The notes under the pieces are model-generated. The model did not search any database. It saw only the letters and a list, made by a program, of their open reading frames with translations, and was not told the DNA's origin. A stretch of 64,000 nt of DNA from Cryomorphaceae bacterium BACL7 MAG-120322-bin74 (GTDB taxonomy: Bacteria; Bacteroidota; Bacteroidia; Flavobacteriales; Schleiferiaceae). Shown piece by piece: positions 1-64,000 of the stretch; position 1 is the stretch's first letter; each line of letters starts with the position of its first letter. The DNA is taken from assembly GCA_001438205.1 (NCBI GenBank), contig LICG01000005.1, forward strand, positions 1 to 64,000, read 5' to 3'. A program made the translations under genes and the position numbers.

Positions 1-32
1 CGCTGATAGTCAGACATAAAAGGTTTATATAA

Positions 33-443
33 ATGCTTGTTACAACATGGAAAACGCGTATTCGTTACGCAGAAACAGATCAAATGGGTTACTGCTATTA
101 TGGCAACTATCCGGTGTTTTTTGAAATGGGTCGAGTGGAAGCGCTGAGGTCTATAGGAATACGTTATCGTGATCTTGAGGAGCAAGGCGTTATGTTGCCC
201 GTAGCACACCTTGAAATCAGCTATAAAAAACCGGTGCGCTACGATGAAGAAATCACCATCGAAACTACGATCCCTGAATACCCGTCAGGCACGCGCTTGC
301 CTTTTGATTATAAAATTTTCAATGAATCAGGAGAATTGACCACCACCGGACGGGCAGTCCTTGTTTTTGCCTTAACAGAATCCGGACGTCCTTGCGCAGC
401 GCCCGCGGGAGTATTGGAAGCGCTGAAACCCCATTTTATGTGA
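33..443 (+). CDS. Acyl-CoA thioesterase, 4-hydroxybenzoyl-CoA thioesterase (YbgC/FadM) family
   Basis: A 136-residue single hot-dog-fold domain, the usual size for this family, which hydrolyses acyl-CoA thioesters in the cytoplasm. The N-terminal signature (TRIRYAETDQMGYCYYGNY, about residues 8-26) contains the family's conserved Asp (D16) and the following MGxxxxxxY pattern. The natural acyl substrate cannot be read from the sequence. The ATG at 33 is the first in-frame start and lies in an AT-rich leader. The gene ends 6 bases before the stop of the convergent metalloprotease gene, so the two transcripts probably overlap at their 3' ends. Family assignment is firm, substrate unknown. Confidence 0.9.
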   Translation: MLVTTWKTRIRYAETDQMGYCYYGNYPVFFEMGRVEALRSIGIRYRDLEEQGVMLPVAHLEISYKKPVRYDEEITIETTIPEYPSGTRLPFDYKIFNESGELTTTGRAVLVFALTESGRPCAAPAGVLEALKPHFM

Positions 444-460
444 CGGAGGTCAACCTCCCG
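444..460. terminator. Small convergent inverted repeat between thioesterase and protease genes
   Basis: GGAGGT-CA-ACCTCC is a near-perfect dyad spanning the 6-base gap between two convergent stop codons and entering the end of the protease gene. There is no U-tract on either strand, so it is at best a weak transcription end. Confidence 0.25.
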
Positions 461-2117
461 AAACGACCGTGAGTCGAATGCGTTGACCGTTTTGCAGCAC
501 GCATATATAGGACCCTTCCTGTATGTCTGTTAACATTCTCTCCTCGTCTTGGCGCCAAACCTTCACGCAGCGACCATCTAAGGCAAATAAGGCACCGTCT
601 TCATTAGGCCAAGGCCAAGGGGCGGTCTGGGGCAGAACAAGTCCGTTGTGGAAAAACTTCGCCATCTCTTCCTCTAATCCGATTTCCGGTGTGAGAATAT
701 TTCGTGCCGCAAAGTGGAGGTGTAATGTACTGGCATGTTGCCCGCTATAGAGCGCTGTGTCCGCAGCTAAAATCCAATGAGCAGCCTGAGGCATCGTCAT
801 GTAGCTGCTGAAGTTAAACATAGCTTCTAAGAGGATTCGGTCCATGACATCGGGGCCTAGACTTAACAAACCCATGGCCAGAGGATCTGCAAAAACATCT
901 GTATGGCTATAGAGGCTGGTAAAGGAAAGATTGCTATAATCCTTGGTGCTGGTGCCCATTCGGCCACTCCAAAATTCATTGTGCCCATCCCAATTGAAGA
1001 TGAACATAAAGCGCCAAGGATCCCATCGATAAGAATGGCTCATCGCGAAATAGTCACAAATGGCTTCTTCTAAACAAGCTCTTTCGGTCCCATTGACGGT
1101 AAAGGGTGCGGCGGCATGGAGAAGGGCATGGCCATATTCATGCGCAATGACATCCGAATCTTCCGCATCGTCTACGCCCCCTTCTCCAAAAAGCAAACGG
1201 GGTGGATTGGTGGAACGATCAAAAGCGGAATTATCCTGACCATTAAAGGCATTTACATCCATCGGGATGGCGTAATTCATGAGGCTTCCAAAGCCAAGGC
1301 TACGAAGTCTCTGATAAATCGTTTCAATGTGATAGAGTGCATTGACCATTTCAAATCCTGCATCGCTGCGAGAATAGAAAAAATCTGAACTGGCACTATT
1401 GGGGATCGCGACGATTGGACCATCAAATTCTTGGATGACCGCCGCATCGTTTGCCAAGGTAAAGAGGCCCGCATTGTACGTGAGGGTCAGAGACACCGTA
1501 TCTCTTAAGGGATCCAAGATCGTAGTATTTTGGTCATTAGCATCCACATAATTTCCCCCATAGGTGACGCCTGCCACTACGAGCGGGTCGGGTTTAAAAA
1601 TGGTGGCGCGCCCTACCGAGTCGGTAAAATGTAAGAGGAGATCTCGTCGTTGTAGTTCTGTCCCAAATTGGGCATCCCTAGTGACTTGTTCCCAGCGGTA
1701 GGGGTCCTGTAGATGTTCTTCCGTGAGCATGACCCAATGCCAATTGCCTTCATGCCACACGGCGGCGTTAGCCCCGGTAGGCGGGGCAGGGAGGGCACTG
1801 CAGGTGGCCCATTGCGCACCTTGAAGGGTATTGCTCCGATCAATAAACACCACGGCCTCCGCTCCTTGCAGGGGCAGGCCGTAAGCCAAGGCATGAAAAT
1901 GATAATGATACCCGCCAGGGCTTTCCTTGCTGAAAGCAGGTTCCCAAGAATAAGCCTCGGAAGGCCATTTTGTAGATTGCTGCAACCACGCGAGGGCCGA
2001 TATGGGGGAAGCGTCTAACAACTGTATGTGCGGAAATCTTTGCACCTGCGGGACCCCTTGGCAAAAGCTGCTGAAAGACATGCATAGGGCAACCGAGAAA
2101 GCAAGGATTCGTGTCAT
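450..2117 (-). CDS. Secreted zinc metalloprotease (thermolysin/M36-like) with T9SS-like C-terminal domain
   Basis: A 555-residue predicted exported protease. Starting at 2117 gives a clean signal peptide (MTRILAFSVALCMSFSSFCQG); an upstream ATG at 2156 would add 13 residues and bury the signal. The catalytic region has HEYGHALLH (HExxH zinc motif) followed about 25 residues later by EEAICD, resembling the NEAxSD segment that supplies the third zinc ligand in thermolysin-like gluzincins. The last about 55 residues have the layout of a type IX secretion sorting domain (short strands, L..G..V, GSYICVLQNGQ, basic end), though degenerate. It lies 13 bases downstream of ribD on the same strand, so co-transcription is likely. 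Substrate unknown. Protease call firm; T9SS export is inference. Confidence 0.8.
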   Translation of the reverse strand: MTRILAFSVALCMSFSSFCQGVPQVQRFPHIQLLDASPISALAWLQQSTKWPSEAYSWEPAFSKESPGGYHYHFHALAYGLPLQGAEAVVFIDRSNTLQGAQWATCSALPAPPTGANAAVWHEGNWHWVMLTEEHLQDPYRWEQVTRDAQFGTELQRRDLLLHFTDSVGRATIFKPDPLVVAGVTYGGNYVDANDQNTTILDPLRDTVSLTLTYNAGLFTLANDAAVIQEFDGPIVAIPNSASSDFFYSRSDAGFEMVNALYHIETIYQRLRSLGFGSLMNYAIPMDVNAFNGQDNSAFDRSTNPPRLLFGEGGVDDAEDSDVIAHEYGHALLHAAAPFTVNGTERACLEEAICDYFAMSHSYRWDPWRFMFIFNWDGHNEFWSGRMGTSTKDYSNLSFTSLYSHTDVFADPLAMGLLSLGPDVMDRILLEAMFNFSSYMTMPQAAHWILAADTALYSGQHASTLHLHFAARNILTPEIGLEEEMAKFFHNGLVLPQTAPWPWPNEDGALFALDGRCVKVWRQDEERMLTDIQEGSYICVLQNGQRIRLTVVSGG

Positions 2118-2130
2118 AGTCAAAGATGGA

Positions 2131-3162
2131 TCACAGAAAGGTAGGCTGTGCGACATAGAGATCTATCCGGTTGTCGCCAATATGGTCAGGGAGGTGTTCC
2201 CAATCTCCGGGAAGGGATGCCTTGTCCAAAGCCTTGAGGTCTTCCGGGAGTTTTGGCGCTTCAACACCCTCTTCGATCCATTGGCTACCATGAAGAATGC
2301 GGATTTCGTTCCATAATCCTTGGTTGATGAGTGCCTGAAGCGTAGCACCTCCACCCTCAACGAGAATGCTGCGCAAGCCGCTCTCTCGGGCAAAGCGTTC
2401 AAATGCCTTCCAAGGAAAAGGGTTTTTCTTTGCAGCCCAAAGTTTCCATCCGTCTTCAACATCCCAAGGGCCACGCGAAGACCACAAGATGCGTTGAGGC
2501 TGTGCGCCTTGCACTTCTCTTACCGTGAGTTGCGAGTCATCCGCCATGTAGGTTCCCCAACCCACCAGAACGCCTGCTTCTTCACTTCTCCATTGGTGCA
2601 CCAATACTTGGCTTTCAGGATTAGAAATGCGGTGCGGTCCAGGATGCTCAATCGTCCGAAGGCCATCAATAAAACCATCAGGGCTTTGTGCCCATTTAAG
2701 GATGATGTAGGGCATGCCGGTGCGCATACTATGAAAAAAGCGTCGATTCACCCACGCGCAGGCAGCCTCTTCTATGCCCAGGGTCACGTCGATTCCGGCA
2801 TCGCGCATCTTTTGAATGCCCTGGCCTGCGACCAAAGGGTTTGGATCTAGCGTTCCTACCACCACGGTTCGGATACCGGACTCAATGATCGCCTCCGCGC
2901 AGGGGGGCGTTTTTCCTTGATGCGAACAAGGCTCAAGATTGACATATAAGGTGGCCGACGGAAGCAATCCATGGTCTTCAGGGGCTACAGCGCGCAAGGC
3001 TTCGACCTCGGCGTGCGCTTGTCCCGCTTTTTTGTGGTAGCCCTCGGCTAAAATGCGTCCTTCCGCTACAATCACGCAACCCACCCAGGGATTGGGGTGA
3101 ACATAACCGCCACCTTGCTTGGCCAAGGTCAAGCACTGTAAAATCCCATCAGAATGTGTCAT
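2131..3162 (-). CDS. ribD: Bifunctional riboflavin biosynthesis deaminase/reductase RibD
   Basis: Performs two successive steps of riboflavin synthesis, deamination and then NADPH-dependent reduction of the pyrimidine intermediate derived from GTP. Residues 1-145 form the cytidine-deaminase-like domain, with HAE at 50-52 and PCSHQGKTPPC at 78-88 as zinc ligands and proton shuttle. The C-terminal reductase domain is marked by LVGWGTYMADDSQLTVR and ILVEGGGATL. The 343-residue length is normal. The start at 3162 (MTHSDGILQC) is preferred over an upstream ATG at 3297 because it aligns with the family N-terminus and sits 4 bases after a minus-strand TACCTTTG box. Divergent from prmC with a 30-base gap. 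Confidence 0.95.
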   Translation of the reverse strand: MTHSDGILQCLTLAKQGGGYVHPNPWVGCVIVAEGRILAEGYHKKAGQAHAEVEALRAVAPEDHGLLPSATLYVNLEPCSHQGKTPPCAEAIIESGIRTVVVGTLDPNPLVAGQGIQKMRDAGIDVTLGIEEAACAWVNRRFFHSMRTGMPYIILKWAQSPDGFIDGLRTIEHPGPHRISNPESQVLVHQWRSEEAGVLVGWGTYMADDSQLTVREVQGAQPQRILWSSRGPWDVEDGWKLWAAKKNPFPWKAFERFARESGLRSILVEGGGATLQALINQGLWNEIRILHGSQWIEEGVEAPKLPEDLKALDKASLPGDWEHLPDHIGDNRIDLYVAQPTFL

Positions 3163-3166
3163 GCTG

Positions 3167-3174
3167 CAAAGGTA
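3167..3174 (-). promoter_or_regulatory. TACCTTTG -7 promoter element of ribD
   Basis: The minus strand reads TACCTTTG, matching the Bacteroidota -7 consensus TAnnTTTG, and ends 4 bases before the ribD ATG. No TTG at the expected -33 spacing was found. Confidence 0.6.
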
Positions 3175-3180
3175 CATCCC

Positions 3181-3188
3181 TACCTTTA
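3181..3188 (+). promoter_or_regulatory. TACCTTTA -7 promoter element of prmC
   Basis: One mismatch from TAnnTTTG; it ends 4 bases before the prmC ATG at 3193, mirroring the arrangement of the divergent ribD promoter. It supports the downstream start. Confidence 0.5.
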
Positions 3189-3192
3189 CTTC

Positions 3193-4062
3193 ATGACCTA
3201 CGGGGAATTTCAACAAGCTTTTTTTCAACGATTGATAGCGGCCAATATTCAGGAGGTGGAGGTTCGTGCGCTTTGGGCCCGCTGGACAGAAGCCCATGCG
3301 GGTGGAAGACTACAATATGCCATGCAGGACAGCACTAGTCCATTGCCTGAAGCCTCAAAAGCGCTAACTACGTTGCAAAGACTCGAAGACCACGAGCCGT
3401 GGGCCCATATTCTTGGACATATTGAATTTGCTGGGATTGAAATAGGCATGGATCGACGTGCGCTGATCCCTCGACCCGAAACAGAAGAAGTTTTGGCTGA
3501 GGCTTTGCGCTATCTACCGCAAAATGGCCAACTCCTAGACTGGTGTACCGGGTCGGGCTGTATTGCCTTAGCCGCAAAGCATTCCAGGCCAGATGTGCAA
3601 GTTGAGGGTTGGGATTATAGCCAGGAGGCCCTCTCCTTGGCAAAGGAAAATGCCCTGAGAACGGGATTGCAAGTAGATTGGCAGCAGATGAACTTAGAGG
3701 AAGAACCAAGAGGTCGATCGGCCTATTTGGATGTCTTGGTTAGCAACCCTCCCTACATTCATCCAAACGAAAAGGCCTTGATGGACAAAAGTGTCACCGA
3801 ATATGAACCGCCCATGGCGTTGTACAGTCCTGCCGAGGACTCCCTCCATTTCTATCGGCAATTAGCCTCTTGGGCTGCCTATCAGATCAAACCTGGTGGA
3901 TTTTTTGTGGCAGAGATACATCCAGATTACGCCCTTGACCTTCTCGCTATTTTCCATGTTCGTCATGGCTGGGTATCTTCTGGGGTTGCACGTGATTTTT
4001 GTGGAAAACAACGCATTTTGACAGCGCAATGGGCTAAATTGAGGCCTATTTTTGAAGAATGA
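3193..4062 (+). CDS. prmC: Release factor glutamine N5-methyltransferase PrmC
   Basis: Methylates the glutamine of the GGQ motif in peptide-chain release factors using S-adenosylmethionine. The 289 residues carry IPRPETEE (about 92-99), the SAM-binding loop LLDWCTGSGCIAL (about 114-126) and the catalytic NPPY motif at 185-188, flanked by VLVS and IHPNE. An upstream in-frame ATG at 3154 would lie inside the divergent ribD promoter, so 3193 is chosen. The stop overlaps the ligA start in an ATGA (4059-4062), indicating translational coupling. Confidence 0.94.
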   Translation: MTYGEFQQAFFQRLIAANIQEVEVRALWARWTEAHAGGRLQYAMQDSTSPLPEASKALTTLQRLEDHEPWAHILGHIEFAGIEIGMDRRALIPRPETEEVLAEALRYLPQNGQLLDWCTGSGCIALAAKHSRPDVQVEGWDYSQEALSLAKENALRTGLQVDWQQMNLEEEPRGRSAYLDVLVSNPPYIHPNEKALMDKSVTEYEPPMALYSPAEDSLHFYRQLASWAAYQIKPGGFFVAEIHPDYALDLLAIFHVRHGWVSSGVARDFCGKQRILTAQWAKLRPIFEE

Positions 4063-6065
4063 GTTTGGAACGTCTGCACGCATTACGCACCGCCCTTCAT
4101 GTGCACAACCGCCGCTATTATGTGGAGGACCAACCGACTATCTCTGATGCCGAATTTGATTCTCTACTCCGTGAATTGCAAGCATTAGAAGACCAGTATC
4201 CCGAGGTGTTTGACCCCAATAGTCCGACCCAGCGCGTGGGTGGAGCGGTCGTGAAATCCTTTGAGACCGTTGCGCATAAACGACCCATGCTCAGCTTGAG
4301 TAACAGCTACAATGCGCAAGAGGTGGCAGAATTTGTTCAACGTGCCCAAACCAGCGCAGGAGAGGCCCTGAGCTGGAGTGCTGAACTGAAATATGATGGC
4401 GTAGCCATTTCCTTGTGGTATGAGGACCGTCAACTTGTTCGTGCACTTACCCGAGGCGACGGGGTGAAAGGCGATGATGTATCGGTGAATATTCGTACCC
4501 TTCAGGGGATTCCTTTGACTTTACCGGAGGATGCCCCCAACGAACTAGAAGTACGTGGGGAAGTGATCTATACGCACGAGGCATTTGAAGCCCTCAATGC
4601 GCGTCGAGAAGCAGAAGGACAAGAACCCTTTGCCAATCCACGAAATGCGGCCAGTGGCACCTTGAAAATGCAAGATTCGGCAGAAGTAGCGAAGCGTGGC
4701 CTGTCCGCAATCATGTATGCCGTTTTTTCTGAAGACCATGCCTTTTCGCGCCATGACGAAGCCATCCGGGCCATACAGCAATGGGGCTTTCCTATCCCTG
4801 ACCGACAAAAGCGTTGGGTAGAAACGTGCAACAGCTTAGCGGATTTAGAGAACTTTTTAGCCTACTGGGACAAAGAACGTCAGCACTTGCCTTTTATGAT
4901 TGATGGTGCCGTACTCAAGATTGAATCAACTGCATTGCAACAACGCCTAGGAAACACAGCAAAGTCGCCACGTTGGGCTATTGCCTATAAATTTAACGCA
5001 GAAACGGCCTGTACGCATTTACACGAGGTTGTATACCAAGTCGGTCGCACTGGAGCTATTACGCCGGTTGCGGTGCTTGATCCTGTTTGGCTTTCTGGCA
5101 CAGTGGTCAAGCGCGCATCGATTCATAATTCAGATCAAATCGCCAAATTGGATTTACATTTTGGGGATGCGGTGTGGGTAGAAAAAGGAGGGGAGATTAT
5201 CCCCAAAATAACAGGGGTAGAACTTGGCCAAAGGGCACAGGATGCCCTCCCTGTCAACTTTATTTCGCATTGCCCAGACTGTGGAACGGCCTTGGAGCGT
5301 AGAAAAGGGGAAGCCCAACACTATTGTCCCAATGCAAAAGAATGCCCTCCTCAAATAAAAGGGAGGATTGAGCACTTTGTGCACCGACGCGCCATGGATG
5401 TAGAGGGTATGGGTGCCGAAACGGTGGATCAATTGGTGCAGCTTGGCATGGTCCATCAGCCATCAGATTTGTATGCTATGACGGCGCTAGATTGGAGTCG
5501 TTTAGATAAGTTCAAAACAAAGTCTATCCAAAATGCCATGGAGGGATTGGCTGGCTCTAAGGTCATTCCGTTTGAACGCGTGCTCTTTGCCCTTGGGATT
5601 CGACACGTGGGTGAAACCGTGGCAAAAAAGTTGGCCAAGTATTTTGGCACGATGGAGGCTCTCAGTAAGGCGACCACAGAGACGATAGAAAATGTTGGGG
5701 ATATTGGGCCGATGATTGCCCAAAGTCTATTGGCTTATTTCTCGGAAGATGAAAACAGATTGGAAATTGACGAACTTAGGCAACATGGACTTCAAATGAC
5801 CTTCCAGGCTGCGGAAGGCACATCGGATGTTTTAAAGGGAAAATCCTTCGTTATATCAGGGGTATTTTCGCATTTTACCCGGGACGGAATAAAGGCCGCT
5901 GTAGAGCAAAATGGCGGCAAAATCGCCAGTTCCGTTAGTGGCAAAACAGATTACTTACTTGCGGGCGAGGGTGTTGGTCCAAGTAAGCGAGCAAAGGCCG
6001 AAGCGCTCGGCGTACAATGGTTAACGGAAGAAGTATTTAGAACATGGATTGGATCTACCAATTAA
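4059..6065 (+). CDS. ligA: NAD-dependent DNA ligase LigA
   Basis: Seals nicks during replication and repair with NAD as the adenylate donor. At 668 residues it is full length. It shows the adenylation lysine in KYDG (K111), the oligonucleotide-binding domain (YQVGRTGAITPVA), a four-cysteine zinc finger (CPDC then CPNAKEC), helix-hairpin-helix repeats around residues 440-570 and a C-terminal BRCT domain (about 595-668: LKGKSFVISGVFSHFTRDG). It is coupled to prmC by a 4-base overlap and overlaps the next gene by 22 bases. Confidence 0.97.
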   Translation: MSLERLHALRTALHVHNRRYYVEDQPTISDAEFDSLLRELQALEDQYPEVFDPNSPTQRVGGAVVKSFETVAHKRPMLSLSNSYNAQEVAEFVQRAQTSAGEALSWSAELKYDGVAISLWYEDRQLVRALTRGDGVKGDDVSVNIRTLQGIPLTLPEDAPNELEVRGEVIYTHEAFEALNARREAEGQEPFANPRNAASGTLKMQDSAEVAKRGLSAIMYAVFSEDHAFSRHDEAIRAIQQWGFPIPDRQKRWVETCNSLADLENFLAYWDKERQHLPFMIDGAVLKIESTALQQRLGNTAKSPRWAIAYKFNAETACTHLHEVVYQVGRTGAITPVAVLDPVWLSGTVVKRASIHNSDQIAKLDLHFGDAVWVEKGGEIIPKITGVELGQRAQDALPVNFISHCPDCGTALERRKGEAQHYCPNAKECPPQIKGRIEHFVHRRAMDVEGMGAETVDQLVQLGMVHQPSDLYAMTALDWSRLDKFKTKSIQNAMEGLAGSKVIPFERVLFALGIRHVGETVAKKLAKYFGTMEALSKATTETIENVGDIGPMIAQSLLAYFSEDENRLEIDELRQHGLQMTFQAAEGTSDVLKGKSFVISGVFSHFTRDGIKAAVEQNGGKIASSVSGKTDYLLAGEGVGPSKRAKAEALGVQWLTEEVFRTWIGSTN

Positions 6066-6583
6066 GCACGAGATACCGGACAAGCCAATGGTTAAAGGCC
6101 AAGAAGCTAGAGGTGGCTCATCTTCCCTGGAAGGGTTGGGCTGCATCAAAACGTGTGGGTATTCTATTTGACGCACACTCAAACCGCACAGACCTTGAGC
6201 CCTTGCGCGAGGTAGTAGCCCATTGGAAGGCGAAGCAACGTTCGGTTACCCTCTGTGGATGGACCGGACAAATGCGCCCAAAGAATGTCCTATATAACGG
6301 CCGTCAACTCATTTTTACCGATGATTTTACCTGGCGGGGCGCGCCCGAAAGTGGCAATGCATTAGAGTTTATGCAAACCGAATTTGATGTTTTAATTGTC
6401 CTTCACCGAACCTCGGGAACCCCTTTGGATGCGCTTGCAGCGAAAACGCCTGCTGGAATGCGTATATGTGCTGCAGGTGATCAAGACTTTTATGACCTTT
6501 GTATGCTGCCAGAGGGTAGTCATTACATTCCCTATACTGAATTGCTCAGCGCTTGGCTGACCAAAATCGCGCCTACATTATGA
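6044..6583 (+). CDS. Conserved Bacteroidota protein, DUF6913-like
   Basis: A 179-residue cytoplasmic protein without signal peptide or membrane segment. It resembles the small family found between ligA and dapA in many Flavobacteriia, which I recall as DUF6913. Recognisable segments are RVGILFDAHS near residue 37, LIFTDDFTWRGAP near 90 and EFDVLIVLH near 112. No catalytic motif is visible and the function is unknown. It starts 22 bases inside ligA and ends in an ATGA overlap with dapA, so it is translated from the middle of one operon. No alternative in-frame ATG follows soon enough to shorten the overlap. Confidence 0.75.
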   Translation: MDWIYQLSTRYRTSQWLKAKKLEVAHLPWKGWAASKRVGILFDAHSNRTDLEPLREVVAHWKAKQRSVTLCGWTGQMRPKNVLYNGRQLIFTDDFTWRGAPESGNALEFMQTEFDVLIVLHRTSGTPLDALAAKTPAGMRICAAGDQDFYDLCMLPEGSHYIPYTELLSAWLTKIAPTL

Positions 6584-7476
6584 CAACACGTATAAATCCC
6601 TTCAAAGGCACAGGCATTGCCCTGGTAACCCCATTTACACAGGAGGGCATTGTGGATTTGGCGGGCTTAACGGTTCTAATCAACCGTTGTATTGAAGGCG
6701 GAGTTGATTTTCTGGTAGCGCTGGGGACAACGGCAGAGACCTCCACGTTATCCAAGGATGAAAAGGAAGCGGTTGTCGCGCACATCGTGAAAACAAATGC
6801 CCAACGTTTGCCCATTGTTTTGGGAGTGGGGGGCAACAATACTGCTGAGGTTTGCGCTGCATTGCGTCACATTCCAGAAGGAATTTCCGGTATTCTGAGC
6901 GTCTCTCCTTACTATAATAAACCAAGCCAAGAGGGCATATTTCAGCATTTTAAAGCAATTTCAGAGGCATCAGCACTTCCCATCATCCTATACAATGTTC
7001 CGGGCAGAACCAGTTCGAATGTATCGGCTCAAACCACCTTGCGTATTGCGTCAGCATGCTCCAACATTGTCGCTACGAAAGAGGCCAGTGGCAACATGGA
7101 ACAAATCATGGAGATCATTCATGGCGCGCCTATCGGCTTTGATGTCCTATCTGGTGATGACAATCTTACGCTCCCGATGCTCGCTTGTGGTGCCCAAGGT
7201 GTGATTTCCGTATCGGGACAAGGTTTCCCTAGCATTTTCAGCAAGATGGTTGCGCAAGCGATGGAAGGAGATATGCCTGCGGCGCGCAAAAATCACTATG
7301 CGTTACTCCGCTTTACCCAGGACCTATTTGCTGAAGGAAACCCCGGAGGGATCAAAGCTGCGTTGGCGCATTTGGGGGTTTGTACTAGCCATGTACGCTT
7401 GCCATTGTGGAAGGTAAGTGAGGCGTTAGACACAAAGATGGCCGCACATGTTCAGTCACTTCGGTCTGGTATTTGA
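6580..7476 (+). CDS. dapA: 4-hydroxy-tetrahydrodipicolinate synthase DapA
   Basis: Condenses pyruvate with aspartate semialdehyde, the first committed step to diaminopimelate and lysine. The 298-residue (beta/alpha)8 barrel shows TT at about 50-51, SVSPYYNKPSQ (about 107-116), the active-site Tyr in LYNVPGR (Y138) and the Schiff-base lysine in VATKEASG (K167). The start at 6580 overlaps the preceding stop as ATGA; the ATG at 6553 would add nine unrelated residues. Confidence 0.96.
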   Translation: MTTRINPFKGTGIALVTPFTQEGIVDLAGLTVLINRCIEGGVDFLVALGTTAETSTLSKDEKEAVVAHIVKTNAQRLPIVLGVGGNNTAEVCAALRHIPEGISGILSVSPYYNKPSQEGIFQHFKAISEASALPIILYNVPGRTSSNVSAQTTLRIASACSNIVATKEASGNMEQIMEIIHGAPIGFDVLSGDDNLTLPMLACGAQGVISVSGQGFPSIFSKMVAQAMEGDMPAARKNHYALLRFTQDLFAEGNPGGIKAALAHLGVCTSHVRLPLWKVSEALDTKMAAHVQSLRSGI

Positions 7477-7502
7477 ATGACTACCACCTCAAACCTGCGT
7501 TG

Positions 7503-7510
7503 TACCTTTG
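7503..7510 (+). promoter_or_regulatory. TACCTTTG -7 promoter element of bamD
   Basis: A perfect TAnnTTTG match that ends 5 bases before the bamD ATG at 7516. It lies after the dapA stop and suggests that bamD opens a new, nearly leaderless transcript. Confidence 0.6.
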
Positions 7511-7515
7511 CCGAC

Positions 7516-8307
7516 ATGCGAAAATTCGCCCCCTTACTCTTAGTTCTTTTTGCCCTTTCCGGATGTGGTGAATATCAAAAAGTGCTCAAAAGCACGGACC
7601 CCGCCTTTAAGTTCACCAAGGCAATAGAATACTATGATGCCGAACAATACAACAAGGCCTATCCTTTGTTGGATGAATTGATGTCGGCTTATCGAGGCAC
7701 AAGTCGTGCCCAAGATGTGTATAAATATTATGCCCAAACGCTTTACGGTCAGCGTGATTATATCCTAGCGGGTTATCATTTTAAGCGTTTTTCGCAGACC
7801 TTCCCGAATCATCCATTTGCGGAAGAAGCTTCTTACTTAACGGCTTACTGCTATTACCTTGAGTCGCCAGTGAGTAGTTTGGATCCTGCCTATACCTACA
7901 AGGCGATGGATGAACTTCAGCTTTTCATCAACACCCATGAGGGCAGCAGCTATATTCCTGAAGCAAATAGCTTCATGGATGAATTACGCGAGCGCCTAGA
8001 GAAAAAAGCGTTTGACATTGCAAAAGGCTACCATCATCGGCAGTTGTATTCTTCTGCGGTGACATCTCTTAACGTGATGCTGTCAGAATATCCAGATTCA
8101 CCTTATCGGGAAGAAGCCATGATGTTGCGCCTAGAATCTGCGTTTAAATTAGCCGAAAATTCAGTCTCAGATAAAGAGGCACAGCGGTTTAAAGAAGCGG
8201 AAACAGCCTTCCTTGAATTCCAAGATGCTTATCCAGAATCCCCCTTTGCTAACAATGCTGCGGCATACTATGCAAAGATTCAAGGGTTTTTGCAAAAAGA
8301 ATCGTAA
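7516..8307 (+). CDS. bamD: Outer-membrane assembly lipoprotein BamD
   Basis: A component of the BAM complex that inserts beta-barrel proteins into the outer membrane. The 263 residues start with a lipoprotein signal (MRKFAPLLLVLFALSGCG; lipobox LSGC), followed by five tetratricopeptide-like helical hairpins, including YDAEQYNKAYPLLDELM and RQLYSSAVTSLNVMLSEYPDS. The start at 7516 gives the clean lipoprotein signal; the ATG at 7477 would add 13 residues in front of it. The next gene, rpoZ, follows after 23 bases, the usual order in Flavobacteriia. Confidence 0.9.
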   Translation: MRKFAPLLLVLFALSGCGEYQKVLKSTDPAFKFTKAIEYYDAEQYNKAYPLLDELMSAYRGTSRAQDVYKYYAQTLYGQRDYILAGYHFKRFSQTFPNHPFAEEASYLTAYCYYLESPVSSLDPAYTYKAMDELQLFINTHEGSSYIPEANSFMDELRERLEKKAFDIAKGYHHRQLYSSAVTSLNVMLSEYPDSPYREEAMMLRLESAFKLAENSVSDKEAQRFKEAETAFLEFQDAYPESPFANNAAAYYAKIQGFLQKES

Positions 8308-8312
8308 TTTTG
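8305..8312 (+). promoter_or_regulatory. TAATTTTG -7 element upstream of rpoZ
   Basis: Matches TAnnTTTG and overlaps the bamD stop codon, leaving an 18-base leader before the rpoZ ATG. No clear -33 TTG at suitable spacing. Confidence 0.4.
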
Positions 8313-8330
8313 CCCTCCTAATTCTAGACC

Positions 8331-8666
8331 ATGGACAAGAATCATTTGCTCGCCAGTAAGACCACCAAGACATTGGATTTCAATGAACTTGACCAGAATA
8401 CTGGCAATATTTACGAAGCTATTACGGTGATCGGCCGACGCGCAGAACAGATCAATGAAGGCATTCGTGCAGAGATTAACGAGAAATTAGAAGAGTTCAT
8501 TACCGTGACAGACAGCTTAGAAGAGGTGTTTGAAAACCGTGAGCAAATTGAGTTTTCTAAGCAGTATGAGGCGCTTCCTAAGCCCCATGCTATGGCAGTT
8601 CATGAGTGGTTGAACGGCAAAATCTACGTCCGTTACCCAGACGCAGAGGAGACCCCCGATGCATGA
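8331..8666 (+). CDS. rpoZ: DNA-directed RNA polymerase omega subunit (Bacteroidota type)
   Basis: A 111-residue omega/Rpb6-like protein that helps assemble RNA polymerase. The conserved core is NIYEAITVIGRRAEQIN (about residues 26-42), followed by the lineage-specific acidic tail with FITVTDSLEEVFENREQIEFSKQYE. It fits the position between bamD and coaBC seen across the phylum. Its stop overlaps the coaBC start as ATGA at 8663-8666. Confidence 0.88.
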   Translation: MDKNHLLASKTTKTLDFNELDQNTGNIYEAITVIGRRAEQINEGIRAEINEKLEEFITVTDSLEEVFENREQIEFSKQYEALPKPHAMAVHEWLNGKIYVRYPDAEETPDA

Positions 8667-9877
8667 GCACCCTTGCGGGTAAACACGTCCTTTTAGGGAT
8701 TACAGGCGGCATTGCGGCCTATAAACTTCCGTTTCTTGTGCGCCTCTTAAGGGCTCAGGAAGCGGAAGTTCGCGTTTTGATGACGCCAGCCGCCACCTCT
8801 TTTGTTACGCCTCTCACGCTAGCCGCACTCAGTGGGCAACCCGTTCACCATCACTTGGTCGAGGAAGAACCTGGGCAAACAGCATGGAACAATCATGTGG
8901 CGCATGCGGAATGGGCTGACCTCATGATCATGGCGCCAGCCACGGCAAATACTCTCGCTAAGGCGGTGCAAGGACTCTGTGACAATCTTGTCATGGCCAC
9001 ATATTTGAGCGCAAAGTGTCCAATTTTATGGGCCCCCTCAATGGACCTGGATATGTTTGCACATCCTTCGACACAACAAAACTTATCGACCTTAGCGTCT
9101 TGGGGTCATGTTCTGATGGCATCTCCTTCGGGCCCGCTAGCTTCTGGCTTGCATGGGGCAGGTCGGATGGCCGAACCTGAGGACATTGCATCCCAGGCCA
9201 TCCGGATTTTATGTACCACGCCCTATTGGAAGAATAAAACCGTCGTTCTAACCTCAGGTCCAACCCAAGAGCCCTTGGATCCCATCCGTTTTGTCTCCAA
9301 TGGTAGCTCTGGACGTATGGGCACTGCTTTGGCTCGTGCCCTCAGCGCTAAAGGGGCAAGTATACATTGGGTTCATGGCCCTCAACAGGTCTTTGAGGCA
9401 CATTTGCCCGGTGTCACATATTATTCGGTAAAAACCGCAAAAGAGATGCATTCGGTCGTGCAAGGCCTTCAGGGAGAGTCTGATATTTTTATTGCTTCTG
9501 CCGCAGTCGCGGATTTTCGTCCCGAACGTGTGTTTGAAGCAAAACAAAAAAAAAGTGGGGGTATGGCGGCTACAGCATGGGTAGAAAATCCGGACATCCT
9601 GCTGCACGTTGGGCAATCTAAAAAGCCACATCAACGTGTGTTGGGATTTGCCTTAGAATCCACATGGAATGTGGAAGAGGCGCGCGCAAAGGCGGCGAGG
9701 AAAGGGGCCGATGCCATTGTCTTGAACCAGGCGGGTGATCTCCAAGGGGGGATGCATACGGAAACCAACCGCATTGCGTTGTTAACCCAAGAAGAAACCT
9801 ATGACTTCCCGGTAGCACATAAAGATGCCATTGGAGAAGCCTTAGTCCATTGGATGGAATCACATTGGAACCTATGA
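8663..9877 (+). CDS. coaBC: Bifunctional phosphopantothenoylcysteine decarboxylase/synthetase CoaBC
   Basis: Carries out the synthesis and decarboxylation of phosphopantothenoylcysteine in coenzyme A synthesis. The N-terminal flavoprotein (CoaC) half has GITGGIAAYK and the active-site His in NNHVAHAEWAD. The C-terminal CoaB half has TSGPTQEPLDPIRFVSNGSSGRMG and the late ADAIVLNQ segment. Two family motifs differ from E. coli: the PxMNxxMW substrate clamp reads PSMDLDMF, and the lid segment ACGxxGxGRM reads ASGLHGAGRM, with Ser for Cys. The 404-residue length is normal. The start overlaps rpoZ and the stop overlaps porD, both as ATGA. Confidence 0.94.
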   Translation: MSTLAGKHVLLGITGGIAAYKLPFLVRLLRAQEAEVRVLMTPAATSFVTPLTLAALSGQPVHHHLVEEEPGQTAWNNHVAHAEWADLMIMAPATANTLAKAVQGLCDNLVMATYLSAKCPILWAPSMDLDMFAHPSTQQNLSTLASWGHVLMASPSGPLASGLHGAGRMAEPEDIASQAIRILCTTPYWKNKTVVLTSGPTQEPLDPIRFVSNGSSGRMGTALARALSAKGASIHWVHGPQQVFEAHLPGVTYYSVKTAKEMHSVVQGLQGESDIFIASAAVADFRPERVFEAKQKKSGGMAATAWVENPDILLHVGQSKKPHQRVLGFALESTWNVEEARAKAARKGADAIVLNQAGDLQGGMHTETNRIALLTQEETYDFPVAHKDAIGEALVHWMESHWNL

Positions 9878-10773
9878 AACACTGTATTGTCGCCTATCTC
9901 CTTTTCTTGGGTGTTGGCTTAAAGGGCCAAGAATTTATGCTGGATGTTAAAGTTCAAGCCCCCCAAGTACAGACCAATGATCGACAGATCTTTACGAATT
10001 TGGAGAACGCCTTGCGCAATTTCATCAACCAGAAAGCTTGGACCCAAGTGGCGTTTGAAGACAAGGAAAAAATTCGTGGTTCGATGGTGTTTACTATCTC
10101 AGAATATGATCCTGGATCCGGCACCATGAAAGGAAGTATGCAGTGCCAATTTGCCCGGCCCGTATATATGACGGACTACCAATCGCCGATCTTCTTTTTT
10201 CAAGATGGCGATGTGTCTTTTACCTACCGCAGCAATGAAGTTCTGGATTTTAATCCCGGCAGACACAGTAGCAATTTAACTTCAGTCCCCGCATTTTATT
10301 GCTACGTTGCCCTCGCGTTGGATGCGTCGTCGTTCAGTACACAGCAAAACAATGCCTTTTCACAGGCACAAGTCATTGCCGCCAATGCCGCTTCATCGGG
10401 AGCGGGAGGAGGATGGGATCGATTCTCTTCGAGCCGAAACAGATTTTGGCTAATGGAAGAGTTGAGCAACCCGGCGAATGCTGATTTTTTTATAGCATGG
10501 TATGATTATCATCGCAAAGCTATGGATAGAATGTACGACCCGAAGCAGCAGATGGCAGCGAAGGAGGCCATGGCTTCCGCTCTTTTGACTTTGAAGGCCA
10601 TCCATACACGCCAACCCAATATTTTTCTTCTGCGTTGGTTTTTTGATACCAAATCGGATGAAATACAACAGGTATTTGGTGATGGTCCACGTTATCAAAA
10701 TGAGGCCCTGATCCAAGCACTACAGGCGATGGATGCCACAAATGCATCCAAGTATTTAAACATGGGGCGCTAA
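9874..10773 (+). CDS. porD: Type IX secretion protein PorD (DUF4835)
   Basis: A 299-residue exported protein with a short signal peptide (MKHCIVAYLLFLGVGLKGQ) and the DUF4835 layout: a VKVQAP.VQTNDRQIFTNLE strand region early, and FFQDGDVSFTYRSNEVLDF and FYCYVALALDASSF centrally. In Porphyromonas gingivalis the homologue is needed for gingipain export through T9SS; its exact role is unclear. The start at 9874 overlaps coaBC as ATGA. An upstream ATG at 9850 would precede the signal by eight residues. Confidence 0.85.
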   Translation: MKHCIVAYLLFLGVGLKGQEFMLDVKVQAPQVQTNDRQIFTNLENALRNFINQKAWTQVAFEDKEKIRGSMVFTISEYDPGSGTMKGSMQCQFARPVYMTDYQSPIFFFQDGDVSFTYRSNEVLDFNPGRHSSNLTSVPAFYCYVALALDASSFSTQQNNAFSQAQVIAANAASSGAGGGWDRFSSSRNRFWLMEELSNPANADFFIAWYDYHRKAMDRMYDPKQQMAAKEAMASALLTLKAIHTRQPNIFLLRWFFDTKSDEIQQVFGDGPRYQNEALIQALQAMDATNASKYLNMGR

Positions 10774-10801
10774 GGCGCTTTGATGTAATTTTCGGGCTGC
10801 T

Positions 10802-12451
10802 ATGCTACGCGCCCTACGAGTCCAGAATTTTGCCTTAATCGACCAATTAACGTTGGACATCCAGCCGGGCTTTACGGTGCTTACCGGTGAAACAGGTGCA
10901 GGTAAATCCATTCTTTTGGGCGCACTTCAATTGGCTCTAGGCGGTAGGGCGGATGTTCAGTCTTTAGCGCTAGATGGTCAGAAGTGTGTGGTAGAAGCAG
11001 ACTTTATCCTTGAGGCCGAGGACTGGGCCGTTTATTTTGAAGAACAAGATTGGGATTTTGCCAACGTAACGACCCTTCGGCGTGAGATATCACCTTCAGG
11101 AAAATCACGTTCATTTGTCAACGACACACCCGTTCTTTTAGAAGCCTTGAAGGCGCTGAGTGAGCAATTGATAGATATTCATAGCCAGCGGGATTCGGCC
11201 ATTTTGACACAAGCAGGCTTCCTCTCTGACTTTTTGGATGAAGTGGGGCAGGACAAAAGTGCAAAAACGCAATTTGACTTGGCCTTGCAGACCTTCCATG
11301 CTGCAAAAAAGGAAAGAGATGCCTTTGTGGCCTCTTTGGGGTCTGGTTTTGACCCTGCCTATACACAATATGTCTATGATGAAATATTGACCGCACAGCT
11401 CAAAGAAGAAGAAGAGGATCAGTTACGGGAAGAGTTGCGGACCTTATCCAATGCAGAAGCCATTCAATCTCTCTATGCTGATGCGCGCACCTTGCTTGAG
11501 GGCCCTATGGGTGTCCTGGAGCAAATGGGGAAGTATAAGTCTATCATGGACCGCTTGGCAAGGTATTCAGATCTTTTTTCTGCTGCGCAAGAAGGCGCAC
11601 AATGGTTAGATGAGAATAGCCAAGAAGCCTTGTTCTCCATGGACCGTATCCAAGACCAATTACAGATAAATCCAGCGAGACTTCTTGAAATTGAGGCGCG
11701 TCTGGCTATCATGGATGGATTGGAGCGAAAACATCATGTTCGCTCGATCTCTGAGCTTTTGTCCTTGGCTGACAAATGGGGCCAGCAACTCGAAACGTTT
11801 GCCGATGCAGGTCGGTCTAGGGAAAAAGCAGAGGAAGCGCTTTTGGAGGCCGATCAAGCATTGCATAAAGCTTCCGTGATGCTGCACGAGAAAAGAATGG
11901 CAGTTATGCCCTCGATGCTCCATGAAGTACATGCTTCTCTTGCGCAGCTCAATATGGCGGAGGCGATCGTGCGCGTCGTGATTGTTGAAACGCCTGAATA
12001 TACCCCACGAGGAAAATACCAGTATAATTTCATCTTTACGGCAAACCCAGGTGCGCCTGCTTTGCCACTAGGGAAGGTGGCTAGTGGGGGAGAAAGGAAC
12101 CGTTTAATGTTGGCCTTAAAAGCCCTTTTTGCACGAGGCAAAGGCCTGCGGACGTTATTGCTAGACGAAATAGATAGTGGGGTAAGTGGCGGAACTGCAG
12201 CAAAAATGGCGGATCTCTTCAAAGCCATGGCCAAAGATGTACAGCTGATTGCGATCACGCACCTTCCGCAAGTAGCAGGCGCCGGAAGCCAACACTGGCA
12301 GGTGCAAAAATGGGTGGATGGGAGCAAAACCCATACAAGGCTGAAGGTCCTTAGCGCAGCGCAGCGGGTGGAGGAAGTGGCCCGTTTATTGGCGGGTGAA
12401 GCCATTACGGATACAGCCCGCGCCCAAGCCCAAACGCTTTTAAAGAGTTAA
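10802..12451 (+). CDS. recN: DNA repair ATPase RecN
   Basis: An SMC-like ATPase acting in double-strand-break repair. The 549 residues have Walker A GETGAGKS at 29-36, long coiled-coil arms through about residues 150-360, the ABC signature region GKVASGGERNRLMLALKAL and Walker B TLLLDEIDSGVSGGTA. It is slightly shorter than E. coli RecN but complete at both ends. It lies 28 bases after porD. A weaker TAATTTTC box at 10786-10793 precedes it. Confidence 0.95.
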   Translation: MLRALRVQNFALIDQLTLDIQPGFTVLTGETGAGKSILLGALQLALGGRADVQSLALDGQKCVVEADFILEAEDWAVYFEEQDWDFANVTTLRREISPSGKSRSFVNDTPVLLEALKALSEQLIDIHSQRDSAILTQAGFLSDFLDEVGQDKSAKTQFDLALQTFHAAKKERDAFVASLGSGFDPAYTQYVYDEILTAQLKEEEEDQLREELRTLSNAEAIQSLYADARTLLEGPMGVLEQMGKYKSIMDRLARYSDLFSAAQEGAQWLDENSQEALFSMDRIQDQLQINPARLLEIEARLAIMDGLERKHHVRSISELLSLADKWGQQLETFADAGRSREKAEEALLEADQALHKASVMLHEKRMAVMPSMLHEVHASLAQLNMAEAIVRVVIVETPEYTPRGKYQYNFIFTANPGAPALPLGKVASGGERNRLMLALKALFARGKGLRTLLLDEIDSGVSGGTAAKMADLFKAMAKDVQLIAITHLPQVAGAGSQHWQVQKWVDGSKTHTRLKVLSAAQRVEEVARLLAGEAITDTARAQAQTLLKS

Positions 12452-12453
12452 CC

Positions 12454-12461
12454 TAAATTTG
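12454..12461 (+). promoter_or_regulatory. TAAATTTG -7 element of fabI
   Basis: Matches TAnnTTTG immediately after the recN stop and leaves a 19-base leader before the fabI ATG. Confidence 0.5.
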
Positions 12462-12480
12462 CAAGACTTAATTCAATACT

Positions 12481-13302
12481 ATGAACCAACTACTCGCAGG
12501 CAAAAAGGGCATCATCTTCGGTGCACTTAACAGTGAATCCATCGCATGGAAAGTCGCAGAACTTTGTCACGCTCAGGGCGCACAGATTGTCTTAACTAAT
12601 GCACCCATCGCAATGCGTATGGGCGAAATCAATCATCTTGCTGATGCCATTCAGGCGCCCGTCATTTCTGCCGACGCGACAAGTTTAGAGGATTTGAATA
12701 ACCTTCTAGATCAAAGTGTCGAACATTTTGGCGGCAAAATCGATTTTATTCTCCACAGCATTGGGATGAGTGTAAATGTGCGCAAGAACCGACCTTACAC
12801 AGATTTGAATTATGATTTCTTGCACAAAGGATGGGATGTATCTGCGGTGAGCTTTCACAAGCTATTGCAAACGGCCTATCAAAAAGACTGTATCAGCGAA
12901 TGGGGCTCTGTTTTGGCATTGAGCTACATGGCTGCGCAACGCTCTTTCCCTGATTATAATGACATGGCCGAAAACAAGGCCTATTTGGAGTCTATTGCAC
13001 GGAGTTTTGGCTACCATTATGGCATCAAGCGCAATGTGCGTATCAATACCATTTCGCAGTCGCCTACGTTGACTACTGCAGGTAGCGGCGTAAAGGGCTT
13101 CATGGGTTTCTTGGCGTTTGCTGAGAAAATGAGTCCCTTAGGCAATGCTACAGCAGAAGATTGTGCTAATTATTGTATTGCCATGTTCTCGGACCTTACA
13201 AAGCGTGTCACCATGCAGAATCTCTACAATGATGGGGGATTTAGTATGATGGGCGTAAGCCAAGAAGTCCTAGATCGCTACATGGAAGGTGGGGACGAAT
13301 AA
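12481..13302 (+). CDS. fabI: Enoyl-[acyl-carrier-protein] reductase FabI
   Basis: Reduces the trans-2-enoyl-ACP in the last step of fatty-acid elongation. The 273-residue short-chain dehydrogenase fold has the FabI-specific start GKKGIIFGALNSESIAWKVAE, in place of the classical GxxxGxG loop, and the catalytic Tyr and Lys in YNDMAENK (Y-x6-K). The SIGMS segment binds NAD. The gene is the last in its transcription unit and is followed by a strong intrinsic terminator. Confidence 0.95.
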   Translation: MNQLLAGKKGIIFGALNSESIAWKVAELCHAQGAQIVLTNAPIAMRMGEINHLADAIQAPVISADATSLEDLNNLLDQSVEHFGGKIDFILHSIGMSVNVRKNRPYTDLNYDFLHKGWDVSAVSFHKLLQTAYQKDCISEWGSVLALSYMAAQRSFPDYNDMAENKAYLESIARSFGYHYGIKRNVRINTISQSPTLTTAGSGVKGFMGFLAFAEKMSPLGNATAEDCANYCIAMFSDLTKRVTMQNLYNDGGFSMMGVSQEVLDRYMEGGDE

Positions 13303-13323
13303 AAAGCCTCAGCCTCAATAGAC

Positions 13324-13351
13324 AAAGCCCGCGATATTCGCGGGCTTTTTT
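13324..13351 (+). terminator. Intrinsic terminator after fabI
   Basis: An 11-bp perfect stem (AAAGCCCGCGA / TCGCGGGCTTT) with a 3-base loop followed by a run of six T including the stem end. It separates fabI from the convergent prfC gene. Confidence 0.9.
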
Positions 13352-13378
13352 CATTTGGCGCGAAAGGAAGCGCGCTTG

Positions 13379-14959
13379 TTAAAACTCTGATTTGGCGTGA
13401 AAAATGAGCTTGTCAAATTTCTCCTGAGACATTTGCACACTAAAGGCCGAGTCGGCCAAGAAAACCAGACGGCCAAACTTATCCTCTGCACAATAACGCG
13501 CTTTGAATTTTTTGAATTCTTCTAGCTGCGCAGCGTCTTGGGACTCAATCCAAAGAGCTTTGAAAGCTGAAAAAGGTTCATAGCTACACTTTGCGCCATA
13601 TTCGTGTTCGAGTCGGTATTGAATGACTTCATACTGTAGGGCGCCCACCGTGCCAATGATCTTTCGGCCATTATTGAGCAAAGTAAACAATTGGGCTACC
13701 CCTTCGTCCATCAATTGGTCAATGCCCTTAGCCAACTGTTTGGATTTCATCGGGTCAGCATTATTGATAAAGCGAAAGTGTTCTGGAGAAAAGGAGGGGA
13801 TCCCTTTAAAATGTAACGGTTCACCGCCCGTTAGGCTATCACCAATGCGGAAACTCCCCGTATCCGGAAGGCCCACAATGTCCCCAGGCACAGCATATTC
13901 CACCACCTCTTTCTTACTTGCCAAGAAGGTGAGGGGGGAGCTGAATTTCAAGTATTTTTCTTCTCGCACATGGAAATAATTCTTGTTTCGCTCAAACAAG
14001 CCGGAAACAATCTTGACAAAAGCGATACGGCTGCGGTGATTGGGGTCAATGTTCGCGTGAATTTTAAATACAAAGCCGCTAAACTGATCCTCTGCGGGGA
14101 TAACCAGGCGTTCTTCTGCCTTTTTGGGTTGTGGGCTTGGCGCTATTTCAACAAAGCAATCAAGGAGTTCTTTGACACCAAAATTATTGAGGGCTGAGCC
14201 AAAGAAAACAGGGCATAGACTCCCATTTAGGTAGGCATCCTGATCAAAAGTAGGATAGACGCCTTGAATCAGTTCAATCTCTTCCCGAAGGGTATCTGCT
14301 GCTTCTTTGCCTACGCGTTTTTCCAATTCAGGATCATCCAAGTCGCGAATGGCCATGGACTTGCCAATTTTTTGCTTGGACTGCTCCTCATATAGCAAAA
14401 GGGATTTGTCCCAAATATTGTAGACACCTTGAAAACGTGCCCCCATGCCCACAGGCCATGATAATGGACATAGGCGAAGGCCTAATTTACCCTCAATTTC
14501 ATCCATTAGGTCAAACCCATCCCGGCCTTCTCGGTCAAGTTTATTGATAAAGACCATGATGGGTGTGGCACGCATTCTGCAAACCTCTACCAGCTTCTCT
14601 GTTTGCGTTTCTACCCCCTTGGCGACATCTACCACAACAATCGCTGAGTCGACCGCCGTGAGGGTTCTAAAAGTGTCTTCAGCGAAGTCTTGGTGTCCGG
14701 GTGTGTCCAAGATATTGATATGCCGGCCTTTGTATTCAAATGCCATAACGGAGGTAGCGACGGAAATCCCCCGCTGCTTCTCGATCTCCATAAAATCGGA
14801 AGTGGCAGTTTTCTTGATTTTATTATTTTTCACTGCGCCAGCCTCTTGAATTGCGCCACCAAAGAGCAGGAGTTTTTCGGTCAAGGTCGTTTTTCCCGCA
14901 TCAGGGTGGGAAACGATACCAAAGGTGCGTCGACGCGCGATTTCTTCAAGAATTTTCAC
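13379..14959 (-). CDS. prfC: Peptide chain release factor 3 PrfC
   Basis: A GTPase that recycles class I release factors from the ribosome. The 526 residues start with RRRTFGIVSHPDAGKTTLTEKLL (G1), contain NILDTPGHQDF (G3) and VFINKLDREG (G4), and end with the RF3-specific C-terminal domain. The start codon is GTG (14957-14959), giving an N-terminus that aligns with the family. A minus-strand TACCTTTG box lies 19 bases upstream. The start codon overlaps a perfect 10-bp palindrome. Confidence 0.95.
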   Translation of the reverse strand: MKILEEIARRRTFGIVSHPDAGKTTLTEKLLLFGGAIQEAGAVKNNKIKKTATSDFMEIEKQRGISVATSVMAFEYKGRHINILDTPGHQDFAEDTFRTLTAVDSAIVVVDVAKGVETQTEKLVEVCRMRATPIMVFINKLDREGRDGFDLMDEIEGKLGLRLCPLSWPVGMGARFQGVYNIWDKSLLLYEEQSKQKIGKSMAIRDLDDPELEKRVGKEAADTLREEIELIQGVYPTFDQDAYLNGSLCPVFFGSALNNFGVKELLDCFVEIAPSPQPKKAEERLVIPAEDQFSGFVFKIHANIDPNHRSRIAFVKIVSGLFERNKNYFHVREEKYLKFSSPLTFLASKKEVVEYAVPGDIVGLPDTGSFRIGDSLTGGEPLHFKGIPSFSPEHFRFINNADPMKSKQLAKGIDQLMDEGVAQLFTLLNNGRKIIGTVGALQYEVIQYRLEHEYGAKCSYEPFSAFKALWIESQDAAQLEEFKKFKARYCAEDKFGRLVFLADSAFSVQMSQEKFDKLIFHAKSEF

Positions 14960-14967
14960 TGTACAGT
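14958..14967. promoter_or_regulatory. Palindrome ACTGTACAGT in the prfC-carH interval
   Basis: A perfect 10-bp palindrome that overlaps the first bases of prfC and lies about 70 bp upstream of the B12-binding MerR gene. It could be an operator for that regulator or for another dimeric protein. No binding data can be inferred from sequence alone. Confidence 0.3.
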
Positions 14968-14978
14968 ATTTTCGTCGG

Positions 14979-14986
14979 CAAAGGTA
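14979..14986 (-). promoter_or_regulatory. TACCTTTG -7 element of prfC
   Basis: A perfect match to TAnnTTTG on the minus strand, 19 bases before the GTG start of prfC. No -33 TTG was found at the usual distance. Confidence 0.55.
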
Positions 14987-15033
14987 GCGCTTGGAGCCAT
15001 GAACCTATTGGAAATTCCTGCGTTAAGCTACCC

Positions 15034-15939
15034 ATGGGAACTACCTATAGTATAAAGGCGCTCGAACACCTAACCGGAATTAAAGCACATACGCTGCGAA
15101 TCTGGGAACAGCGTTATAGCATTGTTGAGCCATTGCGAACAGAAACGAATATTCGCTACTACACGGATGAAGACTTAAAGACGCTGTTGAATGTCGCCGT
15201 TCTTATCCAAAAAGGTTGGCGCATCAGCAAAGTGGCGGATTTATCTCGTGAAGCCTTGAATCTGCAAGTATTAGATTTAGCCTTGATCAGTGGAGATTTC
15301 CCCTCTCAAATTTCTCGGATGCTTCGGGCGACTATTGACTTGGATGAGCCCACTTTTTCCGATATCCTGGATAGATCTATAGATGAAGTGGGCCAAGAGG
15401 TAACCTTCACAAAAATCGTGGGTAAATTTATTCAGCAAATAGGGGTATTATGGCAAACAGATGCCATTGGGGTAGCGCACGAACATTTTGCAAGCAATCT
15501 CATCAAGCAAAAACTTTATGCAGCGTTGGATGCGCTTCCTGCGATAAGTGCAACGCGAGAAAATCCAGCATACTTACTTTTCTTGCCTGACCAAGAATTA
15601 CATGAGTTAGGCTTACTTTATATGCATTATTTGCTCAAAGCCAAAGGGGCTCCTGTTATCTATTTAGGACAGAGTGTTCCTATGGAGTTCTTAGCACCTT
15701 TGCTGAAAACGCCTGAACGATGGAAAGCGTTGGTGTCTATTTGGACAACACAGCCAGATGTGGACGGGAGAGATGCGTATATTCAAAGAATTTCGGCCAT
15801 GCTCCAAGGCATTCCTTTTTATATCACGGGTCTGGGTAGTCATGACTGGGAAGGCTCTCCATCGTTTATAGGATTGGAAGTTTTACCCGACCTGCCTTCT
15901 TTGACCCAAGCGTTGGCATCTGCGGTAGCGCCTACGTAA
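15034..15939 (+). CDS. MerR-family transcriptional regulator with CarH-type B12 light-sensing domain
   Basis: A 301-residue predicted photoreceptor repressor. The MerR helix-turn-helix occupies about residues 5-72 (YSIKALEHLTGIKAHTLRIW, then RYYTDEDL). A four-helix cap follows, containing W140, then nine residues, then E150-H151: exactly the Wx9EH signature of adenosylcobalamin photoreceptors such as Thermus CarH. The cobalamin-binding domain has E188-L-H190-E-L-G193, the ExHxxG axial-ligand motif. The start at 15034 gives the family N-terminus; an ATG at 14851 would run through the prfC promoter. It lies 95 bases upstream of an ECF sigma gene and the carotenoid genes, the expected targets. 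Light sensing is inferred from motifs. Confidence 0.9.
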   Translation: MGTTYSIKALEHLTGIKAHTLRIWEQRYSIVEPLRTETNIRYYTDEDLKTLLNVAVLIQKGWRISKVADLSREALNLQVLDLALISGDFPSQISRMLRATIDLDEPTFSDILDRSIDEVGQEVTFTKIVGKFIQQIGVLWQTDAIGVAHEHFASNLIKQKLYAALDALPAISATRENPAYLLFLPDQELHELGLLYMHYLLKAKGAPVIYLGQSVPMEFLAPLLKTPERWKALVSIWTTQPDVDGRDAYIQRISAMLQGIPFYITGLGSHDWEGSPSFIGLEVLPDLPSLTQALASAVAPT

Positions 15940-15981
15940 AGTCAGTTTGTTGAATAAATTTAAAAAAAACGAAACAAACCC

Positions 15982-16030
15982 TTGTCTCAGGTCATTTATT
16001 GTTTAACTTTGATTAATAATCGTTAAACAA
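15982..16030 (+). promoter_or_regulatory. Sigma-operon promoter with overlapping 9-bp dyad (candidate CarH operator)
   Basis: TTG at 15982-15984, a 19-base spacer and TAACTTTG at 16004-16011 match the Bacteroidota consensus. A perfect inverted repeat TTGTTTAAC (15999-16007) / GTTAAACAA (16022-16030) with a 14-base spacer covers the -7 box and the expected transcription start. A dimer bound there would block polymerase, as expected for a CarH-type repressor. Assignment to that regulator is inference. Confidence 0.65.
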
Positions 16031-16034
16031 AATA

Positions 16035-16544
16035 ATGATGACTTCTTCGGATACCTTTGGCAACGAAATCCATCAACACTCTTCCTTTCTGCGGATATTG
16101 GCTTTGAAGTTGACACGCCATTCCGAAGATGCAGAGGATTTAATTCAGGAAACCTTCTACAAAGCCATAAAGAACCAAGATCGTTTCAAAGAGGGCACTA
16201 ACTTGAAGGGTTGGCTCTATACGATCTTGAAGAATACCTTCATAAATAATTACCGTAAAAAGCGGAATCAGAACACCTATTCTGATGATACGGAAAATCA
16301 ATTTCTCATAGGCAGCATGGCCTCAAGTCGTTCAACCGAGGCGGATAGTCCAGCGGAATTGACCCATATTATGGAGAATATAGAAACCGTAGAAAAATCG
16401 TATTTGGATGCTTTCATGATGTATTTTAATGGCTATAAATACGAGGAGATAGCCCAAGAAATGGACATCCCTTTAGGGACAGTCAAAAGCCGTATCTTCC
16501 TTGCTAGGAGGAAAATGATGGAAAAACTCAAAGATTTTCGCTAG
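16035..16544 (+). CDS. ECF-type RNA polymerase sigma factor
   Basis: A 169-residue extracytoplasmic-function sigma factor. Region 2 is evident in [19 protein letters not shown] and [18 protein letters not shown]; region 4 in [28 protein letters not shown], a complete helix-turn-helix. There is no anti-sigma gene next to it, which is unusual for an ECF factor and suggests control at the promoter by the upstream MerR regulator. In other Bacteroidota the same MerR-sigma-crtI-crtB order is common. A second in-frame ATG at 16038 is an equally possible start. Likely targets are the downstream carotenoid and repair genes. Confidence 0.92.
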
Positions 16545-16577
16545 CTCATTGCCTTTTAAACTCAATTCATTGATCTC

Positions 16578-18047
16578 ATGCATGCAGTCGTTATAGGTGC
16601 AGGCTTTTCTGGACTCAGCACTGCGGCTTACCTGGCCAAATCAGGATATAAGGTCACGGTTTTAGAAAAGCATGATGGACCAGGTGGCCGAGCCCGTCAA
16701 TGGTGCGCTGATGGTTACACCTTTGATATGGGTCCATCTTGGTATTGGATGCCCGATGTTTTTGAGACCTTTTTTAGTCATTTTGGCAAGAAACCTTCGG
16801 ACTACTATCAGCTTGAAAGACTAGACCCCTCTTACAGCATTTTCTTTGAAGAAGGACCTATGTCGATTCCAGCGAACATGGATGAAATGGAGGCTCTTTT
16901 TGATCGGGTTGAACCTGGGTCGGCCAAACGGCTTCGGGCGTTCTTACAAGACGCTGCCTACAAGTATGAAGTAGGCATCAATGACCTTGTACGTAAACCA
17001 TCGAGATCATTATTTGAATTTGCCGATGCACGGCTGCTTAAAGGGATCCTTTCGTTGGATTTATTGAGTAATATTCGCTCTTCGATCAAAAAAGTGGTTA
17101 AAAATCCGCAACTACAGCAGTTATTGGAGTTTCCGGTCCTATTTCTTGGTGCAACGCCAAGTAATACACCCGCGCTGTATTCCTTGATGAATTATGCGGA
17201 TATGGCCCTTGGTACGTGGTACCCGCAAGGGGGTATGTATGCAGTCGTGGAGGCTTTCTATGCCTTAGCAAAGGAACAGGGGGCGCAATTCGCCTTTCAA
17301 CAAGAAGTGTCTGGTTTTGCGTATAATCAAGGCCGTATAACGCATGTTTTAATGGGAGATAAGGAACTAGCCTGTGATCTTGTGGTAGCCAGTGCGGACT
17401 ATGCGCATGTAGATCAAAAGATTCTTGCTCCAGGTTATAGAAAGTATAGCGCCTCCTATTGGGAAAAACGAAAAATGGCACCCTCTTCTTTCTTGTACTA
17501 CATCGGGCTAGACAAGCCAATTCCAGGTATTGAGCATCATACTTTGTTTTTTGATGCCCCGTTTGACGCCCACGCAGATGCGATTTACACCCACCCTAGA
17601 TGGCCAGAGAAACCGCTTTTTTATCTTTCAGCCGCGTCGAAAACAGATCCTAAAGCTGCTCCGGAAGGAGGCGAGGCATTGGTAATCCTTATCCCTACCG
17701 CTCCAGGCCTAAAGGATACTGATGAAGTGTTAGAGCTTTATTTTCAATTAGTTGCGGACCGAATTCAGCAGCATGTGGGAATGGATATACGTCAGCATAT
17801 TGTCCTCAAACGCACCTACGCCTACCGCGATTTCGTGAAGGATTATCATGCGCATCAAGGCAATGCCTATGGACTAGCCAACACCTTGGATCAGACGGCC
17901 ATTTTTAAGCCCAGCATAAAAGGGAAGCTTAAAAACCTCTACTATGCTGGACAATTAACGGTGCCTGGTCCTGGCGTTCCACCTTGTATCATTAGTGGGG
18001 AAGTCGTTGCCCTCGAAATTCAAAAGGAATACCCCCTTAGCACATGA
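16578..18047 (+). CDS. crtI: Phytoene desaturase CrtI
   Basis: An FAD-dependent desaturase that introduces conjugated double bases of the chromophore into phytoene, i.e. the conjugated double bonds that give carotenoid colour. The 489 residues have the dinucleotide-binding loop GAGFSG at 7-12 followed by VTVLEKHDGPGGRARQ, and the C-terminal carotenoid-desaturase signature YYAGQLTVPGPGVPPCIISG. The number of desaturation steps, and so the final product, cannot be read from sequence. It starts 33 bases after the sigma gene and overlaps crtB by ATGA. Confidence 0.95.
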   Translation: MHAVVIGAGFSGLSTAAYLAKSGYKVTVLEKHDGPGGRARQWCADGYTFDMGPSWYWMPDVFETFFSHFGKKPSDYYQLERLDPSYSIFFEEGPMSIPANMDEMEALFDRVEPGSAKRLRAFLQDAAYKYEVGINDLVRKPSRSLFEFADARLLKGILSLDLLSNIRSSIKKVVKNPQLQQLLEFPVLFLGATPSNTPALYSLMNYADMALGTWYPQGGMYAVVEAFYALAKEQGAQFAFQQEVSGFAYNQGRITHVLMGDKELACDLVVASADYAHVDQKILAPGYRKYSASYWEKRKMAPSSFLYYIGLDKPIPGIEHHTLFFDAPFDAHADAIYTHPRWPEKPLFYLSAASKTDPKAAPEGGEALVILIPTAPGLKDTDEVLELYFQLVADRIQQHVGMDIRQHIVLKRTYAYRDFVKDYHAHQGNAYGLANTLDQTAIFKPSIKGKLKNLYYAGQLTVPGPGVPPCIISGEVVALEIQKEYPLST

Positions 18048-18880
18048 TGGAACTTTATCATCGCAGTTCGGACAGAATCAACAAGTTGATTACACGTGCG
18101 TATTCAACTTCTTTTTCTTTGGGTATTTTGGGGTTAAACAAATCTCTGCGTGACCCCGTTTATGGAATTTATGGTTTTGTTCGCATAGCAGATGAAATTG
18201 TAGACACCTTTCAAGGCCATGACAAGGCGAAATTGCTCAAGCGGTTTTGGCAAGACACGCACTTGGCCCTAGAAGAAAAAGTGAGTATCAATCCTGTGCT
18301 CCATAGTTTTCAACGTGTTGTGCATCAATATAACATTGACCCATCCTTGATTGACACCTTCCTATCGTCCATGGAAATGGATTTAGAAGATAGAACCTAT
18401 AGTCAAGCAGAATATGAGAAATATATCCTTGGCAGTGCTGAAGTAGTTGGCTTGATGTGCTTGAAAGTGTTTGTAAAAGGGGATGAGGCTCAGTATCAAG
18501 CCCTAACGCCTTCTGCTATGAAGTTAGGTTCTGCCTTTCAAAAAATCAACTTTCTGCGCGATGTGAGTGCGGATTTTCATGCGCTAGGACGCACCTACTT
18601 CCCCAATGTAGACCTCTCTCGCTTTGATGATGACGCAAAGCGTGCGATCGAAGCAGATATAGCGATTGACTTTCGCCGCGGATATGAAGGTATTCTGCGT
18701 TTACCCAAAGGAGCGCGATTTGGTGTGTACATTGCCTACATGTACTATTATGACCTGTTCAAGAAAATTATGCGGACGCCTTCTGCACGTATTTTTCAAT
18801 CTAGAATCCGCATTCATAATCAAAAAAAATATCGGCTATTTGTCAGCAGTTATGTTCGACACGCCTTGAATCTGTTGTAG
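18044..18880 (+). CDS. crtB: Phytoene synthase CrtB
   Basis: Joins two geranylgeranyl diphosphates head to head to make phytoene. The 278-residue squalene/phytoene synthase has both Asp-rich metal-binding motifs: DEIVD at 50-54 and DVSAD about 125 residues later, followed by LGRTYFP. The start overlaps crtI in an ATGA, so the two enzymes are translated together. A second in-frame ATG at 18047 is possible. idi follows one base later. Confidence 0.95.
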   Translation: MMELYHRSSDRINKLITRAYSTSFSLGILGLNKSLRDPVYGIYGFVRIADEIVDTFQGHDKAKLLKRFWQDTHLALEEKVSINPVLHSFQRVVHQYNIDPSLIDTFLSSMEMDLEDRTYSQAEYEKYILGSAEVVGLMCLKVFVKGDEAQYQALTPSAMKLGSAFQKINFLRDVSADFHALGRTYFPNVDLSRFDDDAKRAIEADIAIDFRRGYEGILRLPKGARFGVYIAYMYYYDLFKKIMRTPSARIFQSRIRIHNQKKYRLFVSSYVRHALNLL

Positions 18881-18881
18881 C

Positions 18882-19412
18882 ATGAAAGAATATGTTATCC
18901 TCGTAGATCCGGAAGATCAACCGGTGGGACGGATGGAGAAAATGGAAGCGCACGAAAAGGGTGAGCTGCATAGAGCATTTTCAGTTTTCTTATTTAATGA
19001 ACAAGGAGAAACGCTTCTCCAGCAACGGGCCAGCGGTAAATACCATAGCCCGTTGTTGTGGACGAATACATGCTGTAGCCATCCGAGAGTAGGGGAAACC
19101 ATCCTGGAGGCGGCAAAGAGAAGAGTCCAGGAAGAATTGGGTATTCATCCAGCCCACATTGAAGATCTGCGTCCCGCCTTTCACTTTATATATCGTGCAG
19201 CCTTTGAGAATGGCTTAATTGAACACGAACTTGATCACGTGCTCATGGGCACCTTTCAGGGTACATGCGCGCTAAATAGGGATGAGGTCGCCGATGTGGC
19301 ATGGATCACCCTGCCTAATCTCTTCAAGGATATCGCATTAAACCCCGCCCGTTATACGGCATGGTTTAAAATCATTTTAGTAGAATATGCCAAACACCTA
19401 CCCACACGATGA
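18882..19412 (+). CDS. idi: Isopentenyl-diphosphate delta-isomerase, type 1
   Basis: Interconverts isopentenyl and dimethylallyl diphosphate, supplying precursors for carotenoid synthesis. The 176-residue Nudix-fold protein carries WTNTCCSHPR, with the catalytic Cys at position 65, and a downstream EHELDH segment with the acidic catalytic residue. The Nudix-like helix is seen in EAAKRRVQEELG. It lies one base after crtB and overlaps the PTPS gene as ATGA, placing it firmly in the carotenoid operon. Confidence 0.95.
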   Translation: MKEYVILVDPEDQPVGRMEKMEAHEKGELHRAFSVFLFNEQGETLLQQRASGKYHSPLLWTNTCCSHPRVGETILEAAKRRVQEELGIHPAHIEDLRPAFHFIYRAAFENGLIEHELDHVLMGTFQGTCALNRDEVADVAWITLPNLFKDIALNPARYTAWFKIILVEYAKHLPTR

Positions 19413-19816
19413 AAGCGACGATAAGCAGGCATGCGCATTTTAATGCAGCCCATCGTTTACATGTTTCTCATTGGACAGAGGAAAGGAATGCTTCTTTTTT
19501 TGGTGCCTGTAACAACCCTCTTTTTCATGGCCACAATTATGAATTGATTGTTGGGATTACGGGAGAGATTGATCCGGAAACAGGGTACGTGTATGACATG
19601 AAGCAGTTGGCAGATCTTATAAAAGCAGAGGTAGAGGGTAGGCTCGATCACAAAAACTTAAACCTTGAAGTAGAGGAGTTTGCCCAGTTAAATCCGACCG
19701 CAGAGAATATTGCGGCCGTCATTTATAGCTGGCTGAGGCCGCATATTGAGGCTGAATACGAAATTAAAGTTACACTTTATGAAACACCTCGTAACTACGT
19801 TGAATACAATGGTTAA
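19409..19816 (+). CDS. 6-pyruvoyl-tetrahydropterin synthase, eukaryotic-type motif (COG0720)
   Basis: A 135-residue T-fold enzyme converting dihydroneopterin triphosphate. Zinc ligands are the His in HFNAAH (H15) and the HGH at 40-42. The catalytic Cys lies in CNNPLFHGHNY, a C-x5-HGH spacing as in animal PTPS, not the C-x3-HGH of E. coli QueD. LDHKNL and LYETPRNYVEY near the end also resemble the animal enzyme. This favours tetrahydropterin rather than queuosine synthesis, but COG0720 members can be promiscuous. It overlaps idi by 4 bases and folE by 8, so both pterin enzymes are translated as a unit. Confidence 0.88.
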   Translation: MKATISRHAHFNAAHRLHVSHWTEERNASFFGACNNPLFHGHNYELIVGITGEIDPETGYVYDMKQLADLIKAEVEGRLDHKNLNLEVEEFAQLNPTAENIAAVIYSWLRPHIEAEYEIKVTLYETPRNYVEYNG

Positions 19817-20462
19817 CACTTCGTTTAATGCTAAAGCAGCTTCAAATTTTACTGAGGTTCCCACCACCCCCATGCATGCGCATGCGTATCTCTTAACTGA
19901 TGGGGAAAAGGTGGAGCTTATCGCCGAAAAGTTTGCGGAAATAATGCAAATCATGGGACTTGATTTGACAGATAACTCCTTGAAAGGCACCCCCATGCGC
20001 GTCGCCAAAATGTACGTACATGAAACATTTCAAGGATTGAATCCCTTGAATAAGCCGGAGATAACGCTTTTCGAAAACGATTACCAGTACGCCCAAATGC
20101 TCATTGAACGGAACATCACCGTGCACAGCACATGCGAGCATCATTTTGTTCCCATCCTTGGCCATTGTCACCTTGCCTACTTTTCAACAGGGAAGGTGGT
20201 CGGTCTTTCCAAGTTGAATAGAATCGTTAAGTATTATGCAAAACGACCCCAAGTGCAGGAGCGTCTCACCGAGCAAATTGCTGCGGAATTACGCAGGAGC
20301 TTAGACACGGAGGATGTCGCTGTCTATATGGATGCTGAACACCTTTGTGTCAAGACTCGGGGAGTGGAAGATTGCGCTTCTTCTACAGTAACAAGTGCTT
20401 ATTCCGGAAAATTCAATGATCCGGCAGTTCGAAGCGAGTTTCTAGGGTCAATTCGAGCCTAG
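19809..20462 (+). CDS. folE: GTP cyclohydrolase I FolE
   Basis: Opens GTP to dihydroneopterin triphosphate, the substrate of the preceding PTPS and also of folate synthesis. With the start at 19809 (MVNTSFNAKAA) it has 217 residues, the normal length. Zinc ligands are C109 and H112 in CEHHFVP and C180 in AEHLCVKTRGVED. VVGLSKLNRIV is the conserved core. Earlier in-frame ATGs at 19746 and 19779 lie deep within the PTPS gene and give a non-conserved extension. Photolyase begins 2 bases after its stop. Confidence 0.94.
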   Translation: MVNTSFNAKAASNFTEVPTTPMHAHAYLLTDGEKVELIAEKFAEIMQIMGLDLTDNSLKGTPMRVAKMYVHETFQGLNPLNKPEITLFENDYQYAQMLIERNITVHSTCEHHFVPILGHCHLAYFSTGKVVGLSKLNRIVKYYAKRPQVQERLTEQIAAELRRSLDTEDVAVYMDAEHLCVKTRGVEDCASSTVTSAYSGKFNDPAVRSEFLGSIRA

Positions 20463-20464
20463 CG

Positions 20465-21778
20465 ATGGTGCTCCATTGGTTCCGTCGTGATCTGCGTTTA
20501 GAGGACAATCATGCCTTGTCTTCAGCTTGTCAATATTCGAAAGAAAGGGGGAGTCATGTGCAATGTATTTTTATTTTTGATTCAAACATTCTCTCCGAAC
20601 TGGAAAACCCACGGGATCGTCGTGTGGCTTTCATACATGCAGAACTGCAAAGGATTCAATTCGAATTAGCACAACAAGGCGCCCAATTATGGGTTGTGTA
20701 TGGAGATCCTATTGTGTGGCATACGCGCTGGTCAGAAGATCCTTCTGTAGAGGCATTGTATGCAAACCGAGATTATGAGCCCTATGCCGGACTTCGCGAT
20801 ACATCGGTGGCACAGCTATATGCGGAAAAAGGCAAGCCCTGCAAATGGGTTAAAGACCATGTCTTGATGGAACCGCATGAGGTATTAAAAGAGGACAGGA
20901 CCCCCTATTTGGTTTTTACCCCCTACGCGCGAAAGTGGAAAAGTCTATTGCCGCCAGAAGGTTTGGCAGCCTTTCCTGACGCAAAGGGTCCATGGAGCCC
21001 TCCGTCCCCTGCGTATACTTTTCCATCCTTAGAAGATCTGGGCTTTCAGGCCTGTAGTCTAGCCATCCCCTCACGTGAAATCCCCATGGATGTACTTGCG
21101 CACTACAAAGAGACCCGAGACTTTCCAGGGGAAGCAGGAACGAGCCGCTTAAGTGTGCATTTGCGCTTTGGCACACGCTCCATTCGATCTCTGGCCAGAA
21201 GTGCTTATCCAACCCATGAAACTTACGTAAATGAGTTGATATGGCGGGACTTCTACCAAATGATACTAAAGCATTTCCCTCAATGTCCGGACAAAGCAAT
21301 CAAACCGGCCTATGACCATATACGATGGGAAAACAATACGGAACATTTTGCGTCATGGTGCCAAGGTGAAACGGGGTATCCTCTTGTCGATGCAGGCATG
21401 CGCGAACTAAATGAAACAGGCTTCATGCACAATAGGGTTCGGATGGTAGTGGCCAGTTTTTTAACAAAGCACCTTCTACTTGACTGGCGCCTAGGTGCCG
21501 CTTACTTTGCGGCTAAATTGCTCGACTTTGACCTGGCTTCAAATGTAGGGGGTTGGCAGTGGGCTAGTGGAAGTGGATGCGATGCTGCACCGTACTTCCG
21601 CATCTTTAACCCCTCAAGTCAAATGGAGCGCTTTGACAAAGCGGCAGTCTATGTCAAAAAGTGGGTGCCTGAATATGGTACATCGACTTATCCTGTGCCC
21701 ATTGTGGACCATAAAATGGCGCGCGAACGTGCGCTGTTCCGTTATAAAGAAGGATTGTCTTTCGCCTCTTTGATGTAG
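20465..21778 (+). CDS. phr: Deoxyribodipyrimidine photo-lyase (class I photolyase/cryptochrome family)
   Basis: Uses blue light to repair cyclobutane pyrimidine dimers. The 437 residues begin with the antenna-binding domain (VLHWFRRDLRLEDNHAL). The FAD domain follows with GTSRLSVHLRFG, NELIWRDFYQ and NVGGWQWASGSGCDAAPYFRIFNP. The Asn four residues before the first Trp of GGWQW, which faces flavin N5 in photolyases, is present, favouring repair over signalling. The gene lies two bases after folE at the end of the light cluster. Its last 37 bases overlap the end of the convergent gene at 21742. Confidence 0.93.
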   Translation: MVLHWFRRDLRLEDNHALSSACQYSKERGSHVQCIFIFDSNILSELENPRDRRVAFIHAELQRIQFELAQQGAQLWVVYGDPIVWHTRWSEDPSVEALYANRDYEPYAGLRDTSVAQLYAEKGKPCKWVKDHVLMEPHEVLKEDRTPYLVFTPYARKWKSLLPPEGLAAFPDAKGPWSPPSPAYTFPSLEDLGFQACSLAIPSREIPMDVLAHYKETRDFPGEAGTSRLSVHLRFGTRSIRSLARSAYPTHETYVNELIWRDFYQMILKHFPQCPDKAIKPAYDHIRWENNTEHFASWCQGETGYPLVDAGMRELNETGFMHNRVRMVVASFLTKHLLLDWRLGAAYFAAKLLDFDLASNVGGWQWASGSGCDAAPYFRIFNPSSQMERFDKAAVYVKKWVPEYGTSTYPVPIVDHKMARERALFRYKEGLSFASLM

Positions 21779-23172
21779 CCGAACAGTCCTTTTTCTTTAA
21801 TAATGGTATCCACATAGGTGGGTAGTCCCTCTTCCCATCCTTCTTCACCACTTCTGATCTTCTGAAGTAATTGACGGCTCCAAATGGATAATATTTCGGA
21901 GTCAAAATCTTCAATATCTCGCATGCGGCGATTATAAAAGAGGTAATCAAAAACTGGACGGAATCGAGGATGCATCTCCACGTCTTTGGTCGTTGCAACG
22001 TGCGTAGTTCCTGCTTTTTTAAATGGATAAGCGTAGATCACTAGGTCTTTTGAGAAGATCTTGCCAAATGCCTCTAATATGCCTCCATTCAAATCGCGGT
22101 AATACTTTTCCTCAAAAATTTCTTGTAAGCTCGGGATACCCATAATGAGCCCCATGCGCTTTTTGGTGAAGCCAGAGAAGTAGTCAACTAGCTTATAGTA
22201 TTCTTGGTAATTTGAAATCAAAACAGTTTGGCCAATCGAGCAAAGAATTTCTGCACGGTCTAAGAAATCTTGCTCATCTAAATCGCCATCAGACAGCAAA
22301 TTGTTTAAGGTGATTTCAAATAGGACAACAAGCTTGTCCTCGTCCACACGTTTAGACTCAATAAATTTTTTATAGCCCTTTTTGATCATGTCCATATTCA
22401 CTTTTGTGACAGGACGAAAAGAGCCACGCATGGCTAGTATATTTTTCTTGTAAAGGAGTTCAGCAGGTAAGATATTTTTGCCCTCAGGGCCAAAGATCAC
22501 GGCGTCTGTATACCCATTCTTAATGAGTTGCAATGACATCAATCTATTGTCAACTTGCTGAAAATCAGGGCCAGAAAAATTAATCAGGTCAATCTCAACG
22601 GCAGAAGGATCTATGCCATCAAACAAACTCAGCAACAAGTCTTTCGGGTCTTGGTGCATAAAATGTACCCCATAGATCAAATTAACGCCGAGGGTACCAA
22701 TGGTTTCTTGCTGATGTTTTGGATCATTCTCATGCAAGCGTACATGAATAATGAGCTCATTGGGCTCTTGGCCTGGCGCCGTTTGAAAACGAATCCCAAT
22801 CCAACCATGGCCCTTGAAGGTTTTGGCAAAATCGATCGTGGCGACGGTATTGGCAAAAGTAAAATAACATTTGGTGGGATGCTTATCTCGGGATAGGCGA
22901 TCAACTAAGAGCTTGTATTCATGTCCTAGCATTTTTCTCAAACGACTCTCTGTGACATAACGGCCATCCGTTTCAATACCATAGATAGCGTCAGAAAAGT
23001 CCTTGTCATAAGCGCTCATCGCTTTTGCGATAGTCCCAGAGGCCCCGCCAGACCTAAAAAATTGGCGAACAGTTTCTTGTCCCGCGCCAATTTCGGCAAA
23101 GGATCCGTAGATGTCCGCATTTAGGTTAACTCGCAGTGCTTTTTGCGCTGCCGACAGTACCATGTCTCCCAT
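21742..23172 (-). CDS. Conserved Bacteroidota protein of unknown function
   Basis: A 476-residue protein with no signal peptide, membrane segment or recognisable catalytic motif. The N-terminus (SAAQKALRVNLNADIYGSFAEIGAGQ) is strongly family-like. I recall homologues in many Bacteroidota carrying doubtful database labels such as TonB-dependent receptor or nicotinate-nucleotide adenylyltransferase; nothing here supports either. Segments such as VFGPEGKNILPAELLYKKNILAMRGSFRP suggest an alpha/beta fold. The start at 23172 is 5 bases after a TACATTTG box; Met-4 at 23163 is possible. Its end overlaps photolyase by 37 bases on the opposite strand. Confidence 0.85.
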   Translation of the reverse strand: MGDMVLSAAQKALRVNLNADIYGSFAEIGAGQETVRQFFRSGGASGTIAKAMSAYDKDFSDAIYGIETDGRYVTESRLRKMLGHEYKLLVDRLSRDKHPTKCYFTFANTVATIDFAKTFKGHGWIGIRFQTAPGQEPNELIIHVRLHENDPKHQQETIGTLGVNLIYGVHFMHQDPKDLLLSLFDGIDPSAVEIDLINFSGPDFQQVDNRLMSLQLIKNGYTDAVIFGPEGKNILPAELLYKKNILAMRGSFRPVTKVNMDMIKKGYKKFIESKRVDEDKLVVLFEITLNNLLSDGDLDEQDFLDRAEILCSIGQTVLISNYQEYYKLVDYFSGFTKKRMGLIMGIPSLQEIFEEKYYRDLNGGILEAFGKIFSKDLVIYAYPFKKAGTTHVATTKDVEMHPRFRPVFDYLFYNRRMRDIEDFDSEILSIWSRQLLQKIRSGEEGWEEGLPTYVDTIIKEKGLFGYIKEAKDNPSL

Positions 23173-23177
23173 AGTAT

Positions 23178-23185
23178 CAAATGTA
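23178..23185 (-). promoter_or_regulatory. TACATTTG -7 element for the 23172 gene
   Basis: A perfect TAnnTTTG match on the minus strand, 5 bases before the start codon. The divergent MBL gene has TAAATTCG at 23190-23197, 4 bases before its own ATG, so two face-away boxes share 20 bases. Confidence 0.55.
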
Positions 23186-23201
23186 TGGTTAAATTCGTGC
23201 T

Positions 23202-23978
23202 ATGACGCCCATTGAACTTGAGTTTTTAGGTACGGGAACATCGGGTGGTGTTCCCTTAATTGGCTGTTCTTGTTCGGTCTGTAGGTCTGAGGATGTTCGT
23301 GACTATCGATTGCGAAGCGCTGTCATGATTCGAGACGGCCACACGCAGGTCATGATTGATTGTGGACCTGACTTTAGGCAACAGATGCTGCGCAGCGGCC
23401 AAACAAGCCTGGATGCCATTGTATTGACCCATGAGCATATGGACCATGTGGCAGGCTTGGATGAAGTCCGACCGTTGAATTATCACCAGGGTGGGGAGAT
23501 GCCGATATATTGCACACAACGTGTTGAATCACGCCTGAGACAGCAATTTGCCTATGCTTTTTCAGAAAATAAATACCCAGGGGCACCTGAGCTAGTCTTG
23601 CATGCAATCGAACCAGGGAAGCCGTTCCAAATAGGTCATCAACGATGGCAGCCCATTCTTGGGAAGCATGGAACATGGCCCGTGTTAGGGTTTAGAATCG
23701 GAGATGTAGTGTACTTAACGGATGTCTCGGGTATGGAGGAGGCTGAAATGGACAAAATCAAAGGGGCGTCTATACTCGTGGTGAACGCATTACGTCATAC
23801 ACCGCATGTAAGTCACTTCTCGCTCGATGAGGCTGTTGTGTTTTCACGCGAAACCAGGGTGCCAGAAGTCTGGTTTACCCATATTAGTCATCAAATGGGT
23901 CTCCATGCGGAGGTTACGGCCACATTGCCAGCGGGCATGGCTTTGGCTTTTGACGGTCTTAGGCTTACAGGAGCGTAA
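23202..23978 (+). CDS. MBL-fold metallo-hydrolase (PhnP-like)
   Basis: A 258-residue cytoplasmic metallo-beta-lactamase-fold hydrolase. It has THEHMDHVAG (HxHxDH metal motif), FLGTGTSGGVPLIGCSCSVC at the start, as in PhnP-type phosphodiesterases, YLTDVS for the bridging Asp and FTHISHQMG near the end. The early GCSCSVC cysteines may form a structural zinc site. Substrate is probably a cyclic phosphate or similar diester by family, but this is not established. The last 14 bases overlap the convergent dihydroorotase-like gene. Confidence 0.85.
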   Translation: MTPIELEFLGTGTSGGVPLIGCSCSVCRSEDVRDYRLRSAVMIRDGHTQVMIDCGPDFRQQMLRSGQTSLDAIVLTHEHMDHVAGLDEVRPLNYHQGGEMPIYCTQRVESRLRQQFAYAFSENKYPGAPELVLHAIEPGKPFQIGHQRWQPILGKHGTWPVLGFRIGDVVYLTDVSGMEEAEMDKIKGASILVVNALRHTPHVSHFSLDEAVVFSRETRVPEVWFTHISHQMGLHAEVTATLPAGMALAFDGLRLTGA

Positions 23979-25215
23979 CCTTTTTCCCTCTAACAATGCC
24001 GATAGCACGGCCGTTCTGCGTCCAGCTGGGCGTGTTCATCGCCTTGGTATGTGTTTGTTCAGCAGAGCCATCGAGCGCAAAAATGGTTAAGTCAGCGGGC
24101 ATCCCTACTTTGACGGTACAAGGGCCCAACTGATACAACTTTCTAGGCTGGTAGGCCACGGCCTCAATCCATCTTTCTAGAGCCTCATGACTTGCATTGA
24201 CATGATGGTACCAACCAAAAGCATGCTCAATCGTCGCCGCGCCAAATAATGCTTGACCCCATTCACATGATTTTGCTTCAGTATCCATGGGGTTGTGGTC
24301 ACTGACCACCATGTCAATCGTGCCATCGAGAAGACCACCCCAAAGCGCTTCCTTGTCTCCTAAACTCCTTAACGGAGGCAGAACCTTATACGTACTGTCA
24401 AAACCCTGAATGTCTGCTTCAGTGCCGATTAAATTTGCAATGGCCACGTCGGCGGTGACATCTTGCCCATTTGCCTTTGCGCTGCGTACCATTTCCACCG
24501 CCTCGACGGTGCTCAATCCGGCAATATGCAAACGCCCTCCCGCGTAGGCATGAATAGCCAGGTCTCTTTGAACACGCAAAGATTCTGCAAGGATCGATAT
24601 AGGGGAGAGGCCTTGTGAGAGTGCCATAGCACCTTCGTGCGCTTGCCCATTCGGGTTTATACTGCGGTCAAAAGCAAAACTCTGGATCGATACGTCCATG
24701 TCCTGCGCATATTGCAAGGCGAGTTGCAGAAGGTGTGCATGGTCTAAGCCATAGACATCATCACTAAAGCCCACCGCTCCCGCTAAGTGCATATCCGTTA
24801 ATTCCGCCAGATGCTCTCCTTCTATTCGTTTGGAAATACTGCCAATGGGCAGAAGTGCAACAGGCAGTGATTGACTCGCTTGTATGAGACTCTCAATGTG
24901 CGGCCGTGCATCCCTTGGTGGCGTAGTAGAGGGCATCACGGCAACTTGCGTAAATCCGCCTTGCGCTGCGGCAAAGGCTAAAGATGAATAGGTTTCACGC
25001 TCCTCATGTCCAGGCTCGCCGCTACGGGCTCTTCCGTCGATCCATCCAGGGCTGACCATTCTTCCTCGTGCCGCTTCAATGACGTTCACATTCTTTTGGT
25101 CCAAGTCGAGTCCGATGGCTTCGATGGCGCCATCAGAAAGTAGGATGTCCACGGTTTTGCCATTATGCGGTGAGGGGGGATCAATAACCAATACTTGAGG
25201 AAGGAGGATTTTCAT
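23965..25215 (-). CDS. Dihydroorotase-like amidohydrolase lacking canonical metal ligands
   Basis: A 416-residue amidohydrolase-superfamily protein related to dihydroorotase (pyrimidine synthesis). The canonical DxHxHxRxPG metal motif reads D60-G-R62-A-R64-S-G66-E-P-G69: both His and the substrate Arg are replaced. A later paired-His region reads LHIAGLST, keeping one His. The terminal Asp motif SDHNP is present. It is therefore probably non-catalytic, or uses altered chemistry, comparable to inactive PyrC-like partners of aspartate transcarbamoylase. Similar variants occur in other Bacteroidota. Its start overlaps the DUF3299 gene by ATGA. Confidence 0.8.
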   Translation of the reverse strand: MKILLPQVLVIDPPSPHNGKTVDILLSDGAIEAIGLDLDQKNVNVIEAARGRMVSPGWIDGRARSGEPGHEERETYSSLAFAAAQGGFTQVAVMPSTTPPRDARPHIESLIQASQSLPVALLPIGSISKRIEGEHLAELTDMHLAGAVGFSDDVYGLDHAHLLQLALQYAQDMDVSIQSFAFDRSINPNGQAHEGAMALSQGLSPISILAESLRVQRDLAIHAYAGGRLHIAGLSTVEAVEMVRSAKANGQDVTADVAIANLIGTEADIQGFDSTYKVLPPLRSLGDKEALWGGLLDGTIDMVVSDHNPMDTEAKSCEWGQALFGAATIEHAFGWYHHVNASHEALERWIEAVAYQPRKLYQLGPCTVKVGMPADLTIFALDGSAEQTHTKAMNTPSWTQNGRAIGIVRGKKVTLL

Positions 25216-25667
25216 GGCGTATAAGGGCGTACATTAATCAAAGTGAAGTAAAATCCATTGCTGGGTTTTTGTACCAAAACCAAAGTGCCGATATAGGTTT
25301 TTACTGCATCCGTCGCTAATCGACCAGGGGTTTCTTTGAACTCAAGTCCCATCACGCTTTCCGGTCCTGCGCCTCCACAGAAGAAACAAGAACTAAATGG
25401 ATAAGCACTGAGCGCGTAGATCTCACCTTTTGTGTCTACAGGTAATACATAGCCTGTGATATAGATTTCTTGACCGCGCAGGGATGTAAGAGTGGGTGGG
25501 TAGCTGGCCTCCATAGACCAAATTCCCTTTGTGTTGTCGTAATATTCTGTAAATGTGGTCGTTGCGAGCTGCCTCCATGTTAATTTGGATGGACCTCCAG
25601 GCATAAATGCCATTGCCGTTATCAAGAACCCCCAAAGGGTCAACGGTTTAAGAATCGACCAACGCAC
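25212..25667 (-). CDS. DUF3299-family exported protein
   Basis: A 151-residue protein with an N-terminal hydrophobic signal segment (LKPLTLWGFLITAMAFMPGG) and the DUF3299 core: LRGQEIYITGYVLPVD, then SSCFFCGGAGPESVMGLEF, a CxxC that could bind metal. It starts with GTG (25665-25667), supported by a TACCTTTG box 4 bases upstream. It overlaps the end of the ABC permease gene by 20 bases and couples to the dihydroorotase-like gene by ATGA. Families like this often sit beside FtsX-type ABC transporters, possibly metal-related; function unproven. Confidence 0.8.
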   Translation of the reverse strand: MRWSILKPLTLWGFLITAMAFMPGGPSKLTWRQLATTTFTEYYDNTKGIWSMEASYPPTLTSLRGQEIYITGYVLPVDTKGEIYALSAYPFSSCFFCGGAGPESVMGLEFKETPGRLATDAVKTYIGTLVLVQKPSNGFYFTLINVRPYTP

Positions 25668-26811
25668 GGTGCAAAGGTATTTTTTGTAACCAGATCCAAG
25701 GCCCTATTCCTGCAAAAACTGCCAAAAAAAGATGCAAAAGAAGCCAAGGGAGATCAAATTTCAAGTCCCACCACACGGTTTCATTGAGCCAGATACCTTC
25801 AGGAAGCCAATATGATTGCAGGTAAAAGGCGACGAGTAAACCGAGGTAGGTGAGGGTGATCGCGGCCAGCGCAAGGAGGATATTTTGCCATAAAACAAGC
25901 CCTGCGATTTGCCCCCAGCTCCCCCCCATGGCGCGGACAAGTGCATAGTCTGCCAATCTTTCACGAATATGACTCTGGAGCAGTAAGACCAATGAAAGGG
26001 CTGCAATCAGCGTCAAAAGCCAAGACATGGCCCGGATGACTTGCCCCCCTTGGTTCAGCCACCCCATCATGCGATTAGCTTCCATGGCAGGTGAAACGGC
26101 CATAAAGGTGCTGTTGCGCTGAATCTGCCCCGGCATCATCAGGCGTGTCATAGGGTTTTTTATACGCGCCAAGACGGCAGTATACGCGTCTTGATCATCT
26201 TCGTGCACGGTCCAAACACTCTGGATCGTTGTCAGAATGAGTGTATTCCACAATGGCGTTCTAGAGGAAAAGATGCCTACGACTTTGTAGTCATGGTCAT
26301 CGTGATTGCCAAGATCTTCAACCGTCCCATGTCCCCCATGAAAGGTTGCCCCAATATGCAAGCCTTCTTTTTGTGCAATAGCTTCAGATATAGCGACCTC
26401 CATAGGCGCAGAGGGCCAATTCCCTTGGAGGGTACGTATAGGAATATGTGTCCACGTAGCGGAATCGCACCCTAGTATGCGTTGCCCATGTAGGTTGTCG
26501 CCATAGGCGAGGCGACGAATATGGGCAAGGTCCGGATGCGTGAGCCATTTTTCAGCCTCCTCGCGGCCAATATTGCCCGTGGGTTCATCGATATGGAATA
26601 GGTTTGCGAGAATGGCCTGGGTAGGAGAACCTTTTGCTGTTAAGAGGAGGTCGGTTCCTTCCAGGGTTTGGGTAAGTTGTCCCTCCAGACTCCGCTCCAT
26701 GCGACCCGTTGCCGCGATGCCCAATAGACCCAGCGCCCATACAAGCGCAATAAAGAGGCCCGTTGTTCGTCTATGCCATAGAGCCCTTGAGGCAAAGTAG
26801 AAAGCCTTCAT
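25648..26811 (-). CDS. ABC transporter permease, FtsX/MacB type
   Basis: A 387-residue inner-membrane protein with the FtsX layout: one N-terminal membrane helix (TGLFIALVWALGLLGIA), a periplasmic domain of about 220 residues (to about 255), then three helices, near 265-285 (SWLLTLIAALSLVLLL), 310-330 and 350-375. Such permeases do not import substrates but act on the periplasm, extracting lipoproteins or driving other work. The start overlaps the ATPase gene as ATGA (26808-26811), so the two form one transporter. Confidence 0.85.
   Translation of the reverse strand: MKAFYFASRALWHRRTTGLFIALVWALGLLGIAATGRMERSLEGQLTQTLEGTDLLLTAKGSPTQAILANLFHIDEPTGNIGREEAEKWLTHPDLAHIRRLAYGDNLHGQRILGCDSATWTHIPIRTLQGNWPSAPMEVAISEAIAQKEGLHIGATFHGGHGTVEDLGNHDDHDYKVVGIFSSRTPLWNTLILTTIQSVWTVHEDDQDAYTAVLARIKNPMTRLMMPGQIQRNSTFMAVSPAMEANRMMGWLNQGGQVIRAMSWLLTLIAALSLVLLLQSHIRERLADYALVRAMGGSWGQIAGLVLWQNILLALAAITLTYLGLLVAFYLQSYWLPEGIWLNETVWWDLKFDLPWLLLHLFLAVFAGIGPWIWLQKIPLHRALVDS
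25672..25699 (-). promoter_or_regulatory. Promoter of the DUF3299 gene inside the permease gene
   Basis: Minus-strand CCTTG, a 17-base spacer and TACCTTTG, ending 4 bases before the GTG start. The box lies within the 3' end of the upstream permease gene and would allow separate expression of DUF3299 and the dihydroorotase-like gene. Confidence 0.5.
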
Positions 26812-27434
26812 CCGATTGTCACGATTCGGTCCATATAGGGAACCAGCCGATGATCATGGCTCGAAACAACAATGCCACATGCCTGCTTCTCTAGATGGGC
26901 TCTTAACAAAGCCATAACGGCAGCTGCATTATGATCATCTAGCGAAGCTGTCGGCTCATCGGCGAGAAGCACCGGGGCATTGCCTAAAAAGGAACGAAGG
27001 GCATTCACCCGTTGTTGTTCTCCCAAACTTAAGCTATGGGCGGCTTGCGCCCCTTTTGTGCCTAGACCCAGCGCATCTAATGACATGGTTGGCGGGTCAA
27101 TCCCCTTTGCCCAGGCAGCTAAGCCAAGATTCTCACTTAAGCTCAAACTATTCCAGAAAAAGGGTTTCTGAGGGAGAAGACTCACCGCACTTCGACGCCA
27201 TTGCTTCGGTGCCTTTTTACCGGCGTAAAGTGTCGCAAAGCCATGTATGTCTACTGTGCCACGATGAAAGGGGGTAAGCCCCGCTATGGCATGCATCCAA
27301 GTTGATTTTCCTGCGCCGGATGGACCCTGAAGCAGGACCATTTCACCTGCCTCTAGGACAAGCGGAGGAAAATGCAGCGACACTTGATCAGAAAAAGTGA
27401 CCATCAGCGAACTGCTTTCTAAAACCTTGGACAT
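26808..27434 (-). CDS. ABC transporter ATP-binding protein (LolD/MacB-like)
   Basis: A 208-residue ABC ATPase partner of the following FtsX-type permease. It has Walker A GPSGAGKSTW, signature LSLGEQQR, Walker B VLLADEPTASLDD and the switch His in SSHDHR. The start at 27434 (MSKVLESSS) is chosen because a TAAATTTG box ends 5 bases before it; an ATG at 27515 would add 27 non-conserved residues through the promoter. Confidence 0.92.
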   Translation of the reverse strand: MSKVLESSSLMVTFSDQVSLHFPPLVLEAGEMVLLQGPSGAGKSTWMHAIAGLTPFHRGTVDIHGFATLYAGKKAPKQWRRSAVSLLPQKPFFWNSLSLSENLGLAAWAKGIDPPTMSLDALGLGTKGAQAAHSLSLGEQQRVNALRSFLGNAPVLLADEPTASLDDHNAAAVMALLRAHLEKQACGIVVSSHDHRLVPYMDRIVTIG

Positions 27435-27439
27435 TGCAT

Positions 27440-27447
27440 CAAATTTA
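27440..27447 (-). promoter_or_regulatory. TAAATTTG -7 element of the ABC operon
   Basis: A perfect TAnnTTTG match on the minus strand, 5 bases before the ATPase ATG. It probably drives ATPase-permease-DUF3299-dihydroorotase-like. Confidence 0.55.
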
Positions 27448-27533
27448 CTCCTTATTTGGGGACAGGCCGGCCATCCTGAAAGCGGCAGGGCTATAGACAA
27501 AACAAAGACCGGCATGGCTCCGAATCCACCCCC

Positions 27534-28736
27534 TTATTCTTCCAAGTAATCCAGATCCTTACCAAACGTTTCTGGCAATCCGCGAACGGCCCAAAAGGTG
27601 ATCGCCATCACAATACAAGCGGTGATAATACCGGCCACCAGGTAGTCGGTCTGGGCCAATAAGAATAAAAAGAGCGCAGAAATACCATTGAGTGAACCTC
27701 GAACCATATTTGGAATGGTGGTCGCAGCGGTCGCACGCAGGTTGGTGCCGAAATTCTCTGCCCCAATGGTGACAAAAATGGCCCAAAAGCCCGTGCCAAA
27801 ACCCAAAACGCCACAGGCGAAATAGAGCCATGCAGCTGAGCTCGCAGTAAAGAAAAGGACCATTCCGACCATAGTAATGGCATAAAACACATAGAGTGCT
27901 TTTTTCCGGCTCTTTAAATACTGCGAAAGAAACCCAATGCAGACATCCCCAAGGGCAATGGCTGCATAGGAAAACAATATGCCTTTGCCAGGGTCAATCG
28001 CTTCAGATAGATCCATGTGCGCCCCGAATTCTTTTGAAAAACTTACCAAAATGCCGATAACAAACCAAGTAGGTAAGCCAATGAGAATAGAGCGGAGGTA
28101 GCGCATGGCCCGCTCTTTTGTTGCAAAAAGCTGAAAGAAATTTCCTTTAGGTACATTCGGTTTAGACGACATTTCCTGAAAAAGCCCGGATTCAAATACA
28201 GATAGGCGCAGCATGAGTAAGACAAGTCCGAGGCCGCCTCCAATAAAATAGCAGGTTCGCCAATCAAAGGACTGCGCAATAAAGAAGGCGAATACAGCAC
28301 CCGTTAGGCCAATGCCTGCCACTAAAGAGGTGCCGATACCTCTGCGTTCTTTGGGCAATAGTTCTGCGACCAGGGTGATGCCTGCGCCCAATTCTCCAGC
28401 AAGGCCGATGCCCGCGATAAAACGAATCCATGTGTATTGCTCCGCGTTGACTACAAATCCATTGGCAATATTTGCCAGAGAATAAAGGAGGATCGACATA
28501 AAAAGTACCCGGGTTCTCCCGAGTTTATCTCCTAATGTCCCCCACAAGATACCCCCGAGCAACAAGCCAAGCATCTGCATGTTAAGAATCAAAAGTCCTG
28601 ATTCAAAAACATTGACAAGTCCCAGAGATTCCAGACTTGGGACACGGATAATGCTGAATAAGAGCAAGTCATAGATGTCCACAAAATAACCCAAGGCGGC
28701 CACCCAAAGTGCGGCAAGTTTTAGCACGTTTCGCAT
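27534..28736 (-). CDS. Major facilitator superfamily transporter (sugar/metabolite:H+ type)
   Basis: A 400-residue inner-membrane protein with about 12 predicted helices. It has the MFS loop motif GTLGDKLGRTRVLF between helices 2 and 3 and GIGLAGELGAGITLVAELLPKERRG after helix 4, typical of the metabolite:proton symporter group. The start at 28736 follows a TATCTTTA box by 5 bases; an ATG at 28763 would add nine residues. It is separated from the ABC operon by about 100 bases. Substrate unknown. Confidence 0.88.
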   Translation of the reverse strand: MRNVLKLAALWVAALGYFVDIYDLLLFSIIRVPSLESLGLVNVFESGLLILNMQMLGLLLGGILWGTLGDKLGRTRVLFMSILLYSLANIANGFVVNAEQYTWIRFIAGIGLAGELGAGITLVAELLPKERRGIGTSLVAGIGLTGAVFAFFIAQSFDWRTCYFIGGGLGLVLLMLRLSVFESGLFQEMSSKPNVPKGNFFQLFATKERAMRYLRSILIGLPTWFVIGILVSFSKEFGAHMDLSEAIDPGKGILFSYAAIALGDVCIGFLSQYLKSRKKALYVFYAITMVGMVLFFTASSAAWLYFACGVLGFGTGFWAIFVTIGAENFGTNLRATAATTIPNMVRGSLNGISALFLFLLAQTDYLVAGIITACIVMAITFWAVRGLPETFGKDLDYLEE

Positions 28737-28741
28737 GAACC

Positions 28742-28749
28742 TAAAGATA
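28742..28749 (-). promoter_or_regulatory. TATCTTTA -7 element of the MFS gene
   Basis: A one-mismatch TAnnTTTG box on the minus strand, 5 bases before the chosen start; it supports the shorter N-terminus. Confidence 0.45.
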
Positions 28750-28832
28750 CTGTGATGTAGCATAGGAATCCTTTGTGGGGTTCGATTCTCTAGATATAAG
28801 ACACTATCTTAAGCCTTGCTAAAAACTACTTT

Positions 28833-29864
28833 ATGAAAAAATATTTGGTCCTATTGGCTCTTTTGAGCATGACGGTGTTTGCGCAAGAAGCGCCAAAAGC
28901 TTGCTGTGCTGATAAATGTCCTGCTGAAAAAGCTAACTGCGCTCAAAAAGATAGCACGGCTTTATGTCCTAAGAAGGGTAGGGCGTGCCAAAGGGGTTCA
29001 GGAGGCAAAGGTGCCGGCAAGATGCAGGAAGGCAGGCCGATTAGGATGGCGGTTGGACATAGGCAAGGTGGCTATACGATGCATGCGCTAGGTCAGCAGC
29101 CTGATCACACGATGCGTATTGCTAGGTCTCAGGTAGGGACGTCTATGGATACATTTATTTCAGGAGATTCAACCAAGGTCATCATCAAGGTAATGAGGCG
29201 AATCGATGGAGAAATGGGGCCAATGGATTTTGAAGGTCTGGATCTGCCCAATGGAATACATACTGAAAACGCCCAGGTTTTTGTCTTTAAAGGAGAAGAA
29301 GACATGCCAAAAGCATGGCGTGGAACTACTGCGATGCTGGTCGATGAACCCCCGATCGGTTGGCCAACAGATAAGGGCACTCTGGGTGTGATACTTGAAA
29401 AGCGTGATGATATAACAGGCGCCATGGTCGTTGAAGTCATACCTACGTCTACGGCTGCGGCACTTGGCTTAAAGGTGGGTGACGTGATCATGGCGGTAGA
29501 TGATTTGCCCGTGACAAACGAAGTAGGCATGATGGACCGAATGGCCTCAAAGAAAACTGCAGACCCTATCGTTATTACGTATAGAAGAGATGGCAAGAAG
29601 AACAAAGTGCAGGGGTATTTGATTCCAAGTGCGCCCCCCATGGGCCGTGCATTGCCTTTTCCGGGGGGTATGCATACCCCGCAACGCATGCGGATGATGC
29701 GTGATCATAAAGATTCAGATGAAAATGTGTTCTTTTATATGAACCTTCAGGAAGGGGGCCATACGCCTTCTGGATCGGGAGAAGATGTTCAAATGACTGA
29801 AACGATCGATGAAAACGGAGAGAAACGGGTGGAAATCCGCCTGACACGAAAGGAGGATAAGTAA
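28833..29864 (+). CDS. Exported protein with Cys-rich N-terminus and PDZ domain
   Basis: A 343-residue protein with a signal peptide (MKKYLVLLALLSMTVFAQEA). The mature N-terminus carries six Cys in about 30 residues (24, 25, 29, 36, 45 and 52; CCADKC early) followed by a Gly/Lys-rich stretch. A PDZ domain spans about residues 183-270 (GTLGVILEKRDD, then AAALGLKVGDVIMAVDDLPV). No protease domain is present, so it is not a DegP-type enzyme. The cysteines might bind metal or form disulfides in the periplasm. The C-terminus is acidic and low-complexity. Function unknown; a terminator follows. Confidence 0.75.
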   Translation: MKKYLVLLALLSMTVFAQEAPKACCADKCPAEKANCAQKDSTALCPKKGRACQRGSGGKGAGKMQEGRPIRMAVGHRQGGYTMHALGQQPDHTMRIARSQVGTSMDTFISGDSTKVIIKVMRRIDGEMGPMDFEGLDLPNGIHTENAQVFVFKGEEDMPKAWRGTTAMLVDEPPIGWPTDKGTLGVILEKRDDITGAMVVEVIPTSTAAALGLKVGDVIMAVDDLPVTNEVGMMDRMASKKTADPIVITYRRDGKKNKVQGYLIPSAPPMGRALPFPGGMHTPQRMRMMRDHKDSDENVFFYMNLQEGGHTPSGSGEDVQMTETIDENGEKRVEIRLTRKEDK

Positions 29865-29887
29865 ATATACTTGATCCCTAAATGATG

Positions 29888-29918
29888 AACGCCGGTGCAG
29901 GTTGCCGGCGTTTTTTTT
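29888..29918 (+). terminator. Intrinsic terminator after the PDZ protein gene
   Basis: Stem AACGCCGG / CCGGCGTT, extended by GU pairs, with a short loop and an eight-base T run. Confidence 0.9.
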
Positions 29919-29928
29919 AACCTCACCT

Positions 29929-29936
29929 TACCTTTG
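29929..29936 (+). promoter_or_regulatory. TACCTTTG -7 element of the pirin gene
   Basis: A perfect TAnnTTTG match just after the terminator, leaving a 42-base leader before the ATG at 29979. Confidence 0.5.
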
Positions 29937-29978
29937 AACCCTGCAGCGCCATCGTTGTTTATCTATAAACTATCAGAC

Positions 29979-30704
29979 ATGTCATTGATCCTTCACAAAG
30001 CTCATAGTCGCGGACACGCTAACCACGGATGGCTCAATTCGCATCATTCGTTTTCATTCGCTTCCTATCACAATCCGGAACGTGTTCATTTTGGCGTGTT
30101 GCGCGTCCTGAATGATGATTGGATTGCCGGTGGAGAGGGGTTTGGCAAGCACCCGCATGATAACATGGAGATTATCACCATTCCCTTGACGGGCGCGTTG
30201 GAGCACCAGGATTCTATGGGCAATAAGGAAGTATTGCACGCAGGAGAGGTTCAGGCCATGTCGGCGGGCACGGGCATTCATCATTCGGAATACAATGCCA
30301 AAGCGGATGAGCCCTGCACGTTGCTTCAGATTTGGATCTTTCCAGAAAAGCGCAATGTGACCCCTCAATACGCGCAGAAATATTATGATGTTGAAGCTGT
30401 CCAGCGGGAATGGCACGCCGTAGTCAACCCCGTTGGGAAAGGGGAAGGATTAGAAATACATCAACAGGCTTGGTTTTCACTTTCAAGAATTCCGGCAGGA
30501 ACAAAGCGGGATTATGATGTGAAGCGTGCTGAAAATGGTGTCTACTTCTTTGTCATTGAAGGCGCAATTAAACTAGATGATCAACCTCTTGAAGCACGTG
30601 ATGCTGCTGGAGTCATGGGGAGCTCTCGCTATGCCATTGAAGCAAATGAAGATGCCTTTGTTTTAGCTATGGATATTCCCCTCCAGCTCCCACAGATGGG
30701 TTAA
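29979..30704 (+). CDS. Pirin family protein (quercetinase-like bicupin)
   Basis: A 241-residue cytoplasmic bicupin of the YhhW/pirin group. Metal ligands are visible in KHPHDNMEI (two His) and TGIHHSEYN (His and Glu). The start sequence HSRGHANHGWLNSHHSFSFASY is the family hallmark. Members have quercetin 2,3-dioxygenase or redox-sensing roles, often responding to oxidative stress; the physiological role here is open. The start at 29979 is chosen because the family N-terminus begins there; an ATG at 29895 would extend it into the terminator. Confidence 0.9.
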   Translation: MSLILHKAHSRGHANHGWLNSHHSFSFASYHNPERVHFGVLRVLNDDWIAGGEGFGKHPHDNMEIITIPLTGALEHQDSMGNKEVLHAGEVQAMSAGTGIHHSEYNAKADEPCTLLQIWIFPEKRNVTPQYAQKYYDVEAVQREWHAVVNPVGKGEGLEIHQQAWFSLSRIPAGTKRDYDVKRAENGVYFFVIEGAIKLDDQPLEARDAAGVMGSSRYAIEANEDAFVLAMDIPLQLPQMG

Positions 30705-30709
30705 CTTTG
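30702..30709 (+). promoter_or_regulatory. TAACTTTG -7 element of ffh
   Basis: A perfect TAnnTTTG match overlapping the pirin stop codon; a 20-base leader precedes the ffh ATG. Confidence 0.5.
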
Positions 30710-30729
30710 TCGCTTCAATCTCCCATGCT

Positions 30730-32064
30730 ATGTTTGAAGGCCTAACCGAACGTATTGATTCTGCCATCCACCGTCTTAGTGGACGCGGTAAAATCACGGA
30801 TATAAATATTGCTGAAACGATCAAGGACATCCGCCGTGCCCTGGTGGATGCGGATGTTAACTATAAAATCGCCAAAGCGTTCACGGATAAGGTGAAGGAA
30901 GAGGCGATGGGCCAGGATGTAATCAAAGCGCTACAGCCAGGTCAAGCATTAGTGAAAATTGTCCGCGATGAAATGGCTTCCCTAATGGGAGGTGATGCGG
31001 TCGAGATTGCCCACGGTACAGGCTTGCAGACGGTCCTAATGGCAGGTCTTCAGGGTTCGGGTAAAACGACCTTTACGGCAAAATTAGGGTCTCATTTAAA
31101 AAGAAAAAAAGGAAGCAAAGTCTTGCTGGCTGCAGCTGACGTCTACCGCCCTGCGGCAATCGAACAGTTGCATACCCTTGGAGCACAAATTGAGTTAGAG
31201 GTTTTCTCGATGCCAGAGGAGAAAAATCCTGTCATTATTGCGCAAATGGCACAACAAAAGGCTAAAGCAGAAGGATTTAACTATTTACTAATTGATACGG
31301 CTGGTCGCTTAGCGGTAGATGAAGCCTTGATGGCGGAGATTAAAGCCATCCATGCGGCGGTACAACCTCAAGAGACGTTGTTTGTTGTGGATGCCATGAC
31401 AGGGCAAGATGCCGTGAATACAGCAAAAGCCTTCCATGATGCCTTAGATTATACAGGGGTCATTTTAACCAAATTAGATGGTGACACCCGTGGTGGTGCT
31501 GCGCTGACCATTCGTTCAGTCGTCGAGGTGCCCATTAAGTTTATTGGTACAGGCGAAAAAATGGAGGCACTTGATGTCTTCTACCCATCCCGGATGGCGG
31601 ACCGTATTTTGGGAATGGGTGATGTGATTTCCTTAGTCGAGCGTGCGCAAGAGCAGTTTGACGAAGAATCAACCCGTAAAATGTCCAAGAAAATTGCGAC
31701 CAACTCGTTTGGATTTGATGATTTCCTTGAGCAAATCGGTCAAGTGAAAAAGATGGGTTCGATGAAGGACCTGATGGGGATGATTCCCGGTGTGGGCAAA
31801 GCGATGAAGGATATGGATGTACCTGATGATGCCTTTAAACATGTGGAGGCCATGATTAAATCTATGACACCCAAAGAAAGAGAGCAGCCCGGAATCCTTA
31901 ATGGCGCCCGGCGTGCCCGAATTGCCAAAGGCTCTGGAAGATCTGTCGCAGAAGTCAACAAGTTGATTAAACAGTTTGAAGACATGAGCAAGATGATGAA
32001 AATGATGCAAGGCAAAGGAGGCCGTCAGAACATGATGAACATGATGAAAAACATGCCCCGATGA
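30730..32064 (+). CDS. ffh: Signal recognition particle protein Ffh
   Basis: The GTPase of the signal recognition particle, which targets nascent membrane proteins to the translocon with SRP RNA. The 444 residues comprise the N domain, the G domain with GLQGSGKTT at 106-114, DTAGR and TKLDGDTRGGAAL, and a Met-rich M domain (MGSMKDLMGMIPG) ending in MMKMMQGKGGRQNMMNMMKNM. The stop overlaps folD as ATGA. Confidence 0.97.
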   Translation: MFEGLTERIDSAIHRLSGRGKITDINIAETIKDIRRALVDADVNYKIAKAFTDKVKEEAMGQDVIKALQPGQALVKIVRDEMASLMGGDAVEIAHGTGLQTVLMAGLQGSGKTTFTAKLGSHLKRKKGSKVLLAAADVYRPAAIEQLHTLGAQIELEVFSMPEEKNPVIIAQMAQQKAKAEGFNYLLIDTAGRLAVDEALMAEIKAIHAAVQPQETLFVVDAMTGQDAVNTAKAFHDALDYTGVILTKLDGDTRGGAALTIRSVVEVPIKFIGTGEKMEALDVFYPSRMADRILGMGDVISLVERAQEQFDEESTRKMSKKIATNSFGFDDFLEQIGQVKKMGSMKDLMGMIPGVGKAMKDMDVPDDAFKHVEAMIKSMTPKEREQPGILNGARRARIAKGSGRSVAEVNKLIKQFEDMSKMMKMMQGKGGRQNMMNMMKNMPR

Positions 32065-32921
32065 TGGCCCAAATACTCAGTGGTAAAGTTGCGGCTGCGG
32101 CATGGAAGGACAAAATAAAAGAGCAGGTATCCGCGCGAATTTCAGAAGGAAAGAGCCAGCCTCATTTGGCGGCAATCCTCATAGGCAATGACCCTGCGTC
32201 AAGTGCCTATGTGCGTGGAAAGGTGCGTGATTGCGATGAAGTTGGATTTCAGTCCACCCTTATCCACTTACCCGAAACAGCTTCGGTAGAAGAAGTTTTA
32301 GCGGAAATCGCCAAATTAAATAACAATCCTAGCGTTAGCGGATATATTGTGCAGTTGCCCTTACCCAAAGGGATGGATGACACGCGAATTTTATTGGCCA
32401 TTGATCCAGAAAAAGATGTCGATGGCTTTCATCCAGAAAATGTGGGCAGGATGGCCTTGGGATTGCCCACCTATCTTCCTGCAACGCCGTTTGGTGTGTT
32501 GTTACTTCTTGAACATTATCAGATTTCTACGGAAGGAAAACATGCGGTCATCGTGGGAAGAAGCCATATTGTGGGGTCGCCTATGAGCATCCTTTTGGGA
32601 AGAAATGGAAAATTAGGAAACGCAACCGCCACCCTGACCCATAGCAAGACACCGAATCTTGCTGAGATGACACGCCAGGCGGATATTTTGATCGCCGCCA
32701 TCGGCAAACCTGGATTTATCAATGCTTCGCACGTGAAACCGGGTGCCATAGTGATCGATGTGGGTATTAACAGGGTAGAGGAGAAATTGGTGGGTGATGT
32801 CGATTTTGAAGGGGTCATGCCTTTCGCTTCGGCTATATCACCAGTTCCTGGAGGCGTAGGTTTAATGACCCGGGTCGGCCTATTAATGAATACACTTCGC
32901 GCAGCAGATGGAAGAGGTTGA
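32061..32921 (+). CDS. folD: Methylenetetrahydrofolate dehydrogenase/cyclohydrolase FolD
   Basis: A bifunctional enzyme interconverting 5,10-methylene- and 10-formyl-tetrahydrofolate; the latter feeds the Fmt reaction. The 286 residues contain the catalytic segment YVRGKVRDCDEVGF, VQLPLPKGMDD, DVDGFHPENVG and the NADP site GRSHIVGSPMSILL. The start is either ATG at 32061 or the adjacent one at 32064. It overlaps ffh by 4 bases and queE by 14. Confidence 0.96.
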   Translation: MMAQILSGKVAAAAWKDKIKEQVSARISEGKSQPHLAAILIGNDPASSAYVRGKVRDCDEVGFQSTLIHLPETASVEEVLAEIAKLNNNPSVSGYIVQLPLPKGMDDTRILLAIDPEKDVDGFHPENVGRMALGLPTYLPATPFGVLLLLEHYQISTEGKHAVIVGRSHIVGSPMSILLGRNGKLGNATATLTHSKTPNLAEMTRQADILIAAIGKPGFINASHVKPGAIVIDVGINRVEEKLVGDVDFEGVMPFASAISPVPGGVGLMTRVGLLMNTLRAADGRG

Positions 32922-33519
32922 TACGACGAGCCTTCCTTTGATGGAAGCCTTTCGCACGGTGCAAGGAGAGGGAGCGCATACAGGAAAACCCTCTTATTTC
33001 TTGCGCATTGGAGGTTGTGATGTAGGTTGTCACTGGTGTGATGTAAAAGAATCTTGGGATGCTACAAAGCACCCGCTTACGCCCATCGGGCAGATGCTGG
33101 AGGGCATAGGCCTGCATGATCAAACTGTAGTGGTCACAGGAGGAGAGCCTCTCATGTGGAATATGGATCCACTGACGTCCGCCTTAAAAACAGCAGGAAA
33201 AAAGGTGCATCTAGAAACATCCGGTGCCTATCCATATACCGGAACATGGGATTGGATCTGTTTGTCTCCCAAGAAGACCAAAGCACCTAGGAAGGAATGG
33301 TACGAAGCGGCGCATGAGCTAAAGGTGATTGTGTACAATCAGGATGATATTCGTTGGGCACAGGAACATGCGGCTAAATGCAATGCTGGATGTCAATTAT
33401 ATCTGCAGCCAGAATGGAGTAGGAGAGAGACTGCCGTGCCTTTGATTATTGCCTTTTTGGAGCAAAACCCCCATTGGCGTTTGTCATTGCAAAGCCATAA
33501 GTACATTGGAATGCCATAG
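32908..33519 (+). CDS. queE: 7-carboxy-7-deazaguanine synthase QueE (radical SAM)
   Basis: A radical-SAM enzyme that forms the deazaguanine ring in queuosine synthesis. The 203 residues have the 4Fe-4S motif C37-x3-C41-x2-C44, the N-terminal TVQGEG and GGEP for SAM binding (VVVTGGEPLMWN). The window's COG0720 enzyme at 19409 could supply its substrate only if it acts as QueD. It starts 14 bases inside folD and ends 12 bases before the convergent rel gene. Confidence 0.93.
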   Translation: MEEVDTTSLPLMEAFRTVQGEGAHTGKPSYFLRIGGCDVGCHWCDVKESWDATKHPLTPIGQMLEGIGLHDQTVVVTGGEPLMWNMDPLTSALKTAGKKVHLETSGAYPYTGTWDWICLSPKKTKAPRKEWYEAAHELKVIVYNQDDIRWAQEHAAKCNAGCQLYLQPEWSRRETAVPLIIAFLEQNPHWRLSLQSHKYIGMP

Positions 33520-33531
33520 CGCGTTCGTGCG

Positions 33532-35733
33532 TTATAACACCTTATTGATTTCACGTTCTACACGGTCAATGCCTTTAATGGATTTTAGCTGATGGGCTAG
33601 TTCCACGAGTTGCCCGCGGTCGCTCACTTTGACTGAAATAGTGCCTGTAAAAATGCCTTCATTTCCGTCAATATGAAGTGCGCGAATATCAACATTTAAA
33701 TCTTTGGTTATCAGTGATGTAACCTTCATAATGAGGCCTGCACTATCGATGCCTGAAAAGCGTAATGTGGCGTTAAACTGCTGACTTTCTCCTGTTGCCC
33801 AACGTGCAATGAGAACCTTTTCTGCAAAACGGCCTTGCAGGTGTATCGCCTGTCGACAATCTGTCCGATGGACATCAATGCCATCCTTATCAACAAAGCC
33901 AAAAATCTGATCTCCTTGAATTGGACGACAGCAAGTGGCCAGCCGATGTTCTAGCAAAACTTGGTCTGGGCCAAAAACAATATGGCTAGACAGTACCCTT
34001 AGGTCTTTAAGTGCTATGGTTTTAGGCTTAAAACGCTTGCGGAGGTATTGATAAAAACCTCCTGCTTCTTCTTGAACAAAACTTCTAAATTGGGATGCGC
34101 CATATTGCCCGCTTCCAAAACGTTCAAAAAGTTCTTTGGGGTTCTTCAAGCTAAAAAAATTGAGCATTTTTTGCGTGGTGCTCTGGTTCAATTCTGACTT
34201 AGCCTTTAAGAGTAAGCGTGAAAGTAGTTTTTTCCCCCTGTCTTGCTCATCCCGATGTTGGTCACGCAGAAATTGGCGAATTCGGGCTTTTGCCTTGGGT
34301 GTGACGACCCATTCTAACCATTCGGTCTGAGGCTTTTGGTTTTCCGAAGAGAGAATTAGTACCTGGTCACCACTCTGAATCTCATAGGACAACGGAACAA
34401 GTTTTCCATTCACTTTTGCGCCCAAAGTAGTCATGCCAATGTCCGTGTGGATTTCAAAAGCAAAATCAATCACGGTCGCATGCTTTGGAAGTGTGAGCAT
34501 TTTGCCCTGAGGGGTAAAAGCAAAGACTTCTTCGCTAAATAATTGAAGCTTAAACTGATCAACAAATTCAACAGCGCTATCACCTTGATTTTCAATTGCA
34601 TCACGGATCTTATTCACCCATTCATCTAGCGCTGTATTGCCGGAATTATCTTCCTTATATCGCCAATGTGCTGCATAGCCTTTTTCCGCTCCTTCATCCA
34701 TGCGGTGTGACCGCAACTGGACTTCTACCCAGTGTCCTTCAGGCCCCATGACAGTGATATGAAGGGATTCATATCCGTTGGCCTTCGGCGAGGTAACCCA
34801 ATCCCTTAATCGCCTTGGATTAGGTCTAAACACCCCCGTAATAATGGAATAAACGCGCCAGAGATCTGACTTTTCACGTTTAGGGTGACTATCCAAGATG
34901 ACCCTTATAGCATATTTGTCATATACCTCTTCAAAGCTCACTCCTTGGTTGAGCATCTTACGGCGAATGGAAAAAATACCTTTATTCCTTCTTTTTATGG
35001 AATAGTTCAATCCTTCCGATTCCAATAAAGACTCAATATTCTGACTAAAGCGTTCAAGGTAAATGGCATCATCTTCCTCGGCATCTTGAAGTTTTTGGGC
35101 TAATTCCGTGTAAATATCCGGCTCTGTGTACTTAAGCCCAAGATCTTCATACTCTGACTTAATATGGTAAAGGCCCATTCGGTGTGCGAGTGGGGCAAAA
35201 ATGTACAACGTTTCACTCGCGATCTTGAGTTGCTTGTGATAGGGCATGCCATCCATCGTGCGCATATTGTGCAGTCGATCGGCCATCTTGATTAAAATAA
35301 CCCGGACGTCATCACTGATACTTAACAGCAACTTTCTGAAATTCTCCACTTGCATGGAGCTGGACTGTGTATCGAAAATGCCTTGAATTTTTGTCAAACC
35401 TTCCACCATATAGGCAATCGCAGGACCAAATAAATGTGCAAGTTGTTCTTTTGTATAATCAGAATCTTCGACCACATCATGTAAAAGTGCAGCGGCAATG
35501 GATTGGGGTCCAAGCCCTATTTCTTTGGCGACGATAAGCGCAACGTCTAAAGGATGTGTGATGTAGGGTTCGCCAGATTTGCGCTTGACATCTTTGTGTG
35601 CGTCTGAGGCAATTTTATAGGCTTTCCTGATAAGGGCTATGTCATCCTTGTCCCCGCCGCGGGACTCCACAGCACGAATAAGGGTTCGAAATTTATTCCG
35701 AACTAGTTTTTCGTAATCGACGATTGCTTCCAT
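33532..35733 (-). CDS. Bifunctional (p)ppGpp synthetase/hydrolase Rel
   Basis: A 733-residue Rel/SpoT enzyme that makes and degrades the alarmone (p)ppGpp. The N-terminal HD hydrolase domain has H60 and the HD pair in LLHDVVED (H85-D86). The synthetase domain contains RVILDSHPKREKSDLWRVYSIITG and KANGYESLHITVMG. A TGS domain (VFAFTPQGKMLTLPKHATVIDFAF) and a C-terminal ACT domain follow. Presence of both catalytic sites suggests a bifunctional enzyme. The start codon lies 31 bases inside the upstream fumarylacetoacetase gene. Confidence 0.95.
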   Translation of the reverse strand: MEAIVDYEKLVRNKFRTLIRAVESRGGDKDDIALIRKAYKIASDAHKDVKRKSGEPYITHPLDVALIVAKEIGLGPQSIAAALLHDVVEDSDYTKEQLAHLFGPAIAYMVEGLTKIQGIFDTQSSSMQVENFRKLLLSISDDVRVILIKMADRLHNMRTMDGMPYHKQLKIASETLYIFAPLAHRMGLYHIKSEYEDLGLKYTEPDIYTELAQKLQDAEEDDAIYLERFSQNIESLLESEGLNYSIKRRNKGIFSIRRKMLNQGVSFEEVYDKYAIRVILDSHPKREKSDLWRVYSIITGVFRPNPRRLRDWVTSPKANGYESLHITVMGPEGHWVEVQLRSHRMDEGAEKGYAAHWRYKEDNSGNTALDEWVNKIRDAIENQGDSAVEFVDQFKLQLFSEEVFAFTPQGKMLTLPKHATVIDFAFEIHTDIGMTTLGAKVNGKLVPLSYEIQSGDQVLILSSENQKPQTEWLEWVVTPKAKARIRQFLRDQHRDEQDRGKKLLSRLLLKAKSELNQSTTQKMLNFFSLKNPKELFERFGSGQYGASQFRSFVQEEAGGFYQYLRKRFKPKTIALKDLRVLSSHIVFGPDQVLLEHRLATCCRPIQGDQIFGFVDKDGIDVHRTDCRQAIHLQGRFAEKVLIARWATGESQQFNATLRFSGIDSAGLIMKVTSLITKDLNVDIRALHIDGNEGIFTGTISVKVSDRGQLVELAHQLKSIKGIDRVEREINKVL

Positions 35734-37007
35734 TCTCTTGCTGGATATAAGGTAGCAGAAACCTCGCCAAACCCAATACGCAATCCATCTTTTTCACAAT
35801 AGCCGCGCATCGTAACCGTGTCTCCGTCTTCAATAAAGCTTCGGCTGCTACCGTCTGCCATCGTGATGGGCTCTGTTCCATTCCAGGTGATTTCTAGCAT
35901 GGATCCATAGCTGCCCTTGTCTGGTCCGCTGATGGTCCCGCTACCCATGGCGTCACCTGCATTTATAAGGCAGCCATTGATGGTATGGTGCGCCAATTGC
36001 TGCGCCATAGACCAATACATATGCTTAAAGTTGCTTCTTGCTACGGTGGTTTCAGCATGTCCCTTAGGTGCGATGACTACTTCAAGACGCACATCAAGAT
36101 TGGCCCCCGTGGGCTCCTGCTGCAAGTAGGGCAAGGGTAGGGGGTCTAACTGTGATGGACGATCCGCTTTAAATGGGGTTAAGGCGTCTAAGGTCACAAT
36201 CCACGGAGATATGCTCGTTGCAAAATTCTTAGCTAAAAAGGGGCCCAGTGGCACGTATTCCCATTGCTGAATATCACGTGCGCTCCAGTCGTTTAGCAAG
36301 GTGAGGCCGAAGATGTAGGCTTCTGCATCCTCTACGGGGATCGCCTGACCGGCTTCCGGCCCTTGGCCAGTGATAAAAGCCATTTCCAGCTCAAAATCTA
36401 CCTTTTGGGAAGGGCCAAACGTAGGTGTTGCATCACTCGGGGCTTTCCTTTGGCCATTTGGGCGAATAACAGGAAAACCGCTCTCAAAAATGGTCGAACT
36501 TCTACCATGGTAACCCACCGGTAAATGCAGCCAATTAGGGAGCAAGGCATTTTCTGGATCTCGGAACATGCTTCCCACGTTGGTTGCATGCTCTCTAGAA
36601 GCATAAAAATCGGTATAATCGCCAATGATGACAGGAAGAATAACCTCCACATTAGAAAGGTCAAATTCTACTTCTTTCCGGTGGGGTTCCCCTTGCGCGT
36701 AGGCCGACCCTTGTACAAAGAGGTCGGCTATGCAGCTACGTACCGCTCGCCAAATGGGTCTTCCCAGGGCAATAAAATCATTCAAAGATTCTTGTGCAAA
36801 CAACCCATCTGGAAGATCAAGGTCTTTAAAGTGACCAAGTTGTTGCAGTGCGTTTAAGTCAATGGCTGTTTCTCCAATACGTGTTCCGCATACGATGACG
36901 CCATCCGGACGGATAAAAACCCCGAAGGGTATATTTTGAATTGGAAAGTCTGATTGTTCAGAAACGCGTAAAAAACTCTGGGCGTTTAAATCGTTCAAGG
37001 GGTGCAT
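35703..37007 (-). CDS. Fumarylacetoacetase
   Basis: Cleaves fumarylacetoacetate to fumarate and acetoacetate, the last step of tyrosine breakdown. The 434 residues match the two-domain enzyme: an N-terminal SH3-like domain ([19 protein letters not shown]) and a C-terminal FAH domain with [31 protein letters not shown], the Ca-ligand acids in FELEMAF and [15 protein letters not shown]. The start at 37007 is taken because the upstream ATG at 37076 would overlap glyA. Only 37 bases separate it from the divergent glyA. The rest of the tyrosine pathway is not in this window. Confidence 0.93.
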
Positions 37008-37013
37008 TTGGCG

Positions 37014-37021
37014 TACTTTTG
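37014..37021 (+). promoter_or_regulatory. TACTTTTG -7 element of glyA
   Basis: A perfect TAnnTTTG match in the fumarylacetoacetase-glyA gap, leaving a 23-base leader to the glyA ATG. Confidence 0.5.
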
Positions 37022-37044
37022 AGGCACAAGTTACCACCAATATT

Positions 37045-38316
37045 ATGGAACACGATAGCGCAATTTTCCAACTCATTGAAGCTGAAAAGCAGCGTCAAAT
37101 CAACGGTATAGAGTTGATCGCCTCTGAAAACTTTACAAGTCCAGCCGTCATGCAGGCGGTGGGGTCTGTATTGACAAACAAATACGCAGAAGGCTATCCA
37201 GGTCGTCGCTATTACGGTGGTTGTGAGGTGGTTGATCAAGTTGAAGATTTGGCCCGTAACCGTGCGTGTGAACTCTTTGATGCAGAATATGCTAATGTGC
37301 AGCCCCATAGTGGGAGCCAGGCAAATGCCGCCGTCTATTTGGCTTGTCTACATCCAGGGGACACGATAATGGGTTTTGACTTGAGCCATGGCGGCCATCT
37401 AACACATGGTAGCCCCGTGAGTTTTTCGGGTAAGACCTACCGTGCAGTTTTCTATGGTCTAGAAAAGGAGACGGGAACCTTGAATTATGAAACGATTCGT
37501 GAAATTGCCCTTCGTGAAAAGCCCAAAATGCTAATTTGCGGTGCATCAGCATATTCTCGCGATCTGGATTACGCGAAATTCCGCGCTATAGCAGATGAAG
37601 TAGGTGCATTGCTTTTGGCTGATATTTCACACCCGGCAGGTTTAATCGCCATGGGCATGCTCAATGACCCCATGCCACACTGCCATTTTGTAACTACTAC
37701 GACACACAAAACTTTACGTGGGCCTAGAGGGGGCATGATCCTCATGGGACAAGACTTTGAAAATCCATGGGGTCTTACCACACCCAAGGGGGAGATTCGA
37801 ATGATGTCCAACTTGCTCGATATGGCAGTCTTTCCCGGCATTCAAGGAGGCCCCCTCGAGCATGTGATTGCGGGCAAGGCAGTGGCTTATGGTGAAGCTT
37901 TATCCGATACGTACTTCCAGTACATGGTACAGGTTAAAAAAAATGCACAAGCCTTGGCTGCGTCATTGACCTCCCGTGGCTATGAGATTATTTCAGGGGG
38001 TACGGACAACCATTTGATGTTGATCGATTTGCGTAATAAAAACATTACGGGAAAAGCGGCAGAAGTGGCCCTCGTTCGGGCGCACATTACGGCGAACAAG
38101 AATATGGTGCCGTTTGATGACAAGTCTCCTTTTGTGACCAGTGGCATACGACTTGGAACGCCGGCGATCACTACCCGAGGCTGTATGGAGTCGGACATGG
38201 ATGCGATTGCAGGATTCATTGATGAAGTACTGATGAAAAGTGATAACGACCAAGTACTCAAGTCCATTGGGGAAGCCGTTGTGGCTATGATGAAAGACAA
38301 GCCATTGTTTGCCTAA
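37045..38316 (+). CDS. glyA: Serine hydroxymethyltransferase GlyA
   Basis: A PLP enzyme interconverting serine and glycine with tetrahydrofolate. The 423 residues have [31 protein letters not shown], the PLP lysine in [14 protein letters not shown] and [11 protein letters not shown]. It complements folD in the same window in one-carbon metabolism. It is read divergently from fumarylacetoacetase and followed by a 129-base interval with repeated motifs. Confidence 0.97.
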
Positions 38317-38325
38317 GACTTCGTG

Positions 38326-38403
38326 GGGTCAAATAAAAAGCTGTTTTAAGCGCTAGGGTAAAGCAGTCAAATAACATAGGGTTTCTGATTCTCCCTTTGA
38401 CCC
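38326..38403. repeat. Short repeats in the glyA-DUF4197 interval
   Basis: An 8-bp inverted repeat GGGTCAAA (38326-38333) / TTTGACCC (38396-38403) encloses a 9-bp direct repeat GTCAAATAA (38328-38336 and 38366-38374). No open reading frame or T run is present. It may be regulatory, such as an operator, or chance. Confidence 0.4.
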
Positions 38404-38445
38404 AATGAGATTTCGGCATTCCCTTTGCTTAAGACATAGAAATAC

Positions 38446-39237
38446 ATGATGATGCGAAAATTAATTTTCTTGTTTACCTATTTGGGCATCTCCGTTTTGG
38501 GCAATGCTCAAGTGAAATTACCCAAGGCGCTACCTAATGTGGCTCAAGCGGTGCAGGGTTTGAAGTCCTTGGGTCAAGGAATGGAATCTGGACCCAGTAT
38601 TGAAGAGATTGGGGCCGGTCTAAAAGAAGCTTTGGACGCTGGGGTTGCCACGGGTGTTAGCCAATTGTCAAGGGTAGGGGGCTTTGCAGAGAATTTGCTG
38701 TACCGGATTCCTCTTCCCCCTGAAATTCAATCCGTTGAAGAAAAAATTCGCAAAAATCCTTTGTTGAATGCAGGAATTGGACCTAAACTAGATGGCCTAA
38801 TCGCAGCGATGAATCAAGGAGCAGAAGTGGCTGTGAAAGAAGCTACGCCCATTTTCAAGGAGGCCATTACGGATATGACGATTAAAGATGCCTTAGGTAT
38901 TTTACAAGGTGGGGATGGGGCAGCAACCGCGTATTTAAGGCAAGAAACCTCCGACGGCATTCAAGCAGCCTTTGCTCCTATAATCGAAGCAGCGTTGAAG
39001 ACCGTAGACGCAGGCCGCTATTGGACACCCCTAATCCAAGCGGTCAATGCAAACAAAAAAGTTTTGGGCTTAACAGAGGATATTGAACCGGACTTGCCCA
39101 CATACGTCAACGCGCGTGCTAGGGAGGCGATGTACAAAGAAATCGGAATACAAGAGCAGAAGATCCGTAAAGATCCATTGGCAAGAACGAGTGCGTTGTT
39201 AAAGTCTGTCTTTGGTTCCAAAATAGCCCAGGGCTAA
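38446..39237 (+). CDS. DUF4197 family exported protein
   Basis: A 263-residue protein with a signal peptide (MRKLIFLFTYLGISVLGNAQ) and the DUF4197 core: IGAGLKEALDAGVATGVSQL, then ITDMTIKDALGILQGGDGAATAYLR and TSALLKSVFG at the end. DUF4197 proteins are predicted periplasmic or envelope-associated, mostly helical, with no known activity. The first three codons include two more ATGs (38449 and 38452), so the exact start is uncertain. A hydrolase gene follows after 38 bases. Confidence 0.85.
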   Translation: MMMRKLIFLFTYLGISVLGNAQVKLPKALPNVAQAVQGLKSLGQGMESGPSIEEIGAGLKEALDAGVATGVSQLSRVGGFAENLLYRIPLPPEIQSVEEKIRKNPLLNAGIGPKLDGLIAAMNQGAEVAVKEATPIFKEAITDMTIKDALGILQGGDGAATAYLRQETSDGIQAAFAPIIEAALKTVDAGRYWTPLIQAVNANKKVLGLTEDIEPDLPTYVNARAREAMYKEIGIQEQKIRKDPLARTSALLKSVFGSKIAQG

Positions 39238-39275
39238 ACCGCTTGTGGGTGCCCACTAGGGCGTTTATTTTGAGT

Positions 39276-40301
39276 ATGAAAGTGAAATATTTTCTTTTGT
39301 TAGGACTTTGTGTCTTTGCCCCCTATTCTGTGTTACATGCGCAAAAAACGAGTGCGGACGTACAAGATGTTTTCATTGCGTCCTCTAATGCTGTAGATAG
39401 TTTACATGGCTTATTGACGGTGGTAAAAACAAAAAAGCGTTCTCCTTATTCCTCGATTCTCGCGATTTTCATTCCGGGTTCGGGTCCAACAGATTTACAC
39501 GGTAACAATACGCAAACACTTAAAACGAATACGTATGATTATCTCGCATTGGTATTCCAACAAGAAGGCATATCGACACTGCAAATAGATAAACGTGGCG
39601 TGGGAGAGAGCACGGCAGGGGAAGGCGAATCATCTTTGACCTATACCTCCTTAGTCGAAGACATGGGTGCGTGGATAGCGTTTGTTCAAATGCAAGGATT
39701 CCATGATATTCTATTGGTCGGGCACAGTGAGGGAGGCCAGATGGCACTCACCCTCGGAATAGAGAAAGAATGGAAAACAACCTTATCAGGATTGTTCCTT
39801 TTTGCCCCTCCAGCTGAGCATCCTGCAGATTTATTGTGGGATCAAATGGTGCCGAGGCAGATTTCCGCGGAATCTGAATATGGTAAGTTTATTAGAGCAG
39901 GCCTGGATAGTCTTCGGACAGGATATTTATTGTCTTCCGAAATTCCGCTACCCTTATATCCATTATTTCGTCCTAGTGTCCAACCCTATATGCGCGATTG
40001 GTTTCAGGATAGCCCCATGGAGAACCTTTCCAAAATCAGGGAAGAACTGCCGTTGTATGTCTTCTTTGGAGGTGCGGACATTCAGGTCCAACCTACAGAA
40101 ACAATAAAGGTGTTGATGGAACAGCGAAAAGGAATATCAGAATTTTTACTCTCGCCAAGCATGACCCACACACTCAAAAGGGATGTACTAGGCTCCCCCA
40201 TGGCAACATACACGAATCCATCGTTGCCACTCGACGCGGATATGGAGGAAAAATTACGCGCCGCAATCCAGTCCGTTAAGGACGACATAGCGGCGCGCTA
40301 A
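39276..40301 (+). CDS. Exported alpha/beta hydrolase
   Basis: A 341-residue protein with a signal peptide (MKVKYFLLLGLCVFAPYSVLHAQ) and an alpha/beta-hydrolase domain. The nucleophile elbow is GHSEGG (LVGHSEGGQMAL), preceded by the oxyanion segment IPGSGPTD. A conserved Asp (GGADIQV) and His (MTHTLKR) complete a likely triad. It resembles the secreted serine hydrolases annotated as CocE/prolyl-oligopeptidase-like in Bacteroidota; the substrate is unknown. The start at 39276 is chosen over 39243, which would add 11 residues before the signal peptide. It ends 17 bases before the stop of the convergent outer-membrane gene. Confidence 0.85.
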   Translation: MKVKYFLLLGLCVFAPYSVLHAQKTSADVQDVFIASSNAVDSLHGLLTVVKTKKRSPYSSILAIFIPGSGPTDLHGNNTQTLKTNTYDYLALVFQQEGISTLQIDKRGVGESTAGEGESSLTYTSLVEDMGAWIAFVQMQGFHDILLVGHSEGGQMALTLGIEKEWKTTLSGLFLFAPPAEHPADLLWDQMVPRQISAESEYGKFIRAGLDSLRTGYLLSSEIPLPLYPLFRPSVQPYMRDWFQDSPMENLSKIREELPLYVFFGGADIQVQPTETIKVLMEQRKGISEFLLSPSMTHTLKRDVLGSPMATYTNPSLPLDADMEEKLRAAIQSVKDDIAAR

Positions 40302-40318
40302 TCTGGAGAAAACAGGTT

Positions 40319-41107
40319 TTAAAAATACATGGCGTAAGAAAATATAGGAAAACGGAAGGTGTTCCAAATACGCTCAAGAATGGGATTATCATAGTCCAAT
40401 ATGGAGGAGTAGTCGTTTCCTTCCTGGCCACTTGGTCGCTCTGTCACATCCACCATGCCATCAAAATTGGTATCATATCCGAGGATAGGATAGGAGTAGC
40501 CTTCCGTAGAAAAGCGTGCTGCCATAAATCCAATATTCCAATATCGACGATCCCGTTTGGTATAGATCCGAAAAGCGGGAGCAGCGATATAGGTTTCTAA
40601 TTCAGGTAAATACCAAGATTCAAAAAGAATCCCCGTTTTGCCGCCAAAGTCTTTATATGCCGCTGCATTGATCGCCAAGCCATTGAGGTCCCCCGCCCAA
40701 TCACCTGTACTGAAGCCATACCCAACGCCTAACGTGATATTTGCATCTGGTTTGCCAAGCGTGAGGACTGCATAGGGAAGGCCGAAACTCGCCTGACCCA
40801 AAACGGGAAGCCCATAAAGGCCACCGACTTTTGCTGTCATAAAGTCATGGATGGGAAAGGACATACTTCCCGTCGCGTAGATGCCAAAGAAGGCCGGCGT
40901 TCCAAGACCAACCGTGGTATTTTCTGTTGGGGCATACTGAACGTCTAAAAGGGGACCGATCCAATTCAAGTAAATAGAATCCTTTGGAAGGTTGTAGCCA
41001 CTAGGGCTGAAAATGTATCGGCTAGAATGAAGGGAAGCAGCGCCTCCGGTTTGGGCGTGACATAACATTGAACTAATAATCAAAAGGGTAGTAATCCAGT
41101 TTTTCAT
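40319..41107 (-). CDS. Predicted outer-membrane protein with a calcium-type loop
   Basis: A 262-residue exported protein (signal MKNWITTLLIISSMLCHAQ). Alternating hydrophobic strands with aromatic girdle residues (VGLGTPAFFGIYATG, NITLGVGYGFSTGD) and a final aromatic residue (SYAMYF) suggest a beta-barrel. A segment DTNFDGMVDVTE fits the EF-hand/dockerin calcium loop D-x-N-x-D-G-x-V-D-x-x-E. Function unknown. The start at 41107 gives the clean signal peptide; an ATG at 41161 would add 18 residues. It precedes nothing else on this strand. Confidence 0.75.
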   Translation of the reverse strand: MKNWITTLLIISSMLCHAQTGGAASLHSSRYIFSPSGYNLPKDSIYLNWIGPLLDVQYAPTENTTVGLGTPAFFGIYATGSMSFPIHDFMTAKVGGLYGLPVLGQASFGLPYAVLTLGKPDANITLGVGYGFSTGDWAGDLNGLAINAAAYKDFGGKTGILFESWYLPELETYIAAPAFRIYTKRDRRYWNIGFMAARFSTEGYSYPILGYDTNFDGMVDVTERPSGQEGNDYSSILDYDNPILERIWNTFRFPIFSYAMYF

Positions 41108-41188
41108 ACGCAATAAAGGGTTAGTTACCTTCAAAGGTGCCACAACATTTTCGTATAACAATGCCTGTCCATTTTGAGCGGTTGCGGG

Positions 41189-41758
41189 TCATTCAATAGG
41201 GTCATATACGGTCTCAGTATGATCATTTTCCATTCTGCTATAGTGACAAATGATGGCGCCGAAGGCTTCCTGGAAAGAGCACTGTAATAGGGAAAATCCT
41301 AATCTTTCTAATGTTTTGCGACTTCGCACGTTATCTTCATTTGCATAGGCATCCACACGTTTTAGTTTCAGGTGCGTGGTTGCATAGGCTAAAACCACTT
41401 TGCTTGCCTGAATGACCCAGCCCTGTCCTTCATAGGAAGGGAGTAAGGCAAACCCAAGGTCGGGCGCTGGGGTTCCACTTCTATTCACTAATCCGCAAAC
41501 CCCAATGGGTATTTGGTTTCCCCGGAGAATGATGCCCCACAGTCCATAACCATGCTGAGCATAGGCTTCGGTGTAGGCCCTTTGGATGTAGGTATAGGTC
41601 CCCTCTGTTGTTTCAGTACCGCGGGAACCAATATATTGAAGCCAACCAGGTGTTTGGGTCAATTTTTGAATAAAGCCTGCGTCTAGCAAATTTATTTCGC
41701 GCAAAAAATATGGACTGGAATCATCTACAGAGGGTGCGGGCATAAGGTCAGGGTTCAT
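41189..41758 (-). CDS. GNAT N-acetyltransferase (RimJ/RimL type)
   Basis: A 189-residue acetyl-CoA-dependent transferase. Recognisable features are LGFALLPSYEGQGWVIQASKVVLAYA, with the acetyl-CoA loop in degenerate form (R/QxxGxG/A as YEGQGWV), and VDAYANEDNVRSRKTLERLGF, the C-terminal signature of RimJ/RimL members. The acceptor could be a ribosomal protein N-terminus or a small amine; not determinable. The start at 41758 is preceded by TATTTTG five bases upstream. Confidence 0.85.
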   Translation of the reverse strand: MNPDLMPAPSVDDSSPYFLREINLLDAGFIQKLTQTPGWLQYIGSRGTETTEGTYTYIQRAYTEAYAQHGYGLWGIILRGNQIPIGVCGLVNRSGTPAPDLGFALLPSYEGQGWVIQASKVVLAYATTHLKLKRVDAYANEDNVRSRKTLERLGFSLLQCSFQEAFGAIICHYSRMENDHTETVYDPIE

Positions 41759-41794
41759 GGGATCAAAATACGATAGGCGTTAGACATTTTCGGC

Positions 41795-41827
41795 TTGAAT
41801 TCCAATGGCATGAAGCCTCTACCTTTA
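41795..41827 (+). promoter_or_regulatory. Promoter of rluF
   Basis: TTG at 41795-41797, a 22-base spacer and TACCTTTA at 41820-41827, ending 4 bases before the ATG at 41832. It is among the better -33/-7 pairs in the window. Confidence 0.6.
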
Positions 41828-41831
41828 CAAT

Positions 41832-42734
41832 ATGTCTAGCCACGCCACGCGTCTGAATAAGTTTATTGCCGAAAGTGGCTACTGTAGTAGACGTCAGGCA
41901 GATACCTATATTGCCAATGGTCAAGTGAAAATCAACCAACGCAAGGCTGTTATTGGTGATCTCGTTTTCCCAGGCAACCGGGTGATGGTCAATGGCTTTG
42001 CACTAGAGCCAAAAGAAGCAAGCGTCTTGGTGTTTATCGCCCTGAACAAGCCAACAGGTGTTACCAGCACAACGGAAGCAAGTGTAATAGACAATATTGT
42101 GCAGTTTGTCAATCATCCTTCTCGCATTTTTCCAGTAGGTCGTCTTGACAAGGATTCGCAAGGGCTCATTTTTTTGACCAATGATGGTGATGCCGTCAAT
42201 AAGATTCTCAGAGCAGGTAACAAGCATCCTAAAGAGTATACCGTTACCGTGGACAAGCCATTGACCGAGGAAGCGCTAAAAACAATGTCACGCGGGGTCC
42301 CTATGCTAGGCACCGTAACAAAAAAATGTCAAATAGTACAAGAAGCCCCACACATATTCAAAGTGACTCTTATTCAGGGCTTAAACAGGCAAATACGTCG
42401 AATGTGTGAACATGTAGGGTATGAGGTTCTGAAGCTTGAGCGCGTGCGCATCATGAATGTGCACCTCGGAAAATTGCCCTTAGGTGAGTGGCGTGATTTG
42501 ACACCAAAGGAACTCGAATTGCTCTACACGGCCATGGAAAGCAGTTCTTCAGATAGCGCTATAGAACAGGGCAAGAATGTGCCGGTAAAAAAAATTAAGG
42601 CAAAGCCAAACCACCCAATGAGCCCAGTACCTGGTGGGAGCGCACAAAAGAAGAGACCGGGCAATGCAAGGCCGCCTAAGGCTTTTGCTAAAGGAAAATC
42701 CAAAGGCCGAAAGCTAGGTAGAGGAGGGCGTTAG
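41832..42734 (+). CDS. rluF: 23S rRNA pseudouridine synthase RluF-like
   Basis: A 300-residue RsuA/RluB/RluF-family enzyme that converts a uridine of 23S rRNA to pseudouridine. An S4 domain ([21 protein letters not shown]) precedes the catalytic domain, which has [18 protein letters not shown] with the catalytic Asp, and [16 protein letters not shown]. The GRLDKDSQG sequence favours RluF over RluB/RsuA. A basic, Pro/Lys-rich tail of about 60 residues follows the fold and may bind RNA. It has its own promoter. Confidence 0.85.
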
Positions 42735-42898
42735 GATGATATCTTGGATGAAAGTGGCCCCAAATTGAGCAAAATAAGCCGTTCCGCCGGTATTAAATTG
42801 GGGATCTTCTGGAAGATTATTGACACAGTGTTGACCTAACGTACGCCTGTTTAGAATAAAATAGATAGATTTAGACTTCATAAACAATCTTTTAACAC
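42735..42898. other. 164-base intergenic interval
   Basis: Between rluF and the lipoprotein gene. TAGATTTA at 42866-42873 is a possible weak -7 box with a 25-base leader. No open reading frame, tRNA or clear hairpin is seen. Confidence 0.4.
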
Positions 42899-43405
42899 AT
42901 GAAAAATATTCTAAGTCTATGCGTGGTAGGTCTTCTGGTAGGGTCGTGCAACCAGGCGCCCTTAGTAGAAACAGCAGCCACGGATGCCTTTTTACGTAAT
43001 TGTGAAACGGTTAAAGCAAACCTTGAGGCCTTTCAGTCAGAAAGTCTTGACTATACTATGTATGCTGATAATTTCTGGATGCCCAATACAAGTTTCAATC
43101 AATCTACGGATACACTCCGGTTAGTGGATTTAATCGCGGTTGATGCTGAAGGATGGGCACAGTTTGATTATGAACTCACCTCGCCTCTTTTCTTATTGCC
43201 AGGAGTCAATGGTACTACCCGTGAACCCAACTCTTCGGTCAGGTATTATGGTATTTGGAAAATAACAAGGCCTGCCACGGATACTACCGAAGCTAAATCT
43301 GTGGAGATTTCTTTATATGAATCCTTTGATTTCAATGATGAAGGTCAAATATTGATTCAGCAATACTATGGTGATTTTGGTGCTGCCATGCAGTCGTTAA
43401 ATTAA
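42899..43405 (+). CDS. Small lipoprotein with SnoaL/nuclear transport factor-2-like body
   Basis: A 168-residue lipoprotein. The signal and lipobox are MKNILSLCVVGLLVGSCN (Cys at 17). The body alternates charged and hydrophobic segments (NLEAFQSESLDYTMYADNFWMPNT and YYGIWKI) in a pattern seen in SnoaL-like proteins, where a small alpha+beta cone binds ligands; the assignment is tentative. No enzymatic residue is clear. It is followed by a strong terminator. Confidence 0.6.
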   Translation: MKNILSLCVVGLLVGSCNQAPLVETAATDAFLRNCETVKANLEAFQSESLDYTMYADNFWMPNTSFNQSTDTLRLVDLIAVDAEGWAQFDYELTSPLFLLPGVNGTTREPNSSVRYYGIWKITRPATDTTEAKSVEISLYESFDFNDEGQILIQQYYGDFGAAMQSLN

Positions 43406-43423
43406 AGTCTAACGACCAAAGAA

Positions 43424-43458
43424 AGAATGCCCCGCATAATGCGGGGCATTCTATTTTA
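43424..43458 (+). terminator. Intrinsic terminator after the lipoprotein gene
   Basis: Perfect stem AGAATGCCCCGC / GCGGGGCATTCT with a 5-base loop followed by an AT-rich tract (ATTTTAAA). Confidence 0.85.
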
Positions 43459-43515
43459 AACATTTTGGATATTCTTCGGTGCTACATAAAGACATGATGC
43501 GTCTTTTTGCATGCC

Positions 43516-43986
43516 TTATTCTGTTCTTACTACTTGAACTAGCTGAAGGCTTTTTGGAAGATAGAGTGGGTGCTTTGGACTTCCATCCTTGTTAGAGCCT
43601 AGGATGAATATTTTCGAAGCACTTTTACTAACGTATGGAGGGATTGTTCCGCCTTGTAGCCCCCATGCGCAAAGAATGTCATGCCTTTGCAATAGAGCCT
43701 CTTGTATGTATTCTAGGTTTAGTGGGCCTTCGGGTGAAGGATGGGTTTTCACTTCTTTTGGATCATAAGAACGCAATGCAAAAAGATTCAAGAGGGTAAT
43801 GCCGCCATAGCCCCAATTTTTTGCGTACTGAATGCACCTTCGAAGAGTTGGGTCATCCTTTGTGGCGTCCGCAGTGCTAGGATTATATAGAATGATGGTT
43901 AGCTGTGGGATGGTGACGTCCCAAATCCTCCATAACTTATATCGGTATTGGTTGCAGTCAGAAATTACAGCGCCGTTAGATTGCAT
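43516..43986 (-). CDS. DUF1643 family protein
   Basis: A 156-residue cytoplasmic protein with the DUF1643 pattern: YRYKLWRIWD near residue 14, LYNPSTADATKDDPTLRRCIQYAKNWGYGGITLLNLFALRS (about 33-73) and DILCAWG near 102. Function unknown; members occur sporadically in bacteria and phages, which fits this isolated, single-gene placement between two terminators. No special promoter is seen. Its 3' end lies about 57 bases from the preceding terminator. Confidence 0.8.
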   Translation of the reverse strand: MQSNGAVISDCNQYRYKLWRIWDVTIPQLTIILYNPSTADATKDDPTLRRCIQYAKNWGYGGITLLNLFALRSYDPKEVKTHPSPEGPLNLEYIQEALLQRHDILCAWGLQGGTIPPYVSKSASKIFILGSNKDGSPKHPLYLPKSLQLVQVVRTE

Positions 43987-44095
43987 GGGCCAGGAAATGA
44001 CTTCTATAAAAATGCATCAAGCTGAAAGTAGGGATTTCTTTTCGTTTCATATGTAGACAAACAGCCATGCTTCATTCCTGGATCAGAACCTACGC

Positions 44096-44126
44096 AAAAA
44101 AACCCAGGCTGTTTGGCCTGGGTTTT
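44096..44126 (-). terminator. Intrinsic terminator of the tRNA transcript
   Basis: An 11-bp stem AAAACCCAGGC / GCCTGGGTTTT with a 6-base loop. On the minus strand the stem is followed by a T run (seven A at 44096-44102), so it ends the tRNA transcript. Confidence 0.85.
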
Positions 44127-44132
44127 ATTCTG

Positions 44133-44206
44133 TAGCGAGAGGGAGAATTGAACTCCCGACCTCAGGGTTATGAATCCTGCGCTCTAACCATCTGAGCTAC
44201 CTCGCC
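44133..44206 (-). tRNA. tRNA with anticodon CAU, probably elongator tRNA-Met
   Basis: A 74-base cloverleaf: acceptor GGCGAGG / TCTCGCT (two GU pairs), D stem GCTC/GAGC, anticodon stem CAGGA / CCCTG with an A-C mismatch at the closing pair, loop TTCATAA, T stem GGGAG/CTCCC with loop TTCAATT, and discriminator A. CCA is not encoded. It lacks the initiator features (C1-A72 mismatch, GGG/CCC anticodon stem). A tRNA-Ile2 with modified CAU is an alternative. A terminator follows. Confidence 0.88.
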
Positions 44207-44361
44207 TTGGAGGGCGCAAAAATAGGGCAATAAGCGCAGTTGGGCAATGCCCAACAAAGATTTTACAAAGACACACGAAATAGATAAAAACCTGTCTATT
44301 CGAGTTTTGCAAAATCAAACGAAAGGCTATATTGCAGACTAAACGTCTCCATAATAAAGTC

Positions 44362-44748
44362 ATGTCAGATCGAATTAAAATAACGCTGGAATTTCCAGTA
44401 CGAAGCTCAGCCGCCATGCTATATAATTTTCTCTCAACCCCAAGTGGTTTGTCAGAATGGTTTTGTGATGACGTGAACTCAAGGGGCGATAAATATACTT
44501 TTATGTGGGGCGACTCAGAAGAGGTCGCCTATATGGTGCGTAAAAAGCAAAGCCAGTTCATTCAATACAAATGGGAAAGTGATGAGACGGAAGAAAAGTT
44601 TTCTTTTGAATTCCGCATCGAGATGGATGAATTGACTGGAGATGGACTTCTTCTCGTGACGGATCACGTAGATCCAGATGAAGACCAAGAAATGCGCCTT
44701 CTTTGGCAGAGCCAAATCAGCACATTATTGCGCACGATTGGCTCTTAA
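44362..44748 (+). CDS. START-like domain protein (SRPBCC superfamily, Bacteroidota)
   Basis: A 128-residue cytoplasmic protein of the helix-grip fold, as in AHSA1/START families. Features are TLEFPVRSSAAMLYNFLSTPSGLSEWFCDDVN and GDKYTFMWGDSEEVAYMV. Its acidic C-terminal half (DHVDPDEDQEMR) precedes a helix. It probably binds a hydrophobic ligand or protein; no specific role known. The start at 44362 (MSDRIKITLEF) is preferred to 44332 for conservation of the N-terminus. A PAP2 gene follows 6 bases later. Confidence 0.78.
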   Translation: MSDRIKITLEFPVRSSAAMLYNFLSTPSGLSEWFCDDVNSRGDKYTFMWGDSEEVAYMVRKKQSQFIQYKWESDETEEKFSFEFRIEMDELTGDGLLLVTDHVDPDEDQEMRLLWQSQISTLLRTIGS

Positions 44749-44754
44749 TAGGCT

Positions 44755-45357
44755 GTGAACAGGCGTTTCCTTTATCTCTTCCTTTTGGTTTGGAGTCTCA
44801 TGGCGCTGTATTATTGTCTGTATGGCTCTCATTCGGCGATGTTGGAGGCTCAGCAAGTCCGCGTGCCATGGACAGATGAGGGGATGCGTTGGATTACGCG
44901 TCTAGGTGAATTTTATATCATTCTGCCAGTTGCCGTAACACTTTGGTTCATGCAAGGGAAGGGTCAAAAGGCAAATGCAGGACAGCTAGCGATACTTTAC
45001 AGCTTACTCTTGGGCATCACATTACCGCAATTAACCAAGCTTGCTTTTGCCGATAGCCCAAGGCCTTGGGCTGTTTTTCCAGAAGTGCAAGATTTTCCAG
45101 GTTTGGTTAAGGCCTACTATAAGAGTTTCCCTTCTGGACATACTGCAGCGGCAGTGACTTGGACTTCCTTGTGGGCGAGTATTGCAAAACCCGCGTTACG
45201 TAAGCCAATGCTCATGGTGCTATTTGCCTTCGGTGTTGGGATGAGTAGAATTCATCTCCATATGCACTGGTTACATGATGTTATTGCAGGAGGCCTTTTG
45301 GGTCTATTTAGTTCTGCAATGGGCTTGAGATTCGCAGGATATTCACAAACTACCTAA
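44755..45357 (+). CDS. PAP2-family phosphatase (membrane)
   Basis: A 200-residue integral membrane acid phosphatase-like protein with about five hydrophobic segments. The phosphatase signatures are DSPRP (first motif, spacing slightly variable), SFPSGHTAA and SRIHLHMHWLHDV (SR-x5-H-x3-D). Members dephosphorylate lipid phosphates such as phosphatidate or undecaprenyl diphosphate. The start is GTG at 44755, six bases after the START-like gene, so the two are probably co-transcribed; ATG alternatives begin inside the first hydrophobic segment. Confidence 0.85.
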   Translation: MNRRFLYLFLLVWSLMALYYCLYGSHSAMLEAQQVRVPWTDEGMRWITRLGEFYIILPVAVTLWFMQGKGQKANAGQLAILYSLLLGITLPQLTKLAFADSPRPWAVFPEVQDFPGLVKAYYKSFPSGHTAAAVTWTSLWASIAKPALRKPMLMVLFAFGVGMSRIHLHMHWLHDVIAGGLLGLFSSAMGLRFAGYSQTT

Positions 45358-45362
45358 TTTCG
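45355..45362 (+). promoter_or_regulatory. TAATTTCG box upstream of fabG
   Basis: A one-mismatch TAnnTTTG box that ends 4 bases before the fabG ATG and overlaps the PAP2 stop. Confidence 0.35.
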
Positions 45363-45366
45363 TTCT

Positions 45367-46113
45367 ATGAAACTTCTTGAAAATAAAGTTGCCCTCATTA
45401 CGGGGGCGTCCAAAGGCATTGGCAGAGCCATTGCACAACGATTTATAGAGGAGGGTGCCAAAGTAGCCTTCACTTATTTATCCAGTGTCGAAAGGGGAGA
45501 AGCCCTAGAAAAAGAGTTGTCTTCCCTAGGGGGAGAAGCAAAAGGTTTTCAGTCGGATGCTTCTAGTGGTGAGCAGGCGGAACAATTAATCACGGATATT
45601 ATCGCGCATTTTGGACAAATTGACATTATTGTCAATAATGCGGGCATTACCCGTGATACATTGATGTTGCGGATGAGTGAAGAGGACTTTGATCAAGTCA
45701 TCAGTACCAATTTGAAGTCTGTCTTCAATACGACAAAACATGCGCAACGCTATATGCTTAAGCAGCGAAGTGGGAGTATTATCAATATTTCCTCTATTGT
45801 GGGAATCAAAGGAAATGCGGGTCAGGCAAATTATGCAGCATCCAAGGCTGGCATCATTGGTTTTACAAAATCTGTGGCTCTGGAATTAGGTTCTCGCGGC
45901 ATTCGATGTAATGCGGTTGCGCCAGGCTTCATTGAAACAGAGATGACCGCTGTTTTGGATGAAAAAGTTGTCCAGACATGGCGTGATGCTATTCCTTTGA
46001 AGCGTGGAGGGCAGCCTGAAGATGTGGCCAATGCCTGCGTGTTCTTAGGCAGCGAATTAAGTAGTTATATATCAGGACAAGTGCTGCAGGTCGATGGCGG
46101 ATTGTTAACGTGA
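45367..46113 (+). CDS. fabG: 3-oxoacyl-[acyl-carrier-protein] reductase FabG
   Basis: An NADPH-dependent short-chain dehydrogenase that reduces 3-ketoacyl-ACP in fatty-acid elongation. The 248 residues contain TGASKGIGRAIA, NNAGITRDTLMLRM, the catalytic Ser in INISSIVG, Tyr and Lys in YAASKAG (YxxxK), and PGFIETEMT, all in the arrangement of FabG. The start follows PAP2 by 9 bases. A strong bidirectional terminator follows. Confidence 0.93.
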   Translation: MKLLENKVALITGASKGIGRAIAQRFIEEGAKVAFTYLSSVERGEALEKELSSLGGEAKGFQSDASSGEQAEQLITDIIAHFGQIDIIVNNAGITRDTLMLRMSEEDFDQVISTNLKSVFNTTKHAQRYMLKQRSGSIINISSIVGIKGNAGQANYAASKAGIIGFTKSVALELGSRGIRCNAVAPGFIETEMTAVLDEKVVQTWRDAIPLKRGGQPEDVANACVFLGSELSSYISGQVLQVDGGLLT

Positions 46114-46127
46114 TTTGTACGTTGATC

Positions 46128-46165
46128 AAATAAAAAACGGGGGCAAATGCCCCCGTTTTTTATTT
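46128..46165. terminator. Bidirectional terminator between fabG and the TlpA-like gene
   Basis: A perfect 17-bp inverted repeat with a 4-base loop: AAATAAAAAACGGGGGC / GCCCCCGTTTTTTATTT. It has a T run on both strands and serves two convergent genes. Confidence 0.95.
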
Positions 46166-46184
46166 AATCCGATTGGGATAGTCT

Positions 46185-47312
46185 TTAATCTATCATAAGA
46201 TCAGCAGGAGAAACTAAGTGTTCCATTAAATAACTTCGCAATGCTTCAGGGGAAAGATTGCGCGCTACAATCGTTTGGTCAGGCCCAATTAATACGCTCT
46301 GCGGGATGGCGCGAATGGCATACAATGCGGAAGCGCTGTTCTGCCAGCCCTTCAGGTCTGTCATCTGAGGCCAAGTAAGCCCATCTTCTTCGATAGCCCC
46401 CATCCAGTCGTCATAACTGTCGTCAAAGGCTACACCAACAACTTCAAAACCCATTAGGTGAAATTCAGCATAAAGCGTAACCAAATCAGGGTTTTGTGCG
46501 CGGCAAGGACCACACCATGAAGCCCAAAAATCTACTAAGGTGTAGCCTGAGCCTAAAAGGTTTGTCAATTGAACATCGTTGCCCGAAGTGTCCTTTTGTG
46601 CCAAGTCTATCACAGGTTGTCCTACGGCCACCTTCTTCAGTGCCGTGACGCGCTCAGCGAGGAGCTTCACATCGTGTGAGCCATAAGCATCTTCAGGTAT
46701 GCCTTGGTAGACAGAGTCTAGGTAGCTCGCCTCTTCCATGTATAGGTAGCGGTTTGCGATAAAAGCGCCGAGGGCACCATTTTCCAATGCAAAGGTTTTT
46801 GTTTTGGCTTGAAGCTTTCCATATTCGGCATCCATCCATGTATTCAGTGAATCTACCGTTGCAGAATCATTCATGGCCATAGCTGAACGATAGAGGTCGT
46901 TCATCGACTTGGCGTATTCTTGGAAGCTGTCCTGTTGGGCATTAAAAGTGTTGAGTGCTGTCATATCCTCAGACCCTTCCAATAAGCCTTTAAAGGGCAT
47001 TTGGCTAGCGTCTCCTGTGAGCGTCAAGTCCCCACGGTAGCCAAAGCCTGCAATGGGCTGCAGTCCGGTGATGCGGACATAAAAAGACGTTGGGCCATCA
47101 GGAGAAAAGGACAAGGATCCTTTGCCATCCATTAACAGTGTTGAATCCGCCGTATGCCAGTCCGCCGTGTCACGAACCATAATCATGGCCCAAGCTTCTT
47201 CCTCGCCGGGCGTAAAATTGTCTAAGGCCACCTCAATGGTTAAAGCATCAGGTGAACAGGCAACAAGGAACGCTAAGCTGCTTGCTGCGAATAAGGTTTT
47301 GAATACTTTCAT
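46185..47312 (-). CDS. TlpA-like thiol-disulfide oxidoreductase lipoprotein (DUF4369 N-domain)
   Basis: A 375-residue lipoprotein with signal and lipobox MKVFKTLFAASSLAFLVACS. The N-terminal half is a DUF4369-like domain (YVRITGLQP; a helical section follows). The C-terminal half is a thioredoxin fold with WASWCGPC, the redox CxxC, and the cis-Pro segment AIPQSVLIG. It likely reduces disulfides in the periplasm, for example in cytochrome maturation or respiratory assembly; client unknown. The start at 47312 follows a TATCTTCG box by 4 bases; an upstream ATG at 47621 would run into the divergent gene. Confidence 0.88.
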   Translation of the reverse strand: MKVFKTLFAASSLAFLVACSPDALTIEVALDNFTPGEEEAWAMIMVRDTADWHTADSTLLMDGKGSLSFSPDGPTSFYVRITGLQPIAGFGYRGDLTLTGDASQMPFKGLLEGSEDMTALNTFNAQQDSFQEYAKSMNDLYRSAMAMNDSATVDSLNTWMDAEYGKLQAKTKTFALENGALGAFIANRYLYMEEASYLDSVYQGIPEDAYGSHDVKLLAERVTALKKVAVGQPVIDLAQKDTSGNDVQLTNLLGSGYTLVDFWASWCGPCRAQNPDLVTLYAEFHLMGFEVVGVAFDDSYDDWMGAIEEDGLTWPQMTDLKGWQNSASALYAIRAIPQSVLIGPDQTIVARNLSPEALRSYLMEHLVSPADLMID

Positions 47313-47332
47313 GTCGCGAAGATATACCTTTA
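47299..47332 (+). promoter_or_regulatory. Promoter of the S46 peptidase gene
   Basis: TTG at 47299-47301, a 23-base spacer and TACCTTTA at 47325-47332, ending 4 bases before the ATG at 47337. It lies in the 24-base divergent gap and reaches into the TlpA-like gene. Confidence 0.5.
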
Positions 47333-47336
47333 CAGA

Positions 47337-49478
47337 ATGCGCAAATACACTCTCCTTTTTTCGATGGCGATACTCTTGGCCAACTCCATTGCTGCCATGG
47401 CACAGGGAATGTGGTTCCCGGAAAACGCAGCGGCTCAATATGACCAGATGAAAGCCATGGGTATGGATATGTCTTGGAGCGATATTTATTCCAAAGGTGG
47501 TTCGGGCAGCCTGAATGATGTGGTGGTGCACTTTGGCGGCTTCTGTACAGGTGAAGTCATCTCTAGCCAAGGGTTGGTTTTGACAAACCATCATTGTGGA
47601 TTTGATGCGATTCAAACCCATAGTTCATTGGAAAATAATTATTTAAAAGATGGATTCTGGGCACCTACGTTCGCTGATGAGAAGCCCAATCTAGGTCTTT
47701 ATGTAGATTTTATCGTCCATATGGAAAATGTCAGTTTAGAGGTGTTCCCGCTCATAGCTGCTGGAACAGCGGAACGAGAGGCCATTGCGGAGATCCTTGA
47801 GCAGAAAATGGAAAGCTATCCGTCAACTGGTGGTTATCGTGGTGAGATTCGTCCTGTTTATGCAGAGAATGCTTATGAGCTCAGTATTGCCCGTCGATAT
47901 TCTGATGTGCGTTTGGTAGGATCGCCACCTAGCGCGATTGGAAAGTATGGAGCGGATACGGATAATTGGGTTTGGCCTCGGCATACGGGGGACTTCTCTA
48001 TGTTCCGAATCTACACCGCCCCTGATGGCAGTCCAGCCGAATACAGCACAGAGAATATCCCCATGCAAGTGGCGAACCCCCTGACGGTGAGTTTGAAAGG
48101 CTCAGAAGAAGACGATTTTTCCATGATGTATGGATTCCCAGGGCGCACGACAAGCTACCTACCTGTATCCGAAGTAAAGCAGCAGTTAGAGGCCATGCTC
48201 CCGGTCCGCGTGGCCATGCGAGATTTGGTTTTGAGCACATGGGATAGTGCCATGCGCGTAGATGCACGTGTCAAGATTCAATATGCCTCTAAATACGCTT
48301 CCGTCTCTAATGGATGGAAGAAATGGATTGGTCAGATAGAAGGAATGAAGGCAGCCCATGGATTGGATACGTTACAGGCACGTCAGGACGCCATGGTGGC
48401 CTGGTCGCAAGGCCAAGCCCTAAACCAAGGACTTGGGGGCCGTTTGGTGGCTGATTTTGACCGTCAGAATGCGGCATTAGAAGAGGCAAGGCTAGGCATC
48501 GTCTATTGGCAAGAAGTTTTACCAAGATGGGAGTTAGCCTCTTGGAGTCGCTTAGCGGAAGACTTGGTAAAGAGCTTTGATGCACAAAAAGATGTTCAAA
48601 AGGCTCTGGATGCCTTGGTTGAATTTCACAAAGACTTTTCTCCTGAATTGGATCGTCGCGCTTCAAAGCGCTTGATTGGGGCTTGGCGCACTGCCGGCGC
48701 GAACAAGAAGGGATTAGGCGTCCCGCTTGAATACTTCGCGGAAACGGAAGCATTCATACAAGGGTACTTCGACCCAAGTTTATATGCGAGTATTCCAGTT
48801 GTCCTTTCGGGGGCCTATGACGAATTGGATATCGCCCGTATAGTGGCTGCCCACCGCAATCATCTCGCGTTTTCCTTGTGGCCAGATTTGCTAGAAATGT
48901 ACCGGACAGCGTCCGCATCTATACGACCTGCTGAAGCTGCTTATGCGGAGGGCAACAAGGCATGGATGAACGAGCGTATGTTGGCAGCCAATGAAAACGG
49001 CAGGGGTATCCCTACCAATATAGCTGCAGACGCCAACTCTACTTTGCGCTTTGCCTATGGTCGGGTGGGGGGCTTTTCCCCCGTGGATGGGATGTCCTAC
49101 AAGCACTTCACTACGGCAGAGGGTATTTTAGATAAATACATACCAGGAGACTATGAATTTGATCTTCCTGAGGCGTTGCGACAGAAGTTAGAACGCCGTG
49201 AATATGGCGAATACGCCAATGCAGAGGGTGATCTGCCCGTGTGCTTTTTGGCCGCGAATCATACTTCAGGTGGAAATTCTGGCAGCCCGGTCTTTAATGC
49301 CAAGGGAGAACTCATTGGTCTCAATTTTGACCGTGTGTGGGAAGGAACGATGAGCGACTTTTATTTCACTCCAGATCGTTGTCGTAACATTATGGTAGAC
49401 GTGCGTTACGTTATGTGGGTGGTGGATGTATATGCCGGTGCTGACCGACTTATTCAGGAAATCAAATTCAGCCGCTAG
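47337..49478 (+). CDS. S46 dipeptidyl-peptidase, DPP11-like specificity
   Basis: A 713-residue exported serine exopeptidase that removes dipeptides in the periplasm. Signal MRKYTLLFSMAILLANSIAA; catalytic His in LTNHHCGFD (H85) and Ser in GGNSGSPVF (S648). An Arg in FDRVWEG (R666) lies 18 residues after the Ser, the spacing and residue found in the Asp/Glu-specific DPP11, whereas DPP7 has Gly there. The specificity is inferred from this residue. It supports peptide scavenging, consistent with a heterotroph using protein. Confidence 0.92.
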   Translation: MRKYTLLFSMAILLANSIAAMAQGMWFPENAAAQYDQMKAMGMDMSWSDIYSKGGSGSLNDVVVHFGGFCTGEVISSQGLVLTNHHCGFDAIQTHSSLENNYLKDGFWAPTFADEKPNLGLYVDFIVHMENVSLEVFPLIAAGTAEREAIAEILEQKMESYPSTGGYRGEIRPVYAENAYELSIARRYSDVRLVGSPPSAIGKYGADTDNWVWPRHTGDFSMFRIYTAPDGSPAEYSTENIPMQVANPLTVSLKGSEEDDFSMMYGFPGRTTSYLPVSEVKQQLEAMLPVRVAMRDLVLSTWDSAMRVDARVKIQYASKYASVSNGWKKWIGQIEGMKAAHGLDTLQARQDAMVAWSQGQALNQGLGGRLVADFDRQNAALEEARLGIVYWQEVLPRWELASWSRLAEDLVKSFDAQKDVQKALDALVEFHKDFSPELDRRASKRLIGAWRTAGANKKGLGVPLEYFAETEAFIQGYFDPSLYASIPVVLSGAYDELDIARIVAAHRNHLAFSLWPDLLEMYRTASASIRPAEAAYAEGNKAWMNERMLAANENGRGIPTNIAADANSTLRFAYGRVGGFSPVDGMSYKHFTTAEGILDKYIPGDYEFDLPEALRQKLERREYGEYANAEGDLPVCFLAANHTSGGNSGSPVFNAKGELIGLNFDRVWEGTMSDFYFTPDRCRNIMVDVRYVMWVVDVYAGADRLIQEIKFSR

Positions 49479-49506
49479 ATAGGGTAGGGGTTCGTCAATT
49501 GAACCC

Positions 49507-49514
49507 TACTTTTG
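49507..49514 (+). promoter_or_regulatory. TACTTTTG -7 element of sucD
   Basis: A perfect TAnnTTTG match with a 34-base leader before the sucD ATG. It follows the S46 peptidase stop. Confidence 0.5.
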
Positions 49515-49548
49515 CGCCAGCATTTTCATATTCAAATTAACTGCCCCT

Positions 49549-50418
49549 ATGAGCGTTCTCGTTGATAAGAACTCCAAGATTATTGTCCAAGGTTTTACTG
49601 GTAAGGAAGGATCCTTTCATGCCGAACAAATGATCGCCTACGGCACTAATGTAGTAGGCGGTGTCACACCTGGAAAAGGAGGGCAGACGCACCTTGATTT
49701 ACCTGTTTTTAACACGGTGATGGACGCTGTTGACAAAACAGGTGCAGATGTATCCATCCTTTTTGTCCCTCCAGCCTTTGCGGCAGACTCTATTATGGAG
49801 GCTGCAGATGCGGGTATTAAAGTTATTGTTTGCATCACCGAAGGGATTCCGGTCTCTGACATGATCAAGGCTAAGCCCTATGCAAAATCGAAAGGTGCTA
49901 CGTTAATTGGTCCCAATTGCCCTGGGGTCATCACGGCCGACGAAGCCAAAGTAGGCATCATGCCAGGCTTTGTGTTTAAAAAAGGAAATATTGGCATCGT
50001 TTCTAAGTCTGGAACCTTAACCTACGAAGCTGCAGATCAAATTTGCAAAGCGGGCATGGGTATCACCACGGCCATTGGCATTGGTGGAGACCCAATTATT
50101 GGGACTACGACCAAAGAGGCGGTGGCTATGCTCATGAACGATCCTGACACCCATGGCATTGTCATGATCGGGGAAATCGGAGGTCAACTAGAGACGGAAG
50201 CCGGTCAGTGGATTAAAGAATATGGAACAAAGCCCGTTGTAGGCTTTATCGCGGGAGAAACTGCTCCAGTAGGCCGCACCATGGGGCATGCCGGAGCCAT
50301 TGTAGGTGGAGCTGAAGACACGGCCCAGGCAAAAAAAGCTATTCTTCGTGAGTGTGGCGTTCATGTCGTCGATTCTCCTGCGGATATTGGAACAAAAATG
50401 GCCTCGCTTTTTAGCTGA
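49549..50418 (+). CDS. sucD: Succinyl-CoA synthetase alpha subunit SucD
   Basis: The subunit carrying the phosphohistidine in the TCA-cycle step that makes ATP or GTP from succinyl-CoA. The 289 residues show GFTGKEGSFHAEQM, the CoA-binding GGVTPGKGG, SKSGTLTYEA and the catalytic His in GHAGAIVGG. The beta subunit (sucC) is not adjacent, as is common in Bacteroidota. The stop TGA and the next ATG share one base (TGATG at 50416-50420). Confidence 0.96.
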   Translation: MSVLVDKNSKIIVQGFTGKEGSFHAEQMIAYGTNVVGGVTPGKGGQTHLDLPVFNTVMDAVDKTGADVSILFVPPAFAADSIMEAADAGIKVIVCITEGIPVSDMIKAKPYAKSKGATLIGPNCPGVITADEAKVGIMPGFVFKKGNIGIVSKSGTLTYEAADQICKAGMGITTAIGIGGDPIIGTTTKEAVAMLMNDPDTHGIVMIGEIGGQLETEAGQWIKEYGTKPVVGFIAGETAPVGRTMGHAGAIVGGAEDTAQAKKAILRECGVHVVDSPADIGTKMASLFS

Positions 50419-51251
50419 TGAGCCAAGTATGGTATGCGGGAAATAAATTGAACGACGCGGAGGCTGCATCCTTTTCGCGTCGTTCGCATTTGTATGGAGA
50501 CGCGTTATTTGAAACCATGCGGGTTCATCTCGGCAAAATCTGCTTTTGGGAGTCCCATTATTTTCGTTTGATGTCTTCCATGCGTATCCTGCGCATGGAT
50601 ATTCCACTAGACTGGGGGCCCGATGATTTGGAGTCAGATATCCTTTCTTGTGTGCCTCAAGGGCAGGTGGATCAACGTGTCCGGTTAAGCGTTTGGAGAA
50701 AAGGAGGATTAGGCTATGCTCCTACGGTGCAAGGTGTCGATTGGGGTATCCATGTAGAACCTTTAAAGGAATTTGGCTATCCGCATCCGATAAAAACACT
50801 CCATATGGACTTGTTTCAGGAACATAAAAAGTCCAGTGGTTTATTAAGTACGCTAAAAGCCACTCATGCAGCACTCTATATTCTCGCTGCACAATTTGCC
50901 CAAGATCAAGGGCTAGACGATGTTTTTTTGCTTAATCAAGAAAATCGTCTCTTAGAAACAAGTAGGGGTAATGTATTTGTCTTAAAAGCAAACGTATTGA
51001 CGACTGCCTCATTGACCGCAGGTGCATTGCGCGGTGTCATGCGTGAACAAGTGATTCGGCTTGCGCCAGGCCTTGGGTTGACTGTTCAAGAGGATGCATT
51101 GAGTCCTTTTGCCTTATTGGAGGCAGATGAGGTATGGATGACCAATGCCCTTGATGGGGTATCGGCAGTTGCTCAATACCGGAAAACGAAGTACAGTGCG
51201 GAACAAGCAACAAGAATGCAGAATACCCTTCGGGCATCGTCCTTATTTTAA
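50418..51251 (+). CDS. Class IV aminotransferase (PabC/IlvE-like)
   Basis: A 277-residue PLP-dependent enzyme of fold type IV. LYGDALFETMRVH near the start is typical of PabC-like 4-amino-4-deoxychorismate lyases; the PLP lysine is in LLSTLKATHAALY, and LETSRGNVFVLK and WMTNALDGVSAV follow. Both PabC and branched-chain aminotransferase are possible; the SxR/xG loops here favour PabC. Its stop shares TTAA with the convergent yqgE stop (51248-51251). Confidence 0.82.
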   Translation: MSQVWYAGNKLNDAEAASFSRRSHLYGDALFETMRVHLGKICFWESHYFRLMSSMRILRMDIPLDWGPDDLESDILSCVPQGQVDQRVRLSVWRKGGLGYAPTVQGVDWGIHVEPLKEFGYPHPIKTLHMDLFQEHKKSSGLLSTLKATHAALYILAAQFAQDQGLDDVFLLNQENRLLETSRGNVFVLKANVLTTASLTAGALRGVMREQVIRLAPGLGLTVQEDALSPFALLEADEVWMTNALDGVSAVAQYRKTKYSAEQATRMQNTLRASSLF

Positions 51252-51808
51252 TTCAAAAAAGCGCGACGCGGGGCATGACTCCACATCCTGATTTTTTCAG
51301 GTAAGTGGCGCAAGAGGTGTGCATATAATTCTTGAGGTTGCGCAAAGAAGTCTGTTGTATGGTGGGGAAGTATGGCCCAACTTCCTTCATCAAGTTCTTG
51401 CTTCAGTTGATCAGCCGACCAACCGGCGTATCCCACGAAAAACCGAATTTCATGTGCCGATATATGTTGGTTTTGTAACGCGGTCTTCATGGAGGCAAAG
51501 TCTCCGCCCCAATATAGATCCGTTCCTATTTCTACGGAATCGGGTATCAGGTCTGGACGTTTATGTAAATAAAAGAGCGTGTCCTGGCCTACGGGTCCCC
51601 CAATAAACAAGGGTAATTTGGGCCACTCACCCTGCAAGGCATCTGTCAAGTGTAAGGCGGTTGTCTCATTCAATACAAAGCCCATGGTTCCTTGGTCGTC
51701 ATGATCCACAAGCAAAATAACGCTACGTTGAAATTGGCTATCCTCCAATAAAGGATGGGCTAAGAATACTTGCCCCGTTTGTATTTGATGCATCTTTGGC
51801 TGGCCCAT
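51248..51808 (-). CDS. YqgE/AlgH family protein
   Basis: A 186-residue cytoplasmic protein of the YqgE/AlgH family, unknown role, sometimes linked to alginate or stress regulation. Motifs are VFLAHPLLEDSQFQRSVILLVDHDDQGTMGFVLN near the start, then FIGGPVG and FVGYAGWSADQLKQEL, all of which match the family. Its stop is shared with that of the aminotransferase gene. It is divergent from pdxH with 22 bases between starts. TAAATTAG lies 5 bases before the ATG. Confidence 0.9.
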   Translation of the reverse strand: MGQPKMHQIQTGQVFLAHPLLEDSQFQRSVILLVDHDDQGTMGFVLNETTALHLTDALQGEWPKLPLFIGGPVGQDTLFYLHKRPDLIPDSVEIGTDLYWGGDFASMKTALQNQHISAHEIRFFVGYAGWSADQLKQELDEGSWAILPHHTTDFFAQPQELYAHLLRHLPEKIRMWSHAPRRAFLN

Positions 51809-51830
51809 ATCCTCTAATTTAGCACATTCA

Positions 51831-52463
51831 ATGAGTTACCAAGATGATCGCAAAGAATATCGTGCTGGGATCCTAGATGATTCCATGATGACGTGTGACC
51901 CGATGGAGCTCTTTTCTTCATGGTTGGCGGCATACCGCGATACGGGCGCTGAGGACGCTACAGCATTTGCCCTGAGCACAGTTTCTGCACAACTGGAACC
52001 GGATGCCCGTATTGTGCTTTTAAAAGGCCTCACTGAAGGAAAAATGCTCTTCTACACGCATTATACTTCAAAGAAAGGCAAAGACTTAGCCGCACATCCC
52101 GTTGCGCATGCTTTGTTTTTTTGGCCAAGTATGGAGCGTCAAATGCGCGTTTTTGGATCTGTAAGCAAAGTGACACCCGAAGAGAGTTCTACGTATTTTC
52201 ATTCAAGGCCGGTTATGAGTCGTCGTGGGGCTATTGCAAGTGATCAATCCAAAATGATTGAGTCTCGTGCTGCTTTGGATGTACAGCTCCAAACAATAGA
52301 GAAAACAGAGGACGCTAACCTACAAAGGCCAACAACTTGGGGCGGCTATGTTCTAGAAATAAGTAAAATTGAATTTTGGCAAGGACGCCCAAGCAGGATG
52401 CATGACCGGTTGGTTTTTACATTAACGTCAGGGGAATGGACTGTTCAACGCCTACAACCTTAA
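51831..52463 (+). CDS. pdxH: Pyridoxamine 5'-phosphate oxidase PdxH
   Basis: An FMN-dependent oxidase that makes pyridoxal 5'-phosphate, used by the PLP enzymes around it (glyA, the class IV aminotransferase). The 210 residues have EYRAGILDDSM, ARIVLLKGL, FMN-binding TSKKGKDLAAHP and the C-terminal FWQGRPSRMHDRLVF with its Arg. The start sits 8 bases after a TAATTTAG box. An oxidoreductase gene follows after 4 bases. Confidence 0.95.
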   Translation: MSYQDDRKEYRAGILDDSMMTCDPMELFSSWLAAYRDTGAEDATAFALSTVSAQLEPDARIVLLKGLTEGKMLFYTHYTSKKGKDLAAHPVAHALFFWPSMERQMRVFGSVSKVTPEESSTYFHSRPVMSRRGAIASDQSKMIESRAALDVQLQTIEKTEDANLQRPTTWGGYVLEISKIEFWQGRPSRMHDRLVFTLTSGEWTVQRLQP

Positions 52464-52467
52464 TCCT

Positions 52468-53487
52468 ATGTCTGATTTTATCCCTTTTGCTGTTATTGGC
52501 TGTGGCCGAATTGGTCAACGTCACATGGAGATGATTCTCAATATGCCTGGCGCAGAACTTGTAGCTATTTGTGACGTGAAAGAAAAGAAGGCATTGGGAA
52601 TTGACATGGAGGTCCCTTTATATTCTAGCGTGCAAAATTTACTTTCAGCCCACCCGGAGCTGAAAGTCGTGGCCATTGCCACGCCAAATGGGTATCATGC
52701 AGAACATGCCTTACAGGTGATTCAAGCAGGAGGGCATCCTATCATCGAGAAGCCTATGGCTTTACGCCGTTCGGATGCGGAAAAAGTATTGCACGCCGCG
52801 CTCCAAAAAGGGGTGTATGTATTTGGGGTCATGCAAAATCGGTATTCACCCCCCTCTGCTTGGCTGAAAGAGGTGGTTTCATCTGGAAAGCTAGGTGAGA
52901 TCTATCAAGTACACGTGGATTGCTTTTGGAACCGCGATGATCGCTATTATCATCCGGGTGATTGGCATGGAACCAAAGCATTAGATGGCGGTACCCTATT
53001 TACACAATTCAGTCATTTCATCGATATCCTTTATTGGGTATTTGGTGACATTCATCCTACAGCAGTTCAGTTGCATAATTTCAATCATGCCCACAGCATT
53101 GACTTTGAAGACAGTGGAATGATACATTTTGACCTAGTCGAAGGTGGGGTAGGGTCCTTAAACTATTCAACCAGTGTGTGGGATGCCAATTTGGAGTCTT
53201 CCATGACGGTCATTGGCTCAAAAGGATCCGTAAAAGTCGCTGGGCAATACATGAATGAGGTCGTGCATTGCCACATTGAAGGATATGCAATGCCTACACT
53301 TGCACCAAGTAATCCACCGAATAACTACGGACCCTATAAGGGATCGGCAGCTAATCACATATACGTATATGAAAATGTGATGTCAGTTCTACGGGGAGAA
53401 AGTCCGATCACAACCAATGCCTTAGAGGGTCTAAAAGTTGTCGATATAATCGAACGAATCTATGCAAAGGCGGGTAAGATGATGTAA
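52468..53487 (+). CDS. Gfo/Idh/MocA-family NAD(P)-dependent oxidoreductase
   Basis: A 339-residue dehydrogenase. The N-terminal Rossmann domain has FAVIGCGRIGQRHMEM with the nucleotide loop, AIATPNGYHAEHAL and EKPMAL (the EKP motif with its catalytic Lys). The C-terminal half has CFWNRDDRYYHPGDWHGTKALDGGTLFTQ. This pattern resembles UDP-N-acetyl-glucuronate dehydrogenases (WlbA/WbpB) of surface polysaccharide synthesis, but no neighbouring glycan gene supports it. The exact substrate is open. It ends before a terminator. Confidence 0.85.
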   Translation: MSDFIPFAVIGCGRIGQRHMEMILNMPGAELVAICDVKEKKALGIDMEVPLYSSVQNLLSAHPELKVVAIATPNGYHAEHALQVIQAGGHPIIEKPMALRRSDAEKVLHAALQKGVYVFGVMQNRYSPPSAWLKEVVSSGKLGEIYQVHVDCFWNRDDRYYHPGDWHGTKALDGGTLFTQFSHFIDILYWVFGDIHPTAVQLHNFNHAHSIDFEDSGMIHFDLVEGGVGSLNYSTSVWDANLESSMTVIGSKGSVKVAGQYMNEVVHCHIEGYAMPTLAPSNPPNNYGPYKGSAANHIYVYENVMSVLRGESPITTNALEGLKVVDIIERIYAKAGKMM

Positions 53488-53508
53488 AGTTCAAGCGAGA
53501 AAAGTTTG

Positions 53509-53538
53509 AAAAAAAAAGCCGCCCACTGGGCGGCTTTT
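53509..53538. terminator. Bidirectional terminator between the oxidoreductase and HU genes
   Basis: Stem AAAAGCCGCCC / GGGCGGCTTTT with a 3-base loop; nine A precede and four T follow. The A run gives the T tract for the minus-strand HU gene. Confidence 0.88.
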
Positions 53539-53559
53539 GCGTTTAGGTGACTCTGAAGA

Positions 53560-53829
53560 TTAAAGCTTGCCGCTCAATTCAGCGCCTGCCTTAAATTTAG
53601 CTACTTTCTTTGCAGCAATTTTGATGGTTTGGCCCGTTTGTGGGTTACGACCCTCACGTGCTCCACGTACAGATACGCTGAAAGTACCAAAGCCTACAAG
53701 AGATACTTTGTCGTTAGAAGACAACGCGCTACCAACGTTACTCGTAAATGAGTCAAGAGCTGATTTTGCTTGTGCCTTAGAGATTCCTGCATCTGCAGCA
53801 ATGGCATCGATGAGTTGTGCCTTGTTCAT
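53560..53829 (-). CDS. DNA-binding protein HU
   Basis: An 89-residue histone-like protein that bends and compacts DNA as a dimer. It matches HU throughout: [44 protein letters not shown] (the beta arm with the intercalating Pro) and [13 protein letters not shown] clear promoter precedes it with a 44-base leader. Confidence 0.95.
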
Positions 53830-53873
53830 GCTTTTTTAATTTAAAAGATTAAATAATTTGTTCTGGTCACTAA

Positions 53874-53903
53874 CAAATATAAACGAATAGGTAGTATTCA
53901 CAA
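53874..53903 (-). promoter_or_regulatory. Promoter of the HU gene
   Basis: Minus-strand TTG (53901-53903), a 19-base spacer and TATATTTG (53874-53881), the best -33/-7 pair in the window besides that of the sigma gene. The leader is 44 bases, AT-rich and without a Shine-Dalgarno motif. Confidence 0.75.
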
Positions 53904-53919
53904 GGGTTTGCGTAGAATT

Positions 53920-54870
53920 TTACCTATCTAATGCAAATTCTCCTCTGAGACGGAAGCCTCGCAGGAACTCAGAAGTTTTCATTTTCCGTTTTCCAGGCCA
54001 TTGAATGTCATGGATTTTCAGAACTCCCTTACCTTGAACTAGATGCACTTCATTATCTGATATAATTAATTTAACATAAATAGTGTAATCACTTGATATA
54101 CAATATGATATATATTCAGAGTTAAATAACTTTATACGTTCTTTTGGTGTGCTCTGAAGGCAGACACTTGCGCCAGGAAAGGGGTCACATGCCCTGATAC
54201 GATGATGAATCTCATCCAAAGTTATTAACAGCTCTAATTGCCCAAATTGGGGATAAATTTTCGGGGCTAAACGAGCTGAACTATCTGTTTTTTGTGTTTT
54301 TATGACAATATTTCCCGACTTTAAACCCTTCACAGTGGCCACAGCAAGGAGCGCTCCCGCCTCCATTAAGCGCGAATACAGGGTGCCCATGGCTTCATTT
54401 TCGGCAATATTAAGTTCTTGTTGCAACAGAATCTGCCCTTCATCAATACGTTCGTTTAGCAGAAAGGTTGTGACCCCTGTCACGCTCTCCCCGTTAGCCA
54501 GTGCCCATTGAATAGGTGCGGCACCGCGGTAATGTGGCAAAAGAGAGGCATGAACATTAAATGTCCCCAAAGTTGGCATGGACCAGACTTCTGTAGGAAG
54601 CATGCGAAAAGCCACGACTACAAAAACATCTGCTTGAAGCTTTTGAAGTAGGTCAAGGAATAAAGGGTCTTTCAGCCTTGTGGGTTTAAAGAGAGGAATG
54701 CCACCTGCATTTTCGGCGATATGACTTGCTTTTAGCGTGAGACCACGACCTGCAGGCTTATCGGGTGCCGTCACAATGGCAACAACCTCCATTCCTTGTG
54801 CCTTCCTTAGAGCATCCAGCGTGGCAGTCGCAAATTCAGGGGTGCCAAAAAATACAATACGCGTTTTCAT
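53920..54870 (-). CDS. fmt: Methionyl-tRNA formyltransferase Fmt
   Basis: Formylates initiator Met-tRNA using 10-formyl-tetrahydrofolate, which folD in this window can provide. The 316 residues have IVFFGTPEFA near the N-terminus, the folate-binding and catalytic segment ASLLPHYRGAAPIQWAL, and the typical Fmt C-terminal domain. A stretch near the C-terminus (54051-54140 on the genome) is only about 20% G+C, against about 45% elsewhere. The start at 54870 overlaps the recQ stop as ATGA; the ATG at 54906 would add 12 residues. Confidence 0.94.
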   Translation of the reverse strand: MKTRIVFFGTPEFATATLDALRKAQGMEVVAIVTAPDKPAGRGLTLKASHIAENAGGIPLFKPTRLKDPLFLDLLQKLQADVFVVVAFRMLPTEVWSMPTLGTFNVHASLLPHYRGAAPIQWALANGESVTGVTTFLLNERIDEGQILLQQELNIAENEAMGTLYSRLMEAGALLAVATVKGLKSGNIVIKTQKTDSSARLAPKIYPQFGQLELLITLDEIHHRIRACDPFPGASVCLQSTPKERIKLFNSEYISYCISSDYTIYVKLIISDNEVHLVQGKGVLKIHDIQWPGKRKMKTSEFLRGFRLRGEFALDR

Positions 54871-56756
54871 AATAGGGAATAGGTGCCTTGTGGATTTCGA
54901 CTCCATAAATTTCGGACAATTCCATCGCGCAGCGCTGCGTCGATGGCTTCTGTCTCATCTTTTAATTGAAGGCCTAATGCTTGCCTTGTGTACGGTCCAT
55001 TCTCTAATAAGGTGTACATATGTGCCTGTAAAGCCAGGGTACCTCTAGGTGAGGATTGTGTGCACCGATCACAACGGCGACATGCTTTGGTTTTTTCTTC
55101 GCCGAAGTACTTTAATAAAAAAGCCATTCTGCATTCAGTTGTATGCAAGAATGAGCGCATTGCATCGGCTCGTTCACCCTGATGGGTGAGCAAGTCTTGA
55201 ATCTTTTTTCTTGAGATCGGCATATACCCTTCACGTTCACGTGCCAATCTCCACGTCATCATCGTTTTAGACTCTTGGTGTTCCCATTCAAGGATCCCAG
55301 CCTCTTGCAGGCGGTTAAGGCTATTGTATAAATGAGGCAGGCTTAGACCTAGTTGGGCGGATAAACGTTTTGGCGAAAAGGGCTGCAGTTTATTTAAAAG
55401 AATACCCGGTTGTCTGGCAAGAAGGAAAGCGGTTTCAGCATGAGCAGGAAGGGAGGAAGCGGCGGATAGTAACCTTTCACCGGATAACAGAAGCGCAAGT
55501 TGTGGGCGTGCCTTCCAGCTATCATTCAGGGTAAACAGCCCCTCGCGTTGCAAGGTGTCCAGAATTCGCTCAACCCACCGTCTAGATTGTTGCAGCCTTT
55601 CTGCTAGGTTTTCAATGTCAATGGTTTGTCTAAAGTCTAACCCATCTCCCGCAGCCACTTGGCCGACACTTCCGAGTAGGTTGTACACCTTTGAGAGGTC
55701 TTCCCAGCTAATTCTTTCCTCGGTGATTCGTTTGTCAAAAGTAGCAGCCACCCTTTTGTCTAATAAAAAATGCACAGCGGCTGGCTTGCCATCCCTGCCT
55801 GCCCGTCCTATTTCTTGGTAGTATGATTCAGGTGAGTCGGGAATATCAAGGTGGAACACTTGTCGCACATCGCCTTGGTCAATCCCCATCCCAAAAGCAT
55901 TTGTGGCAACCATCACCCGGGCGACACCTTTTGACCAAGCTGCTTGATTCTTTGATCGTTGATCCAATGGCATCCCAGCGTGGTAGGGGAGTGCAGGAAT
56001 TCCTTGGTCCGTTAACCTTTGGGCCCATTGGGTCACCTGACTGCGGCTTCGAGTGTAAATAATTTGCCGTCCATTCTTGGGTTCGAGCAATTTCATTAGA
56101 AGCTCTTCGCGGGCGCGGGTGGGGTGAACATGTAAGGAGAGGTTGGGTCTATCGAAGGACTGCTGAAAGCACTTTGCCTTCTCTAAACCAAGAATGTTTT
56201 GAATGTCTTTTAAGACGTGGGGTGTTGCGGAAGCGGTGACAGCGATACAGGGTATGCCGGGACAGGCTTGTCGTAAGCGACCCAAGGACGTATAACTAGG
56301 ACGAAAGTCATGTCCCCACTGACTTGCGCAATGCGCTTCATCTATGGCTAATAGCCTTACGTTTAAGTACGGGATTCTGGATAAAAAGCGTGAACTCAAG
56401 GCTCTTTCTGGCGAAATGTATAAGAAGGAATAGTCACCAGCAATGGCTCGGTCCATGGTTTTGTCCCATGAGGCCGGATCAATGTCGCCTGCCAAGCAAA
56501 GTGCGGGAATATTCCTCCGGGTCAAATCTTGCACCTGATCCTCCATGAGCGATATAAGAGGACTGACTACAACGGTACATCCTTCAAATGCAAGACCCGG
56601 AACCTGATAACAGACGGATTTGCCGCCGCCGGTAGGCAGAAGGGCAATCGCATCGTTTCCAGATAAAATATGAGAAATGATCTCTTCTTGTCCAGGCCTA
56701 AAATCAGCGTAGCCCCAAACTTGCTCAAGTAATTGCTTTAGGCGATTAGTGTTCAC
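54867..56756 (-). CDS. recQ: ATP-dependent DNA helicase RecQ
   Basis: A 629-residue 3'-5' helicase of recombination and repair. It has LLPTGGGKSVCYQVP (motif I), AIDEAHCASQWGHDFRP (DEAH) and FHLDIPDSPESYYQEIGRAGRDG (motif VI). A zinc-binding RQC domain follows with C...CRRCDRC. No HRDC domain is obvious. It overlaps the AAA kinase by 11 bases at its start and fmt by 4 at its end, giving a three-gene minus-strand unit. Confidence 0.94.
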   Translation of the reverse strand: MNTNRLKQLLEQVWGYADFRPGQEEIISHILSGNDAIALLPTGGGKSVCYQVPGLAFEGCTVVVSPLISLMEDQVQDLTRRNIPALCLAGDIDPASWDKTMDRAIAGDYSFLYISPERALSSRFLSRIPYLNVRLLAIDEAHCASQWGHDFRPSYTSLGRLRQACPGIPCIAVTASATPHVLKDIQNILGLEKAKCFQQSFDRPNLSLHVHPTRAREELLMKLLEPKNGRQIIYTRSRSQVTQWAQRLTDQGIPALPYHAGMPLDQRSKNQAAWSKGVARVMVATNAFGMGIDQGDVRQVFHLDIPDSPESYYQEIGRAGRDGKPAAVHFLLDKRVAATFDKRITEERISWEDLSKVYNLLGSVGQVAAGDGLDFRQTIDIENLAERLQQSRRWVERILDTLQREGLFTLNDSWKARPQLALLLSGERLLSAASSLPAHAETAFLLARQPGILLNKLQPFSPKRLSAQLGLSLPHLYNSLNRLQEAGILEWEHQESKTMMTWRLAREREGYMPISRKKIQDLLTHQGERADAMRSFLHTTECRMAFLLKYFGEEKTKACRRCDRCTQSSPRGTLALQAHMYTLLENGPYTRQALGLQLKDETEAIDAALRDGIVRNLWSRNPQGTYSLL

Positions 56757-57309
56757 GCAGCTGAGTTAATAGGAAAGCCACTCTTTCCTCTACCGTGCCA
56801 GTTGGCACCTCCACAATCGTATAGCCCTCTTCTGTATAGATCTCTTGAAGTGATTGATGGATAGCATGGCAGGTGCTAAAGGGCTCCCAACGCCCTTCAT
56901 CCGCCTCGTAAATGGCCTCCCAAGGCGGGAAAATGAAGACCTTGTTATAGTAAGGGAAGCGGCTTGGATTCATCTCTTCAGGAATCTCTTTATCTCCGGC
57001 ATTCATGTATGCCAGGATGTCCAAAAGTGAACGGTCGTAAAAAATCGACCCAGAGAGCCAGTCAGCTGCTTTATGCTGCTCCGTTCGGAGTTTCCAAATG
57101 GCTTTAGAAAAGGCAATGAGGTTCCGCCATGGATCAGTTCCACCTTCGCCATAGCCCGTTTCTTCCCAGTATTCGCGTGAAACTTCTTTCATCACGGAAA
57201 AACCTTGGGCTTCCAAAGCTTGAACCACTGTGGATTTACCTGTGCCAGGTGCGCCAGTTAGAATAATTCGTCGAACGGGCGTACTTGCGTTATTACTTTT
57301 GGGACTCAT
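56746..57309 (-). CDS. AAA-family ATPase / kinase-like protein (NadR/Ttd14 type)
   Basis: A 187-residue P-loop protein: Walker A is TGAPGTGKSTVVQALE (about 18-33). FYDRSLLDILAYMN is the second conserved segment, and an EA/WEP stretch lies in the C-terminal third. It belongs with the AAA_28/NadR kinase-like group; a nucleoside or nicotinamide riboside kinase role is possible but unproven. The ATG at 57309 is separated from the divergent DUF493 start by a single base pair. It overlaps recQ by 11 bases. Confidence 0.8.
   Translation of the reverse strand: MSPKSNNASTPVRRIILTGAPGTGKSTVVQALEAQGFSVMKEVSREYWEETGYGEGGTDPWRNLIAFSKAIWKLRTEQHKAADWLSGSIFYDRSLLDILAYMNAGDKEIPEEMNPSRFPYYNKVFIFPPWEAIYEADEGRWEPFSTCHAIHQSLQEIYTEEGYTIVEVPTGTVEERVAFLLTQLREH
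57294..57301 (+). promoter_or_regulatory. TACTTTTG -7 element of the DUF493 gene
   Basis: A perfect TAnnTTTG match ending 9 bases before the ATG at 57311 and lying inside the coding sequence of the divergent AAA gene. Confidence 0.5.
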
Positions 57310-57310
57310 T

Positions 57311-57577
57311 ATGGATCCGATTGCATTTAAAGAATTACTGGAGCAAAATTACACTTGGCCCAGTGTTTACATGTTTAAGTTTGTTTGCCCAGCAAGCCAC
57401 GACAACATTGCGTATTTAGAAAGTTTATTTGATTCAGAAACAGCTGAAGTTCAAATTAGACAATCTGCCAAAGGCAATTTTGTCAGTATTACAGCAAAAG
57501 AACTCATGTTGAGTGCAGATGCGGTGATAGTACGCTATGCCAAGGTAAAGGAGATTCCAGGTTTACTTTCCCTCTAG
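57311..57577 (+). CDS. DUF493 family protein (YbeD-like)
   Basis: An 88-residue ACT-fold protein of the DUF493/YbeD family with unknown role, possibly linked to lipoate or small-molecule sensing. The core is WPSVYMFKFVCPAS, then SAKGNFVSITAKELMLSADAVI. The start at 57311 immediately follows the divergent gene's start codon, and its last 15 bases overlap the clpC stop region on the opposite strand. An upstream in-frame ATG at 57230 would lie inside the divergent gene. Confidence 0.85.
   Translation: MDPIAFKELLEQNYTWPSVYMFKFVCPASHDNIAYLESLFDSETAEVQIRQSAKGNFVSITAKELMLSADAVIVRYAKVKEIPGLLSL
57344..57351 (-). promoter_or_regulatory. TAATTTTG -7 element for the AAA-recQ-fmt unit
   Basis: A perfect TAnnTTTG match on the minus strand inside the DUF493 coding sequence, leaving a 34-base leader before the AAA ATG at 57309. 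Confidence 0.4.
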
Positions 57578-60196
57578 CGTTTCTGTTTGCTCTGCCTCGG
57601 GCCCTTCATCTGCTTTTTGTTTCTTTGGTTTCTTGATGGATATCGCATCCTTTTTTACTGACGCGTCATCTAGTACCGATCCCTTCTTTAACACTGAAAT
57701 ATTCAAGGTTAGAGCCTCAGGTAGGACGGTGAAGGCAATGCTGTCTCCAGGGTGCGCTTGTCCCTTGACTATTTCTTCGGCAAGGGGATCTTCTACATAT
57801 TTCTGAATAGCGCGTGCTAGGGGGCGCGCTCCATACTTCGGATCGTAGCCCTTTTCGCCAATAAAGTGAATGGCCTCTGAGCTAAGCGTAAGGGAATAGC
57901 CAATGTCCATCATGCGTTTGATTAAAGCATTTGCCTCGATTTCCACAATTTTACCTATGTCTTCCTTCTCAAGAGGATTAAAGACAACAACGTCATCAAT
58001 CCGGTTTAGGAATTCCGGCGCAAAAGCCTTTTTCAAGGCACTTTCAATCACCCCCTTCGTTAACTCGTCTGTTTTTGATTCGCGTGTTTGCGTGCCAAAT
58101 CCCACACCTGTTCCAAAATCTTTCAGTTGTCTTGACCCGATATTGGAGGTCATGATGATGAGCGTGTTTTTAAAATCGACTTTACGACCAAGACTATCCG
58201 TCATATGTCCCTCATCTAAAGCTTGAAGCATCAAATTAAAGATGTCCGGGTGCGCTTTTTCAATTTCATCAAGAAGTACTACAGAGTAGGGTTTGCGTCG
58301 CACTTTTTCCGTTAGCTGCCCACCTTCCTCATAGCCAACATAGCCGGGAGGCGCCCCTACCAGGCGAGAAAGGGCAAATTTTTCCATGTATTCACTCATG
58401 TCAATGCGCACTAAGGCATCCGCTGAGTCGAATAGCTGGATGGCGATTTCTTTTGCCAGTTGGGTCTTTCCCACGCCGGTAGGCCCGAGGAAAATAAAGG
58501 AGCCAATGGGTTTGTTGGGGTCTTTAATACCTGCGCGGTTTCGTTGGATAGCACGAACTACTTTGGCAACCGCCTCATCTTGGCCGATGATTTTGGATTT
58601 GATGTTTTCCTCCATCAAGGCCAGTTTATCTAATTCTTGCTTTGCAACCTTTTTAACAGGGATACCCGTCATCATAGACACTACTTCTGCAATGTGCTCT
58701 TCTGTGACGGGCTGACGATTTTCACGCAATGCTTCTTCCCATTTGGCCTGTGCTTTGCTTAGATCCGCTTCAATATTTTTTTCGTCGTCACGAAGTTTTG
58801 CCGCCTCCTCATAGCGCTGGCGACGGACCACTTCCATTTTCTTACTCCGAATTTCTTCTAGACGTTTTTCCAATTCAGCGACATCTTCGGGCACAACGAT
58901 ACTTGTAATGTGCACACGGCTACCCGCTTCATCCAATGCATCGATGGCTTTGTCGGGCAGTTGTCTGTCAGACACATACCGAACGGTCAAGCGCACGCAT
59001 GCTTCGAGCGCTTCAGGTGTGTAGATGACATTGTGATGCTCCTCATATTTATCTTTAAGATTTTCTAAGATTTGAAGCGTTTCATCAGGCGTAGGGGGAT
59101 CCACCATAACCTTTTGAAAACGACGTTCTAATGCGCCATCCTTTTCAATATATTGGCGGTATTCATCGAATGTTGTGGCCCCAATGCATTGAATTTCCCC
59201 ACGGGCAAGTGCAGGTTTGAACATGTTACTCGCATCCAAAGATCCTGTAGCACCTCCAGCGCCTATAATTGTATGTAATTCATCAATGAACAGAATGATG
59301 TCATCATTCTTCTCTAGCTCGTTCATCAGGGCCTTCATCCGTTCTTCAAACTGTCCCCTGTATTTTGTTCCTGCCACAAGTGAAGCGAGGTCAAGCGTAA
59401 CAATACGTTTGCCGTAGAGCACGCGTGAAACTTTCTTTTTTATAATACGCAGGGCTAAACCTTCTGCTATGGCAGATTTGCCCACGCCAGGCTCCCCAAT
59501 GAGTAAGGGGTTGTTCTTTTTCCTTCTTGAAAGGACCTGACTAACACGTTCAATTTCTTTTTCGCGCCCAACAACGGGATCCAATTTATTCTCTTCAGCC
59601 AATTTGGTGAGGTCACGTCCAAAATTGTCAAGGACAGGCGTTTTTGATTTTGGGTCACCGCCTGCTTTTCTGCTGCTAGGACGTGAGCTGGGTGTTTCGT
59701 CCTCATCTTCATCATGCAGTGCTGCCGAAGGTCTAGAAGGGGAATCCGTATCTGACTCATCCATAAATTTGCTTTGATATTCTGCTTTAACGGTCTCGTA
59801 ATCCACCCCCATGATTTTGAAAACACCTGTGATGGGGTCGTTTTCATTTCGCAAAATACAGAGGAGTAAGTGCGCCGTTCTAATTACAGAACTCGCATAG
59901 AGTTTAGCCTCTAGAAATGTAGTTTTAAGCGCTTTCTCCGCTTGGCGTGTAAGAGGGATGTTCTTTCTCGGTGCACTAGAAGTATCCCCGAGCGCTGTAA
60001 TCCCTTCCACTTTTTGACGAAGGGTGCTGAGGTCAACTTGAAGGCCCTGCAGAATATCTACAGCGGATCCTTGTCCTTCCCGAATCAATCCTAAGATCAA
60101 ATGTTCCGTTCCGATGCTGTCATGGCCCAGGCGTAAAGCCTCCTCCTTGCTATATCCTATCACGTCCTTGACGCGAGGTGAAAAGTTCTCATCCAT
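57563..60196 (-). CDS. clpC: ATP-dependent Clp protease ATP-binding subunit ClpC
   Basis: An AAA+ unfoldase that feeds proteins to ClpP. The 877 residues include two N-terminal Clp repeats, AAA-1 with GEPGVGKSAIAEG, a UVR/coiled-coil M segment (RRQRYEEAAKLRDDEKNIEADL), AAA-2 with GPTGVGKTQLAKE and the Clp C-terminal domain, plus a 40-residue Lys/Glu-rich tail. The start at 60196 (MDENFSPRVK) matches the ClpC N-terminus; the ATG at 60298 would add 34 residues. It has the 7-base TACTTTG box 5 bases upstream. Confidence 0.95.
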   Translation of the reverse strand: MDENFSPRVKDVIGYSKEEALRLGHDSIGTEHLILGLIREGQGSAVDILQGLQVDLSTLRQKVEGITALGDTSSAPRKNIPLTRQAEKALKTTFLEAKLYASSVIRTAHLLLCILRNENDPITGVFKIMGVDYETVKAEYQSKFMDESDTDSPSRPSAALHDEDEDETPSSRPSSRKAGGDPKSKTPVLDNFGRDLTKLAEENKLDPVVGREKEIERVSQVLSRRKKNNPLLIGEPGVGKSAIAEGLALRIIKKKVSRVLYGKRIVTLDLASLVAGTKYRGQFEERMKALMNELEKNDDIILFIDELHTIIGAGGATGSLDASNMFKPALARGEIQCIGATTFDEYRQYIEKDGALERRFQKVMVDPPTPDETLQILENLKDKYEEHHNVIYTPEALEACVRLTVRYVSDRQLPDKAIDALDEAGSRVHITSIVVPEDVAELEKRLEEIRSKKMEVVRRQRYEEAAKLRDDEKNIEADLSKAQAKWEEALRENRQPVTEEHIAEVVSMMTGIPVKKVAKQELDKLALMEENIKSKIIGQDEAVAKVVRAIQRNRAGIKDPNKPIGSFIFLGPTGVGKTQLAKEIAIQLFDSADALVRIDMSEYMEKFALSRLVGAPPGYVGYEEGGQLTEKVRRKPYSVVLLDEIEKAHPDIFNLMLQALDEGHMTDSLGRKVDFKNTLIIMTSNIGSRQLKDFGTGVGFGTQTRESKTDELTKGVIESALKKAFAPEFLNRIDDVVVFNPLEKEDIGKIVEIEANALIKRMMDIGYSLTLSSEAIHFIGEKGYDPKYGARPLARAIQKYVEDPLAEEIVKGQAHPGDSIAFTVLPEALTLNISVLKKGSVLDDASVKKDAISIKKPKKQKADEGPEAEQTETLEGK

Positions 60197-60325
60197 ACTC
60201 CCAAAGTAACCAATACAATGCCAAGTCTTGTACCTCTTTGGAAAAGAAGATTTATAAACACCAAATTGTGTATAAAACGTGTCTAAAATCCGCGTCAATG
60301 CTGAATTAATGGGTCACTCAAGGCG

Positions 60326-60333
60326 TATTTTTG
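60326..60333 (+). promoter_or_regulatory. TATTTTTG -7 element of gyrA
   Basis: A perfect TAnnTTTG match with a 24-base leader to the gyrA ATG, in the 161-base divergent clpC-gyrA interval. Confidence 0.5.
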
Positions 60334-60357
60334 AAGAATACACTTTAATCTGACAAA

Positions 60358-62880
60358 ATGGCGGACGCTGAACGTATTATTCAAATAAATATTGAGGAGG
60401 AGATGAAGAGCTCCTACATCGATTATTCGATGTCGGTAATTGTCTCCCGCGCCTTACCAGATGTCCGCGATGGACTAAAGCCTGTACATCGACGTGTATT
60501 GTTTGGAATGAATGAAATGGCCAACTATTCGTCTCGTCCCTATAAGAAGTCCGCTTTAGTGGTAGGTGAGGTAATGGGTAAGTTTCACCCTCACGGTGAC
60601 TCGGCCATTTATGATACAGCAGTACGTATGGCCCAGAATTGGTCTTTGCGTTACACCTTGATTGACGGGCAAGGAAACTTTGGTTCTGTAGATGGTGACT
60701 CCCCTGCAGCTATGCGTTATACAGAGATTCGTATGCGCAAGATCACGGAAGAAATGGTCAAGGATATTGACAAAGAAACCGTTGATTTCAAACTCAACTA
60801 TGATGACTCCAGGGAAGAGCCCACTGTTTTGCCAACGCGGATTCCAAACCTACTAGTGAATGGCGCCTCAGGTATTGCCGTGGGTATGGCGACCAATATG
60901 CCGCCGCACAACTTAACAGAGACGATCAATGCGACTATTGCCTATGTGGATAATCCAGAGATTGACGTAGAAGGCTTGATGCATTATGTCAAGGCCCCTG
61001 ACTTTCCAACAGGCGGCATTATTTATGGTTATGATGGAGTTCGCGAAGCTTTTCACACGGGCCGTGGGCGCGTCGTGGTTCGCGCACTTGCAACCATTGA
61101 AGAGGTGAATGGCCGCGATTGCATCATTGTTTCGGAAATTCCCTATCAGGTCAACAAAGCCGAAATGATTAAGAAAACGGCTGAATTGGTTAATGACAAA
61201 AAATTAGAGGGCATTAGCGATATCCGCGACGAGTCTGATCGTAATGGTATGCGCATTGTCTATGTACTTAAGCGTGATGCAGTGCCCAATGTGGTGCTCA
61301 ATAAGCTATACAAATTCACGCAGCTGCAGTCGAGCTTTAGCGTGAACAATGTGGCCCTAGTGAAAGGGCGTCCGCAGATGCTCAACTTGCGTGACATGAT
61401 TCACTATTTCGTGGAACACCGGCATGAGGTTGTGGTGCGCCGCACACAATATGAATTAAGTCAGGCGGAGAAGCGTGCACATGTTCTAGAAGGCTTGCTC
61501 ATTGCGATTGACCACCTTGATGCCGTAATTAAGTTGATCCGCGCGTCTAAAACGGTGGATGAGGCAAGGGAGGGCTTGATGTCTGAATTTGGGCTTTCTG
61601 AAATCCAGGCGAAGGCCATTCTTGAATTGCGTCTACAAAAACTTACGGGATTAGAGCGTGATAAAATCAAGGCGGAATTCAATGAGTTGATGGAACAAAT
61701 TGCCTACTTCAAGCGAATTTTAGGAGAAAAGGAGCTTCGGATGACCATCATCAAAGAAGAACTCGTCGAAGTCCGTGAAAAATATGGTGACGAGCGTCGT
61801 TCCGTGATTGAATATGCCGGTGGTGATATGCGCATTGAGGATATGATCGCGGATGAAGATGTGGTCATCACGATTTCGCACATGGGGTATGTCAAGCGCA
61901 CGCCACTGACCGAATACCGCACCCAGAGTAGAGGAGGAGTAGGGGCGCGCGGCGCCACCACCCGTGATGAAGACTTTATTGAACATGTTTTTGTCGCCTC
62001 CAACCACAACTATATGCTCTTCTTTACGGAGCAAGGCCGTTGCTTCTGGTTGCGCGTGTATGAGATTCCTGAAGGCAATAGGACAAGCAAGGGAAAAGCC
62101 ATTGTGAATCTGATCAACATCCCTCAGGATGACAAGGTGAGGGCCTTCATTAACACGAAGGATATCAAAGACGAAGAATACGTCAATTCACATTATGTCG
62201 TACTCTGCACGACGAAAGGCATTATCAAAAAGACTACCCTGGAGGCCTATAGTCGTCCCCGCGTAAATGGCATCAATGCCATCACCGTTCGCGATGGTGA
62301 CCAGCTTCTTGAGGCGCGTTTAACCACGGGTGATATGGAAATCCTGATGGCGGTCCGCTCTGGTAAAGCCATTCGATTCCCAGAGGCGAAGGTTCGTCCC
62401 ATGGGTCGAAATGCTTCAGGTGTTCGGGCCATGGCATTAGATACTGAAAATGATGAAGTCGTTGGCATGGTGTGCATTGAAAATGACCAGGAGAGCATCC
62501 TTGTGGTGAGTCAAAATGGGTATGGAAAACGCACTTTGGTGGAAGACTATCGCGTCACAAATCGTGGCGGAAAGGGGGTTAAGACCTTGAGTATTACAGA
62601 AAAGACAGGAAATCTGGTCGCAATTAAGATGGTGACAGATGACGACGATTTGATGATCACCACAAAGAATGGCATCATGATCCGCATGGAGATGAAAGAG
62701 ATCCGCGTCATGGGTCGCGCAACACAAGGTGTGCGGGTGATCAACCTTAAATCAGGTGTTGTCATTTCCTCCGTAGCCAAAGTGCCTCATGTTGAAGATG
62801 AGATAGAGGTAGAGGGGATTGTAGAGGATGCAACTAATCTTGGTGTTAATTCACCAGCACCAGATGCTTCCGCTGAGTAA
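60358..62880 (+). CDS. gyrA: DNA gyrase subunit A
   Basis: The cleavage-rejoining subunit of gyrase. The 840 residues include the catalytic Tyr in [10 protein letters not shown] (Y121) and the quinolone-resistance region [17 protein letters not shown], in which the Ser (82) and Asp (86) match the wild-type E. coli residues (83, 87). Six GyrA C-terminal blades follow, with the gyrase box NRGGKG. It is divergent from clpC. Confidence 0.97.
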
Positions 62881-62903
62881 ATACATGTAAAACAACTTTT
62901 CTA

Positions 62904-62933
62904 AACGCCCGACCTAATATTAGGCCGGGCGTT
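62904..62933 (+). terminator. 30-bp near-palindrome after gyrA
   Basis: AACGCCCGACCTAATATTAGGCCGGGCGTT reads as a palindrome with one mismatched pair. It can form a long hairpin and would serve as a gyrA terminator, but no T run follows and its last base is the first of the TATCTTTG box at 62933-62940. It could instead be an operator for the next gene. Confidence 0.55.
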
Positions 62934-62940
62934 ATCTTTG
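62933..62940 (+). promoter_or_regulatory. TATCTTTG -7 element of the TPR gene
   Basis: A perfect TAnnTTTG match directly abutting the gyrA hairpin, with a 17-base leader to the ATG at 62958. Confidence 0.5.
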
Positions 62941-62957
62941 CACATATATTCTGAACT

Positions 62958-64000
62958 ATGAAAACGTATGCATTCTTTGGAGCGTTGGTATTGTCCATCT
63001 CCGTTTTAGCTCAAGCACCTAGCGTGTCTAGCGCAAAAATTGCCATGGATCGAGGAGACCTGGTTGAGGCAAAAAAGTACATTGATGAGGCAACCACCAT
63101 TATTGATGGTCAAGCCGCAGAGACAAGGAATCCGAAGCTGATGCCAAAATACTTTGCGTATAAAGGCCAGGTTTACTACAAGTTGTTTAAAGATGAAGCC
63201 TTGACTGAGCGTGAATATTTAGATGTGGCTGCCCAAAGTTTTGCAGATTGTATTGCTGCAGAGTCTGGAGGTAAGAAGCGCTATTCTAAAGAATCAGATG
63301 AAATGCTGCCGTACATCGCAGCTGATTATGTGACAATGGCGGAGCACTATAATTTTAATGAAAGCGATAAGACAACGGCAATTAAGGCCTATGAATCAGC
63401 CTTTACATTGAGAAACTCCTTGGGGATATTGGATACCCTAACGCTCAGCTACATTGGGTACTTGTCTCAAGACGTTCAAAATTATGTGCGTGCAGAAGAA
63501 GTGTACAAGCAACTGATTGACATGAATTACAAAAATATTATGTGGACAGGGATTCTCGTCGAGGAGGGCACTCGTTATCCTTTTCCAGATAAGAAGACGT
63601 TAGATTTCTTCGTGCAAACGGAGCGAGCATCTGACCCTGAGCGTTCGGAGTCTATCGCCCATGAGTTTTATATCCAGCTACTTTGGGTTTATAACGAGCT
63701 CTCTAAAGAGGAGGATTATGATGCCTTAATGAAGGTGGCCCGTGCCAAGTTTCCTCATAACGATAATCTTTTGAAAATGGAGCTTCAGAGTTATTTGGAT
63801 AAAGAGGATTATGATGGAGCATTGGCAAACCTTGAAGAGGCCCTTGTGAATGATCCACAAAACGCGTTGTATCTATACAATGGTGGGTTTATTTACCACC
63901 AGAAGAAGAAGGATCTTGTAAAAGCCCATGAATATTATATCAGAGCCATGGAGGCAGACGCAAAATATTTAGATGCTGTGTACATGCTAGGCCTTATGCA
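62958..64000 (+). CDS. Exported TPR-repeat protein (partial, runs off the window)
   Basis: The reading frame opens at ATG 62958 and stays open for 347 codons to the window end. It begins with a signal peptide (MKTYAFFGALVLSISVLAQ), followed by helical hairpins of tetratricopeptide type such as AMDRGDLVEAKKYIDEAT (about 29-46), YDGALANLEEALVNDPQNAL and HEYYIRAMEADAKYLDAVYMLG near the end. It is probably periplasmic and a protein-interaction scaffold; the full length and role cannot be judged. Similar TPR genes often follow gyrA in Bacteroidota. Confidence 0.85.
   Translation, partial: MKTYAFFGALVLSISVLAQAPSVSSAKIAMDRGDLVEAKKYIDEATTIIDGQAAETRNPKLMPKYFAYKGQVYYKLFKDEALTEREYLDVAAQSFADCIAAESGGKKRYSKESDEMLPYIAADYVTMAEHYNFNESDKTTAIKAYESAFTLRNSLGILDTLTLSYIGYLSQDVQNYVRAEEVYKQLIDMNYKNIMWTGILVEEGTRYPFPDKKTLDFFVQTERASDPERSESIAHEFYIQLLWVYNELSKEEDYDALMKVARAKFPHNDNLLKMELQSYLDKEDYDGALANLEEALVNDPQNALYLYNGGFIYHQKKKDLVKAHEYYIRAMEADAKYLDAVYMLGLM

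Follow-up and report, generated by a model that had tools for sequence, protein, structure and literature searches.

The locus studied here raises the question of which regulator recognises a perfect inverted repeat that lies between a gene for a CarH-like, B12-binding protein and an ECF sigma factor gene, at the head of a run of genes reaching from crtI to a photolyase gene. The window, i.e., the whole stretch of DNA analysed, comprises 64,000 nucleotides from Cryomorphaceae bacterium BACL7 MAG-120322-bin74, whose close relatives are Flavobacteriales of the Schleiferiaceae/Cryomorphaceae type. The features of the locus are collected in Table 1. Our answer is that a vitamin B12-dependent, light-sensing repressor (CarH) very probably docks at the repeat.

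Table 1. Genes, promoter boxes and dyads of the locus, numbered from the first nucleotide of the window.
Feature	Position	Strand	Remarks
carH-like gene (MerR HTH + B12-binding domain), 301 aa	15034..15939	+	Pfam MerR_1 + B12-binding_2
Degenerate upstream dyad A, TTGTTGAA-N15-CGAAACAA	15947..15977	.	centre about 52.5 bp from dyad B
-33 box TTG	15982..15984	+	19 nt from the -7 box
Dyad B, putative main operator, TTGTTTAAC-N14-GTTAAACAA, i.e., TTGTTTAA-N16-TTAAACAA	15999..16030	.	
-7 box TAACTTTG, fits the Bacteroidota sigma-A consensus TAnnTTTG	16004..16011	+	overlapped by the left half-site
ECF sigma factor gene, 169 aa	16035..16544	+	
crtI-family phytoene desaturase	16578..18047	+	NCBIfam CrtID 713 bits, above cut-off
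crtB-like, phytoene/squalene synthase family	18044..18880	+	PF00494
idi, isopentenyl-diphosphate isomerase	18882..19412	+	above cut-off
6-pyruvoyl-tetrahydropterin synthase (PTPS) family	19409..19816	+	PF01242
folE, GTP cyclohydrolase I, first codon uncertain	19800..20462	+	above cut-off
phr, photolyase/cryptochrome family	20465..21778	+	PF03441 + PF00875

Dyad B is a perfect 9-bp repeat that did not arise in any of 100 shuffles. It covers part of a promoter of the layout TTG-N19-TAnnTTTG, whose -7 element agrees with the consensus described for Bacteroidota sigma-A (PMC9723704), and the ECF start codon follows at 16035. The sequence-only reading had claimed the perfect repeat, its overlap with the -7 box and a good promoter spacing, and all of these were confirmed; the TTG at which that reading had set its first position (15982) is exactly 19 nt from TAACTTTG. 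It had also noticed no other such dyad at a promoter in the window. This holds for the full pattern, which occurs once in the 1.74-Mb genome (1,743,356 bp searched, with up to 3 mismatches allowed), but the degenerate dyad A had been missed, and at the homologous place most relatives have a clear dyad. The 8-mer form of the dyad likewise has 1 exact match in the genome, its other matches (2-3 mismatches) being no commoner than those of a reversed control. A perfect 9-bp dyad alone is unexceptional in 64 kb, since with loops of 3-25 nt we obtained 31 raw matches at roughly a dozen sites in the window, as compared with 1-9 in local shuffles. Thus, the case for dyad B rests on its genome-wide uniqueness, its position at the promoter and its conservation. 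Among the other 9-bp dyad sites is a strong long inverted repeat, AAATAAAAAACGGGGGC..., at 46128-46165, which resembles a terminator hairpin. Single half-sites occur in the window at chance level; a lone TTGTTTAAC without a partner within crtB (18133-18141, minus strand) is probably due to chance.

The properties of the neighbouring regulator were assessed from its sequence and predicted fold. The protein contains the Pfam domains MerR_1 (7e-15) and B12-binding_2 (6.9e-9), while its second B12 domain received no Pfam call. It aligns with Thermus CarH over residues 4-230 (phmmer), its best solved relatives are the Thermus CarH structures 5c8d and 3whp (E = 2e-20), and the AF2 model (pLDDT 87) has CarH 5c8d and 5c8e as its top PDB matches. 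As it remains far under the NCBIfam TransRegCarH equivalog cut-off (86 vs 400 bits), we call it CarH-like, a distant relative and not an equivalog. Two B12-binding signatures were invariant in 16 aligned relatives, namely the WX9EH motif (W140, E150, H151) of the four-helix B12-binding bundle and the lower-ligand H190, within ELHELG (D/ExHxxG type), of the Rossmann-like B12 domain; H132 of Thermus CarH corresponds to Q141 in this protein. Since the genome also encodes an AdoCbl-forming adenosyltransferase (PF01923), the use of AdoCbl is plausible.

Absence of the dyad from relatives that keep the gene cluster would have spoken against the operator proposal; the dyad proved to be kept in such relatives far beyond the genus. 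Its general form, TTGTTTAA-N16/17-TTAAACAA, was found with at most 2 mismatches in 77 of the 81 distinct carH-ECF intergenic regions, from Flavobacteriales and Cytophagales (shuffles, about 4%), although these loci, like all those counted for conservation, are phylogenetically related and hence non-independent. The spacer in these regions was 16 (58 cases) or 17 (16). All 19 carH-crtI intergenic regions of at least 50 bp contained the dyad at the same threshold, and in tightly packed carH-crtI operons it moves upstream of carH, where its distance to the start is mostly 2-60 bp. Of 33 cases in which neither an ECF gene nor crtI comes after carH, 2 had a dyad downstream, one of which (L214) is on a truncated contig and has a dyad resembling the ECF type. 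Several CarH loci (e.g., L184, L186, L205, L230, L244) showed no recognisable dyad. As to the promoter, 64 of 96 loci have a TAnnTTTG that overlaps the dyad, with 17.8 expected when the spacer is shuffled, and the offsets of this box on the dyad are mostly -5, 5, 15 and 16, i.e., about 10 bp apart.

Some loci of this collection are unusual. Upstream of carH in L154-L161 and others (all f3, the Flavobacteriaceae-like family), the right half-site is ATGAACAA and places an ATG near the carH start inside the operator; the start codon of carH in those carH-crtI operons may be part of the half-site, with autoregulation as the result. Divergent or second carH-like genes are present in G379 and G390 (L140, L141) and in G155 (L142), G390 and G155 having two, and the carH-like gene of L141 has its own upstream dyad. 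Two MAGs with alphaproteobacterial titles (Thalassobius and Thalassovita; L193, L201) contain a Bacteroidota-type CarH and are likely to include mis-binned contigs.

As the dyad is placed directly 5' of the ECF gene here and in most Cytophagales and f1 loci, it could belong to the ECF factor itself, as an element for autoregulation or of the -35/-10 kind. However, the f3 loci show the order carH-dyad-crtI with no ECF gene, so the dyad tracks CarH and not ECF; moreover, it is found in those genomes at the rhodopsin and folE promoters. Inverted repeats are not a trait of sigma promoter elements either, and TAnnTTTG is the mark of a sigma-A promoter. ECF autoregulation was rejected on this locus comparison, and we regard it as highly improbable. 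At the level of whole genomes, 71 CarH-positive f3 genomes have a mean of 2.2 exact dyads and 61 of them have one, whereas the 4 CarH-negative f3 genomes have none (Fisher p = 8e-4, with the per-genome counts transcribed by hand from tables). The 75 f6 genomes, all CarH-negative, contain 3 dyads in total. Ten CarH-positive f3 genomes are devoid of an exact dyad, and most of those examined have mismatched or variant copies near carH that account for this.

The half-site itself also points to CarH. In 250 half-sites the information peaks at TnnACA (T 1.96, A 1.89, C 1.84 and A 1.80 bits), the same core as that of the CarH repeat in the literature, written there as nnnnTnnACAn (PMC9304148) or nAnnTnnACAn (PMC8156234). 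Two variant dyads were found, TTGTATAA..TTATACAA in families f7, f8, f11 and f15 and TTGTCTAA..TTAGACAA in G138 and G268, both altered symmetrically at exactly one free 'nn' position of TnnACA. The recognition helix of CarH changes with them: [ST]GIKAHT is paired with TTGTTTAA dyads, TGI[TSN]K[FLI][VLN]L with TTGTATAA dyads and TGINAHTLRKWESRY with TTGTCTAA dyads. On the genome scale, the TTGTATAA dyad is present in all 10 f8 genomes and in 5 of 12 from f7, whereas none of 12 f3 and 10 f6 genomes has it. This covariation involves two clades, each variant having arisen once on the CarH tree, and therefore amounts to two events, not many.

It could still be argued that CarH is a mere neighbour and that another dimeric transcription factor, with a regulon overlapping the light genes, binds the dyad, a view favoured by a layout unlike that of the characterised B12-CarH operators (PMC8156234, PMC9304148). 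Such a factor would have to accompany a dyad that stays with carH in three different gene orders, is seldom or never found in CarH-negative genomes and has the CarH core, changing together with the CarH recognition helix, and no other regulator gene was seen common to these loci; we find it very unlikely. Judged from sequence, the CarH-like B12 photoreceptor-repressor encoded next to the dyad is highly likely to have it as its operator, and the CarH reading proposed at the outset is thus supported by the company the dyad keeps, by its core and by its covariation with the protein.

The dyad might also work at the RNA level, forming a hairpin or terminator in the carH transcript, given a folding energy of -6.3 kcal/mol (z = -3.5) for the 32-nt RNA. 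A U-tract of the usual kind is absent, however, and transcription is expected to start within the dyad, which leaves the left arm outside the ECF transcript. The TnnACA core is conserved beyond the need for pairing and covaries with a protein helix, and dyads occur at divergent promoters too, e.g., between rhodopsin and blh genes. On comparison of the loci this explanation was rejected, and we consider it scarcely credible.

We then return to the CarH operator and its geometry. The two TnnACA half-sites are inverted and 24-25 bp apart, with a core-to-core gap of 18. The B12-CarH operators that have been characterised consist of direct repeats of 11 bp in tandem, an arrangement described as departing from the palindromes usual in the MerR family (PMC8156234). 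This textbook layout was searched for and rejected as absent: a full TnnACA at +11 or -11 accompanied 3 and 4 of 234 half-sites, respectively, which is the background level, while an inverted TGTnnA at -24 was present in 227 of 234, by construction, as the sites had been selected as dyads. Most carH-ECF intergenic regions of the same genus and family have, in addition to the dyad, a second one upstream, with left ends mostly 53-56 bp apart, and the -33 TTG falls in the gap between the two. The centre distances of paired dyads cluster at 44-46, 53-56 and 63-65 bp, about one helical turn apart, and these roughly helical steps suggest contact between the proteins bound to each dyad.

A CarH operator beside crt genes is in itself of a known kind. 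With the class I LitR/CarH operators of Thermus, Bacillus megaterium and Myxococcales the dyads share the TnnACA core, the overlap with the promoter, a regulator beside crt genes and, often, several repeats, and dark repression with AdoCbl would be expected in both (PMC9304148, PMC8156234). The class I sites, however, are direct repeats of 11 bp in tandem on one strand, in 3-5 copies of which some are imperfect, whereas the Bacteroidota dyads are inverted, stand singly or in phased pairs and lie on TTG/TAnnTTTG promoters. The nearest case without direct repeats is the class II LitR (PplR1, PmlR2) operator of Pseudomonas, T(G/A)TACA-N12-TGTA(C/T)A, which likewise consists of two half-sites and whose regulon, with folE, phrB, cryB and other light genes, is similar to the genes marked by the dyad here (PMC9758184). 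Its half-sites are oppositely oriented by the ACA/TGT core and its spacing is 12, as against a gap of 18 here; moreover, class II LitR has no full B12 domain and works with a LOV partner in P. mendocina, whereas the B12 ligands are kept in the proteins studied here. The open literature searched yielded no CarH operator from Bacteroidota, no account of an inverted, phased architecture spanning two orders of this phylum and no link between CarH and proteorhodopsin.

Classical MerR-family operators are palindromes, e.g., TGTnA-N7-TnACA for TnrA/GlnR. These and the Bacteroidota dyad have in common inverted half-sites and, presumably, binding by a dimer, but the gap of 18 between the cores is about one helical turn longer here. 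Nothing points to the underwinding mechanism of MerR, as the dyad covers the -7 box.

The mechanism we propose is of repression in the dark. AdoCbl-bound CarH would bind the dyad over the -7 box and block sigma-A RNA polymerase at the ECF promoter, presumably as one dimer per dyad and as two dimers or one tetramer at the double operator. Light would break the Co-C bond and CarH would leave the operator, after which the ECF sigma factor and crtI-crtB-idi-PTPS-folE-phr could be expressed. The operator, its overlap with the promoter, its association with CarH and the identity of the half-sites are the steps of this scheme that are read from sequence. CarH might also bind the dyad in another capacity, as an activator, or with redox or B12 status in place of light as its signal. 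Loss or alteration of B12 sensing is known from LitR proteins of classes II-V (PMC9758184), and Q141 stands in place of Thermus H132; on the other hand, neither WX9EH nor the lower-ligand His varies, a dyad over the -7 box has the geometry of repression, and the targets are light-protection and light-use genes. We therefore think such a role unlikely.

The genes marked by the dyad were surveyed in f3, where exact dyads are nearly all intergenic. Adjacent genes include crtI, folE, photolyase (phr), fasciclins, bacteriorhodopsin-like genes, PAS histidine kinases and flavin reductase, as well as DUF1731 and DUF2867 NAD-binding proteins. The commonest neighbours are fasciclin-domain proteins (13 cases: L036-L039, L042, L043, L056, L062, L064, L087, L090, L096, L099), whose role in a light response is not obvious. 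The bacteriorhodopsin-like genes near dyads are divergent from the beta-carotene 15,15'-dioxygenase gene (blh), and the stretch between the divergent genes contains two dyads in G331 (L061). When rhodopsin genes were picked without regard to dyads, all 16 f3 promoters examined had the dyad at up to 2 mismatches (7 exact), and the TTGTATAA-type dyad was found at 5 of 6 rhodopsin promoters in f8 and at 1 of 1 in f7, as compared with 1.2% of shuffles. Proteorhodopsin promoters with a dyad in Flavobacteriaceae-like genomes are those of L061, L076, L086, L282 and L284-L298. The regulation of flavobacterial (Dokdonia) proteorhodopsin has been described as needing further work (PMC3587595). In the family of the window this dyad is not general: most rhodopsin promoters of the same genus are devoid of it, and a clear one, with 1 mismatch, is seen in a single relative (G012, L304). 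The rhodopsin gene of the window's genome (G000:C16:60-722) lies at a contig end, with its promoter outside the assembly.

The single site in the window's genome, together with the lack of a general rhodopsin dyad in its family, suggests two wirings. In Flavobacteriaceae-like genomes without the ECF gene, CarH appears, from the placement of the dyads, to bind each target gene directly. In the window's genome it seems to act only through the single ECF promoter, and the ECF factor would possibly relay the light signal, in this genus and perhaps in Cytophagales. As a whole, we regard it as moderately likely that CarH of Bacteroidota works with an operator that is inverted and helically phased, in place of direct repeats, that in Flavobacteriaceae it directly places proteorhodopsin, the retinal-forming enzyme, and carotenoid, folate and photolyase genes under light control, and that in Schleiferiaceae and Cytophagales it controls a single ECF factor relaying the signal.

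The inverted layout would give the CarH fold a second geometry of DNA binding, which may be useful for optogenetic tools in Bacteroidota. A precise conserved operator at rhodopsin, blh, crt, folE and photolyase promoters, along with a named B12-dependent repressor, makes the control of proteorhodopsin directly testable. If the proposal is true, the use of light by common marine bacteria would be tied to vitamin B12.
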